The notes under the pieces were generated by a model. The model was not told the DNA's origin and searched no databases. It was given only the letters and a program-made list of their open reading frames with translations. The translations under genes were made by a program, and so were the position numbers. Below, in pieces: positions 1 through 64,000 of a stretch of 64,000 nucleotides of DNA (its first letter is position 1; each line of letters opens with the position of its first letter). This DNA comes from Cohnella herbarum. GTDB lineage: Bacteria; Bacillota; Bacilli; Paenibacillales; Paenibacillaceae. The stretch covers positions 5,301,501 through 5,365,500 of the forward strand of contig NZ_CP051680.1 of assembly GCF_012849095.1 (NCBI RefSeq), written 5' to 3'.

Positions 1-391
1 ATTTCTTTGTCTACACTGATGGGCGGTATTTTCCCACTCCACCACTCCTACAGGCCTCTAGACCCTACTCGACACCAGAATTTTTCGCCGTCACTTGTGA
101 TACGGTTAAGCTTAACGGGTCTATCGGCGAATGATGGGAAAGCAACTGCCACGGCGCATAATTGCCAAACTTTTATATCCGATCCAAGAGCTATGATCAA
201 ACCTTCATACATATGCACTGAAAGCCGTCGAGATACTCGGCGGCCTACTTGTCGGTGATTCAACTATCGTTTCCCGTTAGTTCGATGCCTTCCAAACAGA
301 CGATTTCTCTAGAGTGCCTCAGGCTTTTCGTATCAGTAGAAACCCTAGAGACGGGTACATTTATTTTCTCGAAGGGGGAATTTTTTCGCCG
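1..391. other. non-coding stretch downstream of rlmH
   Basis: No convincing gene is visible; the short open frames lack ribosome sites and known motifs. The one structure seen is a near-copy of the rlmH 3' end: on the minus strand AAGTGACGGCGAAAAATTC (about 79-97) recurs with one extra A across the rlmH stop codon (about 379-397). This may be a recombination or mobile-element junction. Confidence 0.5.
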
Positions 392-871
392 TCACTTATG
401 GTAAGGTTCCCCCCGATTAATCCTAAAAGCCCGATAGATCTGCTCAACCAATACGAGTCGCATTAGCTGATGAGGGTAGGTGAGCCGGCCGAAGCTCAGC
501 TTCTTATCCGCGCGTTTGAGTACGGCTTCGGACAGACCGAGCGAGCCGCCGATGACGAAGGCGACGTGGCTCTTGCCGTAGGTGCCGAGTTTATCGAGAT
601 GCGACGCGAGATCTTCGGACGACCATAGTTCTCCGCCGATGGCAAGAGCGACAACGTGAGCATCTTCCTTGATCTGGGCAAGTATACGATCACCTTCGCG
701 GCCGACCACTTGTCGCTCTTCCGCCGGGCTGAGAACTTCCGGCGCTTTCTCGTCGGCTACTTCGGTTAATGTTATGCGCGCATAAGGGCCAAGTCGTTTG
801 ACGTATTCCGCGATCCCTTGAACAAGATAGGACTCCTTTAATTTACCGACGCTGACAATCTGAATATGCAT
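392..871 (-). CDS. rlmH: 23S rRNA (pseudouridine1915-N3)-methyltransferase RlmH
   Basis: RlmH is a SPOUT-family, SAM-dependent enzyme that methylates pseudouridine 1915 in helix 69 of 23S rRNA on assembled 70S ribosomes. From the ATG at 871 the protein is 159 residues, the usual family length, and starts [11 protein letters not shown]. The C-terminal knot shows [13 protein letters not shown] and [13 protein letters not shown] and ends in the conserved YHK. The start is supported by GGGAGG about 9 nt upstream; the longer frame upstream has no family similarity. In related genomes this gene sits directly after htrA and the CxxH/CxxC gene; here it is about 43 kb away but in the same orientation. 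ywbE lies 102 bp upstream and may be cotranscribed. Confidence 0.97.
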
Positions 872-973
872 AAAATAAAGCCTCCCGATCCGAACGAGAT
901 ATATGTGTATTTCACTCAGGTAAGCCCAATCCGCATAGCTCTGCAAAAAAGGGACGCTTCGAGAGTCAAACTC

Positions 974-1186
974 CTAAATGCCTTCGCCGCTAACGATATT
1001 CTGAACCCGTCCGACTTGGCCATCCTGCAGCCTGACCTTGATCCCATGTGGATGCTGGGGCGAATTCGTCAATAAATCCTTCACGACACCCCGCGTTAAT
1101 TTTCCCGTCCGTTGGTCCTGCTTCAATACGATATCGACTTCCAGTCCCGGCTTAACGTCGTTGCGAATTTTTCCGTTCCCTGCCAT
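974..1186 (-). CDS. ywbE: YwbE family small protein
   Basis: A 70-residue protein that matches the Bacillus YwbE family (DUF2196) almost throughout: KPGLEVDIVLKQDQRTGKL, GVVKDLLTNSPQHPHGIKVRL and DGQVGRVQNI are the conserved blocks. The fold is a small beta-rich domain and its biochemical role is unknown. The start is an ATG preceded by a GGAGAGGGA ribosome site. It lies upstream of rlmH on the same strand. The 230 bp upstream hold a terminator and a run of TCGTGCC repeats. Confidence 0.93.
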   Translation of the reverse strand: MAGNGKIRNDVKPGLEVDIVLKQDQRTGKLTRGVVKDLLTNSPQHPHGIKVRLQDGQVGRVQNIVSGEGI

Positions 1187-1221
1187 ATATCCCGTCCCTC
1201 TCCTGAACCCCTGTATGTGTT

Positions 1222-1317
1222 GTGCCTTATCGTGCGCATTCGTGCCATCGTGATATTATGCTATCGTGCCTCTTTCGTGCCATTTTCGTACCTTTTTTCG
1301 TGCCCCTATCGTACCAT
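1222..1317. repeat. phased short repeat, TCGTRCC about every 11 bp
   Basis: Eight imperfect copies of TCGTGCC/TCGTACC start near 1230, 1240, 1249, 1264, 1275, 1286, 1298 and 1309. The spacing of 9-15 bp, mostly 10-12, approaches one helical turn. The block lies between the 3' terminator of the YhgE-like gene and the ywbE start. Phased copies could line up on one DNA face, but no function is shown. Confidence 0.6.
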
Positions 1318-1333
1318 AGGCCAAGCCGCAATG

Positions 1334-1369
1334 AAAAACCCGGCCAACCCTCCGAAGAGAGTGGCCGGG
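1334..1369 (-). terminator. intrinsic terminator of the YhgE-like gene
   Basis: CCCGGCCA at 1339-1346 pairs with TGGCCGGG at 1362-1369. On the minus strand the hairpin is followed by TTTTTC, 47 bp beyond the stop codon of the gene ending at 1416. Confidence 0.85.
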
Positions 1370-1415
1370 ACTATAATTGAAGCACGATACGGTTTGCAAC
1401 GCATCATTCCATCCT

Positions 1416-2597
1416 TTATGCCGCCGCGTTCGACTTCGTACTCGCCCTTTTCACGCTTGATGCCAGCAGGAGAACGAGGAACGCTCCCCCGATAATCCAT
1501 AACACGGATGCGTTCGTACTGACCGAGTCCAGTCCGCCGTAATACATGACTTCGCGCAATCCCCCGGAAACGAAACGAAGCGGAGTCCAGGAATAAATCC
1601 AGTCGTGCGTCGTCTGCGATAAGAACTCGGGAGCCATATTGAGAACCGGCATCGAGAAAAACATGAGCAGCACCAAGATCGCCATCGCCGGAAGCCCGAT
1701 CCAATTCAGCAGCATCGACTGCAAGAGGAAGAACACCGCGCCCCCTAGCCACAGATACAGCCATGTATCCATCGTTTGCGCTAGCTCCATGCCGTACCAG
1801 GATGAAGCCATCCAGACCAGGAATCCCGATGCCACGCCTACGATCGCGACTCCGGCTACCGTCTGAGACAGGATCACCGTCCATCTGCGAGCCCCTGCCG
1901 CTACCGTCTTCTGGATGGACAGGAACAGGATCATCCCCGTCACCAAGCTTCCCATCCACATGATCTGGGTAAGCAATCCCGGCGCATTGCCGCTCGCGTT
2001 ATTCACGCCGACCGCATGGATGCTTTCTTCCTGGATCACGATCGGCGAGAGCAAAGCTTGCGCCGTCGCTACCGGAATCTGTCCTCCGGTCTGCTGTCCG
2101 ATCTGCCCGAGCAATTGATTCGATAATTCCAAGCTAACGGCCTTCATCGCTTGGCCTAATACTTGCTTCACGACCGTCGCGGCCTGCGCGTTCATACCGT
2201 CGTTCGCGATAATTTGAACGGTTGCAGGCTTAAGAGTCGGTGACGCTAACGATAGCAAACCGCTACTTAAATCGGCGGGAATAACCAAAGCTCCGTAATA
2301 ATCGTGTTCGTCCATCCCTGCCCGAGCCGCTTCCTCGGATTCAACGACTGCCCAAGTCAACGGAAGCTGCGTATTCGCCGTCAGCTTCTCCCGGATCATC
2401 TCCCCGATCGCTAGCGCTCCTCCCGTCGGCAATTCAGCGGGCTTATCCATTACGACTAACGCAACGGGAAGCTCTTTCGGTTTCGTGCCCAGCACGGACC
2501 CCATCATCGCCGCTCCGAAGACGATCAGTACGACCATGACGATAATAATCCCGATCCACAACAATTTTTGCTTAAATATAGCCACTCTCTCCACCAT
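1416..2597 (-). CDS. YhgE/Pip-like (DUF3533-type) membrane protein
   Basis: A 393-residue integral membrane protein with one N-terminal membrane segment (about residues 14-36), an extracellular region of about 170 residues and a C-terminal bundle of about five segments. The layout matches the YhgE/Pip and DUF3533 proteins, related to ABC-2 type permeases; some members act as phage-infection or toxin-export proteins, so the substrate cannot be named. Most of the residue 30-200 domain (ALVVMDKPAEL, GALVIPADLSSGL) is typical of the family. Its upstream region carries a 21-bp operator nearly identical to the one before the TetR gene at 5710, so that regulator probably controls it. The gene has its own terminator. 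The ATG at 2597 has only a weak ribosome site; a GTG four codons later is an alternative. Confidence 0.75.
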   Translation of the reverse strand: MVERVAIFKQKLLWIGIIIVMVVLIVFGAAMMGSVLGTKPKELPVALVVMDKPAELPTGGALAIGEMIREKLTANTQLPLTWAVVESEEAARAGMDEHDYYGALVIPADLSSGLLSLASPTLKPATVQIIANDGMNAQAATVVKQVLGQAMKAVSLELSNQLLGQIGQQTGGQIPVATAQALLSPIVIQEESIHAVGVNNASGNAPGLLTQIMWMGSLVTGMILFLSIQKTVAAGARRWTVILSQTVAGVAIVGVASGFLVWMASSWYGMELAQTMDTWLYLWLGGAVFFLLQSMLLNWIGLPAMAILVLLMFFSMPVLNMAPEFLSQTTHDWIYSWTPLRFVSGGLREVMYYGGLDSVSTNASVLWIIGGAFLVLLLASSVKRASTKSNAAA

Positions 2598-2611
2598 CTT
2601 TTCTCTATTTT

Positions 2612-2652
2612 AATTAACACCATGTTGATTAAAGGTCACTTCGTTTATTATA
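2612..2652 (-). promoter_or_regulatory. TetR-type operator and promoter of the YhgE-like gene
   Basis: ATTAACACCATGTTGATTA lies within 2612-2632, centred on the near-palindrome AACAC/GTGTT. A minus-strand TATAAT occupies 2647-2652, with TTGTAT 16 bp upstream, so the operator sits at the probable transcription start. 20 of 21 bases match the site at 5628-5648. Confidence 0.75.
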
Positions 2653-2761
2653 TTGTCATTACCGAAGAATACAATAATCAAATTCAGACTGATCTGTTCA
2701 TTAAACGCCAGTTCTATGTAAGTTTGTTCAATAACCGCGGTTTCATCGGGAAAACAGAATA

Positions 2762-2804
2762 AAGGATCGTCCGCGAGCAGCGCCTCTGCCTGCGGACAAT
2801 CCTT
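2762..2804 (-). terminator. probable terminator of the S-layer gene remnant
   Basis: AAGGATCGTCCGC (2762-2774) pairs with GCGGACAATCCTT (2792-2804) with one mismatch. On the minus strand the run after it is only weakly T-rich (TTATTCTGTTTT). Confidence 0.6.
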
Positions 2805-2826
2805 ATCCTTTACGTTCGATATTTAA

Positions 2827-3198
2827 TTAATCAATGAGTTTAGCTTTCTTCAACATCTGCTGGACGATAACGGCCGTTTCCGCTCGCGTCATTTCACTCG
2901 CTGGCTTCAAGCCCGCATCGCTGCCGTTGACGATTCCAATCTTCACCGCCGAAGCAACGGCAGGTTTAGCCCATACGCTTATTTCCTCATTCCCGGCAAG
3001 CTTGGATAATGTCACTTCGATATCAGTCGTGTTAACCGTTGTTTCTACTCCCGACAGCTCCATGGCCCGTATGACGAGAGACATCGCTTCCTCGCGCGTG
3101 ATGGTGTCCGCAGGACGGAACGTTCCATCCTCGTACCCATTGATGATCCCGTATTCCTTCGCCTTCGACACTGCCCCCGCAAACCCATATTCCGGGCC
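2827..3198 (-). pseudogene. S-layer homology (SLH) domain remnant
   Basis: The frame encodes about 1.7 SLH modules: GIINGYEDGTFRPADTITR, then WAKPAVASAVKIGIVNGSD and a final KPASEMTRAETAVIVQQML. SLH modules anchor surface proteins to pyruvylated cell-wall polymers and normally occur in threes behind a signal peptide. Here the frame is open back only to a TAA at 3199-3201. The first module is cut and there is no signal peptide; the first possible start, a GTG at 3171, lies inside the module. It is best read as the 3' end of a lost surface-protein gene. It sits inside the block that separates the YhgE-like gene from its TetR regulator. Confidence 0.75.
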
Positions 3199-3201
3199 TT
3201 A

Positions 3202-3510
3202 ACGAAGAAGCGCTTTTTCTACCCTCTATTCTCCCCCAACCTTGATCCATTATTGAATCTCCCCTCTAATATAGAAACAGATTTTCCAAAGAATAGTATT
3301 ATTCGATTGTGCTACCCGAATATTTTACTAGAAAACCCTCGATTAATAATTAATGAATAATTAATAGTTTATGTAAATGAATTACAATTTTCAACGCTTT
3401 TCTTTGGGTTCCGCACTATTTATTGTCGAAAGGAGGATAACGTTTCTAACTGTTGAACTTAACTTAGCAGCGCAAAAGATACTCATAACTTCGGAGCGTG
3501 ATTATACATA
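3202..3510. other. AT-rich intergenic region before the two-component genes
   Basis: No gene is seen. The stretch is clearly more AT-rich than its surroundings (for example the run around 3300-3390). It ends with TTGAAC near 3452 and GATACT 19 bp on, a weak promoter candidate for the response regulator at 3511. AAAGGAGGA near 3430 is too far from that start to serve it. Confidence 0.4.
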
Positions 3511-4200
3511 ATGGAACGGATACTCATCGTGGACGACGAAGCCGATATTCGTCAATTAATTTGTCTCCATATCGAACGTGCCGGCATGCAAGCGGTAGAA
3601 GCCCCATCCGGGAGAGAAGCCATCGAATTGATGAAGAGCCGCAGCTTTGACCTCATGATTCTTGATTTGATGATGGACGACTGCAACGGCTTCGAAGTAC
3701 TGAGGTATGTGCAGGAAAGTAAACCGAAAACGCTTGTTATCGTCCTTAGCGCAAGGATGCAAGAACAGGACAAAATCACCACGTTAGGCTTGGGTGCCGA
3801 TGATTACATCACGAAACCATTCAGTCCGCTGGAGCTCATCGCTAGAGTTCAAGCGAATATCAGGCGATATCTTCCTAAACGCGGGAACCATTCCGAAACG
3901 TTGAGCTTCAACGGACTCGTTCTGGATTTGAACAATAACACCCTTGAATGCTACGGGGTGCATCATATTTTAACGCCGGTGGAGTTCGAGCTCTTCCATC
4001 TCTTTATGCGTAATCCCGATCGTATTCTAACCAAAAGAGAAATCTATCAACAAATTTGGAAGCATGAAAATTATGACGAAAATAACTTAAGGGTTTATAT
4101 CAATCGGCTTCGCAAAATATTGGAGAGTCCCTCATCATCGGTTAATCATTTTCAAACGGTTCGCGGAATCGGCTACCGGTTTTCGGGAGATGGGTTATGA
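3511..4200 (+). CDS. OmpR/PhoB-family response regulator
   Basis: A 229-residue DNA-binding response regulator. The receiver (about 1-118) has the acidic pair D8-D9, the phosphoacceptor D52 in MILDLMM, S80 and K102 in YITKPFSP. The winged-helix output domain (about 130-227) shows LTPVEFELFHLFMRNP, ENNLRVYINRLRKI and VRGIGYRF. Its stop overlaps the kinase start (ATGA), so the two are translated together and the kinase is almost certainly its partner. The signal and targets are unknown. The pair lies between an SLH remnant and the TetR gene, within a probable insertion. Confidence 0.92.
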   Translation: MERILIVDDEADIRQLICLHIERAGMQAVEAPSGREAIELMKSRSFDLMILDLMMDDCNGFEVLRYVQESKPKTLVIVLSARMQEQDKITTLGLGADDYITKPFSPLELIARVQANIRRYLPKRGNHSETLSFNGLVLDLNNNTLECYGVHHILTPVEFELFHLFMRNPDRILTKREIYQQIWKHENYDENNLRVYINRLRKILESPSSSVNHFQTVRGIGYRFSGDGL

Positions 4201-5618
4201 GATTAAGTACGAAGCTATGGTTGCTCGTCGTTTCTAGCTTCTTCCTGAGCCTTTTTCTATTTATTGTGTTTTCCTTGTTGACGGGTAAACAATTCGACAA
4301 TGGATACAGTCTGAACTCGTTGAACAAGTTCATCCATACCGCAATCGAACAAATGAAGGACGAGCAAGCTTTTGCCAAGGATCAGGCACAGCCTATTCTG
4401 GACAACCTTCATCGGCAGCATCCGCAGCTTCGGTTGGAGTGGATTTCCTCGGAAGGCATACCGATCTATGATACTTCCGGCCAAACGACTCCGTACAGCT
4501 TCAAGGAACTGACGGATCGGTTCGTTCCCTTGCCTACCAATCTATGGACCGAAGGGGAAATCGTTACCTTGGCTGCCTCTGCCGACAAAGACGGACAGTC
4601 CTATTACTTACTGGTTAGTCTGCCGAGCGAAGCGATGAAATCCGGTCAGATCTATTTTTTCATACGCTCATACCAAACGCTATTAACATTAACCATTCCT
4701 CTCCTGGTCGCATTCTTAACCCCCTTCTTCCTTTCCCTATGGTTCTTTTACTCTATGAATCGGCGGTTGCGCAAACTGAATTTCGCGCTTAATCAGGTCA
4801 ATCTGCGAGGCGAGGAAATCGAACTGCACGATAACTCCAAAGATGAAATCAGCCAACTTAACACCCACTACAATGAGATGACCCAAAGAATTCGTAAGCA
4901 GGTCGCTCAGATCGAACAGTTCGAAAGTAAGCGGAAAATGCTTCTATTCAACTTGTCCCATGACCTCCGCACCCCGTTAACGATGATTCTTGGATACGCG
5001 GAGACCATTCGAGTGGAGCACTACAAAGATAAGAGAGAGTTACAAGTCAGCGCAAGAAACATTTTGCAGCATTCCAGGTACATGGAACGTTTGCTCAATC
5101 AAATCTTGGACATCTCCAAGCAAGATGTGGACGCTCAGAAAATTCAATTTACCAACGAAGACGTATGCGAGATCATTCGAAAAATAATCGCCGATTATTT
5201 ATTAATAATCGATGAGAAAAACCTCGTGCTTGAATTTAACATCCCCAAAGCGGAGGTTTTCATCGAAATGAATACTTCGCTGATCGAGCGGGCCGTACGC
5301 AATATCCTCGACAATGCGATCCGTTATGGAAGCGAAGGGAAATATCTAGGTCTCCAAATCATTGAAGAGGAGAAAACGGTGCTCATAGCGATTATGGACA
5401 AAGGCAAAGGGGTCTCGCAGGAGGATCGGGAGCACGTTTTCAATCGCTTTTATCGCAGCAGCGGTAGGCAGGGCGAAGGACTCGGTATCGGCCTCTCCAT
5501 TGTGAAGGATATCGTTGAAGCCCATCAGGGCAGCGTTGAAATGTCTAGCATCCCACAAGTAGAAACGGCGTTCCGCATCAGATTGCCTAAGCAAAGAACG
5601 AATGTAGATGAGCCGTGA
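4197..5618 (+). CDS. membrane sensor histidine kinase
   Basis: A 473-residue kinase with two membrane segments (about 8-29 and 162-185) enclosing an extracellular sensor of about 130 residues, then a HAMP linker and a dimerisation domain with H255 in FNLSHDLRTPLTMILGYAE. The ATP-binding domain has the N box RNILDNAIRYG, G1 DKGKGVS and G2 GEGLGIGLSIV. It should autophosphorylate at H255 and pass the phosphate to the regulator at 3511, with which it overlaps by 4 nt. The sensor domain gives no clue to its ligand. No partner transporter adjoins it. Confidence 0.92.
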   Translation: MRLSTKLWLLVVSSFFLSLFLFIVFSLLTGKQFDNGYSLNSLNKFIHTAIEQMKDEQAFAKDQAQPILDNLHRQHPQLRLEWISSEGIPIYDTSGQTTPYSFKELTDRFVPLPTNLWTEGEIVTLAASADKDGQSYYLLVSLPSEAMKSGQIYFFIRSYQTLLTLTIPLLVAFLTPFFLSLWFFYSMNRRLRKLNFALNQVNLRGEEIELHDNSKDEISQLNTHYNEMTQRIRKQVAQIEQFESKRKMLLFNLSHDLRTPLTMILGYAETIRVEHYKDKRELQVSARNILQHSRYMERLLNQILDISKQDVDAQKIQFTNEDVCEIIRKIIADYLLIIDEKNLVLEFNIPKAEVFIEMNTSLIERAVRNILDNAIRYGSEGKYLGLQIIEEEKTVLIAIMDKGKGVSQEDREHVFNRFYRSSGRQGEGLGIGLSIVKDIVEAHQGSVEMSSIPQVETAFRIRLPKQRTNVDEP

Positions 5619-5627
5619 TTTTTCCGA

Positions 5628-5670
5628 AATTAACACCGTGTTGATTAATGATCAATGTGTTTACTATAAT
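5628..5670 (+). promoter_or_regulatory. TetR-type operator overlapping the tetR promoter
   Basis: ATTAACACCGTGTTGATTA lies within 5628-5648 and overlaps the -35 TTGATT (5641-5646); TATAAT is at 5665-5670, 18 bp on. This is the standard arrangement for an autorepressed TetR gene. 20 of 21 bases match the site at 2612-2632. Confidence 0.8.
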
Positions 5671-5709
5671 GAGGGAGCAACTTCATTCGTTTATTGAGGA
5701 GCTACCCTA

Positions 5710-6312
5710 ATGTCGGAAAAAATAGATCGCAGAAAAGCGAGAACAAAACAGCTTCTTCATGAAGCGCTTATTATACTCATTCAGGAGAAAGGTTCGGATG
5801 GGGTTACCGTGACGGATATTACGAACCGGGCGGACATTAACCGCGGAACGTTCTATCTGCACTACCGGGACGTCGCCGACATGCTCGAGCAATGGAAAGA
5901 AGAAGCGTTCGAGCATATCCGAAGCCTAGTACGCCAATTGGACGTTATGGAGCTTAGGGAATACGCCCAGAGAGACGAACCCTATCCGAAAATGGTATCG
6001 ATATTCGAAGAAATTGCGCGTAATGCCCCTTTTTTCAAAACCATGTTCGGTCCCAAGGGCGACCCGGCTTATATGACTCAGTATAGGGAATTAATGATCA
6101 GCCACATATTCGGCAAAATGGACTATTATAAGCCCACTCGGGAAGGTCTTCTCGTGCCGCTCGACTACTTGATCGCGTATATTTCCTCCGCCAATCTCGG
6201 AGTGGTCATGCACTGGATTCAGACGGACTTTCAACAATCCCCCCAAGAAATCGGCCACATTCTATCACGCATCTTCAATCATGGGCCGCTCGCCTCTATG
6301 GGGTTGAAGTGA
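5710..6312 (+). CDS. TetR/AcrR-family regulator
   Basis: A 200-residue repressor. The N-terminal helix-turn-helix is typical: RTKQLLHEALIILIQEKG, VTVTDITNRADINRGTFYLHY. The C-terminal region resembles the TetR_C domain often found beside YhgE/Pip-type genes in Firmicutes. Its promoter contains a near-palindromic operator that is nearly identical to one before the YhgE-like gene at 1416-2597, 3 kb away. The likely job is autorepression and control of that membrane protein. The ATG at 5710 has a GAGGAG ribosome site at a suitable distance. It ends before a bidirectional terminator. Confidence 0.88.
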   Translation: MSEKIDRRKARTKQLLHEALIILIQEKGSDGVTVTDITNRADINRGTFYLHYRDVADMLEQWKEEAFEHIRSLVRQLDVMELREYAQRDEPYPKMVSIFEEIARNAPFFKTMFGPKGDPAYMTQYRELMISHIFGKMDYYKPTREGLLVPLDYLIAYISSANLGVVMHWIQTDFQQSPQEIGHILSRIFNHGPLASMGLK

Positions 6313-6333
6313 GGTCTTACTCGGAAAATAATA

Positions 6334-6370
6334 AAACAGACTCCCCGCCTAAGCGAAAGGGAGTCTGTTT
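6334..6370. terminator. bidirectional terminator between tetR and the helicase gene
   Basis: AAACAGACTCCC (6334-6345) pairs perfectly with GGGAGTCTGTTT (6359-6370). T-rich tracts follow on both strands, serving the convergent tetR and DEAD-box genes. Confidence 0.92.
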
Positions 6371-6386
6371 CTATTTAAGCTTAAAA

Positions 6387-8393
6387 CTATCTGCCGCGGG
6401 ATGATCCGCGTCCGCCACGACCGCCGCCGCCCGAAGGCCCTTTCGGGCCTTTGAAGCTGCCGCCTTTGGCTCCGCCGCCGCCGAATCCGCTGCCGCTCCG
6501 GGCTCCGGACGAGCGCCCGCCGCCAAAGCTGCCGCCGCGCTCTTCGGTCTTGCGACCGCCCTTGGCTCCGCCGGTATTAAACCCGCCTGCTCCGGAACGA
6601 CCGCCGCCGCCATAACCGCCGCCGCGGCTTTCGCCATTGCGATCGAACTTGGCGTTCTCCGCCGCGCGTTCCGCCAGCCGCTCGGACGAATTCCGTCTGC
6701 TCGACCCGCCCGCGCCGCTAGGGCGTCCCGTTCCGCGTTCATCCGCGGAACGTCCGAACCCGGCGCGCCCGCCTACCGCGCGATCGGAACCGCCAGCGCG
6801 ACCCGCTCCCGCCGAGCGGCCAAATCCGCCGCGATCGCCAGCAGGCTTACGCCCAGCCCCGCCGCCGACTCTGCCTCTGCCGCCGGATGCTCCGCCGCGT
6901 TCACCGCGATCGCTGAACGTAAACCCGATCGCTTCGTCCGATGCCGAAGCCGCTGCCGCCGCGCTTACCGTAGACCTGCTGCTGCGCCCAGCTTTCTCGG
7001 CATCGCGGCTCTGCCCGCGATCGACCCACTCGCCCGTGCTCGAGCGGTTGCCCATGCCGGGCTTCGCAACCGCCGCGCCGCGCCGCTTGTCCCCGCCGCG
7101 TCCACCGGCCGCGCCGTATGCTTTATCGCCGCCGCGAGCCTTACTGCCTCCTATGCTGCGGCCTTTCGCCGCGCCCGCGCTGCTCCCGCGCGAACGACCG
7201 CCGCCGCTTCCCGCACGGCCAAGCCCGCCGCTGTTCCGCGGCCCTTCCAGTCCGCCGCCGCCAAGAGGGGCTCCTTCTTCGCTCCGGCGTTCCATGATCA
7301 TCTGAATGCCGTCTTCGATATCCGCCAACTCCCGGCGATCCTTAGGAGAAATCAGCGTGATCGCCAGACCCTTTTCTCCCGCGCGCCCCGTACGGCCAAT
7401 CCGGTGAATATAGCTCTCCACGTCTAGCGGAACGTCGTAGTTGAACACGTGGGTGACGCCTTCGACGTCCAACCCGCGCGCCGCAACGTCCGTTGCCACC
7501 AATAGCTGCAGCCTCGCGTCGCGGAACCGCTTCATGACTTGCTCCCGCTTCATTTGCGACAGATCGCCGTGCAGTTCGTCCGAAGAGTAGCCCATTTCCT
7601 GCAAAGCCACGTTTAACGTATTCGCCCGCCGCTTCGTCCGGCAGAAAATAATGCTCAAATAAGGCTGGGTCTCCTCCAGCAGCTTCACCAACGTCGCTTG
7701 CTTCTCCCGATCCGACGTTTCCACGACCCATTGCCGAATATCCTTCACGGTCACGCGCTCGCTCTTCACCGTTACGTGCTGCGGATTCCGCAGAATCCGT
7801 CCGGCCATCTCGCGGATCGAAGCCGGCATCGTAGCGGAGAACAGCATCGCCTGCTTCTTGTAAGGCGTATGACGCAGAATGTCCTCGACTTCCTTCAGGA
7901 AGCCCATATGAAGCATCTGATCCGCTTCGTCCAATACGAGCATTTTCACGCCGTCCAGCTTAATCGTTTCCCTGCCCAGATGATCGAGCAGCCTGCCGGG
8001 AGTCGCGACGATGATATGCATATCGCCCTTCAGCTTGTGCAGCTGTGCCTCTACGTCTTGACCGCCGTATACGGCCAGCACTTTGATCCCGTCTTCGCGC
8101 GTCAGCAGCTTCTTGATCTCCGCCGTGATCTGAATCGCCAGCTCCCGCGTTGGCGTCACGATCAAACCTTGTACCTGCGCCACGTCCGTCCTGATCTTAT
8201 CCAGCATCGGCAACACGAACGCCAACGTTTTCCCCGTACCCGTCTGCGCTTGGCTGATCACGTCATGTCCGGCCTTCACGATCGGAATCGTTTCCTCCTG
8301 TACCGGCGTCGGCGTTACGATTCCCATCTCTTTCAGTATCGCAACCCGGCCTTCTGACACGCCTAATCCCGCAAAATCCGTCACTTGATCCAC
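6387..8393 (-). CDS. DEAD-box ATP-dependent RNA helicase with long RGG-rich tail
   Basis: The 668-residue protein has a complete helicase core of about 370 residues: the Q motif with [10 protein letters not shown], motif I AQTGTGKT, Ia PTRELA, Ib TPGR, II DEAD, III SAT, and the C-terminal motifs [10 protein letters not shown] and HRIGRTGR. It should unwind or remodel RNA, as the CshA/DeaD group does in cold adaptation, ribosome assembly and RNA decay. From about residue 372 a 300-residue tail of Gly, Arg, Ser and Ala follows, with many RGG, GGG and GRG steps; such tails bind RNA and can drive condensation. The start is a GTG at 8393 behind AAGAGG. The high-GC tail produces long false frames on the other strand. 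Confidence 0.93.
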
Positions 8394-8492
8394 TCCATCC
8401 TCTTAATCCAAACCCAAGTCGGCTTCCCTAACTCATCCGATTCTTAGTCATTACCCCCTATCTTACCACATCCAACCGATTCGCATGTAACT

Positions 8493-8523
8493 AAAAGACA
8501 CCCCACGATGGCCGCGAGGTGTC
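8493..8523 (-). terminator. intrinsic terminator of the lipoprotein gene
   Basis: GACACC (8497-8502) pairs with GGTGTC (8518-8523); on the minus strand the hairpin runs into TTTT. It lies 41 bp beyond the stop codon at 8564. Confidence 0.8.
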
Positions 8524-8563
8524 CGGTAGTGTTCGTTCATGCAGTCGTATCCTTATCGCCGGC

Positions 8564-9055
8564 TTACGACGGCTTGTAATAAATGATCCCAACCAACGTG
8601 TTTCCTTCGATCAGATTGTCGACAAGAACGGTAAGCCGGAACCCCCACTCCGGGCTTTCGCCCGTTGCGGTAATCCCCCCGCCTACAGGGGGTTGCTCCT
8701 CGTACTTGTAACCTTTTTCCTTAATGTAATCGCGATAGGGTTGGATCGCTTCTTCGACGGACTTCTTCGTGCTGAAGCCGATATCGAAGTAAACGCCCCC
8801 CGGTTCCGGCTTTTCTTCTTTATAGTACCTAATATTAGATGCGTCATCCGCCAAAATAGGAAGATCCTGAGGATAATCGGACGGAATCGTCGCTTCGTTG
8901 TCCACGACTTCCTGCGAAACTTGCGCTTCTTCCACGGCCTTCTCGATTTCCGCGCCGAGAGCGGCCGCATTATCCTTCTTCCCGCCGCAGCCGGCAAGAA
9001 CCGACAGTAGAACAACACATCCCATGAGAAGCAGCGAAATCCTTAGCCTGCTCAT
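8564..9055 (-). CDS. putative lipoprotein of unknown function
   Basis: From the ATG at 9055 the protein is 163 residues and begins with a lipoprotein signal (MSRLRISLLLMGCVVLLSVLAG, then C). The lipobox LAGC predicts attachment to the outer face of the membrane. The mature part is acidic, with a region YFDIGFSTKKSVEEAIQPYRDY followed by a predicted beta strand segment; no family was recognised. GGGGTG 5 nt before this ATG supports the start; a frame opening 10 codons earlier lacks one. It stands alone with its own terminator. Confidence 0.75.
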   Translation of the reverse strand: MSRLRISLLLMGCVVLLSVLAGCGGKKDNAAALGAEIEKAVEEAQVSQEVVDNEATIPSDYPQDLPILADDASNIRYYKEEKPEPGGVYFDIGFSTKKSVEEAIQPYRDYIKEKGYKYEEQPPVGGGITATGESPEWGFRLTVLVDNLIEGNTLVGIIYYKPS

Positions 9056-9141
9056 CTGCTCACCCCGTTCGTTTTTCCATAACAAGGTAAATCATAGCAT
9101 GACGGCCTGACCTCGGATATTATACGAAAGTTGTATTTTAC

Positions 9142-9849
9142 TTACGCGGGAACGAACAATACGCTGCCGCAAAACTCGCATTCCCTCGATCGTCCCGGAA
9201 TAACCGACGAAGTCGATCCGCATCCCGTACAAGTGACGGATTGAGCGGTAAGACCGGATGCCGCGGCCTGTTCGGTCAGGATGATCTGCTCTCTTGTCGC
9301 TTCGTTCGGTCGTCCCGTCGAAGTCGCGGCCGAAGTCGGATCCGTCGCTCTGCGACTACCCAACGTAACCACTTGGGCTACCGGGTCGAACCTGGCATCC
9401 GGCAATCTGTGAGATGCGATCATGTACGTTAAATCCTGGGTCACGTTACGCCGGCTCACCCCCGTTAATTCAGAAATGCGGCTAACGGACTCAATTCCCT
9501 GCGCGGTCGTAAGATGATAATACATATTGTACAGATTTTTCATTTTCTTCTCTCTCGTCGACCCGAGAATGTAGAAGATCACTCCGGGAAGACCCAGAAA
9601 GATCCCAAAAACCACGACCATAGGAATAATGTCGTCCGATCCGGTTGACGATGCGAAAGTAATCAACAAGATTAGCCCATAGAGAATCATAAAAGAGTGC
9701 CCGACCACCCCATAATCCTTCGCTCTCAAATGATTATATTTATAATGCGTCGCGAACCGGATGATTAGCAAGATGATTCCTACCGGAAAAAATACTAACA
9801 TGGAAATAAGAACGATAGCGGTATGAATCTTAGGTTTGTCTATAGCCAA
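9142..9849 (-). CDS. membrane protein with winged-helix-like and zinc-ribbon domains (YdjG/H-like)
   Basis: A 235-residue protein, third gene of a three-gene operon. It has about four membrane segments in residues 10-95, a region like a winged helix (RISELTGVSRRNVTQDLTYM) and a C-terminal zinc ribbon (CTGCGS ... CEFCGS). The start is a TTG at 9849 behind GAGAGGGA. It resembles the membrane partners encoded with SPFH protein YdjI in Bacillus (YdjG, YdjH), which form a membrane platform for the stress protein PspA. That assignment rests on context and architecture. No PspA gene is in the window. Confidence 0.6.
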   Translation of the reverse strand: MAIDKPKIHTAIVLISMLVFFPVGIILLIIRFATHYKYNHLRAKDYGVVGHSFMILYGLILLITFASSTGSDDIIPMVVVFGIFLGLPGVIFYILGSTREKKMKNLYNMYYHLTTAQGIESVSRISELTGVSRRNVTQDLTYMIASHRLPDARFDPVAQVVTLGSRRATDPTSAATSTGRPNEATREQIILTEQAAASGLTAQSVTCTGCGSTSSVIPGRSRECEFCGSVLFVPA

Positions 9850-9864
9850 GGTGCGATCCCTCTC

Positions 9865-10617
9865 TTATCCCTTCAATTGAATGAGCTTCTGGTTTCTTCT
9901 TGCGATTAGATTCCCGATCTCTTGAATTTGCCTGCCGATCCGTTCGGATTGCCCGTTCGCTTCCGCCGCCTTCTTCAGACCGTTAATCTCTCTCGCCAAC
10001 AACTGAACTTGATTCAGTACGTCGGCTTCCGTATCGGCAAGCGAAGGATGGGACGTCGGATCGCTGTAGCGGACTTTCTCGTCCAAATTCGCAACGTCTT
10101 TCGAAAGGCGAGAGCTCGCCTCGTCATTCCAACCTTCCAGCTCCTGCTTAATCGAGAGCAGCGAATCGCGCACTTCAGGGACCCACTGTATGGAGGAAGA
10201 CGAGGGGTCGCCATCCTGTTGCTCCGAATGCCTGACGTACAGCGTCACTAAACTCGCCATAATGGCCGCTATCGCTAAGGCAATGAAATGCAGAAGAACG
10301 TAGGAAGTCGTCGACACGTCGAGCACCAACGAGAAGACGATAATGAATACGATAACGACGATCAAATACAGTCCGGCGATCGCGCTGAACGCGAGGTATC
10401 CGGGAATGAGTCCGCTCGATCGTTTCCCTTGGGACAAATAGTGGAGCACCAGCCCGTAGATCGCGGTTTCCGCCAAGAGCAAAGCTAATGACGAAAGCCA
10501 AGTATGGCTAGTCCGCGAGTACGGCGCAACGGCCAAAAACACGACCGCGAGGGTAATCAATATGCCGAGCGCGTAAATGAGGGTCACAACGCGCGCGTAA
10601 TCCCTTTGCTTATCCAT
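9865..10617 (-). CDS. membrane protein with C-terminal coiled coil, SPFH operon
   Basis: A 250-residue protein with about four membrane segments in residues 10-130, then a soluble region rich in charged heptads (LLSIKQELEGWNDEASSRL ... REINGLKKAAEA) that should form coiled coil. It lies 10 bp downstream of the SPFH gene and 15 bp upstream of the zinc-ribbon membrane gene, so the three are one operon. No enzyme motif is visible. By analogy with the Bacillus ydjGHI cluster it may be a membrane anchor for the SPFH protein. Confidence 0.6.
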   Translation of the reverse strand: MDKQRDYARVVTLIYALGILITLAVVFLAVAPYSRTSHTWLSSLALLLAETAIYGLVLHYLSQGKRSSGLIPGYLAFSAIAGLYLIVVIVFIIVFSLVLDVSTTSYVLLHFIALAIAAIMASLVTLYVRHSEQQDGDPSSSSIQWVPEVRDSLLSIKQELEGWNDEASSRLSKDVANLDEKVRYSDPTSHPSLADTEADVLNQVQLLAREINGLKKAAEANGQSERIGRQIQEIGNLIARRNQKLIQLKG

Positions 10618-10627
10618 GTCGCTCCTC

Positions 10628-11956
10628 CTACTCGATTAATTTATTGCCGCATTCCAGACAAAACTTCTGCCCGGGCTTAATCTCATGCTGGCATTGTCCG
10701 CATTTCAGAATCATGCTCGTCCCGCAGTTCATGCAGAACTTGCCTGCGGGATCGACCAACTCGCCGCAGTTGTGGCAAGGGTTCCCTCCGATCGCATGTC
10801 CGCACTTCACGCAGCTTGCCGCATCCGCCGCGTTGTCGGCCCCGCATTTGGCGCAGGCGTTATTCGGATCGCCGCAATGCAGACAGAACTTGGCGCCAAC
10901 GGGAAACGACTTGCCGCAGGCGTTGCATTCCACATCCGTAACCGATGGAGCCGCTGCTGCCGCCGCCAGGAAATGATGCCCGCAGGAAGCGCAGAACTGC
11001 GATTCCTGTCTATTCAGCGTCTGGCATTTCGGGCATGGCTTATTATAAGCCGCAGCAACTTGAGCGACCGGAGCCATATTTAACTGTCCGGCTAACCCCG
11101 ACATCTGATTGCCGACGACTCCTCCGATCCCGAAGCCCATGCCCAGCCCGATCCCCGCTCCCATGACGCCCGCGCTTGCGCTGCCTTCGTTCCTCGCGGC
11201 GCCTTCCAGCGTATCGAACGTTCGCTCCTGTTGATACGTATAACCCAGAATATCCATTTCCGCCTTCTTGGCGAGCGCTTCCTTTAATCTAGTCGTCGCC
11301 GGGTCATCATCCGGGATATTGATCGAATCCATGAAGAAATTAAGGATTCGGATGCCGTATTCCAAGAACACCGGACCGATCCGCTCTTCGATATGTTTGG
11401 AGATCTCCGATATGTACGCGTTAATCTCGAGAATGCTAATCTTCTTGAATATTAAGTACGAGGAGATCAACTCTTTGATGTTCATCATCAACAATCCGCG
11501 AAAATGCCTCGTCATCGCGTCCTTATCGAATACCGGGATCGTACCGATCAGCTTCAGGAGGAACTTCCGGGTATCCTCGATCTGCAATCCGAATTGCCCG
11601 AAGGAACGGACGGATACGATGATTTGATATTTCGGGTCTTGCAGCTGCAGGGGCGTCGCGGTTCCCCACTTGACGTCCAGGGAGTTGATCTTGTTGACGT
11701 ACCACACTTCCGCGGTGAACGGAGAACGTCCTCCGAACGGAAGATTAACGATCGTTTGCAGACCGGGTATATTTTGCGTGCTTAACGTGTGCCTACCCGC
11801 TCCGAATAGGTCCAACGCTTTGCCGCCTTTGAACAGAACAGCCTCCTGCGTTTCATGTACGATTAATTGCGTCCAAGTTCCAAGCTCTTGCTCGGGATAT
11901 TTCCATGCGTATACGTCCGCAGGTCCATCATATTTGACGACTTCAACGATTGCCAT
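10628..11956 (-). CDS. SPFH-domain protein with five C-terminal zinc ribbons (YdjI-like)
   Basis: The 442-residue protein starts like the YdjI/virion-core SPFH group (WKYPEQELGTWTQLIVHETQEAVLF) and carries the SPFH core to about residue 230. A glycine-rich patch follows (GAGIGLGMGFGIGG), then five zinc ribbons with ten CxxC knuckles between about residues 310 and 440 (CPKC/CASC, CNAC/CLHC, CAKC/CVKC, CHNC/CMNC, CGQC/CLEC). YdjI of Bacillus recruits PspA to the membrane and is soluble, as this protein appears to be. Bacillus YdjI is shorter; the ribbon array here is long. The start at 11956 has AGGAGG 11 nt upstream. Confidence 0.82.
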   Translation of the reverse strand: MAIVEVVKYDGPADVYAWKYPEQELGTWTQLIVHETQEAVLFKGGKALDLFGAGRHTLSTQNIPGLQTIVNLPFGGRSPFTAEVWYVNKINSLDVKWGTATPLQLQDPKYQIIVSVRSFGQFGLQIEDTRKFLLKLIGTIPVFDKDAMTRHFRGLLMMNIKELISSYLIFKKISILEINAYISEISKHIEERIGPVFLEYGIRILNFFMDSINIPDDDPATTRLKEALAKKAEMDILGYTYQQERTFDTLEGAARNEGSASAGVMGAGIGLGMGFGIGGVVGNQMSGLAGQLNMAPVAQVAAAYNKPCPKCQTLNRQESQFCASCGHHFLAAAAAAPSVTDVECNACGKSFPVGAKFCLHCGDPNNACAKCGADNAADAASCVKCGHAIGGNPCHNCGELVDPAGKFCMNCGTSMILKCGQCQHEIKPGQKFCLECGNKLIE

Positions 11957-12267
11957 TTACGTTCGCGCCTCCTCTTATGACTAACGAACCGAAACTTCTG
12001 GTTCGAATTTACTATTTTCTACGAGATTCTGCCTATTTCGACTCTATTTTCTATTCTACGTTTAATAAAATTTTCCTTTGAAGCATTTCCCATTAGAGTA
12101 AAAGTTTTTTGTTTACCTTTGAAAATAGGGAGAAAAACGGCAAACAACCCGAAATCTCCCCTTTTCGGGAAGGTTACGGGTTTGTGCACGTATAAAGAGA
12201 CCGCCTTCGACCATCCTAGTTAAAGAACAAACCAAACTTCGGTTCCGCGAAGGAGGTGAAATACGCA
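11957..12267. other. divergent intergenic region, SPFH operon and DUF1540 gene
   Basis: The stretch is AT-rich between about 12000 and 12130 and contains a direct repeat on the minus strand (CGTAGAATAGAAAATAG and CGTAGAAAATAG). Both promoters must lie here, but no clear sigma-A or sigma-W pair could be assigned. The plus gene has a strong AAGGAGGTG at 12250-12258. Confidence 0.4.
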
Positions 12268-12423
12268 ATGGCTAAAGATGTTCTATGCGAAGTGAATTCA
12301 TGCAAGCATTGGGCGCCGGGAAATGCTTGTAACGCTTCTTCGATCTACGTCGTGAACAACCGCAACAAGCAAGCTTCCCATTCGGAAGAAACGGATTGCA
12401 AAACGTTCGAATCGAAAATTTAG
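12268..12423 (+). CDS. DUF1540 small cysteine protein
   Basis: A 51-residue protein, start ATG at 12268 with an almost perfect AAGGAGGTG ribosome site. The sequence MAKDVLCEVNSCKHW then GNACNASSIYV and ETDCKTFES fits DUF1540, a small family with four conserved cysteines that probably binds a metal; many Firmicutes have several copies, some linked to sporulation. It is too short for most automated calls. A strong terminator follows 28 bp after the stop. Confidence 0.88.
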   Translation: MAKDVLCEVNSCKHWAPGNACNASSIYVVNNRNKQASHSEETDCKTFESKI

Positions 12424-12451
12424 GCTGTGCGCTCACACATCCTGCAAGGCG

Positions 12452-12476
12452 AAGGCATCCGCTCGGATGCCTTTTT
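12452..12476 (+). terminator. intrinsic terminator of the DUF1540 gene
   Basis: AAGGCATCC (12452-12460) pairs perfectly with GGATGCCTT (12465-12473) around a 4-nt loop and continues into TTTTT. Confidence 0.92.
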
Positions 12477-12499
12477 GAACGTTTCAAAGGATTATTAAA

Positions 12500-12814
12500 C
12501 TCGATTATTTCGAGTAATTCGTCCGTATTTGGATCTACGGCGGAAAGTTACTCGATTATTTCGAGTAATTCGTCCGTGTTTGGCGCTGCGGCGGAGAGTT
12601 ACTCGATTATTTCGAGTAATTCGTCCGTGTTTGGCGCTGCGGCGGAGAGTTACTCGATTTTTTCGAGTAATTCATCCGTGTTTGGCGCTGCGGCGGAGAG
12701 TTACTCGATTATTTCGAGTAATTCGTCCGTGTTTGGCGCTGCGGCGGAAAGTTACTCGATTTTTTCGAGTAATTCGTACGTGTTTGGCGCTGCGGCGGAA
12801 AGTTACTCGATTTG
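12500..12814. repeat. 51-bp tandem array A, six units plus a partial seventh
   Basis: Units start at 12500, 12551, 12602, 12653, 12704 and 12755, each exactly 51 bp, with a partial copy from 12806. Units differ at only a few positions. Each holds an inverted repeat: TTACTCGA and TCGAGTAA around a 5-nt loop (shorter in the first unit). The array lies between the DUF1540 terminator and the 3' end of the convergent gluconokinase. Because 51 is a multiple of 3 a frame stays open through it, but that frame has no ribosome site and starts inside the DUF1540 gene. Confidence 0.95.
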
Positions 12815-12891
12815 CGGCAATAACCGCCAATTCTTGTTCCCTTGTATTGTATCCAACATTGAGAACTATTATCACTCATCGCATTTTATTG

Positions 12892-14414
12892 TTAGCGATA
12901 CTTGCGCTGAAACTCGGCGATCGCCGAGAAATGCTCCGGCAACTGCGCCAATAAGCCCTTATAGATGTTAAGCAACTCGCGATACAGCTCCGTATTCCGC
13001 AAGTTCGGCTCTACGCGCTCCGCGATCGGCATCCATTCCTTCGCTTGGCTCCAATCGCGAATTTCCCCTAGCCCTTGCATGGCGATAATCGCCGCGCCTA
13101 GCGCCGAAGCCTCCGTCACCCGCGGCACTTGGACTTCCTGCCCCAGCATGTCCGCGAGCATCTGCCGCCATAACGGCGATTTCGCGAAGCCGCCCGAAGC
13201 CCGCACCTCGCGCGCGGGTCCGGCAAGCTCCTTCAGCACGTCGGCCACCGACAGCACCGCAAGCATCACGCCTTCTAGGCCAGCCCGGATGAAATGCTCC
13301 TGCCGATGGCCCAGATTCGTCCCGAAGAACGTACCGCGCGCTTCGGAGTTGTAGATCGGAGACCGTTCGCCGGTCAGGAACGGAAGGAACATCAAGCCCT
13401 CCGCTCCCGGCTTCACCTGCGACGCCACCTCGAGTAGCCTCTCATAGGTTAACTGCTCATTGCCTGCCGCGAACATGGAATCCCGCAGCCACTGCAGAAC
13501 AAGCCCCCCGTTATTGGTCGCTCCGCCGATGACGTAGGAGGAATCGCCGGCATGATAACAGAACGACCGATGCCTCTCGTCCGTTAGCGGCTTGTCCGTC
13601 ATCATCCGTACCGCCGCGCTCGTTCCGATGGTTACCGCCATTTCTCCTACGCCGATCGCGCCGACTCCCAGATTCGCAAGAGGTCCGTCGCTCCCCCGAG
13701 GAAAAACGGCGTTTCGCGGTTTACTCCCATCTGCTCGGCATAACTCGTTGCCATGCCTTGCAATCTATACGTTCCCGGCCGCAAAGCCGACAATCTCCCG
13801 GCATCCAATCCTACGATTGTTAGCGCCTCTTCGTCCCATTCCAACGTATCCAACGCCAAGAGACCCGTCCCCGAGGCAAGCGCGTGATCTACGACCCATT
13901 CTCCGTACAGATGGTAGAGCACGTATTCCTTGATCGATACGAACTTGGCCGCGCCGGACCATACTTCCGGAAGATGGTCCCTGATCCACAGCAGCTTCGG
14001 GAGAGGAGACATCGGATGAATCGGCGTGCCCGTACGGCGATACACTTCTATCCCGCCGAGCCGATCGCGAATCCCTCGCGCCTCCATCTCGCTTCTCCCA
14101 TCCGCCCATGTTATGCTTCGCGTCAACGGGCGACCGCCCGCATCCACCGCGATGACCGAATGCATGGCCGAGCTCATTCCTAGGGCAGCCACGTCCGAGC
14201 TCTTCAACCCGCTGCGATCCAGCGCCCCTCTTACGCTCTGAACAACAGCCGCGGTAATCAGATCCGGCTCTTGCTCCGCCCAACCGGGCCGCTCCTGAAT
14301 GAGCGGATACTCCACGGCGAAGCTGCCGAGCATGCTCCCTCCCGCTCCGAACGCAACGCTTTTCGTACTGGTCGTTCCGATGTCGATACCGATAATGGCT
14401 TTTCCGTTTTGCAT
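12892..14414 (-). pseudogene. gntK: gluconokinase (FGGY family), frameshifted
   Basis: Two frames together make a full FGGY sugar kinase of about 507 residues. The first (13647-14414) has GIDIGTTSTKSVAFG, GMSSAMHSVIAVD, GRPLTRSITWADGRS and TGTPIHPMSPLPKL, which mark gluconokinase, the kinase making 6-phosphogluconate. The second (12892-13641) has the FGGY signature region MAVTIGTSAAVR and the C-terminal ATP-site GGFAKSPLWRQML. The break falls in a run of five Cs at 13693-13697: adding one base restores the conserved LGGSDGPLANLGVGAIG. It may be a true inactivating frameshift, a homopolymer read error or programmed slippage. It diverges from the sugar ABC operon and may serve with the 2-ketogluconate-type reductase at 25572. 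Confidence 0.85.
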
Positions 14415-14520
14415 GATTCGTCACTCCCGCCAGCCTGACTTCTACTGCTACATAGCTGTTATACCATATCGGCTCCGACCGCCGCCACAAGTGCGATCGA
14501 CTTCGTCCTTTCATCGTTTA

Positions 14521-14559
14521 TCTAAAAATAGTGCACTTTAAGTGCTAAAGTTAATACAC
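14521..14559 (+). promoter_or_regulatory. direct-repeat operator upstream of the sugar ABC operon
   Basis: Two direct half-sites, TCTAAAAATAGTGCAC (14521-14536) and GCTAAAGTTAATACAC (14544-14559), start 23 bp apart. The same arrangement recurs at 25441-25479. Tandem half-sites spaced about two helical turns are typical of AraC-type regulators, here the YesN-like protein or the AraC protein of the same locus. Confidence 0.75.
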
Positions 14560-14630
14560 TGGCGCTGATTGTAAGATGAAAACGTAATCAGGAAACACTG
14601 AAGTTCAACAAGATTAGGGGGAATCAAACA

Positions 14631-15962
14631 ATGATTAATAAGAAAAGAAAGCTGTCGACGATCCTTGCGAGCATAACGGTCCTTGCGACGACCGTGGGAT
14701 TGCTCAGCGGCTGCGGCAGCTCCGACAACAACGGGGAAACCGGCAAAGACGGCACGAAAAACGTAACGCTAACGATGGTCGTATCCGGAAACAAAGCCGC
14801 GGACGGCCAAGATTTCGAACTAGACGTCCTTCCTAAAATGGTTAACGAGAAGTTCCCGAACATTAAACTGGAAGTACAGAAGCTTCCGGACGATCAGTAC
14901 AACACCTCCATTAAGACGAAGCTTGCCGCAGGCGAAGCGCCCGACTTCTTCCGTGTATGGCCGAGAATGGGCTCCGCGGCCAGCATTATCGATCTTTCCA
15001 AAGCGGGCTATCTTGCGGATCTATCGGACTTGCCTTTCATGAGCAACATCACGGACGGCGCAAGAGAAGACATGTCGAACGACGGCAAAGTATACGGAAT
15101 CGCCAAAGGCATCGACATGCTGGGAACGTATTACAACAAAGACCTGTTCGCGCAAGTCGGCATTACCGAAATCCCGCAAGACTGGGAATCGTTCCTTGCC
15201 GCTAGCCAGAAGCTGAAGGACGCAGGCATTACGCCGATCGTCATGGGCGATAAAGATCCATGGTGGATTCAATTCGGCGCTTACCAATTAGCGGCGAACA
15301 CGGTTTACTCGGCCGACAAGGATTTCGACCTCAAGCTTCAAACCGGAGAAAAGAAATTCACGGATCCGACTTGGGTTAAGGCGATCTCGATGTACAAGGA
15401 ACTGTACGACAAAGGGTACATCGCGAAGAACACCCTAGGGCTGGGCGGCCCTCAAGCTACGCAAATGTTCATCGACGGCAAAGCGGCCATGATCTTCGAC
15501 GGAACTTGGGATTACCCGACTTTAACGGCTCAAGGCGCAGCGAGTTTCGAACGCGGGTTCTTCCCGCTTCCAGGCAATGAGAAAGGCCAACCGGTATGGC
15601 AGGCGGTCTCGACGGCGGCAGGCTGGGCGGTTAACGCGAAAACCGATCACTTGGAAGAGGTTAAGCAAGTATTGAACTACTGGTTCGACAGCGAATCCGA
15701 CTTGTTCAAAGAGTGGGTTAAGCTAAATCCTTCGATCAGCGCGTTTAACGGCGTTCCGTTGAACAACGATCTTTACAAAGAATCTTACGAGCTCTATCAA
15801 TCCAGCGGCAACTCGAGCTACTTCGCGAATCAAATGTGGCCGAACGGCGTAGCCGATACCCTTCAGGTGAAATTCGGCGAAATCATCGGCGGTCGCAAAA
15901 CGACTCCGGAAGACGTCGCGAGCGCGATGCAAGCCAAGTTCGACGAGCTTTGGAAGAAATAA
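14631..15962 (+). CDS. sugar ABC transporter substrate-binding lipoprotein
   Basis: A 443-residue family 1 extracellular solute-binding protein. The signal ends in the lipobox LLSGC, so the mature protein is tethered outside the membrane. Typical features are FFRVWPRMGSA near the cleft, YYNKDLFAQVGI, and the C-terminal MQAKFDELWKK. It should deliver an oligosaccharide or glycoside to the two permeases downstream. The ATG has AGGGGGAA 8 nt upstream. The nearby rhamnosidase-type genes suggest a rhamnose-containing ligand, which is inference. The gene is preceded by the direct-repeat operator at 14521. Confidence 0.9.
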   Translation: MINKKRKLSTILASITVLATTVGLLSGCGSSDNNGETGKDGTKNVTLTMVVSGNKAADGQDFELDVLPKMVNEKFPNIKLEVQKLPDDQYNTSIKTKLAAGEAPDFFRVWPRMGSAASIIDLSKAGYLADLSDLPFMSNITDGAREDMSNDGKVYGIAKGIDMLGTYYNKDLFAQVGITEIPQDWESFLAASQKLKDAGITPIVMGDKDPWWIQFGAYQLAANTVYSADKDFDLKLQTGEKKFTDPTWVKAISMYKELYDKGYIAKNTLGLGGPQATQMFIDGKAAMIFDGTWDYPTLTAQGAASFERGFFPLPGNEKGQPVWQAVSTAAGWAVNAKTDHLEEVKQVLNYWFDSESDLFKEWVKLNPSISAFNGVPLNNDLYKESYELYQSSGNSSYFANQMWPNGVADTLQVKFGEIIGGRKTTPEDVASAMQAKFDELWKK

Positions 15963-15987
15963 TCCGTCATCACTAGATTCGAATCAG

Positions 15988-16007
15988 GGGGACCCGACAA
16001 GGTCCCC
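15988..16007 (+). promoter_or_regulatory. stem-loop between binding-protein and permease genes
   Basis: GGGGACC (15988-15994) pairs with GGTCCCC (16001-16007) around a 6-nt loop, without a real T-run (TTCCC). Such hairpins after a binding-protein gene often protect its mRNA 3' end and give it higher expression than the permeases. Confidence 0.6.
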
Positions 16008-16038
16008 TTCCCATTCGATATAGAAAGGAATTCACGGC

Positions 16039-16920
16039 ATGAATTCAGCGGTATTGAAAAAAACGATGTACTGGTTCGTTGTGCCCGCTTTGACGATGTA
16101 TCTGGTGTTTTGGATTTATCCGATCTTGAGGCTGTTCCAATACAGCTTTTCCGATTACAACGGTTTCGTCCAGGATTTTAACTATGTCGGGTTCGACAAC
16201 TTTTCGCAGATCTTCAAGGACGGCGTAGCCGGAACTTCCCTTACCAACACATTGATCTATACGTTAGTTTTCGTCGTTTTCAGCAACTTAATCGCTTTGG
16301 GTTTGGCATTTCTCCTGAATATGAAAATTCGAGCCACCGGCCTGTATCGTACAGCTGCATATGTTCCGACTTTGTTCAGCGCGATTGTCGTTGGTTTTAT
16401 ATGGAGTTACGTTTATATGCCGGATAGCGGCTTGATCGCGACCGTATTAAGCTGGTTTGGTTTCGACGGTGCGAATCTTAACCTGCTAGGCAACTACGAT
16501 TCCGCGTTATACGCGATCACCACGGTCGATATTTGGAAACACATCGGAACAAGCACGGTCATTTTCCTTGCGGGATTGCAGACCGTACCGGTCGATCTCG
16601 AAGAAGCCGGGAAAATCGACGGAGCGAACGCCTGGAAAATCACCCGGTTTATCCGTCTTCCGTTGCTGGCAACCTCCATCACGATTAACTTAACGCTTAG
16701 CGTCATCAACGGTTTGAAAGCTTTCGACTATTCTTTCATCATGACGAACGGCGGACCGGGGCGGGCGACGAGCACGCTGCTATTCGAAATATTCCGGATG
16801 GCGTTCCGCGAGCAACAGTACGGCAAAGCTTCCGCGTTGGCCGTCATCTCCTTCGCCCTTATTATCGTCATAACGTCGTTCTTCGTTCTGAAGCTGAATA
16901 AAAGGGAGGTATCGGCATGA
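16039..16920 (+). CDS. sugar ABC transporter permease, MalF/LplB type
   Basis: A 293-residue inner-membrane permease with six segments and the EAA loop (EEAGKIDGANAWKITRFIRLPLL) that contacts the ATPase. It forms the channel with the next gene, whose ATG overlaps its stop by 4 nt. The ATG has AGAAAGGA upstream. No ATP-binding subunit lies nearby; carbohydrate importers of this class in Bacillales share a genome-wide ATPase (MsmX/MsmK). Confidence 0.93.
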   Translation: MNSAVLKKTMYWFVVPALTMYLVFWIYPILRLFQYSFSDYNGFVQDFNYVGFDNFSQIFKDGVAGTSLTNTLIYTLVFVVFSNLIALGLAFLLNMKIRATGLYRTAAYVPTLFSAIVVGFIWSYVYMPDSGLIATVLSWFGFDGANLNLLGNYDSALYAITTVDIWKHIGTSTVIFLAGLQTVPVDLEEAGKIDGANAWKITRFIRLPLLATSITINLTLSVINGLKAFDYSFIMTNGGPGRATSTLLFEIFRMAFREQQYGKASALAVISFALIIVITSFFVLKLNKREVSA

Positions 16921-17747
16921 GCGGCACCTTGAAAAAAACACTCACCCATGTCGGAATCTCCCTTGTCCTCCTGCTGAACGTGCTGCCGCTTCTCATCGCT
17001 CTATCGAGCTCGTTCCGCTCGGTTAAGAACATGACCAATCCGTTGCAGCTGTTCAGCGAGTTCTCGCTGGAAAGTTACCGGGTCGCCTTCACGAAGATGC
17101 ACTTCATGCAAGCGCTAGGCAACAGTTTAATGCTGACGATTATTTCCGTCGTCGTAGTCGTGCTCTTCACGTCGATGGCGGCCTATCCGATCGCCCGGAT
17201 CAATAACCGGCTCAGCAAAGTATTGTACTTGTTCTTCCTATGCGGTCTCGTCGTTCCGAGTCAAATGGTCATTATTCCGATCGTTCAGACGATCCAAGGA
17301 CTCCATATTCCGAGCTCTCAATATACTCCGATCCTGATGTTCATTACGTGCAGTATCCCGTTTTCTTCTTTCTTGTACACCGGGTTTATTAAGAGCAGCA
17401 TCCCGATCGAGGTTGAAGAATCCGCTCTGATCGACGGAGCCGGATTGCTCCGCAGGTTCTGGCAAATCGTATTCCCGCTCTTGCTGCCCGTAACGGTATC
17501 CGTCGTGATTACGCAAGGCGTATGGATATGGAACGATTACTTCTTTAATATGATCTTCATTTCCAAGGCCGCGGAATCTCCGTTACCGCTTGCGATGCTC
17601 GGCTTCATGGGGGATCAGACGAACCCGACCGCATGGAACGTTCTGTTCGCGGCATGTTTCCTCTGCGCGCTTCCGCTGCTCGTGATTTTCGCATTCTTGC
17701 AGAAGTACTTTATCGGCGGACTTACCGTCGGTTCGGTCAAAGGTTGA
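16917..17747 (+). CDS. sugar ABC transporter permease, MalG/LplC type
   Basis: A 276-residue permease, partner of the gene at 16039, with six membrane segments and the EAA loop EESALIDGAGLLRRFWQIVFP. It ends in GGLTVGSVKG, the usual C-terminus of this group. It is translationally coupled to its neighbour by an ATGA overlap and ends 20 bp before a bidirectional terminator. Confidence 0.93.
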   Translation: MSGTLKKTLTHVGISLVLLLNVLPLLIALSSSFRSVKNMTNPLQLFSEFSLESYRVAFTKMHFMQALGNSLMLTIISVVVVVLFTSMAAYPIARINNRLSKVLYLFFLCGLVVPSQMVIIPIVQTIQGLHIPSSQYTPILMFITCSIPFSSFLYTGFIKSSIPIEVEESALIDGAGLLRRFWQIVFPLLLPVTVSVVITQGVWIWNDYFFNMIFISKAAESPLPLAMLGFMGDQTNPTAWNVLFAACFLCALPLLVIFAFLQKYFIGGLTVGSVKG

Positions 17748-17766
17748 TTTATGCAGCATTAAGACG

Positions 17767-17799
17767 AAAGAACAGGCCCGAGTGTCAGGCCTGTTCTTT
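17767..17799. terminator. bidirectional terminator between permease and yesN-like genes
   Basis: AAAGAACAGGCC (17767-17778) pairs with GGCCTGTTCTTT (17788-17799). The yesN-like stop codon (17785-17787) is inside the loop. T-runs follow on both strands. Confidence 0.93.
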
Positions 17800-19347
17800 T
17801 TGTTTCGCTATGGTTTGCCTGTATTCTTCCGGCGTCTGACCGGTCAGCTTCTTAAATACGCGAAAGAAATATTTGCTGTTGTCGAACCCCAGCGTTTTGG
17901 CGATTTTATACACTTTATCGTCCGTGTTTTCAAGATACGCTTTGGCGTTGTCGATTCGGACCTGATTCACGTAATCGGAAAAGTTGACTCCCGTTTTCTC
18001 CTTGAACAAATAACTGCAGTAACTCGGATTGATGAAGAACAGAGACGAAATCTTTTCGAGAGTCAGTACCTTGTTGTAATTGTTCCGAATGTAAGACCTG
18101 ATGTTATCGACGACGTGCTCGGACGAATAAACGTTCTGCTCGTTCATCATTTCCGCGATGTTGGGCAGAACCGTCAATAAGTGAGCCTTGATCGCTTCGA
18201 TGTCGAAAATGCCGGATAGAGCCGATTCGAAGCTCGAGGACGGGGACGCGTTTCCGTCAATATGAAAGTTGCGGTGCAACAGACTGCGAACTTCTTGGAT
18301 AAGGAGTCTGCAAGTGCTCTTAACCTCTCCCAGAGTCGATTCGGGCAGTCCGTAGAAATGGTCGAACAGCTTACCGGTCCATTCGGTCGCCTTGGCCGAG
18401 TTACCCGATTCGATGAAAAACAGCAGTTCGTCCATTCGTTCCCAGCTCAAGGCAGGGGTGACCGATTTCGTTCCGCAAAATACCGATATGGCTGAGTTGT
18501 CCTCTCCGATCCGCCCCCCGTTCAACGCCTCGACGGTTTCCTCGTAAGCTTCCGATAGTTGGATCAAGGAAGTCTTCGGGCCGCTTATGCCGAACTTCGG
18601 ATTGTTGGAGGCATTCCCCGCGATCCGTTCCGCAACGGACTTAGCATATTCCAGAATACCCTCGCTCTCCCCAGACATGTAGAAAAGATAAAAAGACATA
18701 TGATCGTTCTGCGCATGCGGGATATATACGTAATGATCCCCAGCCGATAATGAAGAGGAGTTAAGGATGTCCGTCGAGTAAATCGTCATAAGCAGGTAAT
18801 GCTTGGCACCGGCAACCTCCCGCAGCTTGCTGGACCTTAACACCGGAGCTTTTTCTTTGTGATGGAGCCCCAGAATGAGATTGCCCAAGGACTGCAAATC
18901 CACGTCGTAGCTGATCTCCTGCTTCTCGTTTTCTTGATGCGCCAACTGCTGCAACGCGGATTGTTCGGCATCCAGGATGGAGATCGCTTTGGTTAAGGTA
19001 TCCCGGATTTCGTCTCGGCTAAACGGCTTCAACAAATAACCGACCGCTTTGGCGGAGATCGCTTCCTTCATATATTCGAAATCGGAGTAGCCGCTGACGA
19101 CGATCACTTTCTTGTCGGGATAATCCTTCTGCAACGTTTGGAGGAGCAGCTTTCCATCCATCTCCGGCATTCTCATGTCCGTAATGATAATGTCCGGGTT
19201 TACGCTGCGAATCAGCTCCAAAGCGTCTTCTCCGTTATCCGCCTCGCCCGCGTACGCGAGCCGGTCTCCGAAATCGGCCGCTCGTATTTTTTTGAGCATT
19301 CCCCGCCGGATTAGCACTTCATCGTCCACGACGATATATTTATACAT
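17785..19347 (-). CDS. YesN-type AraC response regulator
   Basis: A 520-residue regulator: a receiver (1-120) with D8-D9 acids, D57 in IIITDMRMPEMDG and K in YLLKPFS, a middle region of about 280 residues, and a C-terminal AraC domain with two helix-turn-helices (TLEKISSLFFINPSYCSYLFKEKTG, YKIAKTLGFDNSKYFFRVFKK). It is paired with the sensor at 19359, 11 bp upstream. YesMN-type systems turn on nearby sugar importers and hydrolases, so the direct repeats at 14521 and 25441 are candidate targets. ATG 19347 is preferred: AGAGGTG sits 7 nt before it, and a GTG three codons upstream lacks spacing. Confidence 0.92.
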   Translation of the reverse strand: MYKYIVVDDEVLIRRGMLKKIRAADFGDRLAYAGEADNGEDALELIRSVNPDIIITDMRMPEMDGKLLLQTLQKDYPDKKVIVVSGYSDFEYMKEAISAKAVGYLLKPFSRDEIRDTLTKAISILDAEQSALQQLAHQENEKQEISYDVDLQSLGNLILGLHHKEKAPVLRSSKLREVAGAKHYLLMTIYSTDILNSSSLSAGDHYVYIPHAQNDHMSFYLFYMSGESEGILEYAKSVAERIAGNASNNPKFGISGPKTSLIQLSEAYEETVEALNGGRIGEDNSAISVFCGTKSVTPALSWERMDELLFFIESGNSAKATEWTGKLFDHFYGLPESTLGEVKSTCRLLIQEVRSLLHRNFHIDGNASPSSSFESALSGIFDIEAIKAHLLTVLPNIAEMMNEQNVYSSEHVVDNIRSYIRNNYNKVLTLEKISSLFFINPSYCSYLFKEKTGVNFSDYVNQVRIDNAKAYLENTDDKVYKIAKTLGFDNSKYFFRVFKKLTGQTPEEYRQTIAKQKEQA

Positions 19348-19358
19348 ACGTAACACCT

Positions 19359-21152
19359 CTAAGTCAGGATGGGAACGTTAATGATGACTTTCGTTCCGAT
19401 GTCTTTCTCGCTCTCCAAGGTTAGGCCGTATTGCGAACCGTAGTACAGGGATATTCTCGAATGCACGTTTTTCAGTCCGATGCTGCGCTTATCCCGACGG
19501 CCCAATTCGCTGAATTCGGGCGGCTCGCTCAACAACGATTGAAGCTCTCGAAGCTGATCGGGGGACATGCCGACTCCGTCGTCCGCGATTTCGAAGAGGA
19601 TCCGTTCCTCGCGTTCGATCGCCCTCACCGTAACCGATCCCTTTTTCTTCGTGCTTTCAAGCCCATGGTACAACGCATTCTCGATAATCGGTTGAAGAAT
19701 AAGCTTTAAGATTTTCAGCTGCGACAAGCCCTCTTGAATGTCGAACCGGAAATCTATTTTGTCCTGGTAGCGGATTTTCTGGATAGCCAAATAGTTATTC
19801 ACATGCGCGAGTTCCTCATCTATCGATACCAATTCGCTTTCCGTCTTGATGCTGTAGCGGAACATGTCTCCAAGCGCTTTGGTCATGATCGCGATGCTTT
19901 CGACCTCTTCGATCTCGGCGATGCTATTGATGGATTCCAAAGTATTGTATAAGAAATGGGAGTTGATCTGGGCTTCCAGCGCCTTCATCTGGGAATCGAG
20001 CGTAATGAGCTTGTTCTGGTAACTCTCCTTAATGTAGCGATTGATGTCCTGGATCATTTTGTTGTATTCCGCGTACAACACCCCGATCTCGTCCGTCCGT
20101 TCCATATATTTTTTGGCCGTCACGAGATTCAGAAACTTGTTCTTGCGCATCGTCTTGCTCAGATCGATGATCGGTTTCGTGATCAGGTTAGACAAAATAA
20201 CGGAAAGAAGGATGAAGATCAGCGCGCAAGTGATCGCAATATAGAGCAGCAGCCGTTGCGAGACGCCGTACTGCTCGTACAATTTGGACAGGCTGATCGA
20301 AGCGACGATCTTCCAATCGTTATCGGGAAACGGCTTCATGACGGTTAGCGTTCCGTCGCTCGTTTCCTCGGACATTTCTTCGGATCGGTTTGCAATCTGA
20401 CCGTTCAGCGGTTCCGGCAATTGTTGTCCGATACGGTTCTTGTAGTTATCATACAGAATGGTGCCGTTCCCGTTGACGAGAAACATATTGGTGATATCGG
20501 GTACGATCCCTTTGTCGATCCCTTTGAAGATGTCCAATCCGCTATCGAGCATCAATACGCCGAGAAGCTGACGGGTATCCGCATCGTATAAGGCGCGCGA
20601 GAAGGTAATGGACGGTTTGGCGTTGATAATGAAATCCTTCTTGTTCGCGTCGCTGATGTACAATCCGCCGCTTTTCTCCAGCGTTCTAACGTACCAATCG
20701 TCCTGCAGCGGGTTGTAGTCGATAACCAGATCGGTGCTGATTCCGTAACTGATCGACTTGCCATCCGGCAAGAAGATGTAGATACCGTTCAAATAGGGAT
20801 TACCGAGAACCAAATTGTTGAAAAAGAAAAGCATGTTGGATCGGGCGAGAAACAAATCGTATTCGTCCGCGTTCGGATTGTTGATCAATTTGTTCAATTC
20901 ATGCGAAACCGTGAACGCGCCGGGCCGGGTCGAAAATTGCTGGAAAGACAACGTAATGCGATCTATGTTCTGAAAGATGTTATCGATCCGTTCCACGGTA
21001 TTGTCGATCGTTCCGGTCGAAACAAGGGAAACCTGCTTGGCGACAAGACTCGTATAAGCATTATATGAGATGAGCGTCACGATAAAGATCGGGATAACGG
21101 AAATGCCCAAGAAGACGAAAAAAAGCTTGTTTCTAATGTTGCGATAAATCAT
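19359..21152 (-). CDS. YesM-type sensor histidine kinase
   Basis: A 597-residue sensor of the LytS/YesM class. Two membrane segments (about 10-30 and 300-322) flank an extracellular dCache-like domain of about 270 residues, followed by HAMP, the phosphoacceptor H399 in ALEAQINSHFLYNTLESI, and an ATPase domain with LQPIIENALYHG and DDGVGMS. It is expected to sense an extracellular sugar or a loaded binding protein and phosphorylate the YesN-like partner. GGAGG 7 nt before the ATG supports the start. Convergent with the importer operon. Confidence 0.92.
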   Translation of the reverse strand: MIYRNIRNKLFFVFLGISVIPIFIVTLISYNAYTSLVAKQVSLVSTGTIDNTVERIDNIFQNIDRITLSFQQFSTRPGAFTVSHELNKLINNPNADEYDLFLARSNMLFFFNNLVLGNPYLNGIYIFLPDGKSISYGISTDLVIDYNPLQDDWYVRTLEKSGGLYISDANKKDFIINAKPSITFSRALYDADTRQLLGVLMLDSGLDIFKGIDKGIVPDITNMFLVNGNGTILYDNYKNRIGQQLPEPLNGQIANRSEEMSEETSDGTLTVMKPFPDNDWKIVASISLSKLYEQYGVSQRLLLYIAITCALIFILLSVILSNLITKPIIDLSKTMRKNKFLNLVTAKKYMERTDEIGVLYAEYNKMIQDINRYIKESYQNKLITLDSQMKALEAQINSHFLYNTLESINSIAEIEEVESIAIMTKALGDMFRYSIKTESELVSIDEELAHVNNYLAIQKIRYQDKIDFRFDIQEGLSQLKILKLILQPIIENALYHGLESTKKKGSVTVRAIEREERILFEIADDGVGMSPDQLRELQSLLSEPPEFSELGRRDKRSIGLKNVHSRISLYYGSQYGLTLESEKDIGTKVIINVPILT

Positions 21153-21216
21153 TGTTAATCCTCCGCTTTTGGCCGTATATCTAAAGATAGTATACCATCA
21201 TTCGTAATATCCATGT

Positions 21217-21242
21217 GAAAAAAGAGCGCTGGAGGCGCTCTT
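21217..21242 (-). terminator. intrinsic terminator of the GH106-like gene
   Basis: AAGAGCGC (21222-21229) pairs with GCGCTCTT (21235-21242); on the minus strand TTTTTC follows. It insulates the downstream yesMN promoter. Confidence 0.88.
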
Positions 21243-21266
21243 AATCCACTTCTTCCTTCCCGCTAG

Positions 21267-24200
21267 TTATTCTCGAATGATCGCTTCGAACCGAAGGTGA
21301 TCGCCGGCTCCGTAAGAGATAAGGTCGTAATCGTCAGCAGCGGGTTTCCCGTATTTCGGAGCCTTTCTCCACATATTCGGCCATGCCGTTCGGCGGCTGC
21401 GGTCCGGATCGTGGTGAGGGCCTAGGACGTTCTTCAAGCCGCCGCACACGCGAAGCGTAATCTCGTTCGTTCCGGCTAGCATCCGGCTGGTCAGATCCGT
21501 TGTCCCGCCATCGTCAAGGCCGATCAGTCCGACCCGTTCGCCGTTAACGAATATCGAACAAGCCGTAGCTTCCAACTCCTTCGGAAGCAAAGCTTGGACG
21601 GAAGCGGCGTTGTCCGGCACCTCGACGCGATAGTGATACAGGAAAGCTCCTGAATAGAAGGGATATCCTTGCCTTGTCCATTCGCCGATCGATACGGATT
21701 CGGGACGGCTCATCACCCAGTCGCCATTCCGAGAGCCGATCGAGAAGTCGCCTCGCAGATAGACGGGCTCGACCTCCAGCATAACGTCGAAACGGTCGGC
21801 CGTTAAGATCAGTTCGTTAGCGCCTTGCTTAAGGAATGGCCTAATATCCGCTTGCCCGTTGTGATGGTCCAGCCATGCGTCCCCGCGGAGCCAAGGAACG
21901 GGACGGCCGTTTACGCTCAGGGCGTACGATTGCGGTCTCTCCGCGACAAAGTACACCGGGGCGTCCGGCAGTTCCCCCTCCGTAATCACCCGGTAGGTCA
22001 ACGCGAATCCGCTGTCCGCCCCGAAATCGTTGCGGTCCAGAATCCTTCGTTTGAATTGAACCGAATTGTCCCACGGGTTCTGATTAAAGCCGCGTCGACG
22101 AAACAGCAGATGGCCGGCTTCGATGGTGTTCATGTCCGAATACGTCTTGCCGTCGACCGCGAGATCGCAATAATCGATTACGATGACGTTCGCCTCTTCC
22201 GGAACGACGTTCTGCAGGACCGCCGGTAAGTTCGTCTTCTTCAAGGACTCGTTCGTTGCGGCTATTCCAGCCGTTGCGATCGGCTCATCTGGGCTCACGA
22301 TAAGAACAATCGACTCGTTGCGTTGGAGCTTGAAATCCAATCCGATTCCGAATTCCGTCCGGATTACGGCGACGGGTTCCGTATCTCCGTTCCAGAGGTT
22401 CCAGTGCTCAAGCGTTCCGCCCTGGAATTCGATGAAAGAGCGAAATTCCTCCATGCTATGGTTCACGAAGAAGTACGCCGTGCGATTTCCTTCCAGTTCC
22501 CTGCGCATATGAGCCATCCCAAGCGGCCAAGGAACGCTGCTGACCATTCGAAGGCTGACTACCTTGCTCAGTTCATCTGCAAGAGCTTCCTGACCGCCGA
22601 CCAACCGGTAATTCGGATGCGCCGATAAGGCGGCGAACGCTTCCGGCATGATTTCCCCGTCTACGTAAGGACCCGCTTCTCCCTGCGCCAAGACCGTTCC
22701 TCCGGCATCCATCAGCCGAAGAAGAAGGGCAAGCGTGGAAGCCTTCATATTAGTCGTGTCGCCGGATAGGACGACCGCGTCGTAGGACTGCTTGCCGATC
22801 GAAAGACGATTCCCGGTCACGCTTCCGTGCCGCTCCATGATATATTCGTCCCCCAGATCGAAATCCCATTGGGCGGCCGTCATTGCTTGCAGCATTGCCA
22901 GATAAGCTCGCATATCGGGATTTAGAGGCGGCTTGTTCCACATGATATCGGAATCTTCTTCTTCCTTGGGAATCAGATAGCCGCTCGTCGTCGGGTGCAG
23001 GACGAGAATACGCTGGTTCATCGTACCCTGAGACAGGAGGTAAGAGACGCGGCCGTTATAATCGTTCATCTCGGTGTAGTCGTTCCACCACGGCTGTCGC
23101 CAATCGAACGACTGCGGATGGTCCCGTTTGCGCGCGCCGGCCGTCGTCATGAGCGTATAGTGCTGGTTTAAGAAGTTGATTCCGTGAACGAACAGCCAGT
23201 CCCCCATGCGCTTATAATCGTCCAACGAGGAGTCCCATCCCCCCGCTCCATAGGCTTCGCAGAGCACGCGCTCCTTGCCGAGTTGATTCGCGACGCTCTT
23301 CGCTTCAAGCAACGTGACCAGTAAATCGTCCGTAGGTTTATCGCGAAGCGGACTGCCCAGCAGCAGATCGATCGCCGGCCACTGGAAATACTCGTAAGCG
23401 GACATGATAGATGGAGAGACCATCATGCCTCCGGCGAGCGGCCAGAAGTTCTCGAGGAAGTGCCCCGTCCAGGCGACGCCGTGCTCCTCGCACCACTTGG
23501 CGATCGGCTGGATGGAGTTTTCCACCCATAGCTCGCGCACGGTATCGTAATAATCGTAACGGACTTTCACCGCAGATTTCTCGTACCAGTCGCATTCCAC
23601 GTTCTTGAACAATGCCGGAAGATGGCTTAACAGGTCATAGCCCCGACGCTTCCGAAATTCGGCCGCGAACCAATAGCTGAACGGAAGCTCCGTTTTCTTC
23701 ACGTTATAGATTCCGCTGCCCGTCACGGCGGGTTCGTCGGTGAATATCGCCGGAATATGCTTGCCGAAGTCAGCCCCGAACCTTTCATAATAAGCTTCGT
23801 ACGTGCACTTCAAGAACGCCTGCGTGACCTCCGGTCTCATCATGTCCACGTACGCAAAACCGCCAAGCCACGACATCGTCTGAGGGGGAACGATCTCGAT
23901 GGTCATGATCCATTCGCACTGCTCGTGCCATTCCTCCTGCGGAATGTCGGTCATATCGCGGTCGATGCTAATCAAAGTCTGGCCGTCATCCGTCGCGGTT
24001 ACCGCATAAGCCTTCAAGAAATTGCTATTCACGACCCACTTCGGGGCGGAACCGGCACCTTCCCGGAACTTCGAGATCGATTCGATCCGGTAGGTAGCCG
24101 ACGTCGCGAGACAATCCGGCAGTTCGGCGGGGACATGCCCTCCCGCGAATCCGGACGGATAGGAATTCTCGTCGTAGATATATAGCTTCATATCCAATCT

Positions 24201-24428
24201 CTTGGCCGTGGCCAAAGCATAGTCCCACTTAGCGAACCAGTCTTCCGACAAATACTCTGTAACGAGTCCGGGTCTGGGATGCACGAAAGCACCGCCGAAG
24301 CCGTGGTTTTTCAGTTCGCGTAATTGATTTTCAATCACTTGCTCCGATATTTCGTCGTTCCACACCCATAACGGAGCAGGTCTATATTCGGAGGAAGGCG
24401 CTCGGAAACGATCCGCCATCGTTGTCAT
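21267..24428 (-). CDS. GH106-like glycoside hydrolase (probable alpha-L-rhamnosidase)
   Basis: A protein of 1053 residues from ATG 24428 (AGGA 10 nt upstream), without a signal peptide, so cytoplasmic. The N-terminal part has the barrel features of GH106-like enzymes: APLWVWNDEIS, LKNHGFGGAFVHPRPG, LYIYDENSYPSGFAGG, IFTDEPAV, and GHFLENFW. The C-terminal 300 residues hold two jelly-roll-like modules with FVNHSMEEFRSFIEF and PVYLRGDFSIG. Family assignment is by motif recall, not alignment, so another clan member is possible. Next to two GH78-type genes and a sugar importer, it probably trims rhamnosides brought in by the importer. It diverges from the AraC gene at 24572. Confidence 0.62.
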   Translation of the reverse strand: MTTMADRFRAPSSEYRPAPLWVWNDEISEQVIENQLRELKNHGFGGAFVHPRPGLVTEYLSEDWFAKWDYALATAKRLDMKLYIYDENSYPSGFAGGHVPAELPDCLATSATYRIESISKFREGAGSAPKWVVNSNFLKAYAVTATDDGQTLISIDRDMTDIPQEEWHEQCEWIMTIEIVPPQTMSWLGGFAYVDMMRPEVTQAFLKCTYEAYYERFGADFGKHIPAIFTDEPAVTGSGIYNVKKTELPFSYWFAAEFRKRRGYDLLSHLPALFKNVECDWYEKSAVKVRYDYYDTVRELWVENSIQPIAKWCEEHGVAWTGHFLENFWPLAGGMMVSPSIMSAYEYFQWPAIDLLLGSPLRDKPTDDLLVTLLEAKSVANQLGKERVLCEAYGAGGWDSSLDDYKRMGDWLFVHGINFLNQHYTLMTTAGARKRDHPQSFDWRQPWWNDYTEMNDYNGRVSYLLSQGTMNQRILVLHPTTSGYLIPKEEEDSDIMWNKPPLNPDMRAYLAMLQAMTAAQWDFDLGDEYIMERHGSVTGNRLSIGKQSYDAVVLSGDTTNMKASTLALLLRLMDAGGTVLAQGEAGPYVDGEIMPEAFAALSAHPNYRLVGGQEALADELSKVVSLRMVSSVPWPLGMAHMRRELEGNRTAYFFVNHSMEEFRSFIEFQGGTLEHWNLWNGDTEPVAVIRTEFGIGLDFKLQRNESIVLIVSPDEPIATAGIAATNESLKKTNLPAVLQNVVPEEANVIVIDYCDLAVDGKTYSDMNTIEAGHLLFRRRGFNQNPWDNSVQFKRRILDRNDFGADSGFALTYRVITEGELPDAPVYFVAERPQSYALSVNGRPVPWLRGDAWLDHHNGQADIRPFLKQGANELILTADRFDVMLEVEPVYLRGDFSIGSRNGDWVMSRPESVSIGEWTRQGYPFYSGAFLYHYRVEVPDNAASVQALLPKELEATACSIFVNGERVGLIGLDDGGTTDLTSRMLAGTNEITLRVCGGLKNVLGPHHDPDRSRRTAWPNMWRKAPKYGKPAADDYDLISYGAGDHLRFEAIIRE

Positions 24429-24571
24429 TCGAATCACATCCTAATCTGTTCATCTCGTATTGTTGCTTTCATAGTAAGCGCTCCTATTTGTATGATATAT
24501 TGATTTCGTCTTACGATCATCCGATGATCTTGCTACAAAATCCAGTAATCTTGCTGCGGAGAGTGCTTGCA

Positions 24572-25435
24572 ATGAAAATCGTCGAGGATTTGGATAGGCT
24601 GCGTTCATCCAGCATGGGAACCGCTCCGACTTCGTTCGTTAAGTCGTCTTTGTTGTACGTCCAGTTTATCGGGCATTATTATACTCGCCCCGGATATTCC
24701 ATCGAACGGGATGATCTCGACTCGTTCTTACTCTTGGTCACGATAAGGGGCAAGGGTTATTTGCACTACCAAGGAACTCGGCATGAACTTGAGCAGGGGA
24801 AAGCGTTCCTGATCGACTGCAAACAATATCATCTCTACCATACGGACCCCGAAGACTTATGGGAGTTCGTCTGGATCCATTTCAACGGAAATACGGCTCA
24901 GGATTACGTTGATTATTTTCTAAAGCTGGGAGGTCCCTTGGCGGCGGAATCCGTTAACGACGATCTCCTATTGGACATTCAGCGGGTTAAAGAGCTTCAG
25001 AAGCAACGGGACGAAAGATCGGATTTGCTCACTTCCTCGATTCTGGTCCGGCTGATTACGGAGATTCTCCAATCGGCGCTGCAAGACCATCGGAACGACA
25101 AACAAATTCCTCCCTACATTACCGGGATCAAACAAGCGTTGGGCGACCGGTTGCAGAGAAGTATCAGCCTGGACGATCTGTCCAAGGAATTCGCCGTCAG
25201 CAAGTATCATCTCTCGCGAGAATTCAAGAAATATACGGGCTACAGCCCTTATGTATATTTGTTAAACCTGCGCATGATCGCGGCCAAAGAGCTACTGAAA
25301 ACGACGGACCTCACGATCGAAGAAATCACTCGCCGGACCGGCTTCACGAACGCGACCCATTTTATCCATACGTTCAAAATCCGGGAAAACGCGACTCCTT
25401 TGAAATTCCGTAAAAACTGGCAGGGCAAACCCTAG
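24572..25435 (+). CDS. AraC-family transcriptional regulator
   Basis: From the ATG at 24572 (GGAGAG 8 nt upstream) the protein is 287 residues, the usual AraC size; a frame open from 24422 would add 50 residues with no homology. The N-terminal cupin domain shows RDDLDSFLLLVTIRGKGYLHYQG and FLIDCKQYHLY; the C-terminal domain has two helix-turn-helices (SLDDLSKEFAVSKYHLSREFKKYTG, TIEEITRRTGFTNATHFIHTFK). It probably binds the sugar directly and regulates the divergent GH106-like gene and/or the operon that starts at 25572. Confidence 0.9.
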   Translation: MKIVEDLDRLRSSSMGTAPTSFVKSSLLYVQFIGHYYTRPGYSIERDDLDSFLLLVTIRGKGYLHYQGTRHELEQGKAFLIDCKQYHLYHTDPEDLWEFVWIHFNGNTAQDYVDYFLKLGGPLAAESVNDDLLLDIQRVKELQKQRDERSDLLTSSILVRLITEILQSALQDHRNDKQIPPYITGIKQALGDRLQRSISLDDLSKEFAVSKYHLSREFKKYTGYSPYVYLLNLRMIAAKELLKTTDLTIEEITRRTGFTNATHFIHTFKIRENATPLKFRKNWQGKP

Positions 25436-25440
25436 ATTGG

Positions 25441-25479
25441 TCTAAAAATAGTGCACCCGATTCGCTAAAGTTAATGTAC
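25441..25479 (+). promoter_or_regulatory. direct-repeat operator upstream of the dehydrogenase/GH78 operon
   Basis: TCTAAAAATAGTGCAC (25441-25456) and GCTAAAGTTAATGTAC (25464-25479) repeat the arrangement at 14521-14559: the first half-site is identical, the second has two differences, and the spacing is the same 23 bp. Confidence 0.75.
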
Positions 25480-25571
25480 CTTCCGCAAGGTTATGATGGC
25501 TTGGAACAGAGTCGCGAGAGTTTTAATTACACGATTCATTACACTCATAACTTTAATGATGGAGGAACGAT

Positions 25572-26546
25572 ATGGCGAAGCCTAAAGTGCTCGTGCTGAA
25601 GCCGTTGCCGGAAGAAGCGAAGACGATCATCCGGGAACGCTGCACGATGATCGAACCGGAAGAGAGCCACATCAGCCGCGAGCGGCTGGCGGAGTTGATC
25701 TCGGACGTCGACGGTCTTCTCACGAACGATATAAGAATAGATTCCGAGCTATTGGATGAAGCCAAACAGCTCAAGATCGTCAGCAATCAGTCCGTCGGCT
25801 ACAACAATTTCGATCTCGCGGCAATGAAAGCGCGCGGCGTTATCGGTACGCATACGCCCTATGTTCTCGATGGCACCGTGGCCGATCTCGTCTTTGCGTT
25901 GATTCTGGCCGCGGCTAGGCGCGTTCCCGAACTGGATTCCTTGGTCAAGCAAGGCAAATGGGGAGAGCCCGGAAACGGCGGGGAAGCCCACTATGGGGTG
26001 GACGTACACCACGCCACGATCGGCATCGTCGGGATGGGCAGAATCGGGGAAGCGGTCGCCCGAAGGGCGGCGCTTGGCTTCGACATGAAGGTTCTGTACA
26101 GCAACCGCTCCCGCAAGCCGGATGCCGAGAAAGCTTACGGAGCGCAGTACCGTTCGCTGGAACAGTTACTGGAGCAGTCCGATTTCGTCGTTCTGATGGC
26201 GCCGTTGACGAGCGAAACCGCGGGCATGATTCGCATCGAGCATTTCGAACGGATGAAACCGACCGCCGTGTTCGTTAACGCTTCACGGGGACAGTTGGTA
26301 GACGAGCCGGCCATGATCGACGCGTTGCAGAGGAAACTGATCTATGCGGCTGCCTTAGACGTCTATGAGACGGAGCCGGTAGATGCCGGAAATCCGTTGC
26401 TCTCGCTCCCTAACGTTATTACGTTGCCTCATATCGGTTCAGCCACGGCGCAAACCCGATTCGATATGGCGATGGTAGCCGCGAACAATCTTGTGGGCGG
26501 ACTCTTGAAGGACAGACAAATTTACATCGTACCTGAATTGCAATAA
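25572..26546 (+). CDS. D-2-hydroxyacid dehydrogenase (GhrB/2-ketogluconate reductase-like)
   Basis: A 324-residue NAD(P)-dependent dehydrogenase. The nucleotide fold carries GIVGMGRIGEAVARRA; the catalytic Arg is in NASRGQLVDE, the Glu in DVYETEPV and the His in LPHIGSAT. The substrate loop SVGYNNFDL and length match the glyoxylate/hydroxypyruvate/2-ketogluconate reductases (Bacillus YvcT, GhrB). Reduction of 2-keto-gluconate to gluconate would fit the gluconokinase at 12892, which is inference. First gene of a four-gene operon; ATG behind GGAGG, downstream of the shared operator. Confidence 0.85.
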   Translation: MAKPKVLVLKPLPEEAKTIIRERCTMIEPEESHISRERLAELISDVDGLLTNDIRIDSELLDEAKQLKIVSNQSVGYNNFDLAAMKARGVIGTHTPYVLDGTVADLVFALILAAARRVPELDSLVKQGKWGEPGNGGEAHYGVDVHHATIGIVGMGRIGEAVARRAALGFDMKVLYSNRSRKPDAEKAYGAQYRSLEQLLEQSDFVVLMAPLTSETAGMIRIEHFERMKPTAVFVNASRGQLVDEPAMIDALQRKLIYAAALDVYETEPVDAGNPLLSLPNVITLPHIGSATAQTRFDMAMVAANNLVGGLLKDRQIYIVPELQ

Positions 26547-26560
26547 TGAGGAATAAGGTG

Positions 26561-27622
26561 ATGAGCATGAATATATCCGCAACGATGAAAGCGGCCGTGA
26601 TGACGGAGCCGCGCCGGATCGTCACGGAGGAACGGCCGATTCCGGAATTGAACGACGACGAGGTTCTCGTGAAAGTGATGGCGGTCGGCGTCTGCGGTTC
26701 CGACGTTCACTATTACGAACATGGAAGAATCGGCGACGCCGCCGTCGAGTATCCGATGATTCTCGGCCATGAGTGCGCCGGCGAAGTCGTCGCCGCGGGC
26801 AAATCCGTATCCCGCGTAAGTCCGGGCGACCGCGTGGCGATCGAACCTCAAACGACGTGCGGCCGTTGTCCCGCGTGCAAATCCGGTAAATATAATCTGT
26901 GCCCGGAAGTCGTTTTTTTCGCTACTCCGCCGATCGACGGAGCTTTTGCCCAATACGTGAAAGCGCGCGAAGATTTCCTGTTTCCGATCCCCGATCATTT
27001 GAGTTATGAAGAAGCGTCGCTTGTAGAGCCGTTCTCCGTCGGGATTCACGCGGCCAATCGGACGGGGCTGAAGCCGGGCAACACGGTCGCGATCATGGGC
27101 ATGGGCCCTGTCGGATTGTTGGCCGTCGTCGCGGCGAAAGCCTACGGCGCTAGCCGGATTTACGTGACCGATCTGGAGCCGGTCCGATTGGAAGCCGCCA
27201 AGAAGTTGGGCGCCACGCATGCCATCAACGTTCGGGAACAAGACGCCGTGGAGACGATTAAAACATTGAACGGCGGGTTGGGTGTCGACGTCGCATGGGA
27301 AACGGCAGGCAATCCGAAGGCGCTTCAATCGGCTCTGCTGTCGCTGCGTCGCGGAGGCAAGCTGGCGATCGTAGGCCTTCCCATTCAAGCGGAAATTCCA
27401 TTGAACGTGCATTTCATGACCAATCACGAAGTGGATATCTACGGCGTATTTCGATATGCCGACACTTATCCCGCGGGAATCGAAATCTTGGCTTCCGGCA
27501 TCGCGGACGTCAACTCGCTCATCACGGATCGTTATCCGCTGGAGCGGACGCAAGAAGCGATGGATCGGGCTCTGCATAACAAGAGCGGAAGCTTGAAAGT
27601 TATCGTATATCCGAACGGCTAA
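26561..27622 (+). CDS. zinc-dependent medium-chain dehydrogenase, sorbitol/xylitol type
   Basis: A 353-residue alcohol/polyol dehydrogenase. The catalytic zinc site is CGSDVHYYEHG with GHECAGEVV; the structural zinc site has four cysteines in CGRCPACKSGKYNLC; the NAD fold has GMGPVGLLAV. YFGP-like features of sorbitol dehydrogenases (VFFATPPIDGAFAQY) are present. It oxidises or reduces a polyol/ketose pair in the same pathway as its neighbours. Start at 26561 chosen for GAGGAA 6 nt upstream; ATG 26567 is possible. It follows the preceding gene by 14 bp. Confidence 0.88.
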   Translation: MSMNISATMKAAVMTEPRRIVTEERPIPELNDDEVLVKVMAVGVCGSDVHYYEHGRIGDAAVEYPMILGHECAGEVVAAGKSVSRVSPGDRVAIEPQTTCGRCPACKSGKYNLCPEVVFFATPPIDGAFAQYVKAREDFLFPIPDHLSYEEASLVEPFSVGIHAANRTGLKPGNTVAIMGMGPVGLLAVVAAKAYGASRIYVTDLEPVRLEAAKKLGATHAINVREQDAVETIKTLNGGLGVDVAWETAGNPKALQSALLSLRRGGKLAIVGLPIQAEIPLNVHFMTNHEVDIYGVFRYADTYPAGIEILASGIADVNSLITDRYPLERTQEAMDRALHNKSGSLKVIVYPNG

Positions 27623-27647
27623 ACGTTAGGGAGGGGGAAGATCGACC

Positions 27648-30353
27648 ATGACATCATTCAACATACATTCATTAAGCTGCGAATATCTAGAGACCTTGCT
27701 CGGAACCGACGTGAAGGTTCCCCGGTTCGGCTGGAAGCTGTCGTCGGATAGGAGAGGGACGAACCAGCAAGCCTACCGGATTCAAGTGTCCGAATCGGCT
27801 GCGAATTTCGATGCTCCCTTATGGGACTCCGGCATCATCGAATCCGACAAGTCCGTTCTGGTGGATTACGGCGGTCCGGAAGTCCGGTCTCGAACTCGGT
27901 ACTATTACCGCGTAAGGGCTTGGGATAATTACGGCCGGGAGTCGGATTGGAGTACTCCCTCCTGGTGGGAGACGGGGCTCCTCTCTCACGAGGAATGGAA
28001 AGCGGAATGGATCACTCCCGATTCGGAAGCGCTGGATAAGGATGCCAAGGAAGTATTCCTATTGCGCACGCGGTTTCACGCCAAGCCGGGCATCCGGAAC
28101 GCGCGGATCTATTCGACAGCGGCAGGCGTATACGAACTTTATCTTAACGGCGCACGCGTAGGCGATGACCTGCTCGCGCCGGGCTGGACAAGCTATCGTC
28201 AACGTCATCAATATCAAACCTACGACGTCACCGCCGCCCTTCAAGACGGCGAGAACGGAATCGGAATCCTGCTCGGCGACGGTTGGTATAAAGGCGAGTT
28301 GACCTGGTTGAGCAAACGGAATATTTACGGAGACAGAAGGGCTGCGTTGTTGCAGCTTTGCATCCAATACGAGGACGGCACTGAAGAGCGGGTCGCTACC
28401 GATTCCTCTTGGAAAGCATCGACGGGCGCTATTCGGATGTCCGAGCTCTACGCCGGGGAGGTCTATGATGCCCGCTTGCATCAAGAAGGATGGAGCGAAG
28501 CAGGCTATTCGGACGGAGAGTGGTTCGGAACCGTATCGGTTCCGCTTCCCTTCGACCAACTGGTAGCGCAAGAGAATTTTCCTACCCGCGTTACCGAGAC
28601 CTTAACGCCGCAGCGAATCGTTCGAACGCCGAGCGGGGAAACGGTTCTGGACATGGGCCAGAACCTTGTCGGACGGGTTCGAATGACGCTGGACGTGCCG
28701 GCCGGCACGCATATTCGGCTGCAACACGCAGAGGTGCTGGATAAGGACGGCAACTTCTATACCGCCAACCTGAGGAAAGCCAAGCAGATCGTCGAGTACA
28801 TCTCGGGCGAAGCCGGACGAGTGTCGTATGCTCCGCATTTTACGTTCCAAGGCTTCCGATACTTGCTAGTAGAAGGACTTCAGGAGATGACGGATGATCG
28901 CCTTCTGAGCGGATTCGTCGCGGAAGTGATTCATTCGGATATGTTGCCGACCGGCAGCTTCGAGTGTTCGGATCCGATGGTCAACCGGTTGCAGAGCAAT
29001 ATCGTATGGGGTCAAAGAGGCAACTTCCTGGACGTGCCGACGGATTGTCCTCAGCGCGATGAGCGGTTGGGCTGGACCGGGGACGCGCAAGTGTTCATTC
29101 GGACGGCGGCTTTTAACTATCACGTCGGTCCGTTCTTCACCAAGTGGTTGCGCGATCTGGAGGCGGACCAGCGCCCTAGCGGCAGCGTGCCTTACGTCAT
29201 CCCGAATGCGCTCGAGGATTATACTTCGACGATGTGGGGAGATGAAACCTATACTTCGTCGGCATGGGGGGACGCCGCCACCGTTTGCCCTTGGACGGTA
29301 TATCAGGTGTACGGCGACCGTCGCCTGCTGGAACAGCAATACGGAAGCATGAAAGCTTGGGTGGAATTCATCCGGGCTCAGGGCAAAGAGGAGCATCTAT
29401 GGAACACGGGTTTTCATTTCGGCGATTGGCTTGCTCTGGACGCCCATGAAGGCAGTTATTTCGGAGCGACCCCGGTCGAATTGGTAGCTACGGCGTATTA
29501 CGCGTTATCGACGCGGATTCTACGGGATGCCGCTTCGGTACTGGGCTTCGAGGACGATTATCGGGTATACGGCGAATTGCTGAATGGAATTAAGGACAAA
29601 TTCCGCCAATCGTTCCTGACCTCCGAGGGCAGGATGGCCGCTTCGACTCAAACCGCGAATATTCTGCCTTTGGTGTTCGGTCTGGTCGACGGCATCGAGC
29701 GGGAGCGAATCGCTTCCGATCTGAACGAATTGGTCACGCGCAACGGCTACCACCTGGATACCGGATTCGTAGGAACTCCGTATCTATGCCTCGCGTTATC
29801 GGAGAAAGGTTACCACGGAACCGCGGTCAAGCTTTTGCTTCAGGATCAGTATCCGTCTTGGCTTTACTCGATCACGAAGGATGCCACCACGATCTGGGAA
29901 CATTGGGACGGTATTAAGCCGGACGGTTCGTTCTGGAGCGACGACATGAACTCTTACAACCATTACGCTTACGGGGCAATCGGCGATTGGATGTACCGCT
30001 ACGTGGCGGGGCTGGACATGGACGAAAGCGTGCCTGCCTATAAACGCGTGCGAATACGTCCCGGAATCTCGTCCGGGGATTTGACTTATGCGCGTGCGAG
30101 CTTTGAGTCCTCATACGGGCGAATGACGTCCGATTGGCGCGTGGTTGACGCAATCGTTCACGTCGATTCCACGATTCCCGCGAACGTTAGCGCGGAAGTG
30201 TTCTTAGACGGAGCGCGTATCGATTCCGTTACGGAGAGCGGCAATCCGTTGCAAGCCGCCGATGGAATACAATCGTATGTCGAAACAAGCGAAGGAGTCC
30301 TCGTCTCGGTCGGATCCGGAACTTATCGTTTTAGCTTTAAGAGAGGGCGGTAG
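27648..30353 (+). CDS. GH78 alpha-L-rhamnosidase
   Basis: A 901-residue GH78 enzyme with the full domain order: N-terminal beta domain (about 15-110), second beta domain with the LYLNGARVGDDLLAPGWT loop, DMGQNLVGRVRM, the (alpha/alpha)6 barrel from about 450, and a C-terminal beta domain. The catalytic motif DCPQRDERLGWTGDAQ begins at D466, and NTGFHFGDWLALD follows in the barrel. It cleaves terminal alpha-L-rhamnose from glycosides or pectin fragments. No signal peptide, so it acts inside on imported material. ATG behind AGGGAGGGGG. Confidence 0.95.
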   Translation: MTSFNIHSLSCEYLETLLGTDVKVPRFGWKLSSDRRGTNQQAYRIQVSESAANFDAPLWDSGIIESDKSVLVDYGGPEVRSRTRYYYRVRAWDNYGRESDWSTPSWWETGLLSHEEWKAEWITPDSEALDKDAKEVFLLRTRFHAKPGIRNARIYSTAAGVYELYLNGARVGDDLLAPGWTSYRQRHQYQTYDVTAALQDGENGIGILLGDGWYKGELTWLSKRNIYGDRRAALLQLCIQYEDGTEERVATDSSWKASTGAIRMSELYAGEVYDARLHQEGWSEAGYSDGEWFGTVSVPLPFDQLVAQENFPTRVTETLTPQRIVRTPSGETVLDMGQNLVGRVRMTLDVPAGTHIRLQHAEVLDKDGNFYTANLRKAKQIVEYISGEAGRVSYAPHFTFQGFRYLLVEGLQEMTDDRLLSGFVAEVIHSDMLPTGSFECSDPMVNRLQSNIVWGQRGNFLDVPTDCPQRDERLGWTGDAQVFIRTAAFNYHVGPFFTKWLRDLEADQRPSGSVPYVIPNALEDYTSTMWGDETYTSSAWGDAATVCPWTVYQVYGDRRLLEQQYGSMKAWVEFIRAQGKEEHLWNTGFHFGDWLALDAHEGSYFGATPVELVATAYYALSTRILRDAASVLGFEDDYRVYGELLNGIKDKFRQSFLTSEGRMAASTQTANILPLVFGLVDGIERERIASDLNELVTRNGYHLDTGFVGTPYLCLALSEKGYHGTAVKLLLQDQYPSWLYSITKDATTIWEHWDGIKPDGSFWSDDMNSYNHYAYGAIGDWMYRYVAGLDMDESVPAYKRVRIRPGISSGDLTYARASFESSYGRMTSDWRVVDAIVHVDSTIPANVSAEVFLDGARIDSVTESGNPLQAADGIQSYVETSEGVLVSVGSGTYRFSFKRGR

Positions 30354-30358
30354 AAGAG

Positions 30359-31936
30359 ATGGGAGATCAAGCCAAAATCCAATCCGCGCAAACGACGATC
30401 GTTCGTAACGACGCTTTTATCCAAACGGCGGACGATCTTAAACCGTCTTTGTTTTACAAAGGAATACGGCCCACGCAAATCGTTCGCGTACAATCGGATA
30501 GGACGGCGATGCACGATTGGCGCGCTGTACCTGAAGCGGAAATCGGGACGCTCGAGAATCGGGCCTTCGGCAAAGGGGAATCCGTCATCCTGGATTTCGG
30601 AGACCATCGGGTCGGATATGTTTCTTTCGATATCAAACCCGTGGGCAGTCCTCCGGATGCTCCGCTTAAGTTGAAGTTAACCTTCGGCGAGATGCCCGTC
30701 GAGATGGCGGAGCCTTTTTCCAGCTATGAGGGGTGGATCAGCAGTTCCTGGCTCCAAGAAGAGACTCTTATCGTGGATGTATTGCCTAGACAAGTGAAAT
30801 TACCAAGACGTTATAGCTTCCGATATTTGAAACTGGAAGTGCTTGATACTTCCCGTAAGTATCAAGTCAGCTTTCGCAATATCACTTGCACGACCGTCAC
30901 ATCGGCCGACCTATCGAATACGCTCCCGTTCAACCATGCGGATCCGTTGCTGCAAGAAATCGATCGCGTCAGCGTCAAGACATTAGAGGACTGCATGCAG
31001 GACGTGTTCGAGGACGGACCCAAACGCGACCGCAGGCTTTGGCTGGGCGATCTTCGCCTTCAGGCATTGGTCAATTACCGAACGTTTCGAAATAACGATC
31101 TAGTGAAAAGATGCTTGTACCTGTTCGCCAGCGTACCCGACGAAAGCGGGCGGGTGTCCGCGAACCTCTTCATCGAACCTCATCTGATCGCCGACGACAC
31201 CTATTTATTCGACTACTCGTTGTTTTTTACGGTGACGCTTTACGATTACTACTTGGAAACCAACGACGAAGCTACTTTGAATGAGTTATGGCCGACGGCG
31301 AGACGGCAAGTCGAGCTAGCCTTGGAGCGGTTGGATGAACGCGGAATCGTGAAGGACGACGATACCTGGTGGAGTTTCATAGACTGGCATGAGCAGTTAA
31401 ACAAGCAAGCCCCTTCTCAAGCCGTGCTCATTTACGCGTTGAAACGCGCCATCCCTCTCGCCAAGGCTGTCGGATGTAAACAAAGCGCGAATTTTGAACA
31501 GCGGCTTACCGTCATCGAAAACGCGACTAAAGAGAGCCTATGGGATGCGGAGCAAGGCTTGTTCGTGAGCGGAGATCAACGGCAGGTGTCTTGGGCAACG
31601 CAGATTTGGATGGCTCTAGCCGAAGTGTTACCGAAAGACGAGAACAAGGCTCTGATGCTTCGCCTGCTGTCCGCTAACCCGGAAGTCGGGCCGACCACGC
31701 CTTACATGTACCATCATTTCGTTGAGGCCTTAATCGTAGTCGGGTGCAGGGAAGAAGCGGTTGATCGTTTGAAACAATATTGGGGCGGGATGTTAACCGA
31801 TGGCGCCGATACGTTCTGGGAGCTATACGATCCGCAAAATAAAAATTTCTCTCCCTACGGCAGTCATCTGATCAACAGTTACTGCCATGCATGGAGTTGT
31901 ACGCCGACTTACTTGATTCGTCAGTATGAGCTGTAA
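30359..31936 (+). CDS. GH78-related (alpha/alpha)6-barrel hydrolase
   Basis: A 525-residue protein, 5 bp downstream of the GH78 gene. It keeps a beta domain with ILDFGDHRVGYVSF, then a barrel with DVFEDGPKRDRRLWLGDLR, which corresponds to the GH78 DxPQRDERLGWTGD motif with P-Q-R changed to P-K-R and GWTGD to LWLGD. The length is little more than half that of a normal GH78 protein. It may remove rhamnose from an unusual aglycone or be a related hydrolase; the altered motif makes activity uncertain. Last gene of the operon before a bidirectional terminator. Confidence 0.7.
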   Translation: MGDQAKIQSAQTTIVRNDAFIQTADDLKPSLFYKGIRPTQIVRVQSDRTAMHDWRAVPEAEIGTLENRAFGKGESVILDFGDHRVGYVSFDIKPVGSPPDAPLKLKLTFGEMPVEMAEPFSSYEGWISSSWLQEETLIVDVLPRQVKLPRRYSFRYLKLEVLDTSRKYQVSFRNITCTTVTSADLSNTLPFNHADPLLQEIDRVSVKTLEDCMQDVFEDGPKRDRRLWLGDLRLQALVNYRTFRNNDLVKRCLYLFASVPDESGRVSANLFIEPHLIADDTYLFDYSLFFTVTLYDYYLETNDEATLNELWPTARRQVELALERLDERGIVKDDDTWWSFIDWHEQLNKQAPSQAVLIYALKRAIPLAKAVGCKQSANFEQRLTVIENATKESLWDAEQGLFVSGDQRQVSWATQIWMALAEVLPKDENKALMLRLLSANPEVGPTTPYMYHHFVEALIVVGCREEAVDRLKQYWGGMLTDGADTFWELYDPQNKNFSPYGSHLINSYCHAWSCTPTYLIRQYEL

Positions 31937-31949
31937 AGAAACGCATGCC

Positions 31950-31998
31950 AAATGCGCCGAGTTCCAACCGCAATAAGGGGTCGGGGCTCGGCGCATTT
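31950..31998. terminator. bidirectional terminator between the sugar operon and potD
   Basis: AAATGCGCCGAG (31950-31961) pairs perfectly with CTCGGCGCATTT (31987-31998); TTTTG follows on the plus strand. Confidence 0.9.
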
Positions 31999-32011
31999 TG
32001 TCGTTTATGAA

Positions 32012-33085
32012 CTATTTTCGATGCATCTTAAACTCCAGGAACAGCTCGTTATAATGGGAAAGCATTTTTTTGCCGAGATTCTTGTACACTTCCAGCTTGC
32101 TCGTCATCTCGGGATTCGGATAGAAGCGCTCATCCTGCGAGATCTCTTCGGGCAGCAGCTCCAGCGCCTTCGCGTTAGGCGTCGAGTAACCGACATACTC
32201 GGTATTCCTCGCGGCAACCTCGGGATCCAGCATGAAGTTGATGAACTTATGCGCTCCTTCGATATTTTTGGCCGTCTTGGGAATGACCATATTATCGAAC
32301 CAGAGGTTCGAGCCCTCTTCCGGGATCACGTAGTCCAGCTTCTCGTTCTCTCCCATGATCTCGGACGCATCCCCGGACCAGACGACGCCGACCGCCGCTT
32401 CTTCGCCAGCGAGCAGCATCTTGATCTCGTCCCCGACGATCGCTTTAATATTCGGGGTCAACGTGCCCAGCTTCCGCTTCGCTTCTTGCAGATGCGCTTC
32501 TTCGGTATCGTTAAGCGAATAATTCAAACTGTTGAGCCCGAATCCCATTACCTCGCGAGCCCCGTCCACCAACAGAATTTGATTGCGGAGGTCCTCGCTC
32601 CACAGATCGTTCCAGCTGGAGAACGTCCGTCCCTCGAGCAATTCGGTATTATAGATGATCCCTACCGTTCCCCAGAAATAAGGAATGGAATATTCGTTCT
32701 CGGGATCGAAGCTCAGATTCATGAACCGGGGATCGATGTTGCCTAAGTTCGGAATCTTGCTATGGTCGATCGGAAGCAACAATCCTTCTGCTTTCATCTT
32801 GTCGATGGCGTATTCGGACGGAATGCTAATATCGAACGTGGTTCCGCCTTGCTCGATCTTCGTCATCATCGCTTCATTCGAATCGAAAGTCTGGTAGATG
32901 ACTTTAAGCCCGGTTTCCTCCTCGAACTCGGCGATCAGGTCGGGATCGATGTAATCGCCCCAATTGTATATCGTGAGCGTATTCGCTCCGGAATACCCCT
33001 GCGAAGAGTTCAGGTAGGAAGTGAAATACATAAGCCCGATCGCGATAATGAACACGGCGCCGAACAGTCGGACGAGCTGCTTCAT
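32012..33085 (-). CDS. potD: spermidine/putrescine-binding protein PotD
   Basis: A 357-residue polyamine-binding protein. After the membrane segment comes LTIYNWGDYIDPDLIAEFEEETG, the PotD N-terminal hallmark; further blocks are PYFWGTVGIIYN and AVGVVWSGDAS. The start at 33085 overlaps the potC stop by ATGA. Unusually the N-terminus (MKQLVRLFGAVFIIAIGLMY) has no lipobox cysteine, so it is either anchored by an uncleaved signal segment or released. Last gene of potABCD. Confidence 0.93.
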   Translation of the reverse strand: MKQLVRLFGAVFIIAIGLMYFTSYLNSSQGYSGANTLTIYNWGDYIDPDLIAEFEEETGLKVIYQTFDSNEAMMTKIEQGGTTFDISIPSEYAIDKMKAEGLLLPIDHSKIPNLGNIDPRFMNLSFDPENEYSIPYFWGTVGIIYNTELLEGRTFSSWNDLWSEDLRNQILLVDGAREVMGFGLNSLNYSLNDTEEAHLQEAKRKLGTLTPNIKAIVGDEIKMLLAGEEAAVGVVWSGDASEIMGENEKLDYVIPEEGSNLWFDNMVIPKTAKNIEGAHKFINFMLDPEVAARNTEYVGYSTPNAKALELLPEEISQDERFYPNPEMTSKLEVYKNLGKKMLSHYNELFLEFKMHRK

Positions 33086-33888
33086 GGCTGCACGACCCCC
33101 CAATCCGGCTTCTTGCTCCCCCGTCGGGTCAAGAAGTAATAACCGACGACAAGGGTGATCGTGAACAAGAAGATCAGCGTCGATAACGCGTTAATGGAAG
33201 GCGAGATGCCTTGGCGCGCCCGCGAGTAGATTTCGACGGACAAGGTCGTATACCCGTTTCCCGTGACGAAGAACGTAACGGCGAAGTCGTCGAGCGAATA
33301 CGTGAGCGCCATGAAGAATCCCGCGAAAATGCCCGGGCGAAGGAACGGCAACACGACTTTCGTGAGCACTCCCCATCCGCTTGCTCCCAGATCCTTGGCC
33401 GCATCGATCAAAGTCGGGCTCATCTCCTGAAGCTTAGGCAGCACCATGAGGACGACGATAGGTACGCTGAACGCGATGTGCGACAGAAGCACCGAGGTGA
33501 ACCCGAGCTTAATGCCGATCATCGTGAAGAAAATAAGAAACGACGCCCCGATAATGACGTCGGGACTTACGATAAGCACGTTGTTCATCGCCAGCAACGA
33601 ATTTCTCGGCCGGTTTCTTCGTACGCGTTGAATAGCCAGCGCGCCAACGACGCCAAGGATCGTCGAGATCGCCGACGACAGCAGCGCGATGACGACCGTA
33701 TTCAGAACGATGATAAGCAGTCGAGTGTCATGGAATACTTCCTTGTACCATTCGAGCGTAAATCCGTCGAAGCCGTGCATCGTTCCCGCGCTATTGAACG
33801 AGTAGTACATCAAGTACAGGATCGGCGCGTACAGGATGATAAACACGATTACGAGATATAGCTGGGCGAGCTTGCCGTTTGTTCTCAT
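33082..33888 (-). CDS. potC: polyamine ABC transporter permease PotC
   Basis: A 268-residue permease with six membrane segments and the EAA loop DAAKDLGASGWGVLTKVVLPF. With PotB it forms the channel for spermidine/putrescine. Both ends overlap their neighbours by the ATGA arrangement, so potB, potC and potD are translationally coupled. Confidence 0.93.
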   Translation of the reverse strand: MRTNGKLAQLYLVIVFIILYAPILYLMYYSFNSAGTMHGFDGFTLEWYKEVFHDTRLLIIVLNTVVIALLSSAISTILGVVGALAIQRVRRNRPRNSLLAMNNVLIVSPDVIIGASFLIFFTMIGIKLGFTSVLLSHIAFSVPIVVLMVLPKLQEMSPTLIDAAKDLGASGWGVLTKVVLPFLRPGIFAGFFMALTYSLDDFAVTFFVTGNGYTTLSVEIYSRARQGISPSINALSTLIFLFTITLVVGYYFLTRRGSKKPDWGVVQP

Positions 33889-34691
33889 CGGATCGTATTC
33901 CTCGCTCCCCGGTTACCGGTCATCATCATGATGACGGCCATTACGATAATCAATAGTACGGCGATCGCCGAACCCATTCCCCAATCCTGCGTAACGAGAA
34001 AATGCTGCTCGATCGCCGTGCCCAACGTGACGACGCGGTTGCCCGCGATCAGCCTCGTAATCATAAACAACGACAACGCCGGAATGAACACCGCTTGGCA
34101 ACCCGCTTTCACTCCTCCGAGCGTGAGAGGGAACACGACCCTGCGGAACGTTTTCCACGGGGAAGCTCCTAGATCCCTTGCCGCGTAGATCAGCGAAGGA
34201 TTCAATTCCTCAAGCGCGTTATAGATCGGCAAAATCATGAACGGGATAAAAATGTACACGGACACGAACACGAAGCTGAAATCGGTGAACAAAATTTGCT
34301 GCGTTCCGATGCCTGCCCATTCGAATATGGCGTTAACGAACCCATAGGTGCCGAATAACCCGATGAAGGCATACGTCTTCAGCAGCAGGTTAATCCAACT
34401 CGGCACGATAATGAGCAGCAGCCACAGCTGCTTGTGCTTCGTTCGGGTCAACCAATACGCCGTCGGGTAGGCGACCAGCAACGAGAAGAGCGTGATCAGG
34501 AACGCATACCAGAAGGAGTTGAACGTCATTCTTAAGTAAACGGGAGTCAGGAACTTCTGAAAGTTGTCGAAAGTGAAGTTCCCTTCCACGTCGAAGAAGG
34601 AGTTGTAGACGATCAGCACGATCGGAGTCGCCACGAAGAGCAGCATCCACGCCACGTAAGGAATTAGGTATAGGTTACGCGTCTTAGACAT
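33885..34691 (-). CDS. potB: polyamine ABC transporter permease PotB
   Basis: A 268-residue permease starting [19 protein letters not shown], six membrane segments, EAA loop [21 protein letters not shown]. The start at 34691 overlaps the potA 3' end by 8 nt; a longer frame from 34745 lies wholly inside potA and has no homology. Partner of PotC. Confidence 0.93.
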
Positions 34692-35835
34692 CGCGCGATT
34701 CCACCGCCCCGCCCGGCAACGGAGCTTGCCCGTGCTCATGCTCATGGTCGCCGTAGGCTTCCAGCCGCTTGTCGAATTCCGCTTCCGTCTCGCCGAACCG
34801 CATGACGTGAATCGCCTCCGGATCGAATCGAAGACCGACGCTATCGCCTACAATGGCTTTCTTCGTCGAGTGGACAAGCCATTCGTTGCCCGATTCATCG
34901 TAACCGCTAATCTCGTAATGTACGCCGCGGAACAATTGGCTATCTACCTTGATCAGCATGTTCCCCTGTTCCGGGGTCGTGATTTCCAAATCCTCGGGCC
35001 GGATCATGATTTCCACCGGCTCGTTAGGAGAGAAGCCTTGGTCGACGCACTCGAACGATTTACCGGCGAATTCGGCCAGGAAATCGCGAATCATCCGGCC
35101 GGGCACGATATTCGACTCCCCGATGAAGTCGGCGACGAACCGGTTGATCGGCTCGTCATAAATATCGGTAGGCGTTCCGCTTTGCTGGATCTCCCCTTTG
35201 TTCAGGACGAAGATTTCGTCGGACATGGCGAGCGCCTCTTCCTGATCGTGGGTAACGAAAATAAACGTGATGCCCAGCCTGCGCTGGAGTTCCCGCAGCT
35301 CGTACTGCATCTCTGTTCGGAGCTTCAAGTCGAGCGCCGATAACGGCTCGTCCAACAGCAGAATCTCCGGCTCGTTCACGATCGCCCGCGCGATCGCCAC
35401 CCGCTGCCGTTGACCTCCGGACATCTCGGAAATCTCGCGATCCTCGTACCCGACCAGATTGACGAACCGGAGAGCTTCGTTCACCTTCTCGGTAATGGCG
35501 GCGTTTTTCATCTTCTTGATTCTCAGGCCGAACGCGACGTTCTCGAACACGTTCAAGTGCGGAAACAGCGCATAGTCTTGGAAAACGGTGTTCACTTGGC
35601 GCTTGTCCGCCGGTACGGAGTTAATCAGTTTTCCATTAAAATAAATACTGCCCTCCGAAGGCTCCATGAACCCGGCAATCAGCCTCAATATCGTAGTTTT
35701 CCCGCACCCCGACGGACCCAGCAGCGTATAGAATTTCCCTCGTTCGATCTCGAAGCTTACCTTATCCAGGACAACCGTATCCCGGTCATACGTCTTCGTT
35801 ACGTTCTCGAACCGAATAATCGTCGTATCCGTCAT
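34684..35835 (-). CDS. potA: polyamine ABC transporter ATP-binding protein PotA
   Basis: A 383-residue ATPase from the ATG at 35835. Walker [11 protein letters not shown]-loop [10 protein letters not shown], signature [13 protein letters not shown], Walker [13 protein letters not shown] and H-loop THDQEE are intact; a C-terminal TOBE domain follows ([10 protein letters not shown] ... [11 protein letters not shown]). It powers import of polyamines. The reading frame is open a further 21 codons but [12 protein letters not shown] is the family start; the ribosome site (AAGGAA, 12 nt) is weak. The last residues are histidine-rich (DHEHEHGQ). Confidence 0.94.
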
Positions 35836-35889
35836 GTCGGCGTAGTTCCTTTTCCGGGGTTTACACACCCTCTTGTTCTTATTGACTAC

Positions 35890-35918
35890 ATTATACAAAA
35901 TTAGACCTTGTCAACCAA
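35890..35918 (-). promoter_or_regulatory. sigma-A promoter of potABCD
   Basis: On the minus strand TTGGTT (35913-35918) and TATAAT (35890-35895) are 17 bp apart, 55 bp before the potA ATG. An overlapping TTGACA is only 13 bp from the -10. Confidence 0.7.
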
Positions 35919-36011
35919 TGAGGAAAATTGTCCAAACATACGTGGTCCGCGGTGCACCAAAAACCGTAATCGCCGCATTAACACGCTTTCCGGTACTATA
36001 GCTACTCTCGG

Positions 36012-36430
36012 CGCTCCACCAACGCTTTAGTCCTGGGATTAGACCGCTCTCAACGACTTATAGCACACTTTTCCTCGGTTTCCGACCAATTAGACTGCCC
36101 TCAGCGGCTTGCAGCACACTTTTCCTCGGTTTCCGACCATTTAGACCGCTCACAGCGGATTACAGCACTTTCGCTCAGAAAGCCGGTTTTCGGGCCGATT
36201 CCGGCTCACTATAGCTCACTCCAGTGCTCCACCCAACTCTATAGTACCGGATTTCAGCACTATAGCCACCTCCAGCGCTCCGCCCAACTCTATAGTGCCA
36301 GATTTCAGCACTATAGCCGCCCCCAGCGCTCCGCCCAACTCTATAATGCCAGATTTCAGCACTATAGCCACTCTCCGCGCTCCACCCAACTCTATAGTGC
36401 CAGATTTCAGCACTATAGCCACCTCCAGCG
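36012..36430. repeat. 51-bp tandem arrays C and B
   Basis: Two linked arrays. In the first, GCAC-anchored units start at 36063, 36114 and 36165 (51 bp apart), with a diverged unit before them. In the second, units start at 36219, 36270, 36321 and 36372 (51 bp each), with a partial unit from 36423; each holds a 9-bp inverted repeat, CTATAGTGC and GCACTATAG, around 9 nt. Shared CTC-AGYGCTC-like parts suggest common ancestry. The arrays lie between the potA promoter and the 3' end of the bmrD-like gene. Confidence 0.93.
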
Positions 36431-36484
36431 CTCACGTCCGATACTTTTATGAAAACAGAACAGATATATTGACCGGAGTAGTTA

Positions 36485-36800
36485 CGCTCTCAGTGCTCAT
36501 TGGGTTCGTCAACCACATTGCGGCGGTTATTAGGTACTCTCAGTGCCCTATTTGGATCGTCACCCACACTGTGGCAGAGATAAGGTACTTACAGTGCTCT
36601 ATTGGATGTCTCTATGGCGTGCTGCCTAGTCACCGGTTAAGATAAGGTACTCTACTCTCAGTGCTCTATTTGGTTCGTCAACCGCATTGCGGAGGATTTA
36701 AGATACTCTCAGTACTTATTAACTCAAGAACGACCAAGTTCAGCCCAACGAAAACGGGGAATAATATCCAACACTACAGTGCCGGATTCCAGCACTATCT
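36485..36800. repeat. 50-51 bp array D and stray hairpin copy
   Basis: CAGTGCTC-type anchors at 36491, 36541, 36592, 36659 and 36710 give steps of 50, 51, 67 and 51 bp. Units hold short palindromes: CCGCATTGCGG in one and CCACACTGTGG in another, a compensatory change. A lone relative of array B (AGTGCCGGATTCCAGCACT) is at 36778-36796. Nothing else is seen up to the bmrD-like stop at 36955. Confidence 0.82.
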
Positions 36801-36954
36801 GTGGTCGACCACCGTCATGCAACGCCACAGCCGCGCGCTGAGAGCTGCGCGCGGTGCGAAAAAGCTACTCTCGTGACTCCATCCTGCCCCCCAGCTTCCC
36901 CAAAACACAAAACAAAGAAAGAGCCCGCGCCCAAGCGCGAAGCTCTTCCCCCAA

Positions 36955-38979
36955 CTACGCCACGATCTCCGCCGCAGCGCCTTGCTGCAGCTGGTACATG
37001 GCGAAGTACTTGCCGCCCTGCTGCATCAGCTCGTCGTGGTTGCCGCGTTCCATGATCTGGCCGCGGTCGAGCACGAGAATCTGGTCAGCCGCGCGGATGG
37101 TCGACAGCCTATGCGCGATGACGAACGTCGTCCGTCCCCGCTTGAGCACGTTGAGCGCGCCCTGTATGATCGCTTCCGTCTCGGTATCGATACTCGCCGT
37201 CGCTTCGTCCAGGATCAATATCGCCGGATCGAAGGCGAGCGCCCGCGCGAACGAGATCAACTGCCGCTGTCCCGCAGACAACGTGCTTCCCTTCTCGATC
37301 ACCGGCTCATCCAATCCGCCCGGCAGCTGCATGAACATATCGTACGCGCCGACATCCCGTAGCGCTTGCTCCACCTTTTCCCGGGAAATAGACGGATCGT
37401 CCAGGCTAACGTTGGATGCGATCGTTCCCGTGAACAAGAACGGATCTTGCAGCACGATGCCCATATGCTGGCGAAGCTGCTGCTTCGTCAACGTCCTCAC
37501 GTCGACGCCGTCGATCGAGATCTCTCCCCGCTCCACGTCGTAGAACCGGAATAGCAGATTAAGAATCGAACTTTTTCCCGAACCCGTGTGTCCGACGAGA
37601 GCGACCGTTTGCCCTTGGCGCGCGCTGAAGTTGATGTTCTTCAACACGTCTTCGCCCGGCTTATAGCCGAATGTAACATCCTTGAACGCCACATTCCCCT
37701 TGTACCGGTCCATCCGGCTGTCCGACACTTCAACACCCGGCTCGTCAAGCAATGTAAACACCCGCTCCGCCGATACGCGCGCGACTTCCAGATTCGACAG
37801 TTGGTTAACGATCCCCACGATCGGGTGCATCATCCTGTTCATGTAGTCGATGAAGGCGTACAGCACGCCAACCGTCACGGCCGTTCCCAGCCAATCTCCG
37901 GCGAACATCCAGACGACGGCGATGAACAGCACGTTGCGGAATACGTTAACGAGGTTATGAGAGGTAATGGAATTCAAAGTAAGCAGCTTGTTCTGATACT
38001 TGAAATACTCGTCGTTCATCTCGTTGAACTCGGCCATCGTTTCCTTTTCCTTGCGGAACGCCTGAATGATCGGCATCCCTTGAATCGATTCGTTGATCAT
38101 CCCGTTAATATCGCTGAGCCGCGAACGAATGACGTGATTGTATTTCGCCGCGAACTTGCGGTAGATGACGATCCAGACGTACAAGATCGGAATGAACGGC
38201 AAAGCGATAAGCGCGAGATTCGTATCCAGCAAAAATAATGCGCCGATGATGGCCACGATATAGATAATTCCGGAGAAAAAGTTCGCCAGCACCGATACGT
38301 ACAATTCGCGGATCGCTTCGGTGTCGTTCGTGACCCTGGCCACGACTTTACCCGCGGGCAGATTATCGAAGTATTGCACCGGAAGACGCTGAATGTGTCT
38401 GAACACATCGTTGCGCATCTTGCGGACGATCCGATTCGCGGACACTTGGAGAAGCAATCTCTGCCAATACGCAAGCATCGCGCCGATTAACAACAACCCG
38501 ACATAACTGATTGCCAGCAAGAAGATGCTGCGGAATTCGGGCTTGTAAAACTCGTAAGTCTCCCCTACGGACAGCTTGGTTGCGGGATAGAGCTGCTTGC
38601 TCCCGTCTTCCTTCGAGATCGTAAGCTTACCGCTCTCGAATGTTCTTTTGCCGGTATTCGGTACGCCTGCCGCATCGACGAAATAATAGCTGCGCCCCGA
38701 TTGCAGAACGCGCACTTCCTTGCCCTTCGCTTCGCCTTCCCGGAAGTGATCCTCTCTCTTGTACCAGCCTTCCCGATACGATACCGCGTATTTCTCGCCT
38801 TGCTTCGTCTCGTACCAGGGCTTCTCGATTCCCATGATGTTCGTGTCGATCATCCTCTTCGCGAGGAAAGGACCGACGAGCTCGACGCCAACCGCTACCA
38901 ACAGCAGCACCAGCGCTAGGATTATCGGTTTCTTATAGTTCAAAGCATATTGAAACAATCGCTTGCCGTTGTTACCCAT
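36955..38979 (-). CDS. bmrD: heterodimeric multidrug ABC exporter, BmrD-like subunit
   Basis: A 674-residue exporter half, almost the length of Bacillus BmrD (YheH, 673). The membrane domain has a large extracellular insertion (about residues 45-150) between the first two segments, a BmrD trademark. The ATPase has Walker A GHTGSGKSS, signature SAGQRQL, and Walker B ILILDEATASID with catalytic E592. It pairs with the degenerate half encoded upstream and exports drugs. It follows bmrC by 52 bp; the same frame order is known from Bacillus. The signature is LSAGQ rather than LSGGQ. Confidence 0.9.
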   Translation of the reverse strand: MGNNGKRLFQYALNYKKPIILALVLLLVAVGVELVGPFLAKRMIDTNIMGIEKPWYETKQGEKYAVSYREGWYKREDHFREGEAKGKEVRVLQSGRSYYFVDAAGVPNTGKRTFESGKLTISKEDGSKQLYPATKLSVGETYEFYKPEFRSIFLLAISYVGLLLIGAMLAYWQRLLLQVSANRIVRKMRNDVFRHIQRLPVQYFDNLPAGKVVARVTNDTEAIRELYVSVLANFFSGIIYIVAIIGALFLLDTNLALIALPFIPILYVWIVIYRKFAAKYNHVIRSRLSDINGMINESIQGMPIIQAFRKEKETMAEFNEMNDEYFKYQNKLLTLNSITSHNLVNVFRNVLFIAVVWMFAGDWLGTAVTVGVLYAFIDYMNRMMHPIVGIVNQLSNLEVARVSAERVFTLLDEPGVEVSDSRMDRYKGNVAFKDVTFGYKPGEDVLKNINFSARQGQTVALVGHTGSGKSSILNLLFRFYDVERGEISIDGVDVRTLTKQQLRQHMGIVLQDPFLFTGTIASNVSLDDPSISREKVEQALRDVGAYDMFMQLPGGLDEPVIEKGSTLSAGQRQLISFARALAFDPAILILDEATASIDTETEAIIQGALNVLKRGRTTFVIAHRLSTIRAADQILVLDRGQIMERGNHDELMQQGGKYFAMYQLQQGAAAEIVA

Positions 38980-39031
38980 GAATTCATCTCACCTACTTTT
39001 CTTCTTAGCTCATAACTGTGCCCTTCTATAC

Positions 39032-40783
39032 TTACCCTTCCACCACGGAAGCGAGCTGTTGACGATCGTACTGCTCCTTATACCATCCGTTAAGCCGTAG
39101 GAGCTCTTCATGAGTGCCTTCTTCGGACACTCGCCCTTCATCGAGCACGACGATCCAATCGGCATGCTGTACCGCCGTTAACCGGTGGGTCGTAATAATC
39201 GTCGTTTTCCCCGCGCGTTCGTTGCGGATTCCTTCCAGAATCTCCGTCTCCGTCTTAGCATCGACGGCCGATAGGGCATCGTCGAGCATCAGAATCTCGG
39301 GATCCGCGATAACCGCTCTCGCGATGCTGACGCGTTGCTTCTGTCCTCCGGACAAGGCAACGCCTTTCTCGCCGACTAGCGTTTCTAAGCCGTCCGGCAG
39401 GAACGCGACGTCCTTACGGAATGACGCCAGCTCCAGCGCGCGGTTCAATTGCTCGTCGTCCTTCGCGGCGTCCGCCGTTCCGAACCAGATATTCTCGCGG
39501 ATCGTCTTGCTGAACAGAATCGGCTGTTGCGGCACGTAGCCGATCCAACTCCTCAGCCGGTTCAGTTCAAGCTCCGTCAGGGGAACTCCTCCGACGGTCA
39601 ACTTGCCCGCTCCCATAGGATATTCGCGCAATAATTGCTTAAGCAACGTCGTCTTTCCGCTTCCCGTTCTGCCCACGATACCGAGCGTCTGACCTCTGCG
39701 AAGCGTGAAGGAGATATCGACTAAATTGTCTATCGACGAAGATGGATATCGGAAAGTTACGCCATCGAACGCGATCGTCTCCGGTACTTCCAGGGCGACC
39801 GGAGCCTCGCTTTCCTTCACGTCCTCTTTCATGCCCAGCGTCTCGTTGATGCGGTCTAACGAGGCGTTACCGCGTTGCATGATGTTAATCAACTCGCCGA
39901 TCGCGAACATCGGCCAGATGAGCATCCCAAGGAACATGTTGAACGAAACCATCTCCCCAAGGGTAATTTCGCCCCTGAATACGAGCACCGCTCCGTAACA
40001 GAGACCGATCAAATAACTCAAGCCTACTAGAATTTTCACCGTCGGCTCGAATAAAGCATCGATCTTGGCGACTTGAAGGTTTTTGTCGAACACGTTATCC
40101 GTCGATTCACTGAACCGTTTCCGGTCCGCGTCCTCTTGCACGAATGCCCGGATAACCCTTACGCCGGATACCGATTCGAGCACCTGATCGTTCAGTTGGC
40201 CGAAGGCGTCCTGCGATTTCGTGAACCGATCGTGAATTTTCTTGCCGAAGTGCTGCATGAGCAGCGCCATGATCGGCAACGGAAGCATAGCGGCTAGCGT
40301 CAGCTTCCAACTGATCAAGCCCGCCATAACGACGAGGATCGTTAACATAAACAGAGTCGAGTCAATGAGCGTAAGAATTCCGAAACCCGCGGTAACCGAC
40401 ACGGCTCCCAGATCGTTCGTCGCTCTGGCCATCAGATCGCCCGTCCGGTTGCGTTCGTAGAACGTAGGGTTCATTTTCAGCAGATGCCGCATCAGACGAG
40501 ACCGCAACAACCGCTCCAGCACGAACGCGCCGCCGAACAGCTGATATAGCCACACATAAGTAATTCCGTAGCCCACGACGGTGAGCGCAATCCAGAAAAC
40601 GAGCAACTCGGTCAGCTTACCCGAAGTCAGCGTTTCCTGCCTAATCCCGTCAATCGCGACTCCGATAAGCTTAGGAGGGATAACGTCCATGATTCCCACG
40701 ATCGTCAGAAGCAAGATCGCGATCGCGTAACGCTTCCAGTGCATGCGAAAAAACCAACTTAATTTCTTCAATACGATAAACAT
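39032..40783 (-). CDS. bmrC: heterodimeric multidrug ABC exporter, BmrC-like subunit
   Basis: A 583-residue half-transporter, matching Bacillus BmrC (YheI, 585). Walker A GRTGSGKTT and signature SGGQKQR are intact, but Walker B reads ILMLDDALSAVD: the catalytic Glu is D502, as in BmrC (D500). The pair therefore should have one active and one degenerate ATP site. The start at 40783 has only AAGGGTG 13 nt upstream. Expression is probably controlled by the leader ORF and terminators between 40922 and 41198. Confidence 0.92.
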   Translation of the reverse strand: MFIVLKKLSWFFRMHWKRYAIAILLLTIVGIMDVIPPKLIGVAIDGIRQETLTSGKLTELLVFWIALTVVGYGITYVWLYQLFGGAFVLERLLRSRLMRHLLKMNPTFYERNRTGDLMARATNDLGAVSVTAGFGILTLIDSTLFMLTILVVMAGLISWKLTLAAMLPLPIMALLMQHFGKKIHDRFTKSQDAFGQLNDQVLESVSGVRVIRAFVQEDADRKRFSESTDNVFDKNLQVAKIDALFEPTVKILVGLSYLIGLCYGAVLVFRGEITLGEMVSFNMFLGMLIWPMFAIGELINIMQRGNASLDRINETLGMKEDVKESEAPVALEVPETIAFDGVTFRYPSSSIDNLVDISFTLRRGQTLGIVGRTGSGKTTLLKQLLREYPMGAGKLTVGGVPLTELELNRLRSWIGYVPQQPILFSKTIRENIWFGTADAAKDDEQLNRALELASFRKDVAFLPDGLETLVGEKGVALSGGQKQRVSIARAVIADPEILMLDDALSAVDAKTETEILEGIRNERAGKTTIITTHRLTAVQHADWIVVLDEGRVSEEGTHEELLRLNGWYKEQYDRQQLASVVEG

Positions 40784-40921
40784 ATCTATGTGTTCACACC
40801 CTTCTATAACGCCTGGAAAGCAACGGGACTTTTCCTTTCTCCCTCTTGCCTATCCAGCCGCTCGATACAAACGTCTATCGCCATCCAATGGATAACGAAG
40901 CCGTTTTACTTGTAGAGGAAC

Positions 40922-40953
40922 AAAAAAGGCCTACCGCCGTAAGCGATACGCCT
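40922..40953 (-). terminator. second attenuator terminator before bmrC
   Basis: The minus-strand hairpin at 40927-40953 has an arm of about 10 pairs with one mismatch and two G-U pairs around a 5-nt loop, then TTTTT (40922-40926). It lies 138 bp before the bmrC ATG. Confidence 0.75.
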
Positions 40954-41030
40954 CCAGAATGGGGTTTCCCCATCCCTGTCGCGCTCGGAGCCGAACCGAT
41001 CCTAGGATCGCCACAGCAACCGAATGCGAT

Positions 41031-41068
41031 AAAAAAGGCGCACGATTACGTCACCGTAACCATGCGCC
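41031..41068 (-). terminator. first attenuator terminator before bmrC
   Basis: GGCGCATGGTTACG pairs with CGTAATCGTGCGCC (minus strand, 41068-41055 and 41050-41037; two G-U pairs) around a 4-nt loop, followed by TTTTTT at 41036-41031. Its 5' arm contains GGTTACG, complementary to a segment of the leader ORF. Confidence 0.9.
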
Positions 41069-41108
41069 TCACTACGTCATCCAAGAGAATCCGCTATTCT
41101 CCGGTTGC

Positions 41109-41198
41109 TTAGTGATTGTTCGCGAGAGGGTTACGTCCATGACTAGCATTGATTCCGACAATAGGCAGATGGGACATATTACTAAATCCGTTACTCAT
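41109..41198 (-). CDS. leader peptide controlling the bmrCD-like operon
   Basis: A 29-residue ORF starting MSNGFSNMSHLPIVGI and ending NNH, with the strongest possible ribosome site (AAAGGAGGG, 8 nt before the ATG). It plays the role of bmrB in Bacillus, a leader whose translation controls readthrough into bmrCD; the two share position, not obvious sequence. Within it, CGTAACCCTC (41135-41126) can pair with GAGGGTTACG in its own ribosome site (41211-41202) or, by CGTAACC, with the 5' arm of the first terminator (41061-41055). A ribosome stalled early on the leader would hide the ribosome-site segment and free the antiterminator. Confidence 0.82.
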   Translation of the reverse strand: MSNGFSNMSHLPIVGINASHGRNPLANNH

Positions 41199-41239
41199 GT
41201 TCGTAACCCTCCTTTCCGTTCATCAAAGTTATATTTGTC

Positions 41240-41269
41240 ACTTTACCATCGCCCCCCAAATGCTGTCAA
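41240..41269 (-). promoter_or_regulatory. promoter of the leader/bmrCD operon
   Basis: On the minus strand TTGACA (41264-41269) and TAAAGT (41240-41245) are separated by 18 bp, about 42 bp before the leader ATG. Confidence 0.8.
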
Positions 41270-41388
41270 CGGGCAAAACGGAAAAAAATATAAGTTTTTT
41301 ACATTCCCTCATTCCCAGGCTATTCCTTCCAATGTTTGCGCCGGCATACTCTCTGGGTAACATGTATAGAACGACGGAGGTGGTTGAC

Positions 41389-42831
41389 GTGACAATGGCC
41401 CCAAGCGAGGATCCCTTACTACGAAAGGCGATATTTCAATTCCTATACCCATTCGCGCTCAAGAGAGATTGCCAGAACCGGATGCGAGAAAGCCTGCTTA
41501 CGGAAAAATACGTCGATTTTCAATTGGGAAACCTGGAAATCGAGGATCGGTTCTACGGACCGGACAACCGCGTCTCCCATCGCGATATGGAGAGGTATTT
41601 TCTGCCTTTCACCAACCATGTTCTCTTTCCGAACCGGGATGACCCCGAAGCGTTCCGGCGACTAACCAAATCCAAGAATATTCAGGCCGCTCTTCATACT
41701 CGCCATATGACCCTCCCGTTCACCGTTCACTCCGTCGATGTGTTCCTCTGTCCTTTTGATACCGGCTTTCTAACTTTGCGAGTAGAAATCGATGCGGATG
41801 CCGAGCTTACTTACGGCCGGGCATTGGAATTCGCGGACCGGATGCGTCATCTGCAGGATACGAATAAGCCGGATCTTCTTACGTTCGTCGAAGCGGACGG
41901 CAATCGTTACGAGGAAATCGAAAATTTCGTTTTTCAAACGGTGGCTCCTCATGTTCTGCCGTTCTTGGATCGTTCGCAAATGGAAGAAGCGCACTTCGAG
42001 AAGCTGCCCTTTTTCGTGGACGAAAGAATGTTCGTGATCGGGTTTTGCGCATTCGCCGAAGATTGCGATATTTCGCTGCATGACCGCTATCGCGCGGGAC
42101 GGCTGGACGGATTGGGCTTGGATGGCCATCCGAGGATCAGCGCGAGCCATAAGCCGTACATAGAAAAATATTGCGAGACGTTCGGATACGACCGCTGGGC
42201 TCCTAACACTTATTATTTAACCGGCGAAACCAGCTACGTCTGCCTCACCCGCGAGAAGACGGAGATTTCGAACCGATTGGCCAATCAAATGTACGGAGAG
42301 TATTACTACGGACTTCTGCTTAACCTGTTTCACCGAATCGTCTTGCTGAAGCTGTCCATCGCTTATTCCAAGGTTCAGTTGGAACGCAAGCAGGAGCATA
42401 CGGAAAATCTCATTCGGGACATTACTTGTTTTTCCGCCAAGTATTATTTTGTCGAGATCGTCTCGCAGACCGAAGGACGGGAAATTTTCCACCAACTGAA
42501 GAAAGTCTATGGTAACGACGACTTGTTCGAAGACGTGAAGCAGACGTTACAAGATCTCTTCAAATATCAGGAGACCCATGCCTCCAAGCAATCCAGTTAC
42601 CTGCTCACCATCCTGACCATCTATACGGTCATTAGCGGAATATACGGCATGAATCAGGTTATCGAGGATCTGGAAGGAAGCTTCGACTGGTCTTTCTTAG
42701 CCGGCTATTCGGCATTCCAATGGATTGCCTTCGGCGTCACCTTCACCGGGCTGACCGTCGCTTTCCTGCTCGTCATCGGCGTCTTGTGGAAGTGGGGGCG
42801 GGATTTCGTTCGGCGGCGCAGGAGAAAATAA
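41389..42831 (+). CDS. CorA-like membrane protein with GMN motif
   Basis: A 480-residue protein with a long soluble N-terminal part and two C-terminal membrane segments (about 402-420 and 440-464). The first ends in GIYGMNQV, with G420-M421-N422: the GMN loop is the selectivity signature of CorA/Mrs2 magnesium channels. A basic tail (VRRRRRK) follows the second segment, as in CorA. The helical region before the pore (NRLANQMYGEYYYGLL, LFEDVKQTLQDLFKYQETH) fits the CorA stalk. The N-terminal 300 residues do not look like standard CorA. The start is a GTG at 41389 with GGAGGTGG; the frame is open upstream from 41149. Confidence 0.65.
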   Translation: MTMAPSEDPLLRKAIFQFLYPFALKRDCQNRMRESLLTEKYVDFQLGNLEIEDRFYGPDNRVSHRDMERYFLPFTNHVLFPNRDDPEAFRRLTKSKNIQAALHTRHMTLPFTVHSVDVFLCPFDTGFLTLRVEIDADAELTYGRALEFADRMRHLQDTNKPDLLTFVEADGNRYEEIENFVFQTVAPHVLPFLDRSQMEEAHFEKLPFFVDERMFVIGFCAFAEDCDISLHDRYRAGRLDGLGLDGHPRISASHKPYIEKYCETFGYDRWAPNTYYLTGETSYVCLTREKTEISNRLANQMYGEYYYGLLLNLFHRIVLLKLSIAYSKVQLERKQEHTENLIRDITCFSAKYYFVEIVSQTEGREIFHQLKKVYGNDDLFEDVKQTLQDLFKYQETHASKQSSYLLTILTIYTVISGIYGMNQVIEDLEGSFDWSFLAGYSAFQWIAFGVTFTGLTVAFLLVIGVLWKWGRDFVRRRRRK

Positions 42832-42838
42832 CAAGTAA

Positions 42839-42863
42839 AAACGACCCCTGACAAGGGTCGTTT
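42839..42863 (+). terminator. intrinsic terminator of the CorA-like gene
   Basis: AAACGACCC (42839-42847) pairs with GGGTCGTTT (42855-42863), 8 bp past the stop codon. The T-run is short. Confidence 0.82.
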
Positions 42864-42911
42864 CTATCGCTCAACGAGGCTGTAACGCTGTCTTCAGAAC
42901 GCTCGATAAGG

Positions 42912-43296
42912 TTTGCTTGTTTAAGCGCCATACTGGGAAAAGAAAAGCTCGTGGGTGCAGCCGGCATGGACAGATCCTTGCCGGAAAATGTCATAGGCTT
43001 TTCATTCGAGGAGGAGTTTCAGCGGGGGCAATACTTGCGGAACGGGGATGAACGGGTATTCGAGGTATTGGACGATTTGTTCGCTTCCTTCGAGTCGGAC
43101 AGCTCGAATCGAACCTACGGTTTAATGAAAATAACGACCCGGCAACTGTTGTTATCCGCCAGCAAGATTTTCTCCGCTCTTGGGCGGCACGGGATACGAT
43201 GACTTGTACGACAAGCTTCATTCGTTTCAATTCCGACCGGTTAAGACAACAGTTTCGGATTTTCGTCGAGCTTTGCCTGGACCTGAATAAACTGCA
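42912..43296 (+). pseudogene. possible degenerate ORF, unrecognised
   Basis: An open frame runs through 42951-43202 (GTG start candidate) reading ENVIGFSFEEEFQRGQYL, VFEVLDDLFASFES and TTRQLLLSASKIF; it is open upstream without a ribosome site. A shift of one base near 43180 would continue into GYDDLYDKLHSFQF, RPVKTTVSDFRRA and a stop near 43296. The base composition looks coding, but no start or family was found. It may be a decayed or partly inserted gene; it could also be chance. Confidence 0.35.
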
Positions 43297-43385
43297 CATA
43301 CTTACAAACCCTATAGCGGAATGGATGCAGGGCAATCGTATTAGGAATGGCTTAGTGTTCTAGGCTCACTACGTTGGTTTCAACC

Positions 43386-43568
43386 TAACGGAACCAGCAG
43401 CCGCTATTCTGCTCAAAAAGGTACTTTTCAAAATCTAACGGAGATGGCCGCTCTTATTTGTGTGTTTTCCAGTGAAATCATGCCTTTTGCGCGTAAATAG
43501 AGGCTACTGGTTCCGTTAAAATTCTAAAACACTTCTTATCGATAAAATAGAGGCTACGGCAGCCGTTA
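43386..43568. repeat. 50-bp array E with inverted halves (TAACGGAA family)
   Basis: TAACGGA starts at 43386 and 43436, 50 bp apart; the reverse complement CCGTTA recurs at 43513 and 43563, again 50 bp apart. Two forward units thus face two reversed ones, giving a large imperfect inverted repeat centred near 43477. The array lies between the 3' ends of convergent genes (CorA-like and CxxH/CxxC). The same TAACGGAA core occurs in array G. Confidence 0.8.
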
Positions 43569-43663
43569 GAAAAATAACGCTCGTTTGTTGTCTGCTGCAA
43601 AGCCCTAAACCGGTCTAATAGCCGTTCCCCAATTCTTAATCGAGTATAATTTCCTATCCAATG

Positions 43664-43713
43664 AAAAAAGAAGCGGCACAGGAACCCTCTCCCATACCGC
43701 CTCTTCCCGCTTC
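43664..43713 (-). terminator. terminator of the htrA-side operon
   Basis: GAAGCGG (43670-43676) pairs with CCGCTTC (43707-43713); on the minus strand TTTTTTC follows. The loop is long (30 nt). It sits just after the CxxH/CxxC stop. Confidence 0.72.
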
Positions 43714-43715
43714 CT

Positions 43716-43883
43716 CTATACGACCAGCACTTCCGCCTTATTGCCGCACCATTCGCAGTGATCGGGAGCCGTCCATGCCGAGAACGTCGTCGATTCTAGA
43801 TTGACCAAGTCCGGCGCATCCTCGTATTCGTCTACGAATTTGTCGATTGCGAGCTCAACGTGCTCGCGGCATACACAATACAT
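43716..43883 (-). CDS. CxxH/CxxC small protein
   Basis: A 55-residue protein starting MYCVCREHVELAIDKFVDEY and ending in HCEWCGNKAEVLVV. It fits the CxxH/CxxC family (Bacillus BA_5709 type): a CVCREH motif at the N-terminus and CEWC near the C-terminus, likely a zinc-binding fold of unknown role. The ATG at 43883 has AGAAGGGA about 10 nt upstream. It lies 44 bp after htrA, its standard place, where rlmH normally follows; here the gene is followed instead by a terminator and repeat array E. Confidence 0.88.
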   Translation of the reverse strand: MYCVCREHVELAIDKFVDEYEDAPDLVNLESTTFSAWTAPDHCEWCGNKAEVLVV

Positions 43884-43927
43884 CGATGTTTTTCCCTTCT
43901 CGTCCGTTCGGCTATCTAGAACCTGCT

Positions 43928-45253
43928 TTAGCGTTCTTCCGGCTCTTCTACTTTTTCCTCTAGCTTGAGATTGATCGTCTTTTTCTTTCCGTCGCGATAA
44001 TACGTTACTTTCAACGATTCCCCGATTTTTTTGGCGTTATACAAATATTTGCGAAGATCCATTGTGCTCTCGATCGGCTTATTATCCAAAGCTACGATAA
44101 TGTCGTTGAATTGCAGCCCTGCATCGAGCGCGGGTCCGACGGATTCCAGTACGATGACGCCTTCCGAGACGTCTTTCGGAATGACGGGCGGTTCAACGCT
44201 GAACTCGTCGCCCTCTCCATCCCCTTCGTCCGAATCTTTGCCCGATTCCCCGTCCGAATCGTCGGCTACCGGACTGTCGAGATACAATCCCAAGTCCATC
44301 GTGTAGACGCCCATATACGGTCTGGAAACCTTGCCCTTGGCGAGTAACTCGCTCAAGATCGGCATGGCGTGATCGATCGGGATGGCGAAACCAATCCCTT
44401 CAACTCCGGTATCGGCTACCTTCATGCTATTAATGCCGACGAGCTTGCCGTTAAGGTCGACCAACGCCCCGCCGCTATTTCCTTGATTAATGGCCGCGTC
44501 CGTCTGGATGACCTCTTGTTCCCAATCGTAGTTGCCGTCTTGGTTAATCGATACCGGGATGATCCTCTTCGTCGAGGATACGATTCCTTGGGTCAAGGAA
44601 TCCCCGAAGCCGAGCGGATTGCCGATGGCGATCACCATTTCTCCGACCCGAAGCTTGTCGGAATTGCCGATTTCAACGACGGTATCGATCCCTTCCGCAT
44701 CCACCTGCAACACCGCGAGATCTGTAACAATATCTTTGCCGATGATCTTGGCGTCCTTCTTATCTCCGTTAACCAGTACAGCTTGGACTTTGCCGGCATC
44801 CTGGACCACATGCGCATTCGTAATGATATAGGCTTTTCCGTCTTTTTTCTGAAAAATAACGCCCGACCCCATGCTCGCATGATAAGGAAGCTCATCGGCG
44901 TCCAGCTCTTCCTCGCCCTGCATCTCCAAGGCTTCGTTCGTCATGTTGATGATACTGACAACTCCGGGGCGAACTTTCTCGGATGCAGAAATAATCCTCT
45001 CGGACGTTTCTACGAGCGATTGTCCTCCGGCGAGCGCCGGCTTAGCCTCGGACTTGGCGTCCCCCCCTCCGTTCAAGAGGACGAACAATAACACGACCAA
45101 CAGGGAACTTGCTATAGAAGAAATGAGCGCAACTCGGAGCATGGAACCTTGGCGGTACCCTCCATAGGAGCGTGATTCGGATCTCGTCGCATGGCGAGAA
45201 CGCCTCTTAACCCGTGTGGAGTAAAAATCATCATCGAACAAGCTCATGGTCAT
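43928..45253 (-). CDS. htrA: HtrA-type membrane-anchored serine protease
   Basis: A 441-residue surface protease/chaperone. It has a cytoplasmic N-tail, one membrane anchor (about 40-62), a trypsin-like domain with the triad H148 (NAHVV), D178 (VTDLAVL) and S260 (GNSGGAL), a very acidic linker (SDGESGKDSDEGDGEGDE, about 335-355), and a PDZ domain with GPALDAGLQFNDIIVALD. It removes misfolded secreted proteins. The start at 45253 has GAAGG 7 nt upstream; ATG 45247 is possible. The Wal operon is upstream. Confidence 0.93.
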   Translation of the reverse strand: MTMSLFDDDFYSTRVKRRSRHATRSESRSYGGYRQGSMLRVALISSIASSLLVVLLFVLLNGGGDAKSEAKPALAGGQSLVETSERIISASEKVRPGVVSIINMTNEALEMQGEEELDADELPYHASMGSGVIFQKKDGKAYIITNAHVVQDAGKVQAVLVNGDKKDAKIIGKDIVTDLAVLQVDAEGIDTVVEIGNSDKLRVGEMVIAIGNPLGFGDSLTQGIVSSTKRIIPVSINQDGNYDWEQEVIQTDAAINQGNSGGALVDLNGKLVGINSMKVADTGVEGIGFAIPIDHAMPILSELLAKGKVSRPYMGVYTMDLGLYLDSPVADDSDGESGKDSDEGDGEGDEFSVEPPVIPKDVSEGVIVLESVGPALDAGLQFNDIIVALDNKPIESTMDLRKYLYNAKKIGESLKVTYYRDGKKKTINLKLEEKVEEPEER

Positions 45254-45320
45254 GCACCATCCTTCTATTAGGGGAAATCCGCTGTTCCCCAAGCCGCTGC
45301 CGGTCTTCCTACTAGAGGTT

Positions 45321-45486
45321 GTTCAAAAAGCCCAATTGATCACGAAGTCATTTCAAGGAGTCATTTCGACATCGAATCTTGAATTCAGCCGGGACTTCCG
45401 GTTCTCACGCAGGTTTGCCTACGCTCCGATCCTCATTCCCTAGCTTCTTTCAACCTTCTCGGTGCTGAAAACCGGACTTTTTGAAC
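45321..45486. mobile_element. MITE-like element with terminal inverted repeats
   Basis: A 166-bp segment bounded by GTTCAAAAAGCCC (45321-45333) and its near-complement GGACTTTTTGAAC (45474-45486; one difference). It has no open frame that looks real. Internal short palindromes (CCGGGACTTCCGG, GCAGGTTTGC) suggest secondary structure. It lies upstream of htrA, between htrA and a small plus-strand gene. Similar TTCAAAAAGYCC-ended segments are, from memory, repeated in Paenibacillus genomes; this needs a search. Confidence 0.55.
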
Positions 45487-45647
45487 TTGCACTACTAATC
45501 ATAATAACTAATTATTGATCTTCTATACTATCGACGAAAAGAATAGGAATGTTTATAAAGGTTTTGACTAGAATAGTAATAGAATGAGAGAGGACAAGCA
45601 AGTGATTTCCCCTCATAATCCATATGTAAAGAAAGGAAGGATTCCCA

Positions 45648-45848
45648 ATGAAAACTTCGGAGATTAGCTGGCAATTCCTTGATCTCGCATCGCAGGTGTC
45701 GGATATGAAACATGACCACTACAGACAGCTTCTCGCTGTCAGTACATTAATCGAGCTTCTAGTCGAGAAGGGCCTCCTAACTCCGGACGAAATCAGGGAA
45801 AAAGCCTCGCAGATGGAAGCGGAGCTCGACAGGCAGCTCCTGCTGTAA
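45648..45848 (+). CDS. small hypothetical protein
   Basis: A 66-residue, mostly helical acidic protein (SWQFLDLASQVSDMKHDHYR, IELLVEKGLLTPDEIREKA, MEAELDRQLLL). The second half resembles the helix-turn motif of general adaptor/dimerisation regions, but no family was recognised. The ATG has AAGGAAGGA 8 nt upstream, a good ribosome site, so it is probably real. It converges on walJ, with an imperfect 9-bp stem (45849-45893) between them. It is the only plus-strand gene between the CorA-like gene and the GbsR-like gene. Confidence 0.6.
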   Translation: MKTSEISWQFLDLASQVSDMKHDHYRQLLAVSTLIELLVEKGLLTPDEIREKASQMEAELDRQLLL

Positions 45849-45905
45849 CCGGTAACTCTTCCTTGTCCATCGATGACCGAGAAGAAGTTGCCGGGTTGCT
45901 CTCCA

Positions 45906-46706
45906 TTACTTAACGACATCCCACAAAGTCGGCCGATCGTGATACGTTTCGCAGAGCGCGAATTCATCCTTCTGGTAGAAATATCCGTTGTCTTCTAATA
46001 CTGTATTCACGGTTAGTTTGGCTAAATCCATAAGGTTGTGTTCTTGGCTTAAATGGGCCAAATAAACCCTTCGCAAGCTGCCCGTCAGCAGCCTGCACAA
46101 CGCTTCCCCGGCCGCTTCGTTAGAGAGATGGCCGGTATCTCCCAAGATACGCCGCTTAATATTCCACGGGTATCTCCCCATTCGCAGCATATCGACGTCG
46201 TGGTTGGATTCCAATACCATGACGTCCGAATTTTGCAGCTGACGCATCACCTTGTCGCTCACGTAACCTAGATCGGTTGCTAGACTTAGTTTCGCGCCGT
46301 CCGCTAGAAAACAATAGCCGACCGGCTCGATCGCATCATGCGATATGGCGTAAGACTCAATCCGCAGATCGGCGATTTCCATGACGCTATCGGTCGGCAA
46401 GATTTTGCGCTGCTCATCCGGAATTTCTCCGATCGTGCGGAGCATCGCGCCCCAGGTTCTCTCGTTGGCGTAGATAGGCAACCGATGTCTACGGGCGAAA
46501 GCGCCTAATCCCTTGATGTGATCGGAATGCTCGTGCGTCACGAAGATCCCGTCGAGATCCTGTCCCGCAATCTCTCTTTCTCTCAATAACTCATCTATCT
46601 TTTTGCCGCTGAGACCGACGTCAACAAGCACGCTAGCCGAGTCCGTAGACACGACTGTCGCATTGCCGGTCGATCCGCTGGACAATACCGTGAATCGAAG
46701 TCCCAT
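45906..46706 (-). CDS. walJ: WalJ/YycJ metallo-beta-lactamase-fold protein
   Basis: A 266-residue metallo-hydrolase. The N-terminal strand GLRFTVLSSGSTGNATVV and the metal motif THEHSDHIKG mark the YycJ family; ATDLGYVSD, SNHDVDML and TGHLSNEAAG supply other metal ligands. In Bacillus it is encoded in the walRK operon and has been linked to exonuclease-type activity and cell-wall/DNA replication coupling; the role is still uncertain. It follows walI by 40 bp and precedes htrA. Confidence 0.93.
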   Translation of the reverse strand: MGLRFTVLSSGSTGNATVVSTDSASVLVDVGLSGKKIDELLREREIAGQDLDGIFVTHEHSDHIKGLGAFARRHRLPIYANERTWGAMLRTIGEIPDEQRKILPTDSVMEIADLRIESYAISHDAIEPVGYCFLADGAKLSLATDLGYVSDKVMRQLQNSDVMVLESNHDVDMLRMGRYPWNIKRRILGDTGHLSNEAAGEALCRLLTGSLRRVYLAHLSQEHNLMDLAKLTVNTVLEDNGYFYQKDEFALCETYHDRPTLWDVVK

Positions 46707-46746
46707 ATTCGTTTCCTGTTCCTCTCCCAGCCAAATTCCCGCCCGA

Positions 46747-47514
46747 CTAAGGGTTACCGGGAAATTCGCCTTTCTCTGTCGTCACTTCCGCGCTGATCGC
46801 ATTCACGTAATATACTTCTTCGCCATTTTCCAACAATACCCTCCAGGAGGGCGCCGAAACCTGCGCCTCCGCGTCGGCGAATATTTCCCCATGATAGCCC
46901 AAGCGGACTTCCTTAATGACCGAACCTACCGGCAAGTTTCGTTCGATGACTTTCGCCAATGCCTTCGTCGCCGATAGAACTTGTTGTTCCTTAACGCCCG
47001 TCGAAGGTTTGATTTCGATCAGATCCTGCGAATAAGCCCTGATTTTCTGCTCGCTATAGAATAAGTTCAAATGGATGTCGAATATCGGCCACCCGCCCTC
47101 CATCCGGTTAAAGACGAAGAATACCCCCTCGCGGCTGGCCGACAGATCCAACGTGTATTTGTTCAGCTCGGGAATGACTTTGCCCAGCGCGCCGGCAAGC
47201 TCGTCTTCGGAGAAGACGAATCTCGTTTCGGGGGCAGGGCTGATCGCGATTCGATCAGAGATCCCGCTTCCCGCGCGGTGCTTGATCGTATACGTTAATT
47301 CTCTCATGGACGGAGTCTCCGTCGGGATCTTCGCGTTGTCGTCTACTTGGATATTCTTATCGCGCATGGCCTGTAACGTCTCGGGAGGAAGGGACGTCCA
47401 GTCTACCGCCGTGTTTAGCCGCTCGCGCCATTCCGTCCATAACTGATAGCCAAGCACGATATTCAGCATGAGAAAAGAAAAGATAAGCACGCTCTTGGCT
47501 CGTCTCCAGTCCAT
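46747..47514 (-). CDS. walI: WalI (YycI), regulator of WalK
   Basis: A 255-residue membrane-anchored protein with one N-terminal segment (VLIFSFLMLNIVLGYQLW) and an extracellular part with the YycI fold (two-domain beta structure); PSTGVKEQQVLSATKALAKVIE is a typical stretch. WalI and WalH form a membrane complex with the WalK kinase and restrain or tune it. It follows walH by 44 bp in the wal operon. Confidence 0.92.
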   Translation of the reverse strand: MDWRRAKSVLIFSFLMLNIVLGYQLWTEWRERLNTAVDWTSLPPETLQAMRDKNIQVDDNAKIPTETPSMRELTYTIKHRAGSGISDRIAISPAPETRFVFSEDELAGALGKVIPELNKYTLDLSASREGVFFVFNRMEGGWPIFDIHLNLFYSEQKIRAYSQDLIEIKPSTGVKEQQVLSATKALAKVIERNLPVGSVIKEVRLGYHGEIFADAEAQVSAPSWRVLLENGEEVYYVNAISAEVTTEKGEFPGNP

Positions 47515-47558
47515 CCTTCTCCTCCTCCTCCCGATCGTTCCTTATCGTTGATTCGAGA

Positions 47559-48872
47559 TCACTTCAATTGAACCGGACTTGATTCCGACACGATAACGAC
47601 TTCCCCGCTGAGCAATCTAGCCGCCCATACCGGACTCAAGGTCACGGTATCCTTCGAGAGAGTCGGCTTGAATGCCGGGAACAGCGCTTCGATGTTCTTG
47701 CCGTTCGAATCCATGCCGTTAAGGATGGATCGTAAAGATTCTCCGCCCGGCAACTGCCTGCTGCTCTTATTGCTCACTTCTTTGCCGAGATTGATCAACG
47801 AACGATAGTAAGAAGCGACTTCTCCTTGCCGCATCGTCAGTTGCATGAACCCGAAGTTCAACGCGTTCCCCGATACGATAGGCACATCCCTGTAATATTG
47901 TTGGAACCGAACCACGTCGCTGCCCGTCTCCGATTCGGATTCCTTAACGAACTGATGTTTCCCGTTCCAGCCGCCATGCTGATTAACGAAGCTGATCGCG
48001 CCCAGGACGTTATCGATCAGGTTGTTATCCCCTTCCGTTGACGCCACGGGATCCGTAAAGGACAGCCATGTCCCGTCCTGTTCGATCATGAGCCCTCTCT
48101 TGCCATCGGTATAGAAGAACTGTCCGGGTTGGTCCGGAATCGTTCGCGTGATTCCCGGATCGACGAATAAGTTGTCCTGCATCTGCTCGGTCGTATAGCT
48201 ATCGAAGTCGACATCCATCTTAAGCAGTCGCGTCATCGGCTTTTCCGGGAGATAGAGATTCCCGTCCTTGGTCGTGTACGGATCCCAATATTGTCCGAAA
48301 CCGACATACCCCGTGACATCCCCGATTGTCAGATCGGCGCGTTGCGATTCATAGACGTAGCGACCGTCCGAGCTGAAGAAATACGTCCGAACCTCATCGC
48401 GGACTTCGCTCGTGTAGATCCAGATCCGATCGATGGAATCCCCGAAGAACAAGAAATCGCGATCGATCTTAAACACTCTCGACAACAGTTCGAAAGGAAC
48501 CGCGCGCCCGAAGCGAAGCTCTACCCCGCGATACTCTTCCCTGATTTGATCCCAGTCCACGGAGTTTACGGAAGCCCGTTGCATTCCTTTGAACTCTCGG
48601 CTCGTGAGCTTATCCAGAATAAGCTCGTAGAAGGGAGGCGTGCTCGGATAGAACACCGTATGCTTGTCATTGCCAAGGTGGAGCACGAGCATTTCAGGAA
48701 AAATCAGGTTCTCCACCTGCTCCTCCATGCCGAGCGGCTCCGTCGTGACGTAATTCAACTCCGTCTTCACCTTCGCATCCATGTAAGGATTGCTATAGGC
48801 TAGCAAATAGCTCTGAACGAGGCTGAAGACGACGAGGAGGAATAAAAGTACCGATTTGCCTTTCTCGATCAT
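47559..48872 (-). CDS. walH: WalH (YycH), regulator of WalK
   Basis: A 437-residue protein with one N-terminal membrane segment and a long extracellular part. Its frame starts at an ATG that overlaps the walK stop (ATGA), so it is translationally coupled to the kinase. Motifs include MLVLHLGNDKHTVFYPSTPPFYE, the PITVR/ITRTIPDQPGQFFYTDGKRGL region and QYYRDVPIVSGNALNFG. It acts with WalI on WalK. Confidence 0.92.
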   Translation of the reverse strand: MIEKGKSVLLFLLVVFSLVQSYLLAYSNPYMDAKVKTELNYVTTEPLGMEEQVENLIFPEMLVLHLGNDKHTVFYPSTPPFYELILDKLTSREFKGMQRASVNSVDWDQIREEYRGVELRFGRAVPFELLSRVFKIDRDFLFFGDSIDRIWIYTSEVRDEVRTYFFSSDGRYVYESQRADLTIGDVTGYVGFGQYWDPYTTKDGNLYLPEKPMTRLLKMDVDFDSYTTEQMQDNLFVDPGITRTIPDQPGQFFYTDGKRGLMIEQDGTWLSFTDPVASTEGDNNLIDNVLGAISFVNQHGGWNGKHQFVKESESETGSDVVRFQQYYRDVPIVSGNALNFGFMQLTMRQGEVASYYRSLINLGKEVSNKSSRQLPGGESLRSILNGMDSNGKNIEALFPAFKPTLSKDTVTLSPVWAARLLSGEVVIVSESSPVQLK

Positions 48873-50704
48873 GCCGGCTCACCCCCTTCCTGCACGATCG
48901 GCAGCAGCACCGTCACGACGGTTCCGACGTTCGATTCGGATTCGAGAGTAATCGAACCGCCATGCGCCCGGACGATTTCCCGGGCAATCGACAATCCGAG
49001 ACCCGTACCGCCCATATTCCGCGAACGGGCCTTGTCCACCCTGTAGAACCGCTCGAATATCCGATTCAGGTCCTTCTTCGGAATACCGATCCCCGTATCT
49101 TTAATGGCGATCGCCAATTGTCCTGTTTCGTTGCTCTTCGCGGAAATATCGATCGAGCCCCCATCAAGGGTATACTTAATGGCGTTCGATACGAGATTGT
49201 CCAACACTTGATCGATTCCGTCCCGATCCAGCCATGCCGTATTCTGCTTGTTCTCGACCTTCACCGAGACGGTGATGGCCTTCTGGCGTAATTGGAACGA
49301 GAACCTGTCGACGACCTCCTCCAGCATCTCAGACAAGTCCGTATTCTGCCTGCGCAACTGATTCCGGCGGGAATCGAACCGAGACAGATGCAGCAGGTCC
49401 GTAACTAACCGAATCATTCGTTCGGTCTCGCTGCGGATAACGCCTACGAACCGGTCCGCAAGCGGCGGTTCGTCCAGTGCCCCGTCATCGAGCGCTTCCG
49501 CGTAACTCTTAATGGTCGTCAGCGGCGTTCTCAATTCATGGGACACGTTAGCGACGAACTCCCGCCTGGATTGCTCCAGCTTCTCCATCTCGGTAACGTC
49601 CTGCAACACCGCTATCGCTCCGGCCACTCCCTTGTCCCTGCGGCGGATCGGTGTCAGCGTGACGCGGAATACCATATCCTCTTCCTGATCGGAGGATACC
49701 CGATTCAGCAACAGAGAGGATTCCGTTCCTTGAAGCGTGTCCGCGATCGGAGCCTTCTCGATGCCGAGGGCTTCGGACAGCGTTACCCCGTCCTCCAGTT
49801 CCTTGAAACCGAGCATTCCTTTGGCTCTTCGGTTCGTCACGATTACCCGGCCCAACTCGTCGGTAGCCAGTACGCCGTCGCTCATGTTGGAGAGGATAGA
49901 CGACAGCTTCTCCTTCTCTTCTTCGTTGATGGATAACGCATCGCTTAGACGATCGGTCATGTCGTTGAAGGCTGCGCTAAGCTGGCCGATCTCGTCCTTC
50001 CCGAACACGGGAACCCGCTCGTCGAAGCGGCCCTCCGCCACTGCGGTCGCTTGCCGCGTTAATGCCTTGATCGGCGACGTGATCGTGCCCGCGAGCAACA
50101 CTCCCAGAATGGCCGTAAGCCCTAACGCAAGTAAAGTGGCCGACACGAAAATCCGGTTTATGTTCTCCATCGTCTGGTACGGCTCGTTCATCGAAGCTAC
50201 GATATAGATTGCGCCCACGATCTTGCCCTTGCTAATGACGGGCTTAGCGATGACCTTGCTGCGAGTGTTGTCCTCGTCTATGATTTCTTCCTCGTTGTCC
50301 CGAACGCCCTGAAGCGCCCGGCTGACGAGCAAAGACGTATTCTTGCGCCCGATATTGACTTGCGGGGAAGTATTGGAAATAGCGAGTACTTTCCCTCCCG
50401 CGTCGAGAACTTGAACTTGCGCGCCGCTAATCGTATCGAAATTGCTCACAAGAGCGTTTAACGTCGCTTCGGTTCCTACCAGAGCGTTGGCGTCCTTATT
50501 ATCCGATAATAAATTCGACGTGGATAAGTAGGCCGTCAGCAGATTGGTTTGCTTATTCAGATTGTCCGTGAAGGAATTGATCAAGGAACTTTTCATCGTG
50601 CTGATGAAGTACACCCCGATCAATTGTACCGCGATCAGGATGAGCAGCAGCACCATCATAATGAGCTTAATCTGAATGCTGCGGAACAAACCGACGGTTC
50701 TCAT
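48869..50704 (-). CDS. walK: WalK essential cell-wall sensor histidine kinase
   Basis: A 611-residue kinase: two membrane segments (about 10-30 and 182-204), an extracellular Cache domain, HAMP, PAS ([21 protein letters not shown]), dimerisation domain with H389 in [23 protein letters not shown], and ATP-binding domain with [20 protein letters not shown] and [10 protein letters not shown]. It regulates cell-wall hydrolysis genes through WalR and is essential in most Firmicutes. Its start overlaps the walR stop by ATGA. Confidence 0.97.
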
Positions 50705-51441
50705 CCGTAATGACCGCCCGTCATCCTCGGATTGCGCACCAAATAACCTAAGCCGCGTCTAGTCATGATGATCTCCGGACGGCTCGGGTCATCCTCGAGC
50801 TTCTCCCTGAGCCGGCGAATCGTCACGTCGACGGTTCTTACGTCCCCGAAATATTCGAAGCCCCAAACCGCTTGAAGCAGGTGCTCCCGTGTCATTACCT
50901 TGCCGCTATTCTTGGCCAGATAGTGAACAAGCTCGAATTCCCGATGGGTGAGATCGAGCGGTTGATTATTCTTATAGACGACATACATATCCGTATCGAT
51001 AAAAAGATTAAATAGCTTTAATCCTTGCCGCTCGGGTTCCGGCTGCGTTTCATCATCCGTTCTAGCGGTTTCCACCTTGCGTTGGCGACGCAAGTGCGCT
51101 TTCACCCGCGCGAGCAGCTCGCGCGTGCCGAACGGCTTCGTCACGTAATCGTCCGCGCCGAGCTCGAGCCCGAGCACCTTATCGATCTCGTTGTCCTTCG
51201 CCGTCAGCATAATGATCGGCGTGGATAGGCGCGTCCGAACCTCGCGGCACACATCCATGCCGTCCTTAATCGGAAGCATGAGATCGAGCAGAATCAGATC
51301 CGGCTCCTCTTCGAAAGCAAGCCGAACGGCCGCTTCCCCGTCGAACGCGCAGACGACCTCGTAGCCTTCTTTTTCAAGATTGAATTTAAGAATATCCGCA
51401 ATCGGCCGTTCATCGTCGACGACCAGAATTTTACCTAACAT
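50701..51441 (-). CDS. walR: WalR essential response regulator
   Basis: A 246-residue OmpR-family regulator: D53 in [14 protein letters not shown] in [13 protein letters not shown] in [13 protein letters not shown], and a winged helix with [45 protein letters not shown] and [11 protein letters not shown]. It controls autolysin and wall-synthesis genes. ATG 51441 (GGTGG upstream) is taken as the start; GTG 51450 is an alternative. First gene of walRKHIJ. Confidence 0.97.
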
Positions 51442-51630
51442 ACTCGCCACCGCCTTCCGCTTCTCGGAAGCTAATCTATAGCTATCTTACCATAATGCGG
51501 ACGAGAGCCCAATGGCGTTTCGTGGCATTTGCCTAGCAATATCTCGTACACCATTTTCTGATTGTTTCTCTCTCATGTTCTGTACTGCAGCTATTGTTGC
51601 CAAGCCCTCGTTTGAACGTTGCTGCTCCGC

Positions 51631-51740
51631 GCCGTTACTCCCTGTAAGCCCCAATCGAACCCGTCATAACGGATCTCCATTCCGCTATCCCCGCTCAACT
51701 CCCCCATCGAACCCAACTTAACGGAAAGCAGTTCCGTTAT
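51631..51740. repeat. array G, TAACGGAA hairpin units about 52 bp apart
   Basis: ATCGAACCC anchors at 51654 and 51706 and TAACGGA at 51667 and 51719 are each 52 bp apart. The second unit ends in a perfect hairpin, TAACGGAA/TTCCGTTA around 5 nt. The array lies between the M23 gene 3' terminator and the walR start. Nothing else is seen in 51451-51790 except an AT-rich part near 51540-51600. Confidence 0.7.
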
Positions 51741-51795
51741 TGCTAGCCAATCAACGACCTCTCTTCTCACTCGCTGACTCCAACACCCAGAGAAA

Positions 51796-51838
51796 ATAAA
51801 AAGCTTCCCCGGGTCCTGACGGACCGACGGGAAAGCTT
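51796..51838 (-). terminator. intrinsic terminator of the M23 peptidase gene
   Basis: AAGCTTCCCCG (51801-51811) pairs with CGGGAAAGCTT (51828-51838) with one mismatch; the minus strand continues into TTTTTATTTT. Confidence 0.88.
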
Positions 51839-51850
51839 TCTCTATTTCTA

Positions 51851-53422
51851 TTATAAGTAGCTTGTCGGATTCTTGAGCTTGCCGTTCAAATGAATTTCGA
51901 AATGAAGATGAGTGCCGGTGGAACGCCCCGTGCTTCCCATAATGCCGATGACATCGCCCTTCTCGACGATCTGTCCCTTCTTCACGTTAACGCTCTTCAT
52001 ATGGCCGTAGGTGGTTTTGAATCCGTTATTATGGTTAATAATAACTGCGTTACCTAATCCGCCTGACTTGTACCCGGCGAATTCGACTACGCCTTCATCC
52101 GACGCCATGATACTGCTCTTGCCGATCATATCGATTCCGTTGTGGTTGCGTCCCCAACGGGCTCCTACGTAGCTCGTAATTCGAGCCCCGGAGACCGGCC
52201 AAGCAAATTTACCCGAGCCCTCGCCGCGGATGACCTTCGTTCCCTTGAGAATAATGGTCGCGACCGGAGCCTTCAGCACCTTCTTGGCGATCTGTTCTTC
52301 TTCGATGAGCGAACCGTTCCGTTTAATCAACTGGTAAGTCACTTGCTGCTTGCCTTCCGTACCTTCGCGAAGTACCTTCTGCTGACCAAGCTTCATGGCA
52401 TCGCTCTTCCGGTATTCGACCGGAGGTTCGATGACTTCGATCTCCGTCACTTGCTCTTCGGAGTTCACGTTCAGGATCGGCGGTTCTTCCTCGGACAGAT
52501 CGAGCACGTCGCCGACGTTGATATAATCATTCTTAATCCACTTATTGTTTTGGTAGATGAGCTCTTCGCTTATGTTGAGCTTCGAGGCAATACATCCGAT
52601 GCAATCGCCTTTCTTAACCGTGTACTTCCTTGGGATCGGCTCTCCCTCCGTAAGCTTAAGGAACAGCTCGTCCGGATCCGACAGCTTCGGAGTTTCGATA
52701 TCCGTCGATACGATCTCGACCTTCTCTTCGAAGCTGACGGAAGTGATCGTTCTTGCCGGAGTAGCCGTGCTAGCCGGAGAAGCATCGTTCGTCGCTTTGT
52801 AAGATAAGGACCGCACCTCGGTCGCGGCTTTGTTGGCAATGAGACGAGCAGGCGCATACTTGTTCTTCACCCGCTGCAGCAGCTTCTTGGCCGTCAGTTC
52901 ATCCCGTACGACTCCGACTTCCTCGCCGTCAACGATCACTTTCACGCCGATCGGGTGAGTCTGAAGCATGCCTTCGAGACGAGTCAGCGTCGCATCATCG
53001 TCCGTTTTCTTTTTGTAAGCCCTTTCAGGCGTGTAGGTGACCTGATCGTCATTCAGAGCCAGGAGTACGGGTGTGTCCGCTTTCTCCAGTTCGGAGGCTT
53101 TGGCCGCAAGTAATTGCTCGACTTTCTCCTCGCTGCTGATTTCTCCGACGGGCTTTCCGTTTAAGAGAACTTTGTAATACTCTACGCTATTGGCTTGCAC
53201 ATATCTATGTCCGCCTATTCCGACCGCGACCACTACGGCTATACCGCAAAGAGTTACGACGAAAGGCTGGCGATAATTTCGAATGAAGTTGCTGAGACTA
53301 GGCTGCGTCGGTTTGTCGGATAGAGTCTTACCTTTCAATTGCGTGAACCGAACATGCCGGAAGATTTGCTTAGGTGCGGCAATTATTTTCCGGATTCGAT
53401 CCATTCCCCTGAAAACGGCCAT
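51851..53422 (-). CDS. membrane-anchored LysM/G5/M23 metallopeptidase
   Basis: A 523-residue protein from ATG 53422 (AAAGGAG upstream). One membrane segment near residues 55-75 exports it to the cell surface. Then follow a SPOR/coiled region, a LysM module (KYTVKKGDCIGCIASKLNI ... INVGDVLDL, binds peptidoglycan), a G5 domain (VIEPPVEYRKSDAMKLG, IEEEQIAKKVL) and a C-terminal M23 domain with NHNGIDMIG and THLHFEIHL for zinc. It should cut peptide crossbridges of peptidoglycan. Its place before walR fits: WalR controls such hydrolases and the gene is common next to the Wal operon in Paenibacillaceae. Confidence 0.92.
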   Translation of the reverse strand: MAVFRGMDRIRKIIAAPKQIFRHVRFTQLKGKTLSDKPTQPSLSNFIRNYRQPFVVTLCGIAVVVAVGIGGHRYVQANSVEYYKVLLNGKPVGEISSEEKVEQLLAAKASELEKADTPVLLALNDDQVTYTPERAYKKKTDDDATLTRLEGMLQTHPIGVKVIVDGEEVGVVRDELTAKKLLQRVKNKYAPARLIANKAATEVRSLSYKATNDASPASTATPARTITSVSFEEKVEIVSTDIETPKLSDPDELFLKLTEGEPIPRKYTVKKGDCIGCIASKLNISEELIYQNNKWIKNDYINVGDVLDLSEEEPPILNVNSEEQVTEIEVIEPPVEYRKSDAMKLGQQKVLREGTEGKQQVTYQLIKRNGSLIEEEQIAKKVLKAPVATIILKGTKVIRGEGSGKFAWPVSGARITSYVGARWGRNHNGIDMIGKSSIMASDEGVVEFAGYKSGGLGNAVIINHNNGFKTTYGHMKSVNVKKGQIVEKGDVIGIMGSTGRSTGTHLHFEIHLNGKLKNPTSYL

Positions 53423-53551
53423 GATCTTCTCCTTTTCCCTTGCTTTCGTTATTCTATTTCCCGGTTTTGGCAGAAGCTTGTACCTCACTTTAGCATAGGT
53501 CCGACAAATCTATCAACCTTTTGGGTTCATTAGAATTATGAAAAATGGAAT

Positions 53552-53580
53552 AAGCCACCGGTTTACACGCCCGGCGGCTT
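53552..53580 (-). terminator. intrinsic terminator of the 233-residue membrane gene
   Basis: AAGCCACCGG (53552-53561) pairs with CCGGCGGCTT (53571-53580) with one G-U pair; minus strand ATTCCATTTTT follows, 22 bp after the stop. Confidence 0.82.
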
Positions 53581-53601
53581 GTGTTATTGTAAGCGTTTTA
53601 T

Positions 53602-54300
53602 TCACTCGAGAGTTGCTTCCCTGTCCGGTATTTTCACGCCTTGGAGCAGTTCCATCATTTGAGAATATTCCCCCTCGGAAAGGGACGATTTGAGCATGTC
53701 TTGGACCTGCGTTAACTCTTCCGAAGTCACTCCGTCCTTCAAAACTTCCGATAACAGCGACAGCTGTTCCGGGTTCAGCTTGGAGACGACCATCGCATAC
53801 AAGGCTTGTCTATCTGCATCCGTTAGCTGACCCAACGCGGCATCGCCGTTAAACGCGGGAACCGAACCGTTCCCCTCATCTCCGCTATCCGGTCCCGGGC
53901 TTGCATCGCCAGCCGTTCCATTCTCTCCGTCGCTTCCCGGCAGGACTCCAGGATCCGCTTGTGCCTCCGGTTCATCCGAAGGCTTGTCCGCTACATTGCC
54001 GCTCGACTGCGAGTGTTGCGGCTCCGACGTTACTTCGCCCGTTTCCGCACTCTCCCGCTCAGCCGTCTTCGATGTCGAAACAGTCGACTCGGCTTCCGCC
54101 TTCGGTTTTTTATCCGCTCCCCATAACGTCCCCCACACGCCCGACATCGCGATCGGTTGTATTTCTATAGGCAAATCCAGTCCCTTCACCACCGACTCCA
54201 TGTAACTGTTCACGATATAACCCGTCGTCCATATGCACAAGAAGCTGAGCAGCAAAGCCGTCGCTCCCATCCGGATCACCCAGCTTACCCACTTAAACAT
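53602..54300 (-). CDS. putative surface protein with disordered linker
   Basis: A 232-residue protein. An N-terminal membrane segment (about 8-30) is followed by an extracytoplasmic region, a 90-residue low-complexity linker rich in Glu, Ser, Gly, Asp and Pro (SGNVADKPSDEPEAQADPG), and a C-terminal helical domain of about 75 residues (LTDADRQALYAMVVSKLNPEQ). No family was recognised; the layout suggests a bacterial stalk-and-head surface protein. ATG 54300 is behind a strong AGGAGG. Located next to cell-wall genes, it may take part in wall or division-site biology, which is inference. Confidence 0.65.
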   Translation of the reverse strand: MFKWVSWVIRMGATALLLSFLCIWTTGYIVNSYMESVVKGLDLPIEIQPIAMSGVWGTLWGADKKPKAEAESTVSTSKTAERESAETGEVTSEPQHSQSSGNVADKPSDEPEAQADPGVLPGSDGENGTAGDASPGPDSGDEGNGSVPAFNGDAALGQLTDADRQALYAMVVSKLNPEQLSLLSEVLKDGVTSEELTQVQDMLKSSLSEGEYSQMMELLQGVKIPDREATLE

Positions 54301-54423
54301 CAAGGTACCTCCTGTTAAAAGGTTTTCATAGTTTTAGTATGGGCAAACCTATCTAGAAACATTCAATAATCCGCCAGATTTTGCCGCTCCTTAATATCTA
54401 CTACTAAACGGTCCGACTTCGTC

Positions 54424-54500
54424 AAAAAACACCCCTTATGCACGATTCATTGGACTTTCCATTCCAAGCGGAAGGCTCCAATGTTCGCGATAAGAGGTGT
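54424..54500 (-). terminator. long hairpin terminator of the RND gene
   Basis: On the minus strand ACACCTCTTAT (54500-54490) pairs with ATAAGGGGTGT (54439-54429, G-U tolerated), enclosing an inner pair TTGGA/TCCAA; TTTTT (54424-54428) follows. Confidence 0.75.
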
Positions 54501-54578
54501 CCGATATGGCACACAGACTGCTAGATTTTCATCTACTTAAACGACTATTCCTACTACCCTAGCGACTGCTCTTTCGCG

Positions 54579-57500
54579 TTATGCCGCCACTCCCGCTCTT
54601 GTTTGCGAATTGATCGCGCGCTGTTTACGGGAACGCTTAAAGTACAGCAGCTCGTAGATGACCGGAACGACGACCAGCGTCAGCAGCGTCGAGCTCGCGA
54701 GTCCGCCGATCACGACGACGGCCAGCCCGCTCGAGATGATACTTCCCCCGCCCAGACCGATAGCCAGCGGAATCAATGCGCAGATCGTAGCGATGGCGGT
54801 CATGAGAATCGGCCGTAATCTCGTTCCGCCGGCTTCGATAAGCGCCTCGCGGATCGTGGAACCGTGCTCGATCTGCTGTTGTACGCGTTCGATCAACACG
54901 ATCGCGTTCGTTACTACGATACCGATCAGCATCAGGAATCCGATCATGCTGGAGACCGATACCGGTTCGCCCGCCGCCATCGTTCCGACCAATCCGCCGA
55001 TCAGCGCGAACGGCAAGGAGAACAATACGGCCAGCGGCGCTCTGCCTTCCCGGAACGCGACGACCATGACGATATACACCATTCCGACGGCGATACCCAT
55101 TGCCATCAGCATATCGCTCATCATCTGACCGATTTCCTCGTCGCTGCCTCCAAGAGAGTACTCCGCTCCGGTCGGCAAAGTTAACTCTTTAAGCGCCTTG
55201 TCCAGCGCTTTATTCACTTTGCTTACATTCTTATCCGTAATCGTCGCCGATACGGTAGCGAACTCCGAGCCGTTCTTATACTGCAGCGTGCTAGGAAGCT
55301 GAATCTCGTTGACCTCGGCAATATCCTTTACCTGAATTTGTTTGCCGGTAGGCGTATTCAGCTTCAATCCGCTAATGTCTTCTATAGAAGTAATAGATGC
55401 GCCGTTCAATGAAAGGTAAAGATCGCTAGCCTTGGAGCCGTCGCCGATACGGCCCGCATTCGCCTCCGTCAAGAACGGACGAAGAATCATCGAGGCTTGC
55501 GCCGCGGAGAGTCCGTATTGGGAAGCGTCCTTCTGCCGGACTTCGATGGCGATCCCCTTCGTTCCATCCTGCAGATTGTTGCTGACGTTCTCGATGCCTT
55601 GCATGCCGCTAACCATTGCGGTGATTTTCTCCGTTGCCGCGCGAATGTCCTCCATAGAAGATCCCGTTACCGTAATCGATACGGCTCCCCCGCCGGACAT
55701 ATCGTCTTTTATCAAGCTGAATTCCGAGCCTTGGGGGACCTGAACCTGCGGACCGATTTCTTCCGAGAACCGATCGAGATCCGCCTCCGAACGCAGCCCG
55801 ATGAACCATTCCGCCCAATTATCGCCGCTTCCGCCGCTCATTCCGCCGCCGATAGTCACATTCGTATTCTCAACGTCCTTATGTCCGCGGATAATGGCGT
55901 CCAATCGATCCGTTTCTTTCTTCGTGACTTCAATGGACGTCCCCTTAGGCATCGTCAGACTCGCGAAAATGTATTTATAGTCCGACTGCGGAAGCAATAC
56001 GACTCCCACCTTGCCCGCGAAGATCGGAACTAGACTGCCGACGAATAACAGCAGCGCCACTATGAGGACAACGGCCTTATGCCCGAGCGACCAGCGCAGC
56101 ACCCGCTTGTAACCGCGGCTCATCCCCGATTCCTTGACTTCCTTCAGCGTGGCATTCCTCATTAATACCCAAGCCATCAGAGGAACAACGGTGAGCGCGA
56201 CCAGGAGCGAGGATAAAAGCGCGAATCCGACGGTCAGGGCGAAAGGCCGGAAATATCCGCCGATCATGCCTTGCAACAATCCGAGAGGAGCAAACACCGC
56301 GACCGTCGTGATCGTCGAAGACGTAATCGCGCGGCCGACCTCCATCGTTCCCGTTAAGATCAGATCCTTGCTGATCTTCTCGCCCCTCATGCGCCGCACG
56401 ATGTTCTCGATAACGACGATACTGTCGTCAACGACACGTCCCGTGGCGACGGCCAAGCCGCCTAAAGTCATAATATTTAACGTCACGTCCGTAAAAGTTT
56501 TCAAGCAGATCATCGCGATCAGCATGGACAACGGAATCGATACGATCGCGATCAAGGTAGCACGGAAGTTTCTCAAGAAGAACAGGATCAAGATCGAAGC
56601 GAACAACGCGCCGAGCGCGCCTTCACGGGCAAGCGTATTGACGGAATCCTTGACGTCCGTTGCGCGGTTATACATGATCAAGGATTGAACTTGGCCGGAC
56701 TTCTCGGCATCCTCGTATAATTTAAGAACTTTATCGGCCACTTCCACCGTGTTCGCGGTCGATGATTTCACGATGTTCAAGGTGACGCTCGGACTGCCGT
56801 TCGTCAAGCTGATCATGCTAAGGTCTTTGCCTTGTTCGATCTGCGCGATATCGGTCAGTTTAACGCTACCCGCCGCATCTAGGCTCCATTCCTTCAATTG
56901 ATCGATCGATCTTAAATCTCCTTGTACGAAAACGGGAAGCTTGTTGCCTTGCAAAGTCGCTTCTCCCAGTGGAACGCTGAGATTGTTTGCTTGAAGAACG
57001 CCCATGACCTGCTCGTAGGATATTCCCTTCTGCGCCATGGCCTGAGCATCTAGCCGAATGTACACTCCATCGTCTTTCAGCCCGATATCCTGCACGTCGC
57101 TGACGCCTTCAATGGCTTGCAACTCGGGGATCACCGTCGTTTTGACGATCGTATTAAACGCTTCCTGCGACACTCCCTCGCCGGCGGTTACCGTCGTATA
57201 CATGATTGGCTGGTTCGTCGTGGAGAAGTAGCGCACCTCCGGCTTCTGAACGTCTTGAGGAAGCTGAACGTCGCCGATCGCTTGCTTCACCAATTCTTGC
57301 TTTTTCTTCATGTCGTCTTTGAAACTGAATTCCAGTTGCAGCATGGAGACGCTATTGCCGGATTGAGAGGTGACGTTCTTCACGCCCTCCACGTTCCTAA
57401 GCACCTTTTCCAGAGGCAACGTCACTTGATTCATGACCTCGTTAGGAGCCGCTCCCGGATATACCGCCGACACCATGACTCCCGGAAACGCGATCTCCGG

Positions 57501-57614
57501 TTGCTGCTCTTGCTTAAATTGCGTAGCGGCATACATCCCGCCCACCGCCACCAGAATGACCAACAGAACGATGGCCACGGGATTCCTCAGCGAAAAATTC
57601 GTAAAAAACTTCAT
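54579..57614 (-). CDS. RND-family efflux transporter (AcrB/SwrC type)
   Basis: A 1011-residue exporter with the AcrB layout: twelve membrane segments and two large extracytoplasmic loops. Family motifs are MKFFTNFSLRNPVAIVLL, GGLAVATGRVVDDSIVVIENIVRRM (proton relay Asp in TM4) and GTRLRPILMTAIATICALIPLAIG. Stand-alone RND proteins of this type in Firmicutes (SwrC/YerP) export surfactin and similar lipopeptides or drugs; no adaptor or outer-membrane protein is needed or present. Start ATG 57614 behind GGAGAG. Confidence 0.92.
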   Translation of the reverse strand: MKFFTNFSLRNPVAIVLLVILVAVGGMYAATQFKQEQQPEIAFPGVMVSAVYPGAAPNEVMNQVTLPLEKVLRNVEGVKNVTSQSGNSVSMLQLEFSFKDDMKKKQELVKQAIGDVQLPQDVQKPEVRYFSTTNQPIMYTTVTAGEGVSQEAFNTIVKTTVIPELQAIEGVSDVQDIGLKDDGVYIRLDAQAMAQKGISYEQVMGVLQANNLSVPLGEATLQGNKLPVFVQGDLRSIDQLKEWSLDAAGSVKLTDIAQIEQGKDLSMISLTNGSPSVTLNIVKSSTANTVEVADKVLKLYEDAEKSGQVQSLIMYNRATDVKDSVNTLAREGALGALFASILILFFLRNFRATLIAIVSIPLSMLIAMICLKTFTDVTLNIMTLGGLAVATGRVVDDSIVVIENIVRRMRGEKISKDLILTGTMEVGRAITSSTITTVAVFAPLGLLQGMIGGYFRPFALTVGFALLSSLLVALTVVPLMAWVLMRNATLKEVKESGMSRGYKRVLRWSLGHKAVVLIVALLLFVGSLVPIFAGKVGVVLLPQSDYKYIFASLTMPKGTSIEVTKKETDRLDAIIRGHKDVENTNVTIGGGMSGGSGDNWAEWFIGLRSEADLDRFSEEIGPQVQVPQGSEFSLIKDDMSGGGAVSITVTGSSMEDIRAATEKITAMVSGMQGIENVSNNLQDGTKGIAIEVRQKDASQYGLSAAQASMILRPFLTEANAGRIGDGSKASDLYLSLNGASITSIEDISGLKLNTPTGKQIQVKDIAEVNEIQLPSTLQYKNGSEFATVSATITDKNVSKVNKALDKALKELTLPTGAEYSLGGSDEEIGQMMSDMLMAMGIAVGMVYIVMVVAFREGRAPLAVLFSLPFALIGGLVGTMAAGEPVSVSSMIGFLMLIGIVVTNAIVLIERVQQQIEHGSTIREALIEAGGTRLRPILMTAIATICALIPLAIGLGGGSIISSGLAVVVIGGLASSTLLTLVVVPVIYELLYFKRSRKQRAINSQTRAGVAA

Positions 57615-57869
57615 ATGCACTCTCTCCACTTCTCTTTTTAATCACGCTTGTATGTATCGTCGATCGGGAAGTCTACGGAACTGATTGTAATTTGTTTCCA
57701 CACGGGACAAAATATCCCCGAGGATGTTTTTGTACCTCGACCTTGGGCGGGGGGTGACTAAGTCTCTCGTGTCGCGGTAAACGCAAACCCGTTACGCCGT
57801 CCTTGGCGCGGCGGTACGTTTTTTACGGGTTTATAGATGAATATTGGAATGCAAATGCGGCAGCGATTG
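57615..57869. other. structured 5' region of the RND gene
   Basis: No gene. Two hairpins can form: one around 57708-57748 (pairs ATCC/GGAT and ACAAAA/TTTTGT) and one around 57790-57835 with AACCCGT/ACGGGTT outside. Both would be part of the RND leader RNA. A U-rich stretch after the first is terminator-like, so attenuation is possible but weakly supported. Confidence 0.35.
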
Positions 57870-57873
57870 AGAA

Positions 57874-58010
57874 AATACCTGTATAAGTACAGTTATTTAA
57901 CGAGAGAGTTTTCATTTAAAAGCAATACCTGTATAAGTACAGTTATTATCGCGCGATGAATAGGTTAGTCCGAGGACTCTGCTGAAATAACTGTACATTT
58001 CACGTTATTT
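57874..58010. repeat. 50-bp array F with paired-arm units
   Basis: AATACCTGTATAAGTACAG begins at 57874 and 57924, 50 bp apart; within it CTGTA and TACAG form a hairpin that extends to AATA/TATT. A third, diverged unit at 57985-58010 is an inverted repeat AAATAAC/GTTATTT. It lies between the opuAC 3' end and the RND gene leader. Confidence 0.78.
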
Positions 58011-58047
58011 CGTGAGGGCGCATTGAGGGGACGGGAATCCGAGAAAA

Positions 58048-58085
58048 TAAAAAAAGCCGACTCCCGTCGAATAACGGAAATCGGC
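58048..58085 (-). terminator. intrinsic terminator of the opuA operon
   Basis: GCCGA (58056-58060) pairs with TCGGC (58081-58085), extended by CCGT/ACGG inside; on the minus strand TTTTTTTA follows. It lies 37 bp after the opuAC stop. Confidence 0.88.
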
Positions 58086-58122
58086 CTGCCTCTGAATCTA
58101 TAACCGCCTTACCAATCGTCCC

Positions 58123-59022
58123 TTAAATGCCTTCGATCCACTTGCTCACTTTTTCTTGGTTGTCCGCAATCCACTTCTTGGCGGCTTCCTCCTCGCTCAT
58201 TCCGGCGAAAATGTCGACCATCACGGATTCCATGTCCGCCGGCGTCCATTCGAATTGATCAAGGAAACGGTGAGCGGCCGGTTGATCTTCCTTCAATCCC
58301 TTCCTAACCAACGTGTGAATCTGTTCGTCTCCGCCAAATACGTCCTTAGGATCATCCAGGTATTTCAGATCCATCTCGGCGAACATCCAGTGAGGCGTCC
58401 AGCCCGTAACGATGACGGGCTGCTGCTTGTCGTAAGCATCCCGAAGCACTTTAGCCATCGCGGCCGAAGAGCTCTCCAACAGCTTCCAATCGGTCAAGCC
58501 GTATTCCTCGATAGCCTTGCTAGTGGCCGTCATAATTCCCGCGCCGGGCTCGATGCCCGTAATCGTGTATTTGACCGACTTGCCCACATCGCCTTTCAGG
58601 TCTTCGATGGATGAGATATCCATGTAGGCCGGCACGGCCAGTCCAACCTTCGTTCCGTCCAGATTCGTTCCCAGGTCTTCGAATTTATCTTTGTTCGGCT
58701 CGTAATAGTTTTCTCCGTGCGTGCTAGGCAACCAGGCCGCTACCATCGCATCGGCGCTGCCGTCCGCTATGCCCACGTACATCGGCCCCGCGTCTACTTG
58801 GAGCATGTTTACCTTATATCCGAGCTTGCTTTCCAGTACTTCCTTCACCACGTTCGTACTCGCGATTTCCGAGTCCCATGCGACGTAAGCCAGCGTGATC
58901 TCCCGATCCTTAGCCGGAGAGCTTGCGTCACCGCCGCCCTCGTTCTTCTTATTCGAACATCCTGCCAATACCAACGTAACGATCATTATCGCAGCTAACA
59001 TCAAATTTAGATTCTTCTTCAT
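58123..59022 (-). CDS. opuAC: glycine betaine ABC transporter substrate-binding lipoprotein
   Basis: A 299-residue lipoprotein: signal ending LVLAGC, then the betaine-binding fold with REITLAYVAWDSEIASTNV, WLPSTHGENYY and GWTPHWMFAEMDLKYL; the tryptophans of the latter motifs are expected in the aromatic cage that holds quaternary amines. It feeds the OpuAA/OpuAB importer for osmoprotection. It is 8 bp downstream of opuAB. Confidence 0.92.
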   Translation of the reverse strand: MKKNLNLMLAAIMIVTLVLAGCSNKKNEGGGDASSPAKDREITLAYVAWDSEIASTNVVKEVLESKLGYKVNMLQVDAGPMYVGIADGSADAMVAAWLPSTHGENYYEPNKDKFEDLGTNLDGTKVGLAVPAYMDISSIEDLKGDVGKSVKYTITGIEPGAGIMTATSKAIEEYGLTDWKLLESSSAAMAKVLRDAYDKQQPVIVTGWTPHWMFAEMDLKYLDDPKDVFGGDEQIHTLVRKGLKEDQPAAHRFLDQFEWTPADMESVMVDIFAGMSEEEAAKKWIADNQEKVSKWIEGI

Positions 59023-59030
59023 TCAATCAC

Positions 59031-59867
59031 TCATCCTTTTCTTCTTTTTCTTACGAGATTTTGCGTAATTCTATCTAAAATAATCGCAAGCACGACGACG
59101 GCTAATCCGGCTTCGAAGCCGACTCCCGTCTTGGCTTGGGTGACCGCCCTGTACACGTCCGCTCCAACGCCTTGCGCTCCAATCATCGAAGCGATGACGA
59201 CCATGGAGAGCGATAGCATAATCGTCTGGTTGATCCCCGCCATGATCGTCGGCGCAGCGATCGGTAGTTGAAGCTTATACAGCTTCTGCATCGGAGTCGA
59301 CCCGAAGGCGTCCGCTGCCTCTACCAGATCCGCCGGAACTTGGCGAATGCCTAAGTTCGTTAACCGAATCGTCGGCGGAATGCCGAAAATAACGGAGGCG
59401 ATAACGCCGGGTACGACGCCGAGCGAGAAGAAAGCGACCGCCGGCAGCAAATAAACGAAAGCGGGCATCGTCTGCATGAAATCGAGCACCGGCGTAATTA
59501 TTTTCTGAACCTTGTCGTTCCTAGAGCACCAAATTCCTAGAGGCACGCCAAGCAAGATAGAGATGAACGAAGCCGTCAATACCAATGCCAGCGTCTCCAT
59601 CGTGTGCGCCCAGTAGCCCAAGTTGTGGACGAGGAGCAGCCCAATCAGGGAAAAAACGGCGATTCTCGTTCTTCCTATCCCGTAAGCAATAGCCGTCAAC
59701 AGCAAGATCATCAGCAGCGGAGGCAAGAAATTGAACGCTTCCGCTAGCCCGTTAACAGTAGATCCGATAATCAGCTTTATGCCGTCGAAGAGCGGTCCCG
59801 CGTTCGTTTCGAGCCAAGTCTCCAGTGACTCAATCCACTTGCCGATCGGAATTTTAGGCACGTTCAT
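59031..59867 (-). CDS. opuAB: glycine betaine ABC transporter permease
   Basis: A 278-residue permease with five to six membrane segments and the EAA loop VEAADAFGSTPMQKLYKLQLPIAAPT. PAFVYLLPAVAFF and TIRLTNLGIRQVP are conserved in OpuAB/ProW. It couples to OpuAA (ATGA overlap) and OpuAC. Confidence 0.93.
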   Translation of the reverse strand: MNVPKIPIGKWIESLETWLETNAGPLFDGIKLIIGSTVNGLAEAFNFLPPLLMILLLTAIAYGIGRTRIAVFSLIGLLLVHNLGYWAHTMETLALVLTASFISILLGVPLGIWCSRNDKVQKIITPVLDFMQTMPAFVYLLPAVAFFSLGVVPGVIASVIFGIPPTIRLTNLGIRQVPADLVEAADAFGSTPMQKLYKLQLPIAAPTIMAGINQTIMLSLSMVVIASMIGAQGVGADVYRAVTQAKTGVGFEAGLAVVVLAIILDRITQNLVRKRRKG

Positions 59868-61063
59868 CGGGACTCACCCGCTCCCGATCCGGAATTGCCG
59901 CTTAGTGCGGATAACACGGCGCCGCGAATAATAATGCCCAACAGCCGCTTACGGTCATCGACGACGGCAAGCGGAATTTTCGCGCTGCTCACCGCATCGA
60001 ATAATTCTCCGAGCAGCACGTCCGGCGATACGACCGGCGTCTCACGAATCATAATCTCGTCGAGCGTCTGCCCCGACTTAATGGCCGCGGCCGAGTCTTC
60101 GGCCGTAACGACGCCGATAAGCTGACGGGATTTATCTACGACGTAGAGATTGGAAATCCCCCGGTCCCGCATGAGCTGCAAGGCCACCCTAGGGCCGCGA
60201 TCCATCGTGATCGTTTCGGCGCGGATCATCACGTGAGAGGCGGTCAGCACCTTGGATAGGTCGACATCCTCGACGAACCGTTCAACGTAAGCGTTCGCCG
60301 GATGGGTCAGAATTTCTTCGGGCGTACCGATTTGAACGACGGCTCCATCCTTCATTAGCGCGATGCGATCCCCGATTCTCAGCGCTTCGTCCAGATCATG
60401 CGTGATGAAAATAATCGTCTTCTTCATCGTGGACTGCAGCTCCAACAGTTCGTCCTGCATATCCTTGCGAATGAGCGGATCAAGCGCGCTGAAGGCTTCA
60501 TCCATCAGCAGGATGTCCGGATCGTTCACCAATCCGCGGGCGAGACCGACGCGCTGTTGCATTCCCCCGCTCAGCTCGTCCGGGCGTTTATCCTCCAGTC
60601 CCGCCAATCCGACGAGCGCTAACGTTCGAATCGCTTTCTCCCGTCGCTCGTCTTTGGCTACCCCTTGAATCTCCAAACCGTATTCCACGTTCTCCAATAC
60701 GGTTCGATGGGGAAACAGGGCAAACTTCTGGAAAACCATGCTGATCGTCTTGCGCCTGACTTGACGCAACTCTTCCGCGCTTAATTGCACGATGTCTTTA
60801 CCGTTGATGAGTACTTGCCCCGAAGTGGGCTCGATCAACCGGTTCAACAATCTGACCAGCGTTGACTTTCCGCTTCCGGATAAACCCATGATGACGAAAA
60901 TTTCGCCGGGCTCGATAGCGAAGCTGACCCGATTGACCCCTACCGTTAGCTTCGTTTCCTTGGCAATGCGTTCCTTCGACCAGCCTTGGTCTAGCAAGCT
61001 ATAAGCCCGCTTAGGATCATTGCCGAATACTTTGGTTAACGATTGGACTTCTATGATCGCCAT
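59864..61063 (-). CDS. opuAA: glycine betaine ABC transporter ATP-binding protein
   Basis: A 399-residue ATPase from ATG 61063 (AAAGGGGGA upstream). Features: AYSLLDQGWSKERI loop typical of ProV/OpuAA, Walker A GLSGSGKST, signature SGGMQQRVGLARGL, Walker B DILLMDEAFSALD, and two C-terminal CBS domains (AETITMDRGPRVALQLM, SPDVLLGELFDAVSSA) that sense ionic strength. The frame continues upstream past 61063 but no homology precedes MAIIEVQSLTKVFG. First gene of the operon. Confidence 0.94.
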   Translation of the reverse strand: MAIIEVQSLTKVFGNDPKRAYSLLDQGWSKERIAKETKLTVGVNRVSFAIEPGEIFVIMGLSGSGKSTLVRLLNRLIEPTSGQVLINGKDIVQLSAEELRQVRRKTISMVFQKFALFPHRTVLENVEYGLEIQGVAKDERREKAIRTLALVGLAGLEDKRPDELSGGMQQRVGLARGLVNDPDILLMDEAFSALDPLIRKDMQDELLELQSTMKKTIIFITHDLDEALRIGDRIALMKDGAVVQIGTPEEILTHPANAYVERFVEDVDLSKVLTASHVMIRAETITMDRGPRVALQLMRDRGISNLYVVDKSRQLIGVVTAEDSAAAIKSGQTLDEIMIRETPVVSPDVLLGELFDAVSSAKIPLAVVDDRKRLLGIIIRGAVLSALSGNSGSGAGESR

Positions 61064-61159
61064 AGCAATCCCCCTTTCGATCCTTCTCATCTTTCTCATA
61101 TAGCCGCTTAAACAAGTGTAGCCCCCGCTCCGGAGGGGGTCAAAACGGATATAAGTCCG

Positions 61160-61193
61160 TATAGTACGTACAGTTTTAACTTTACGTACTATA
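61160..61193. promoter_or_regulatory. palindromic operator candidate between opuA and gbsR-like genes
   Basis: TATAGTACGTA (61160-61170) and TACGTACTATA (61183-61193) form a perfect 11-bp inverted repeat around 12 nt, in the divergent promoter region. This is a candidate site for the GbsR-like regulator. Confidence 0.65.
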
Positions 61194-61326
61194 TTTAGTG
61201 TATGCTCCGGTTTCCTTACACTTCCTCCCGAGCCGTAATCTTTACTTAATCGGGACTCTTTTCTACAATAAGAACAAGGGTATATCGTTTCGTGAATCGA
61301 AACGTTCGAGATAGGGAGTGTAAGGC

Positions 61327-61887
61327 ATGACACCATTCGACGGATTAAATGAGGAACAGATCAAAGTGATCGAGAAGTCGCGTCGGCGCGTCGTCGATTC
61401 TATCGGAAATAACATGGACTTATACGGTGTCACCACTTCTATAGGACATTTGTACGGCATGATGTACTTCCACGACGGTCCTGTTACGCTGGACGACATG
61501 GGCGAGGAAATGGGCATGAGCAAGACGAGCATGAGTACCGGAATGCGGACGCTCGTCGATCTGAAGATGATCAGCAAAATTTGGGGAAAAGGCTCTAGGA
61601 AAGACCTTTACGAGGCAGAAGAGGATTGGCATCAAGCGTTCGTGGATTATTTCTCCATCAAGTGGCGCAAGTCGATGGAGATGAATATACATGCCTTAAA
61701 TAAATCGCTTGCGGAAATGCGCAAGCTACGCGAAGAAAACTTGGACAACGGGATGCTTATCGCCCAAACCGACTTCGATATTTCCAAAATGACTCAAGCG
61801 CTCCGGTACTACAAATGGCTTGACCGTTTTATCGATTCGTTGGAATCCGGGGAGATATTCGATTGGGTTCCTAAAGAGGAAAATTAA
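61327..61887 (+). CDS. GbsR/MarR-type transcriptional regulator
   Basis: A 186-residue regulator of the GbsR/OpcR branch of MarR. The N-terminal helices (KVIEKSRRRVVDSIGNNMDLYG) precede a winged helix (DDMGEEMGMSKTSMSTGMRTLVDLKMI) with the SGWGKGSRKDLYEAEED-like wing. In Bacillus such proteins repress choline/betaine uptake and synthesis genes and respond to choline or betaine. Divergent position next to opuA suggests it controls that operon. The ATG is behind AGGGAGTG. Confidence 0.88.
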   Translation: MTPFDGLNEEQIKVIEKSRRRVVDSIGNNMDLYGVTTSIGHLYGMMYFHDGPVTLDDMGEEMGMSKTSMSTGMRTLVDLKMISKIWGKGSRKDLYEAEEDWHQAFVDYFSIKWRKSMEMNIHALNKSLAEMRKLREENLDNGMLIAQTDFDISKMTQALRYYKWLDRFIDSLESGEIFDWVPKEEN

Positions 61888-61908
61888 CCGTCAGGCGCAC
61901 GAACGACA

Positions 61909-61941
61909 AAAGCCGTTAGTGGAATTCCCACTAACGGCTTT
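61909..61941. terminator. bidirectional terminator, gbsR-like and purA
   Basis: AAAGCCGTTAGTGG (61909-61922) pairs perfectly with CCACTAACGGCTTT (61928-61941) around a 5-nt loop; T-tracts on both sides. Confidence 0.93.
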
Positions 61942-61955
61942 CTATATCGCAGCCC

Positions 61956-63245
61956 TTACTCTCCGTAGATCTTCGCTACTTGATTCGTCTGTTCGCGGTT
62001 ACGGCCGACGGAGAAAATCGCGATCGGGATGCCCGTAAGCTCCGTAATCCGCTCGACGAAACGACGAGTCGTTTCCGGCAAATCGCTTAATGTTTTAGCG
62101 CCCGAGATATCTTCGCTCCAACCCGGCAACTCTTCGTACACCGCTTCGCATTCTTCCAGCAGCTTGAGGTTCGCGGGATAGTGCTCCATCAGTTCGCCGC
62201 GAAATTTGTACGCCGTACAGATCTTAACCGTCTCAAGGCCTGTCAGCACGTCGAGGGAGTTCAAAGACAATCCCGTGATACCGCTGACGCGACGGGCATG
62301 GCGAACGACAACCGTGTCGAACCAGCCGACGCGGCGAGGACGTCCCGTTACCGTTCCGTACTCGTGGCCTTTGTCGCGGATCCATTGACCGAGATCATTG
62401 TTCAGTTCCGTCGGGAACGGGCCGTCGCCAACGCGGGTCGTGTAGGCTTTGGCAACGCCGATGACTTCCCGGATCTTGGACGGTCCGACGCCGGAACCGA
62501 TGCACACGCCGCCAGCCGAAGGGTTGGAGCTCGTAACGTACGGATAAGTACCTTGGTCGATATCAAGCATGACGCCTTGCGCGCCTTCAAATAGAACCTT
62601 CTTGCCCGCATCGATCGCATCATTCAGAATAACCGACGTGTCGGTGACGAACGGACGCAATTGTTCCGCGAGCGCCAGATAGTCCTGGATGATGCTATCC
62701 GCATCCAGAGCTTCTCCGTTATACATCTGGGTAATGACTTGGTTCTTATCCGCGATAATCGCGCGCGCTTTCTCTTCGAACGCTTCGGCAACCATCAGGT
62801 CGGCGATGCGAATTCCGTTGCGAGCGGCTTTATCCATATAACAAGGCCCGATCCCTTTACGGGTCGTTCCGATTTTGTTGTCCGCTTTGCGGTCTTCTTC
62901 CAGAGCGTCCAGCACAAGGTGATACGGCATAATAACGTGAGCGCGATCGCTGATTTTCAGATTGTCGGTAGAAAATCCGTTGTCGCGAATATATTGAATT
63001 TCTTCCACCAACGCACCGGGATTAATAACCATTCCGTTGCCGATGACGCATAATTTATTCTGATTGAATATGCCTGAAGGTACCATCGTCAATTTGTACT
63101 TTTTATTCTCTATAAGGATCGTATGTCCGGCGTTATTACCGCCTTGATAACGAGCGACCACATCGGCCTTCTCCGCTAGGAAATCCGTAATCTTTCCTTT
63201 GCCTTCGTCTCCCCATTGCGTACCTACAACAACGACTGTTGACAA
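61956..63245 (-). CDS. purA: adenylosuccinate synthetase
   Basis: PurA joins IMP and aspartate with GTP to make adenylosuccinate, the first step from IMP to AMP. From TTG 63245 ([21 protein letters not shown]) it is 429 residues, the family length. Phosphate-binding [34 protein letters not shown] and [13 protein letters not shown] motifs are complete. The start is chosen for GGAGGG 6 nt before the TTG; the frame extends 43 codons upstream without homology. Next to dnaB, as usual in Bacillales. Confidence 0.96.
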
Positions 63246-63424
63246 TGCAATCCCTCCACCCGGGGTGTTCTCCACGCCGGCATGATAATGCCACCCGAAA
63301 TCGCATGACTCGCGATCAGGCAGCATGAATAGTGTAGCAACTGTACCCGGGGAAGTCAACGGAAAAACGAACAATCCCGCGACCGCCTATATTATCGTTC
63401 GGAATTCAGCCTAACTTTGTCGGT

Positions 63425-64000
63425 TTATGCGCTGCCCGCATAGGCTTCGCCGTGAGATCGATCAAGACTGACGAATTTGTTAAAATTTTTCAAGAACACG
63501 AGCTCGACCGTGCCGACGGGACCGTTCCGTTGCTTGGCGATAATGATCTCGATAATATTCTTCTTCTCCGATTCCTTATCGTAGTAGTCATCCCGATATA
63601 AGAAAGCAACGATATCGGCATCTTGCTCGATCGATCCGGATTCCCGAAGATCCGACATCATCGGACGCTTGTCCTGCCGCTGCTCGACGCCCCGCGAGAG
63701 CTGCGAGAGCGCGATAACCGGAACTTCCAGTTCGCGGGCGATCTGTTTCAAAGTACGGGAAATTTCCGATACTTCCTGTTGACGGTTCTCGCCCGCTTTG
63801 CCCCGCCCTTGGATGAGCTGAAGGTAATCGATGAGGATCATCCCTAGCCCTTTCTCTTTCTTGAGCCGGCGGCATTTGGCCCGAATATCGGACACGGTAA
63901 TACCGGGAGTATCGTCGATATAGATTTGAGCCTCGGACAGCGCACCGATCGCCATCGACAGCTTCTCCCAATCATCGCCTTCCAGATGTCCCGTCCGCAT
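63425..64000 (-). CDS. dnaB: replicative DNA helicase, C-terminal part (cut by window end)
   Basis: The last 191 residues of the DnaB-type helicase (called DnaC in Bacillus) that unwinds DNA at the fork. RecA-fold motifs visible: [12 protein letters not shown] (Walker B), [29 protein letters not shown] and [14 protein letters not shown]. The rest lies beyond the window edge. The 5' end, Walker A and N-terminal domain are not seen. Confidence 0.96.

Follow-up and report, generated by a model that had tools for sequence, protein, structure and literature searches.

The bmrCD-like operon of Cohnella herbarum lies behind a leader that is best explained as a ribosome-mediated transcription attenuator, one in which transcription of bmrCD depends on how the first ribosome fares on a short leader open reading frame (ORF); we put the probability of this reading at roughly 0.87. 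Specifically, the Shine-Dalgarno (SD) region of the leader ORF contains a segment (1) that can pair with a second near the 3′ end of the same ORF (2), and segment 2 can instead pair with a third (3) in the 5′ arm of an intrinsic terminator, T1, whose 3′ arm is segment 4. The first-pass annotation had described a promoter, a 29-codon leader, these four segments, two terminators and bmrCD on the minus strand of the 64,000-nucleotide stretch of DNA analysed here (the window), and all of them are found where it placed them (Table 1), with the leader directly upstream of bmrCD, as expected of a bmrB-type leader. Segments 1 and 2 are perfect 10-bp partners and segments 2 and 3 perfect 7-bp partners; in the window, the 1:2 pairing resumes beyond a small internal loop, where CAT pairs with the start codon. 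None of 5,000 dinucleotide shuffles of the 186-nt leader contained a 10-mer that has a perfect partner downstream, 7 bases of which can pair perfectly again farther on. A terminator scan returned three sites, compared with 0.5 ± 0.7 in shuffled sequence; by itself, the promoter-like site is at chance level (1 found, 1.2 expected).

The signal that we propose is a ribosome that has initiated but is slow, irrespective of the peptide being made. With no ribosome loaded, segment 1 would pair with segment 2 once the latter is made, T1 (3:4) would form and transcription would stop. During normal run-through the ribosome would soon clear segment 1, and when it has reached the stop codon or left, either 1:2 would form or segment 2 would be covered, and T1 would form again. 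A ribosome held in the first codons would cover segment 1 and leave segment 2 free; the freed segment, together with the GCG(C) behind it, would pair with the T1 5′ arm before arm 4 is made, giving read-through to bmrCD. With its SD covered by 1:2, the leader would also switch off its own translation, and since the signal would be independent of the peptide, drugs that block early elongation should induce. What the computations show is the elements themselves, their conservation and covariation, and a fold that switches with the ribosome as long as arm 4 is lacking; leader translation, termination, induction (by antibiotics in Cohnella herbarum too), the identity of the inducers and the passage of T2 are inferred. 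We also considered that segment 2 might pair with T2, and no T2-opening pairing was established for the window.

Table 1. Elements of the bmrCD leader and operon, in window positions; a strand of − means that the element is read from the higher to the lower number.
Element	Position	Strand	Detail
Promoter	41240..41269	−	TTGACA 41269-41264, 18-nt spacer, TAAAGT 41245-41240, TG ahead of the −10
Leader Shine-Dalgarno	41207..41215	−	AAAGGAGGG
Leader ORF	41109..41198	−	ATG at 41198, 29 codons MSNGFSNMSHLPIVGINASHGRNPLANNH, TAA ending at 41109
Segment 1	41202..41211	−	GAGGGTTACG; anti-antiterminator 5′ arm, overlaps leader SD
Segment 2	41126..41135	−	CGTAACCCTC; partner of 1 or 3
GCG after segment 2	41121..41123	−	Antiterminator extension to GCGC of the T1 5′ arm, from duplex energies
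Segment 3	41055..41061	−	GGTTACG; T1 5′ arm, antiterminator partner
Terminator T1 (3:4) and T tract	41031..41070	−	Hairpin 41070-41037, then T6
Terminator T2 and T tract	40922..40953	−	Hairpin 40953-40928, then T run
Intervening hairpin	41069..41115	−	Leader's last codons to the foot of T1; predicted
bmrC-like ABC half-exporter	39032..40783	−	583 aa
bmrD-like ABC half-exporter	36955..38979	−	674 aa

The hairpin between the leader's last codons and T1 presumably acts as a spacer or a pause hairpin; it is predicted, with altered sequence, in close homologues and is weak or absent in many of the more distant loci (L064-L120). Elsewhere at the locus, a divergent gene (41362-42831, plus strand) lies about 90 bp from the leader promoter and has a weak CorA-like match, below the cut-off. 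Between bmrD and the next operon there is an ORF of near-repeats (SAEIWHYRVGWSAGGGY..., 36175-36435), a composition that suggests a tandem DNA repeat. The Cohnella herbarum genome also holds a second, SmdA/SmdB-like exporter pair (G000:C1:4952616-4956130), and no attenuator leader was seen upstream of this paralogous pair (L328).

Conservation and covariation within the family

A search with the leader peptide alone gave matches in 49 of 295 genomes of the family (E ≤ 10), and most of the 30 loci fetched from it proved on inspection to be unrelated sequence. A pattern scan of genome contigs returned 79 stretches, some from unrelated bacteria, which we take for chance or repeats. Since the peptide alone found few relatives, BmrC was used as the search route through the 295 genomes, and the regions upstream of its orthologues were taken for the best 30 (L031-L060) and for 60 more chosen farther away (L061-L120). 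All 30 nearest orthologues have TTGACA, the SD with segment 1, a leader ORF, segment 2 and T1; the SD region itself was recovered in every one, TAAAGT is exact in 26, and T2 is found by a simple pattern in 28. The T1 pattern occurs in 66 of the 90 upstream regions. An alignment (A1) was made of 64 loci, with two left out, L076, in which the SD pattern was missed, and L092, for which the wrong SD had been picked, and 57 of the 64 aligned homologues have a T2-like hairpin and T tract after T1. Among the 24 farther Paenibacillaceae loci lacking the T1 pattern, which were checked for pairing between the SD and the leader end, four (L085, L102, L110, L116) reach z ≤ −3 and six have no candidate ORF; GTG-start leaders in this group pair visibly yet fail to beat shuffles.

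A covariance model built from the 64 aligned loci (R1) matches 116 of the 295 family genomes, in 12 of 19 genera and in all 37 genomes of the window's own genus, Cohnella, it being understood that 64 of the 116 supplied model sequences and match by construction. At E ≤ 1.4e-8 there are 111 of the 116 matches, 47 of them outside the model-building set, and all 23 strong matches that were compared by eye with BmrC matches lie upstream of bmrC. Five family matches are weak (G014, G064, G092, G116, G243), and in G092 the match and bmrC are on different contigs. One further genome (G265, contigs C33 and C34) has four partial matches of 116 bp and equal score (E 1.7e-10), probably copies of a repeat that carries a similar terminator.

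The alignment allows each pairing to be judged by its own letters. For 1:2, standard pairs fill 92.2% of cells, compared with 30-44% when the segments are slid, and at column pair 9:160 a two-sided change from G-C to A-U occurs in 26 of the 64 loci (GGGTTACG/CGTAACCC versus GGATTACG/CGTAATCC). Pairing is lost at the two outermost positions in 10 and 30 of the 64, so that about 8 of the 10 bp are conserved. For 2:3, standard pairs fill 99.3% of cells (20-36% when slid), with seven two-sided changes, all at one pair; only this pair changed on both sides, and the pair and type counts for 2:3 are not above those of shuffles. The corresponding figure for 3:4 is 99.6%. Because kinship among sequences can mislead such counts, duplex energies were also compared between own and swapped arms. 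The 1:2 duplex averages −20.6 kcal/mol with its own partner and −17.3 when swapped, and 2:3 in its extended form, in which CGTAAYCC and the GCG(C) a few bases on pair with GCGC AT GGTTACG, the whole T1 5′ arm, averages −19.4 against −18.0; in neither case did any of 5,000 permutations do as well. Divided by subset, the extended 2:3 pairing was equalled in 6 of 5,000 permutations within L031-L063 and in none within the remainder. The non-partner control, 1:3, was reached in 1,881 of 5,000 permutations overall and in 48 of 5,000 within L064-L120, a lean toward own partners that is a mild lineage effect. Taken together, the comparison of relatives argues for mutually exclusive 1:2, 2:3 and 3:4 pairings, most strongly for 1:2.

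A structured and conserved 5′ leader with terminators could also be a ligand-binding riboswitch or a T-box-like element, an idea to which we give next to no weight. Rfam has no match at the gathering threshold in the window and none at E ≤ 1 in the 581 bases searched, the pairings described above account for the conserved letters, and the leader ORF overlaps segment 2 just as its SD overlaps segment 1.

Ribosome position and the leader peptide

Constraint folding of the 64 RNAs up to the T1 loop, that is, before arm 4, predicts that the position of the ribosome decides the fold ahead of terminator completion. With no ribosome, 1:2 is dominant in 58 of the 64 and 2:3 in four; when the SD, the start and the first codons are blocked, 2:3 is dominant in 61. 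A ribosome at the stop codon leaves 2:3 in two and 1:2 in 43, and a ribosome at codon 12 gives 2:3 in only 11, so that in most sequences only an early stall would work. The window follows the same pattern, with a probability of 1.0 for 1:2 without a ribosome and of 0.99, 0.0 and 0.0 for 2:3 with the ribosome at the start, at the stop and at codon 12, respectively. Once arm 4 is present, T1 wins in 64 of 64 without a ribosome and in 64 of 64 with the start blocked; read-through must therefore be kinetic. The four-segment logic of the first-pass annotation is thus backed by comparative sequence, by covariation in the aligned Paenibacillaceae homologues (clearest for 1:2) and by the predicted switch from 1:2 to 2:3 when the start is occupied.

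In the folds without a ribosome, 49 of the 64 RNAs, the window's among them, have the start codon pairing with bases just upstream of segment 2. This inclusion of the start codon in 1:2, along with the greater mean strength of 1:2 over 2:3 (−20.6 versus −19.4 kcal/mol), would also be expected if the leader mainly controlled its own translation, with 1:2 hiding the SD while T1 and T2 act constitutively and merely lower read-through. We consider that quite improbable, given that 2:3 is conserved and pairs better with its own partners than with swapped ones, that the GCG(C) behind segment 2 lies outside 1:2, and that the sister system of B. subtilis is described as a transcription attenuator by experiment in the cited parts of its report (PMC4191407).

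A candidate leader ORF with an SD, ahead of the terminator, is present and conserved among the relatives. The aligned leaders are 20-38 codons long, all 64 contain segment 2, and they end 13-48 nt past its start. The first-pass annotation would have been refuted had relatives kept neither ORF nor pairing; both are conserved, with a peptide sequence that varies. Leader residues are hypervariable, and NCBIfam has no match for the 29-residue peptide. The reading frame across segment 2 is 0 in 49 of the 64 (R-N-P-type codons) and 2 in 15 (V-I/T-type). Over 18 close pairs, which are not independent, leader pN is 0.240 and pS 0.416, a ratio of about 0.6 and so below 1; in 10 such pairs, bmrC has pN 0.01-0.07 and pS 0.28-0.68. 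Two regularities can be seen in the residues: a subclade within L064-L080 keeps M-I-V-P or something similar at codons 5-8, and many leaders start M-x-N.

These features bear on whether the RNA pairings merely follow a drug-specific arrest peptide, a nascent chain that itself stalls the ribosome in the manner of ermC or of RLR-type leaders. The presence of the ORF in all 64 loci, the M-I-V-P subclade, the M-x-N starts and a pN/pS below 1 would all suit such a peptide, and some constraint on the peptide is possible given the ratio and the subclade. Against it stand the lack of any conserved arrest motif (RLR or ermC type), or any set-wide residue motif, across the leaders listed, the reading of segment 2 in two frames with endings of either RNP or V-I/T, and a leader pN/pS far above that of bmrC. 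We regard an arrest peptide as unlikely, and as judged from these sequences selection appears to act on the RNA more than on the leader peptide.

Leaders beyond the family and the bmrB reading frame

It is informative to ask how far this arrangement reaches within the class, where R1 matched 23 of 398 genomes, the window's own included and some of them false. Of 19 class-wide loci inspected, 13 stand upstream of a BmrC-like ORF, in two families (f23 and f15), and six were judged false (L209, L213, L217, L219, L220, L226). To judge by gene order, the first family looks like Brevibacillus and the second is presumably Bacillaceae, to which the bmrB match described below also points. Within f23 the model matches 21 of 39 genomes at E ≤ 1, some doubtfully. 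Eighty BmrC loci were taken, 30 in f23 and 30 plus 20 more in f15, and a fixed rule found a leader with a good SD in 70 of their upstream regions; it gave none in L261, L265, L267, L269, L271, L275-L277, L282 and L287, of which L275-L277 (54-55% BmrC matches) may be paralogues, and its picks in L315 and L272-L274 are doubtful. The SD/start region pairs better with its own leader 3′ end than with the ends from other species, with 0 of 5,000 permutations as good either among the 22 leaders of f23 or among the 48 of f15. The energy of a leader's own pairing is lower than in every one of 50 shuffles for 10 of the 22 and 31 of the 48, and significance is therefore not reached at each single locus. 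The pairing letters differ between genera, hence the SD:leader-end pairing has been kept through change. In many of the Bacillaceae loci (L278-L327) a second tiny ORF with its own SD ends a few tens of bases before bmrC; its residues are variable, often ending in EGG, KGG, ESG or DSG, and it may couple translation to bmrC.

One of these loci, L308 (genome G701), carries the published numbers of B. subtilis bmrB, with a GTG ORF of 162 bp that ends 119 bp before bmrC, and its terminator, the one mutated in the cited part of the published work (PMC4191407), has C at both 136 and 140. Here an ATG with AAGGAGGG opens another frame of 23 codons, MPRNLRVYQTVSYWRGKPFVLFS, in which GCAAACC, close to the end of the ORF, is the partner of the SD region, GGGTTTGC. 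The first-pass annotation had judged the window's leader unrelated to bmrB. The letters do differ, but if what seems the better ORF is used, the B. subtilis-like locus shares the window's architecture, an SD paired with its own leader's 3′ end. Six loci have the SD string of L308 (L308, L311, L313, L316, L320 and L327), and in all six the ATG frame is open for 23-32 codons; the GTG ORF in the same order is 53, 16, absent (GTA), 27, 52 and 53 codons, with an upstream TTG in L313 that still opens the GTG frame for 49 codons. When the ATG region is blocked in folding of L308 and L313, the leader's CAGTTTCAT pairs with ATGGAGCTG of the terminator. In L310 the equivalent pairing, of CAGCTTCA with TGGAGCTG, forms both with the ATG region blocked and with the ribosome at the stop codon, which leaves a clear switch in two of the three loci. 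The terminator of L308 that was proved by experiment stands at the place of T2, and the T1-like hairpin of this locus has no T tract; L312 has both.

As described in the cited passages, bmrB starts at GTG and spans 53 codons, its frame continuing across the terminator (PMC4191407); a 2021 review still gives 54 residues for BmrB (PMC7828314, cited in part). The leader of the window is unlike that frame in stopping 38 nt before the T1 stem (41109 versus 41070). As the better ORF of the B. subtilis-like locus also stops before the terminator, run-through may be no true defining feature of bmrB-type leaders. The published tests, so far as the cited passages set them out, do not separate the two frames, since the start mutant also altered alternative starts or ribosome-binding sites in the 5′ UTR (PMC4191407). 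In the same passages, a chromosomal in-frame bmrB fusion gave no detectable signal and a plasmid-borne fusion did (PMC4191407); the latter points to some translation of the published frame and counts against a simple reassignment. The 23-codon ORF fits better than the published frame, which may be wrong. Among the matches listed in the open-licence literature, none described this leader in Paenibacillaceae or proposed another frame for bmrB.

These observations invite a broader proposal, namely that in Bacilli the ancestral bmrCD control is a peptide-blind gate of the form "initiated but not finished", which requires the loading of one ribosome because the leader's own SD is a switch arm, and in which selection acts mainly on RNA geometry, and that BmrB has been misframed, the true leader being MPRNLRVYQTVSYWRGKPFVLFS. 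We find this proposal somewhat better than even. Our confidence in this proposal and in the attenuator itself is slightly reduced because of the weaker 2:3 counts, the behavior of L310 and the plasmid-fusion result.

Relation to known attenuators and implications

The mechanism is of a known kind. Attenuators of the trp type, which respond to amino acids, likewise use four segments in mutually exclusive pairings, with the difference that the window's leader has no codon run for one amino acid. In Listeria, lmo1652 is, we presume, a BmrC relative. Rli59-lmo1652 and Rli53-lmo0919 are described, in the portions cited, as attenuators that act on ABC genes and that translation inhibitors induce (PMC8079631), lincomycin, erythromycin and chloramphenicol being named for Rli59, whose details are said there to be missing; Rli53, compared by description, has a three-residue ORF, unlike the 29 codons of the window. 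The cited account of bmrB-bmrCD (PMC4191407) has the same operon, a leader ORF and a set of anti-antiterminator, antiterminator and terminator, in a system whose induction by 50S drugs (chloramphenicol, erythromycin and lincomycin) requires translation of the leader; it differs from the window in its letters, its leader length and the position of the antiterminator. By position, the terminator tested there would correspond to T2, whereas the antiterminator of the window is predicted to act on T1.

Other leaders resemble the proposed mechanism in part, as far as the cited sections of their reports describe them. In the vmlR leader of B. subtilis, stalling on an upstream ORF (uORF) blocks an anti-antiterminator and thereby yields the antiterminator, but the uORF has three residues and lies inside the anti-antiterminator, its SD is single-stranded, an extra hairpin hides the SD of vmlR itself, and the protein is a different one (PMC9226507). 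In rli80 of hflXr a stalled ribosome frees the antiterminator, as proposed for the window; its 14-residue ORF has an RLR arrest motif (PMC6310831), unlike the leaders studied here, which have no shared peptide motif. The toiL uORF of E. coli topAI is a proposed sensor of several classes of ribosome drugs in which a stall anywhere works, acting on topAI translation and Rho termination and not on an intrinsic terminator (PMC12121999). Relative to these systems, the leader of Cohnella herbarum is a variant in which the leader's own SD is a switch arm and the peptide is largely free to drift.

The results support the original interpretation and extend it further than first stated: what had been an observation in a single species becomes a family with covariation support. 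A gate of this kind would explain how one leader could respond to several unrelated ribosome drugs, as no feature of the peptide would be needed. It also gives the anti-antiterminator, whose role is left unclear in the cited parts of the 2014 B. subtilis paper, a proposed role as the leader's own SD, and it makes the standing annotation of the bmrB reading frame directly testable.
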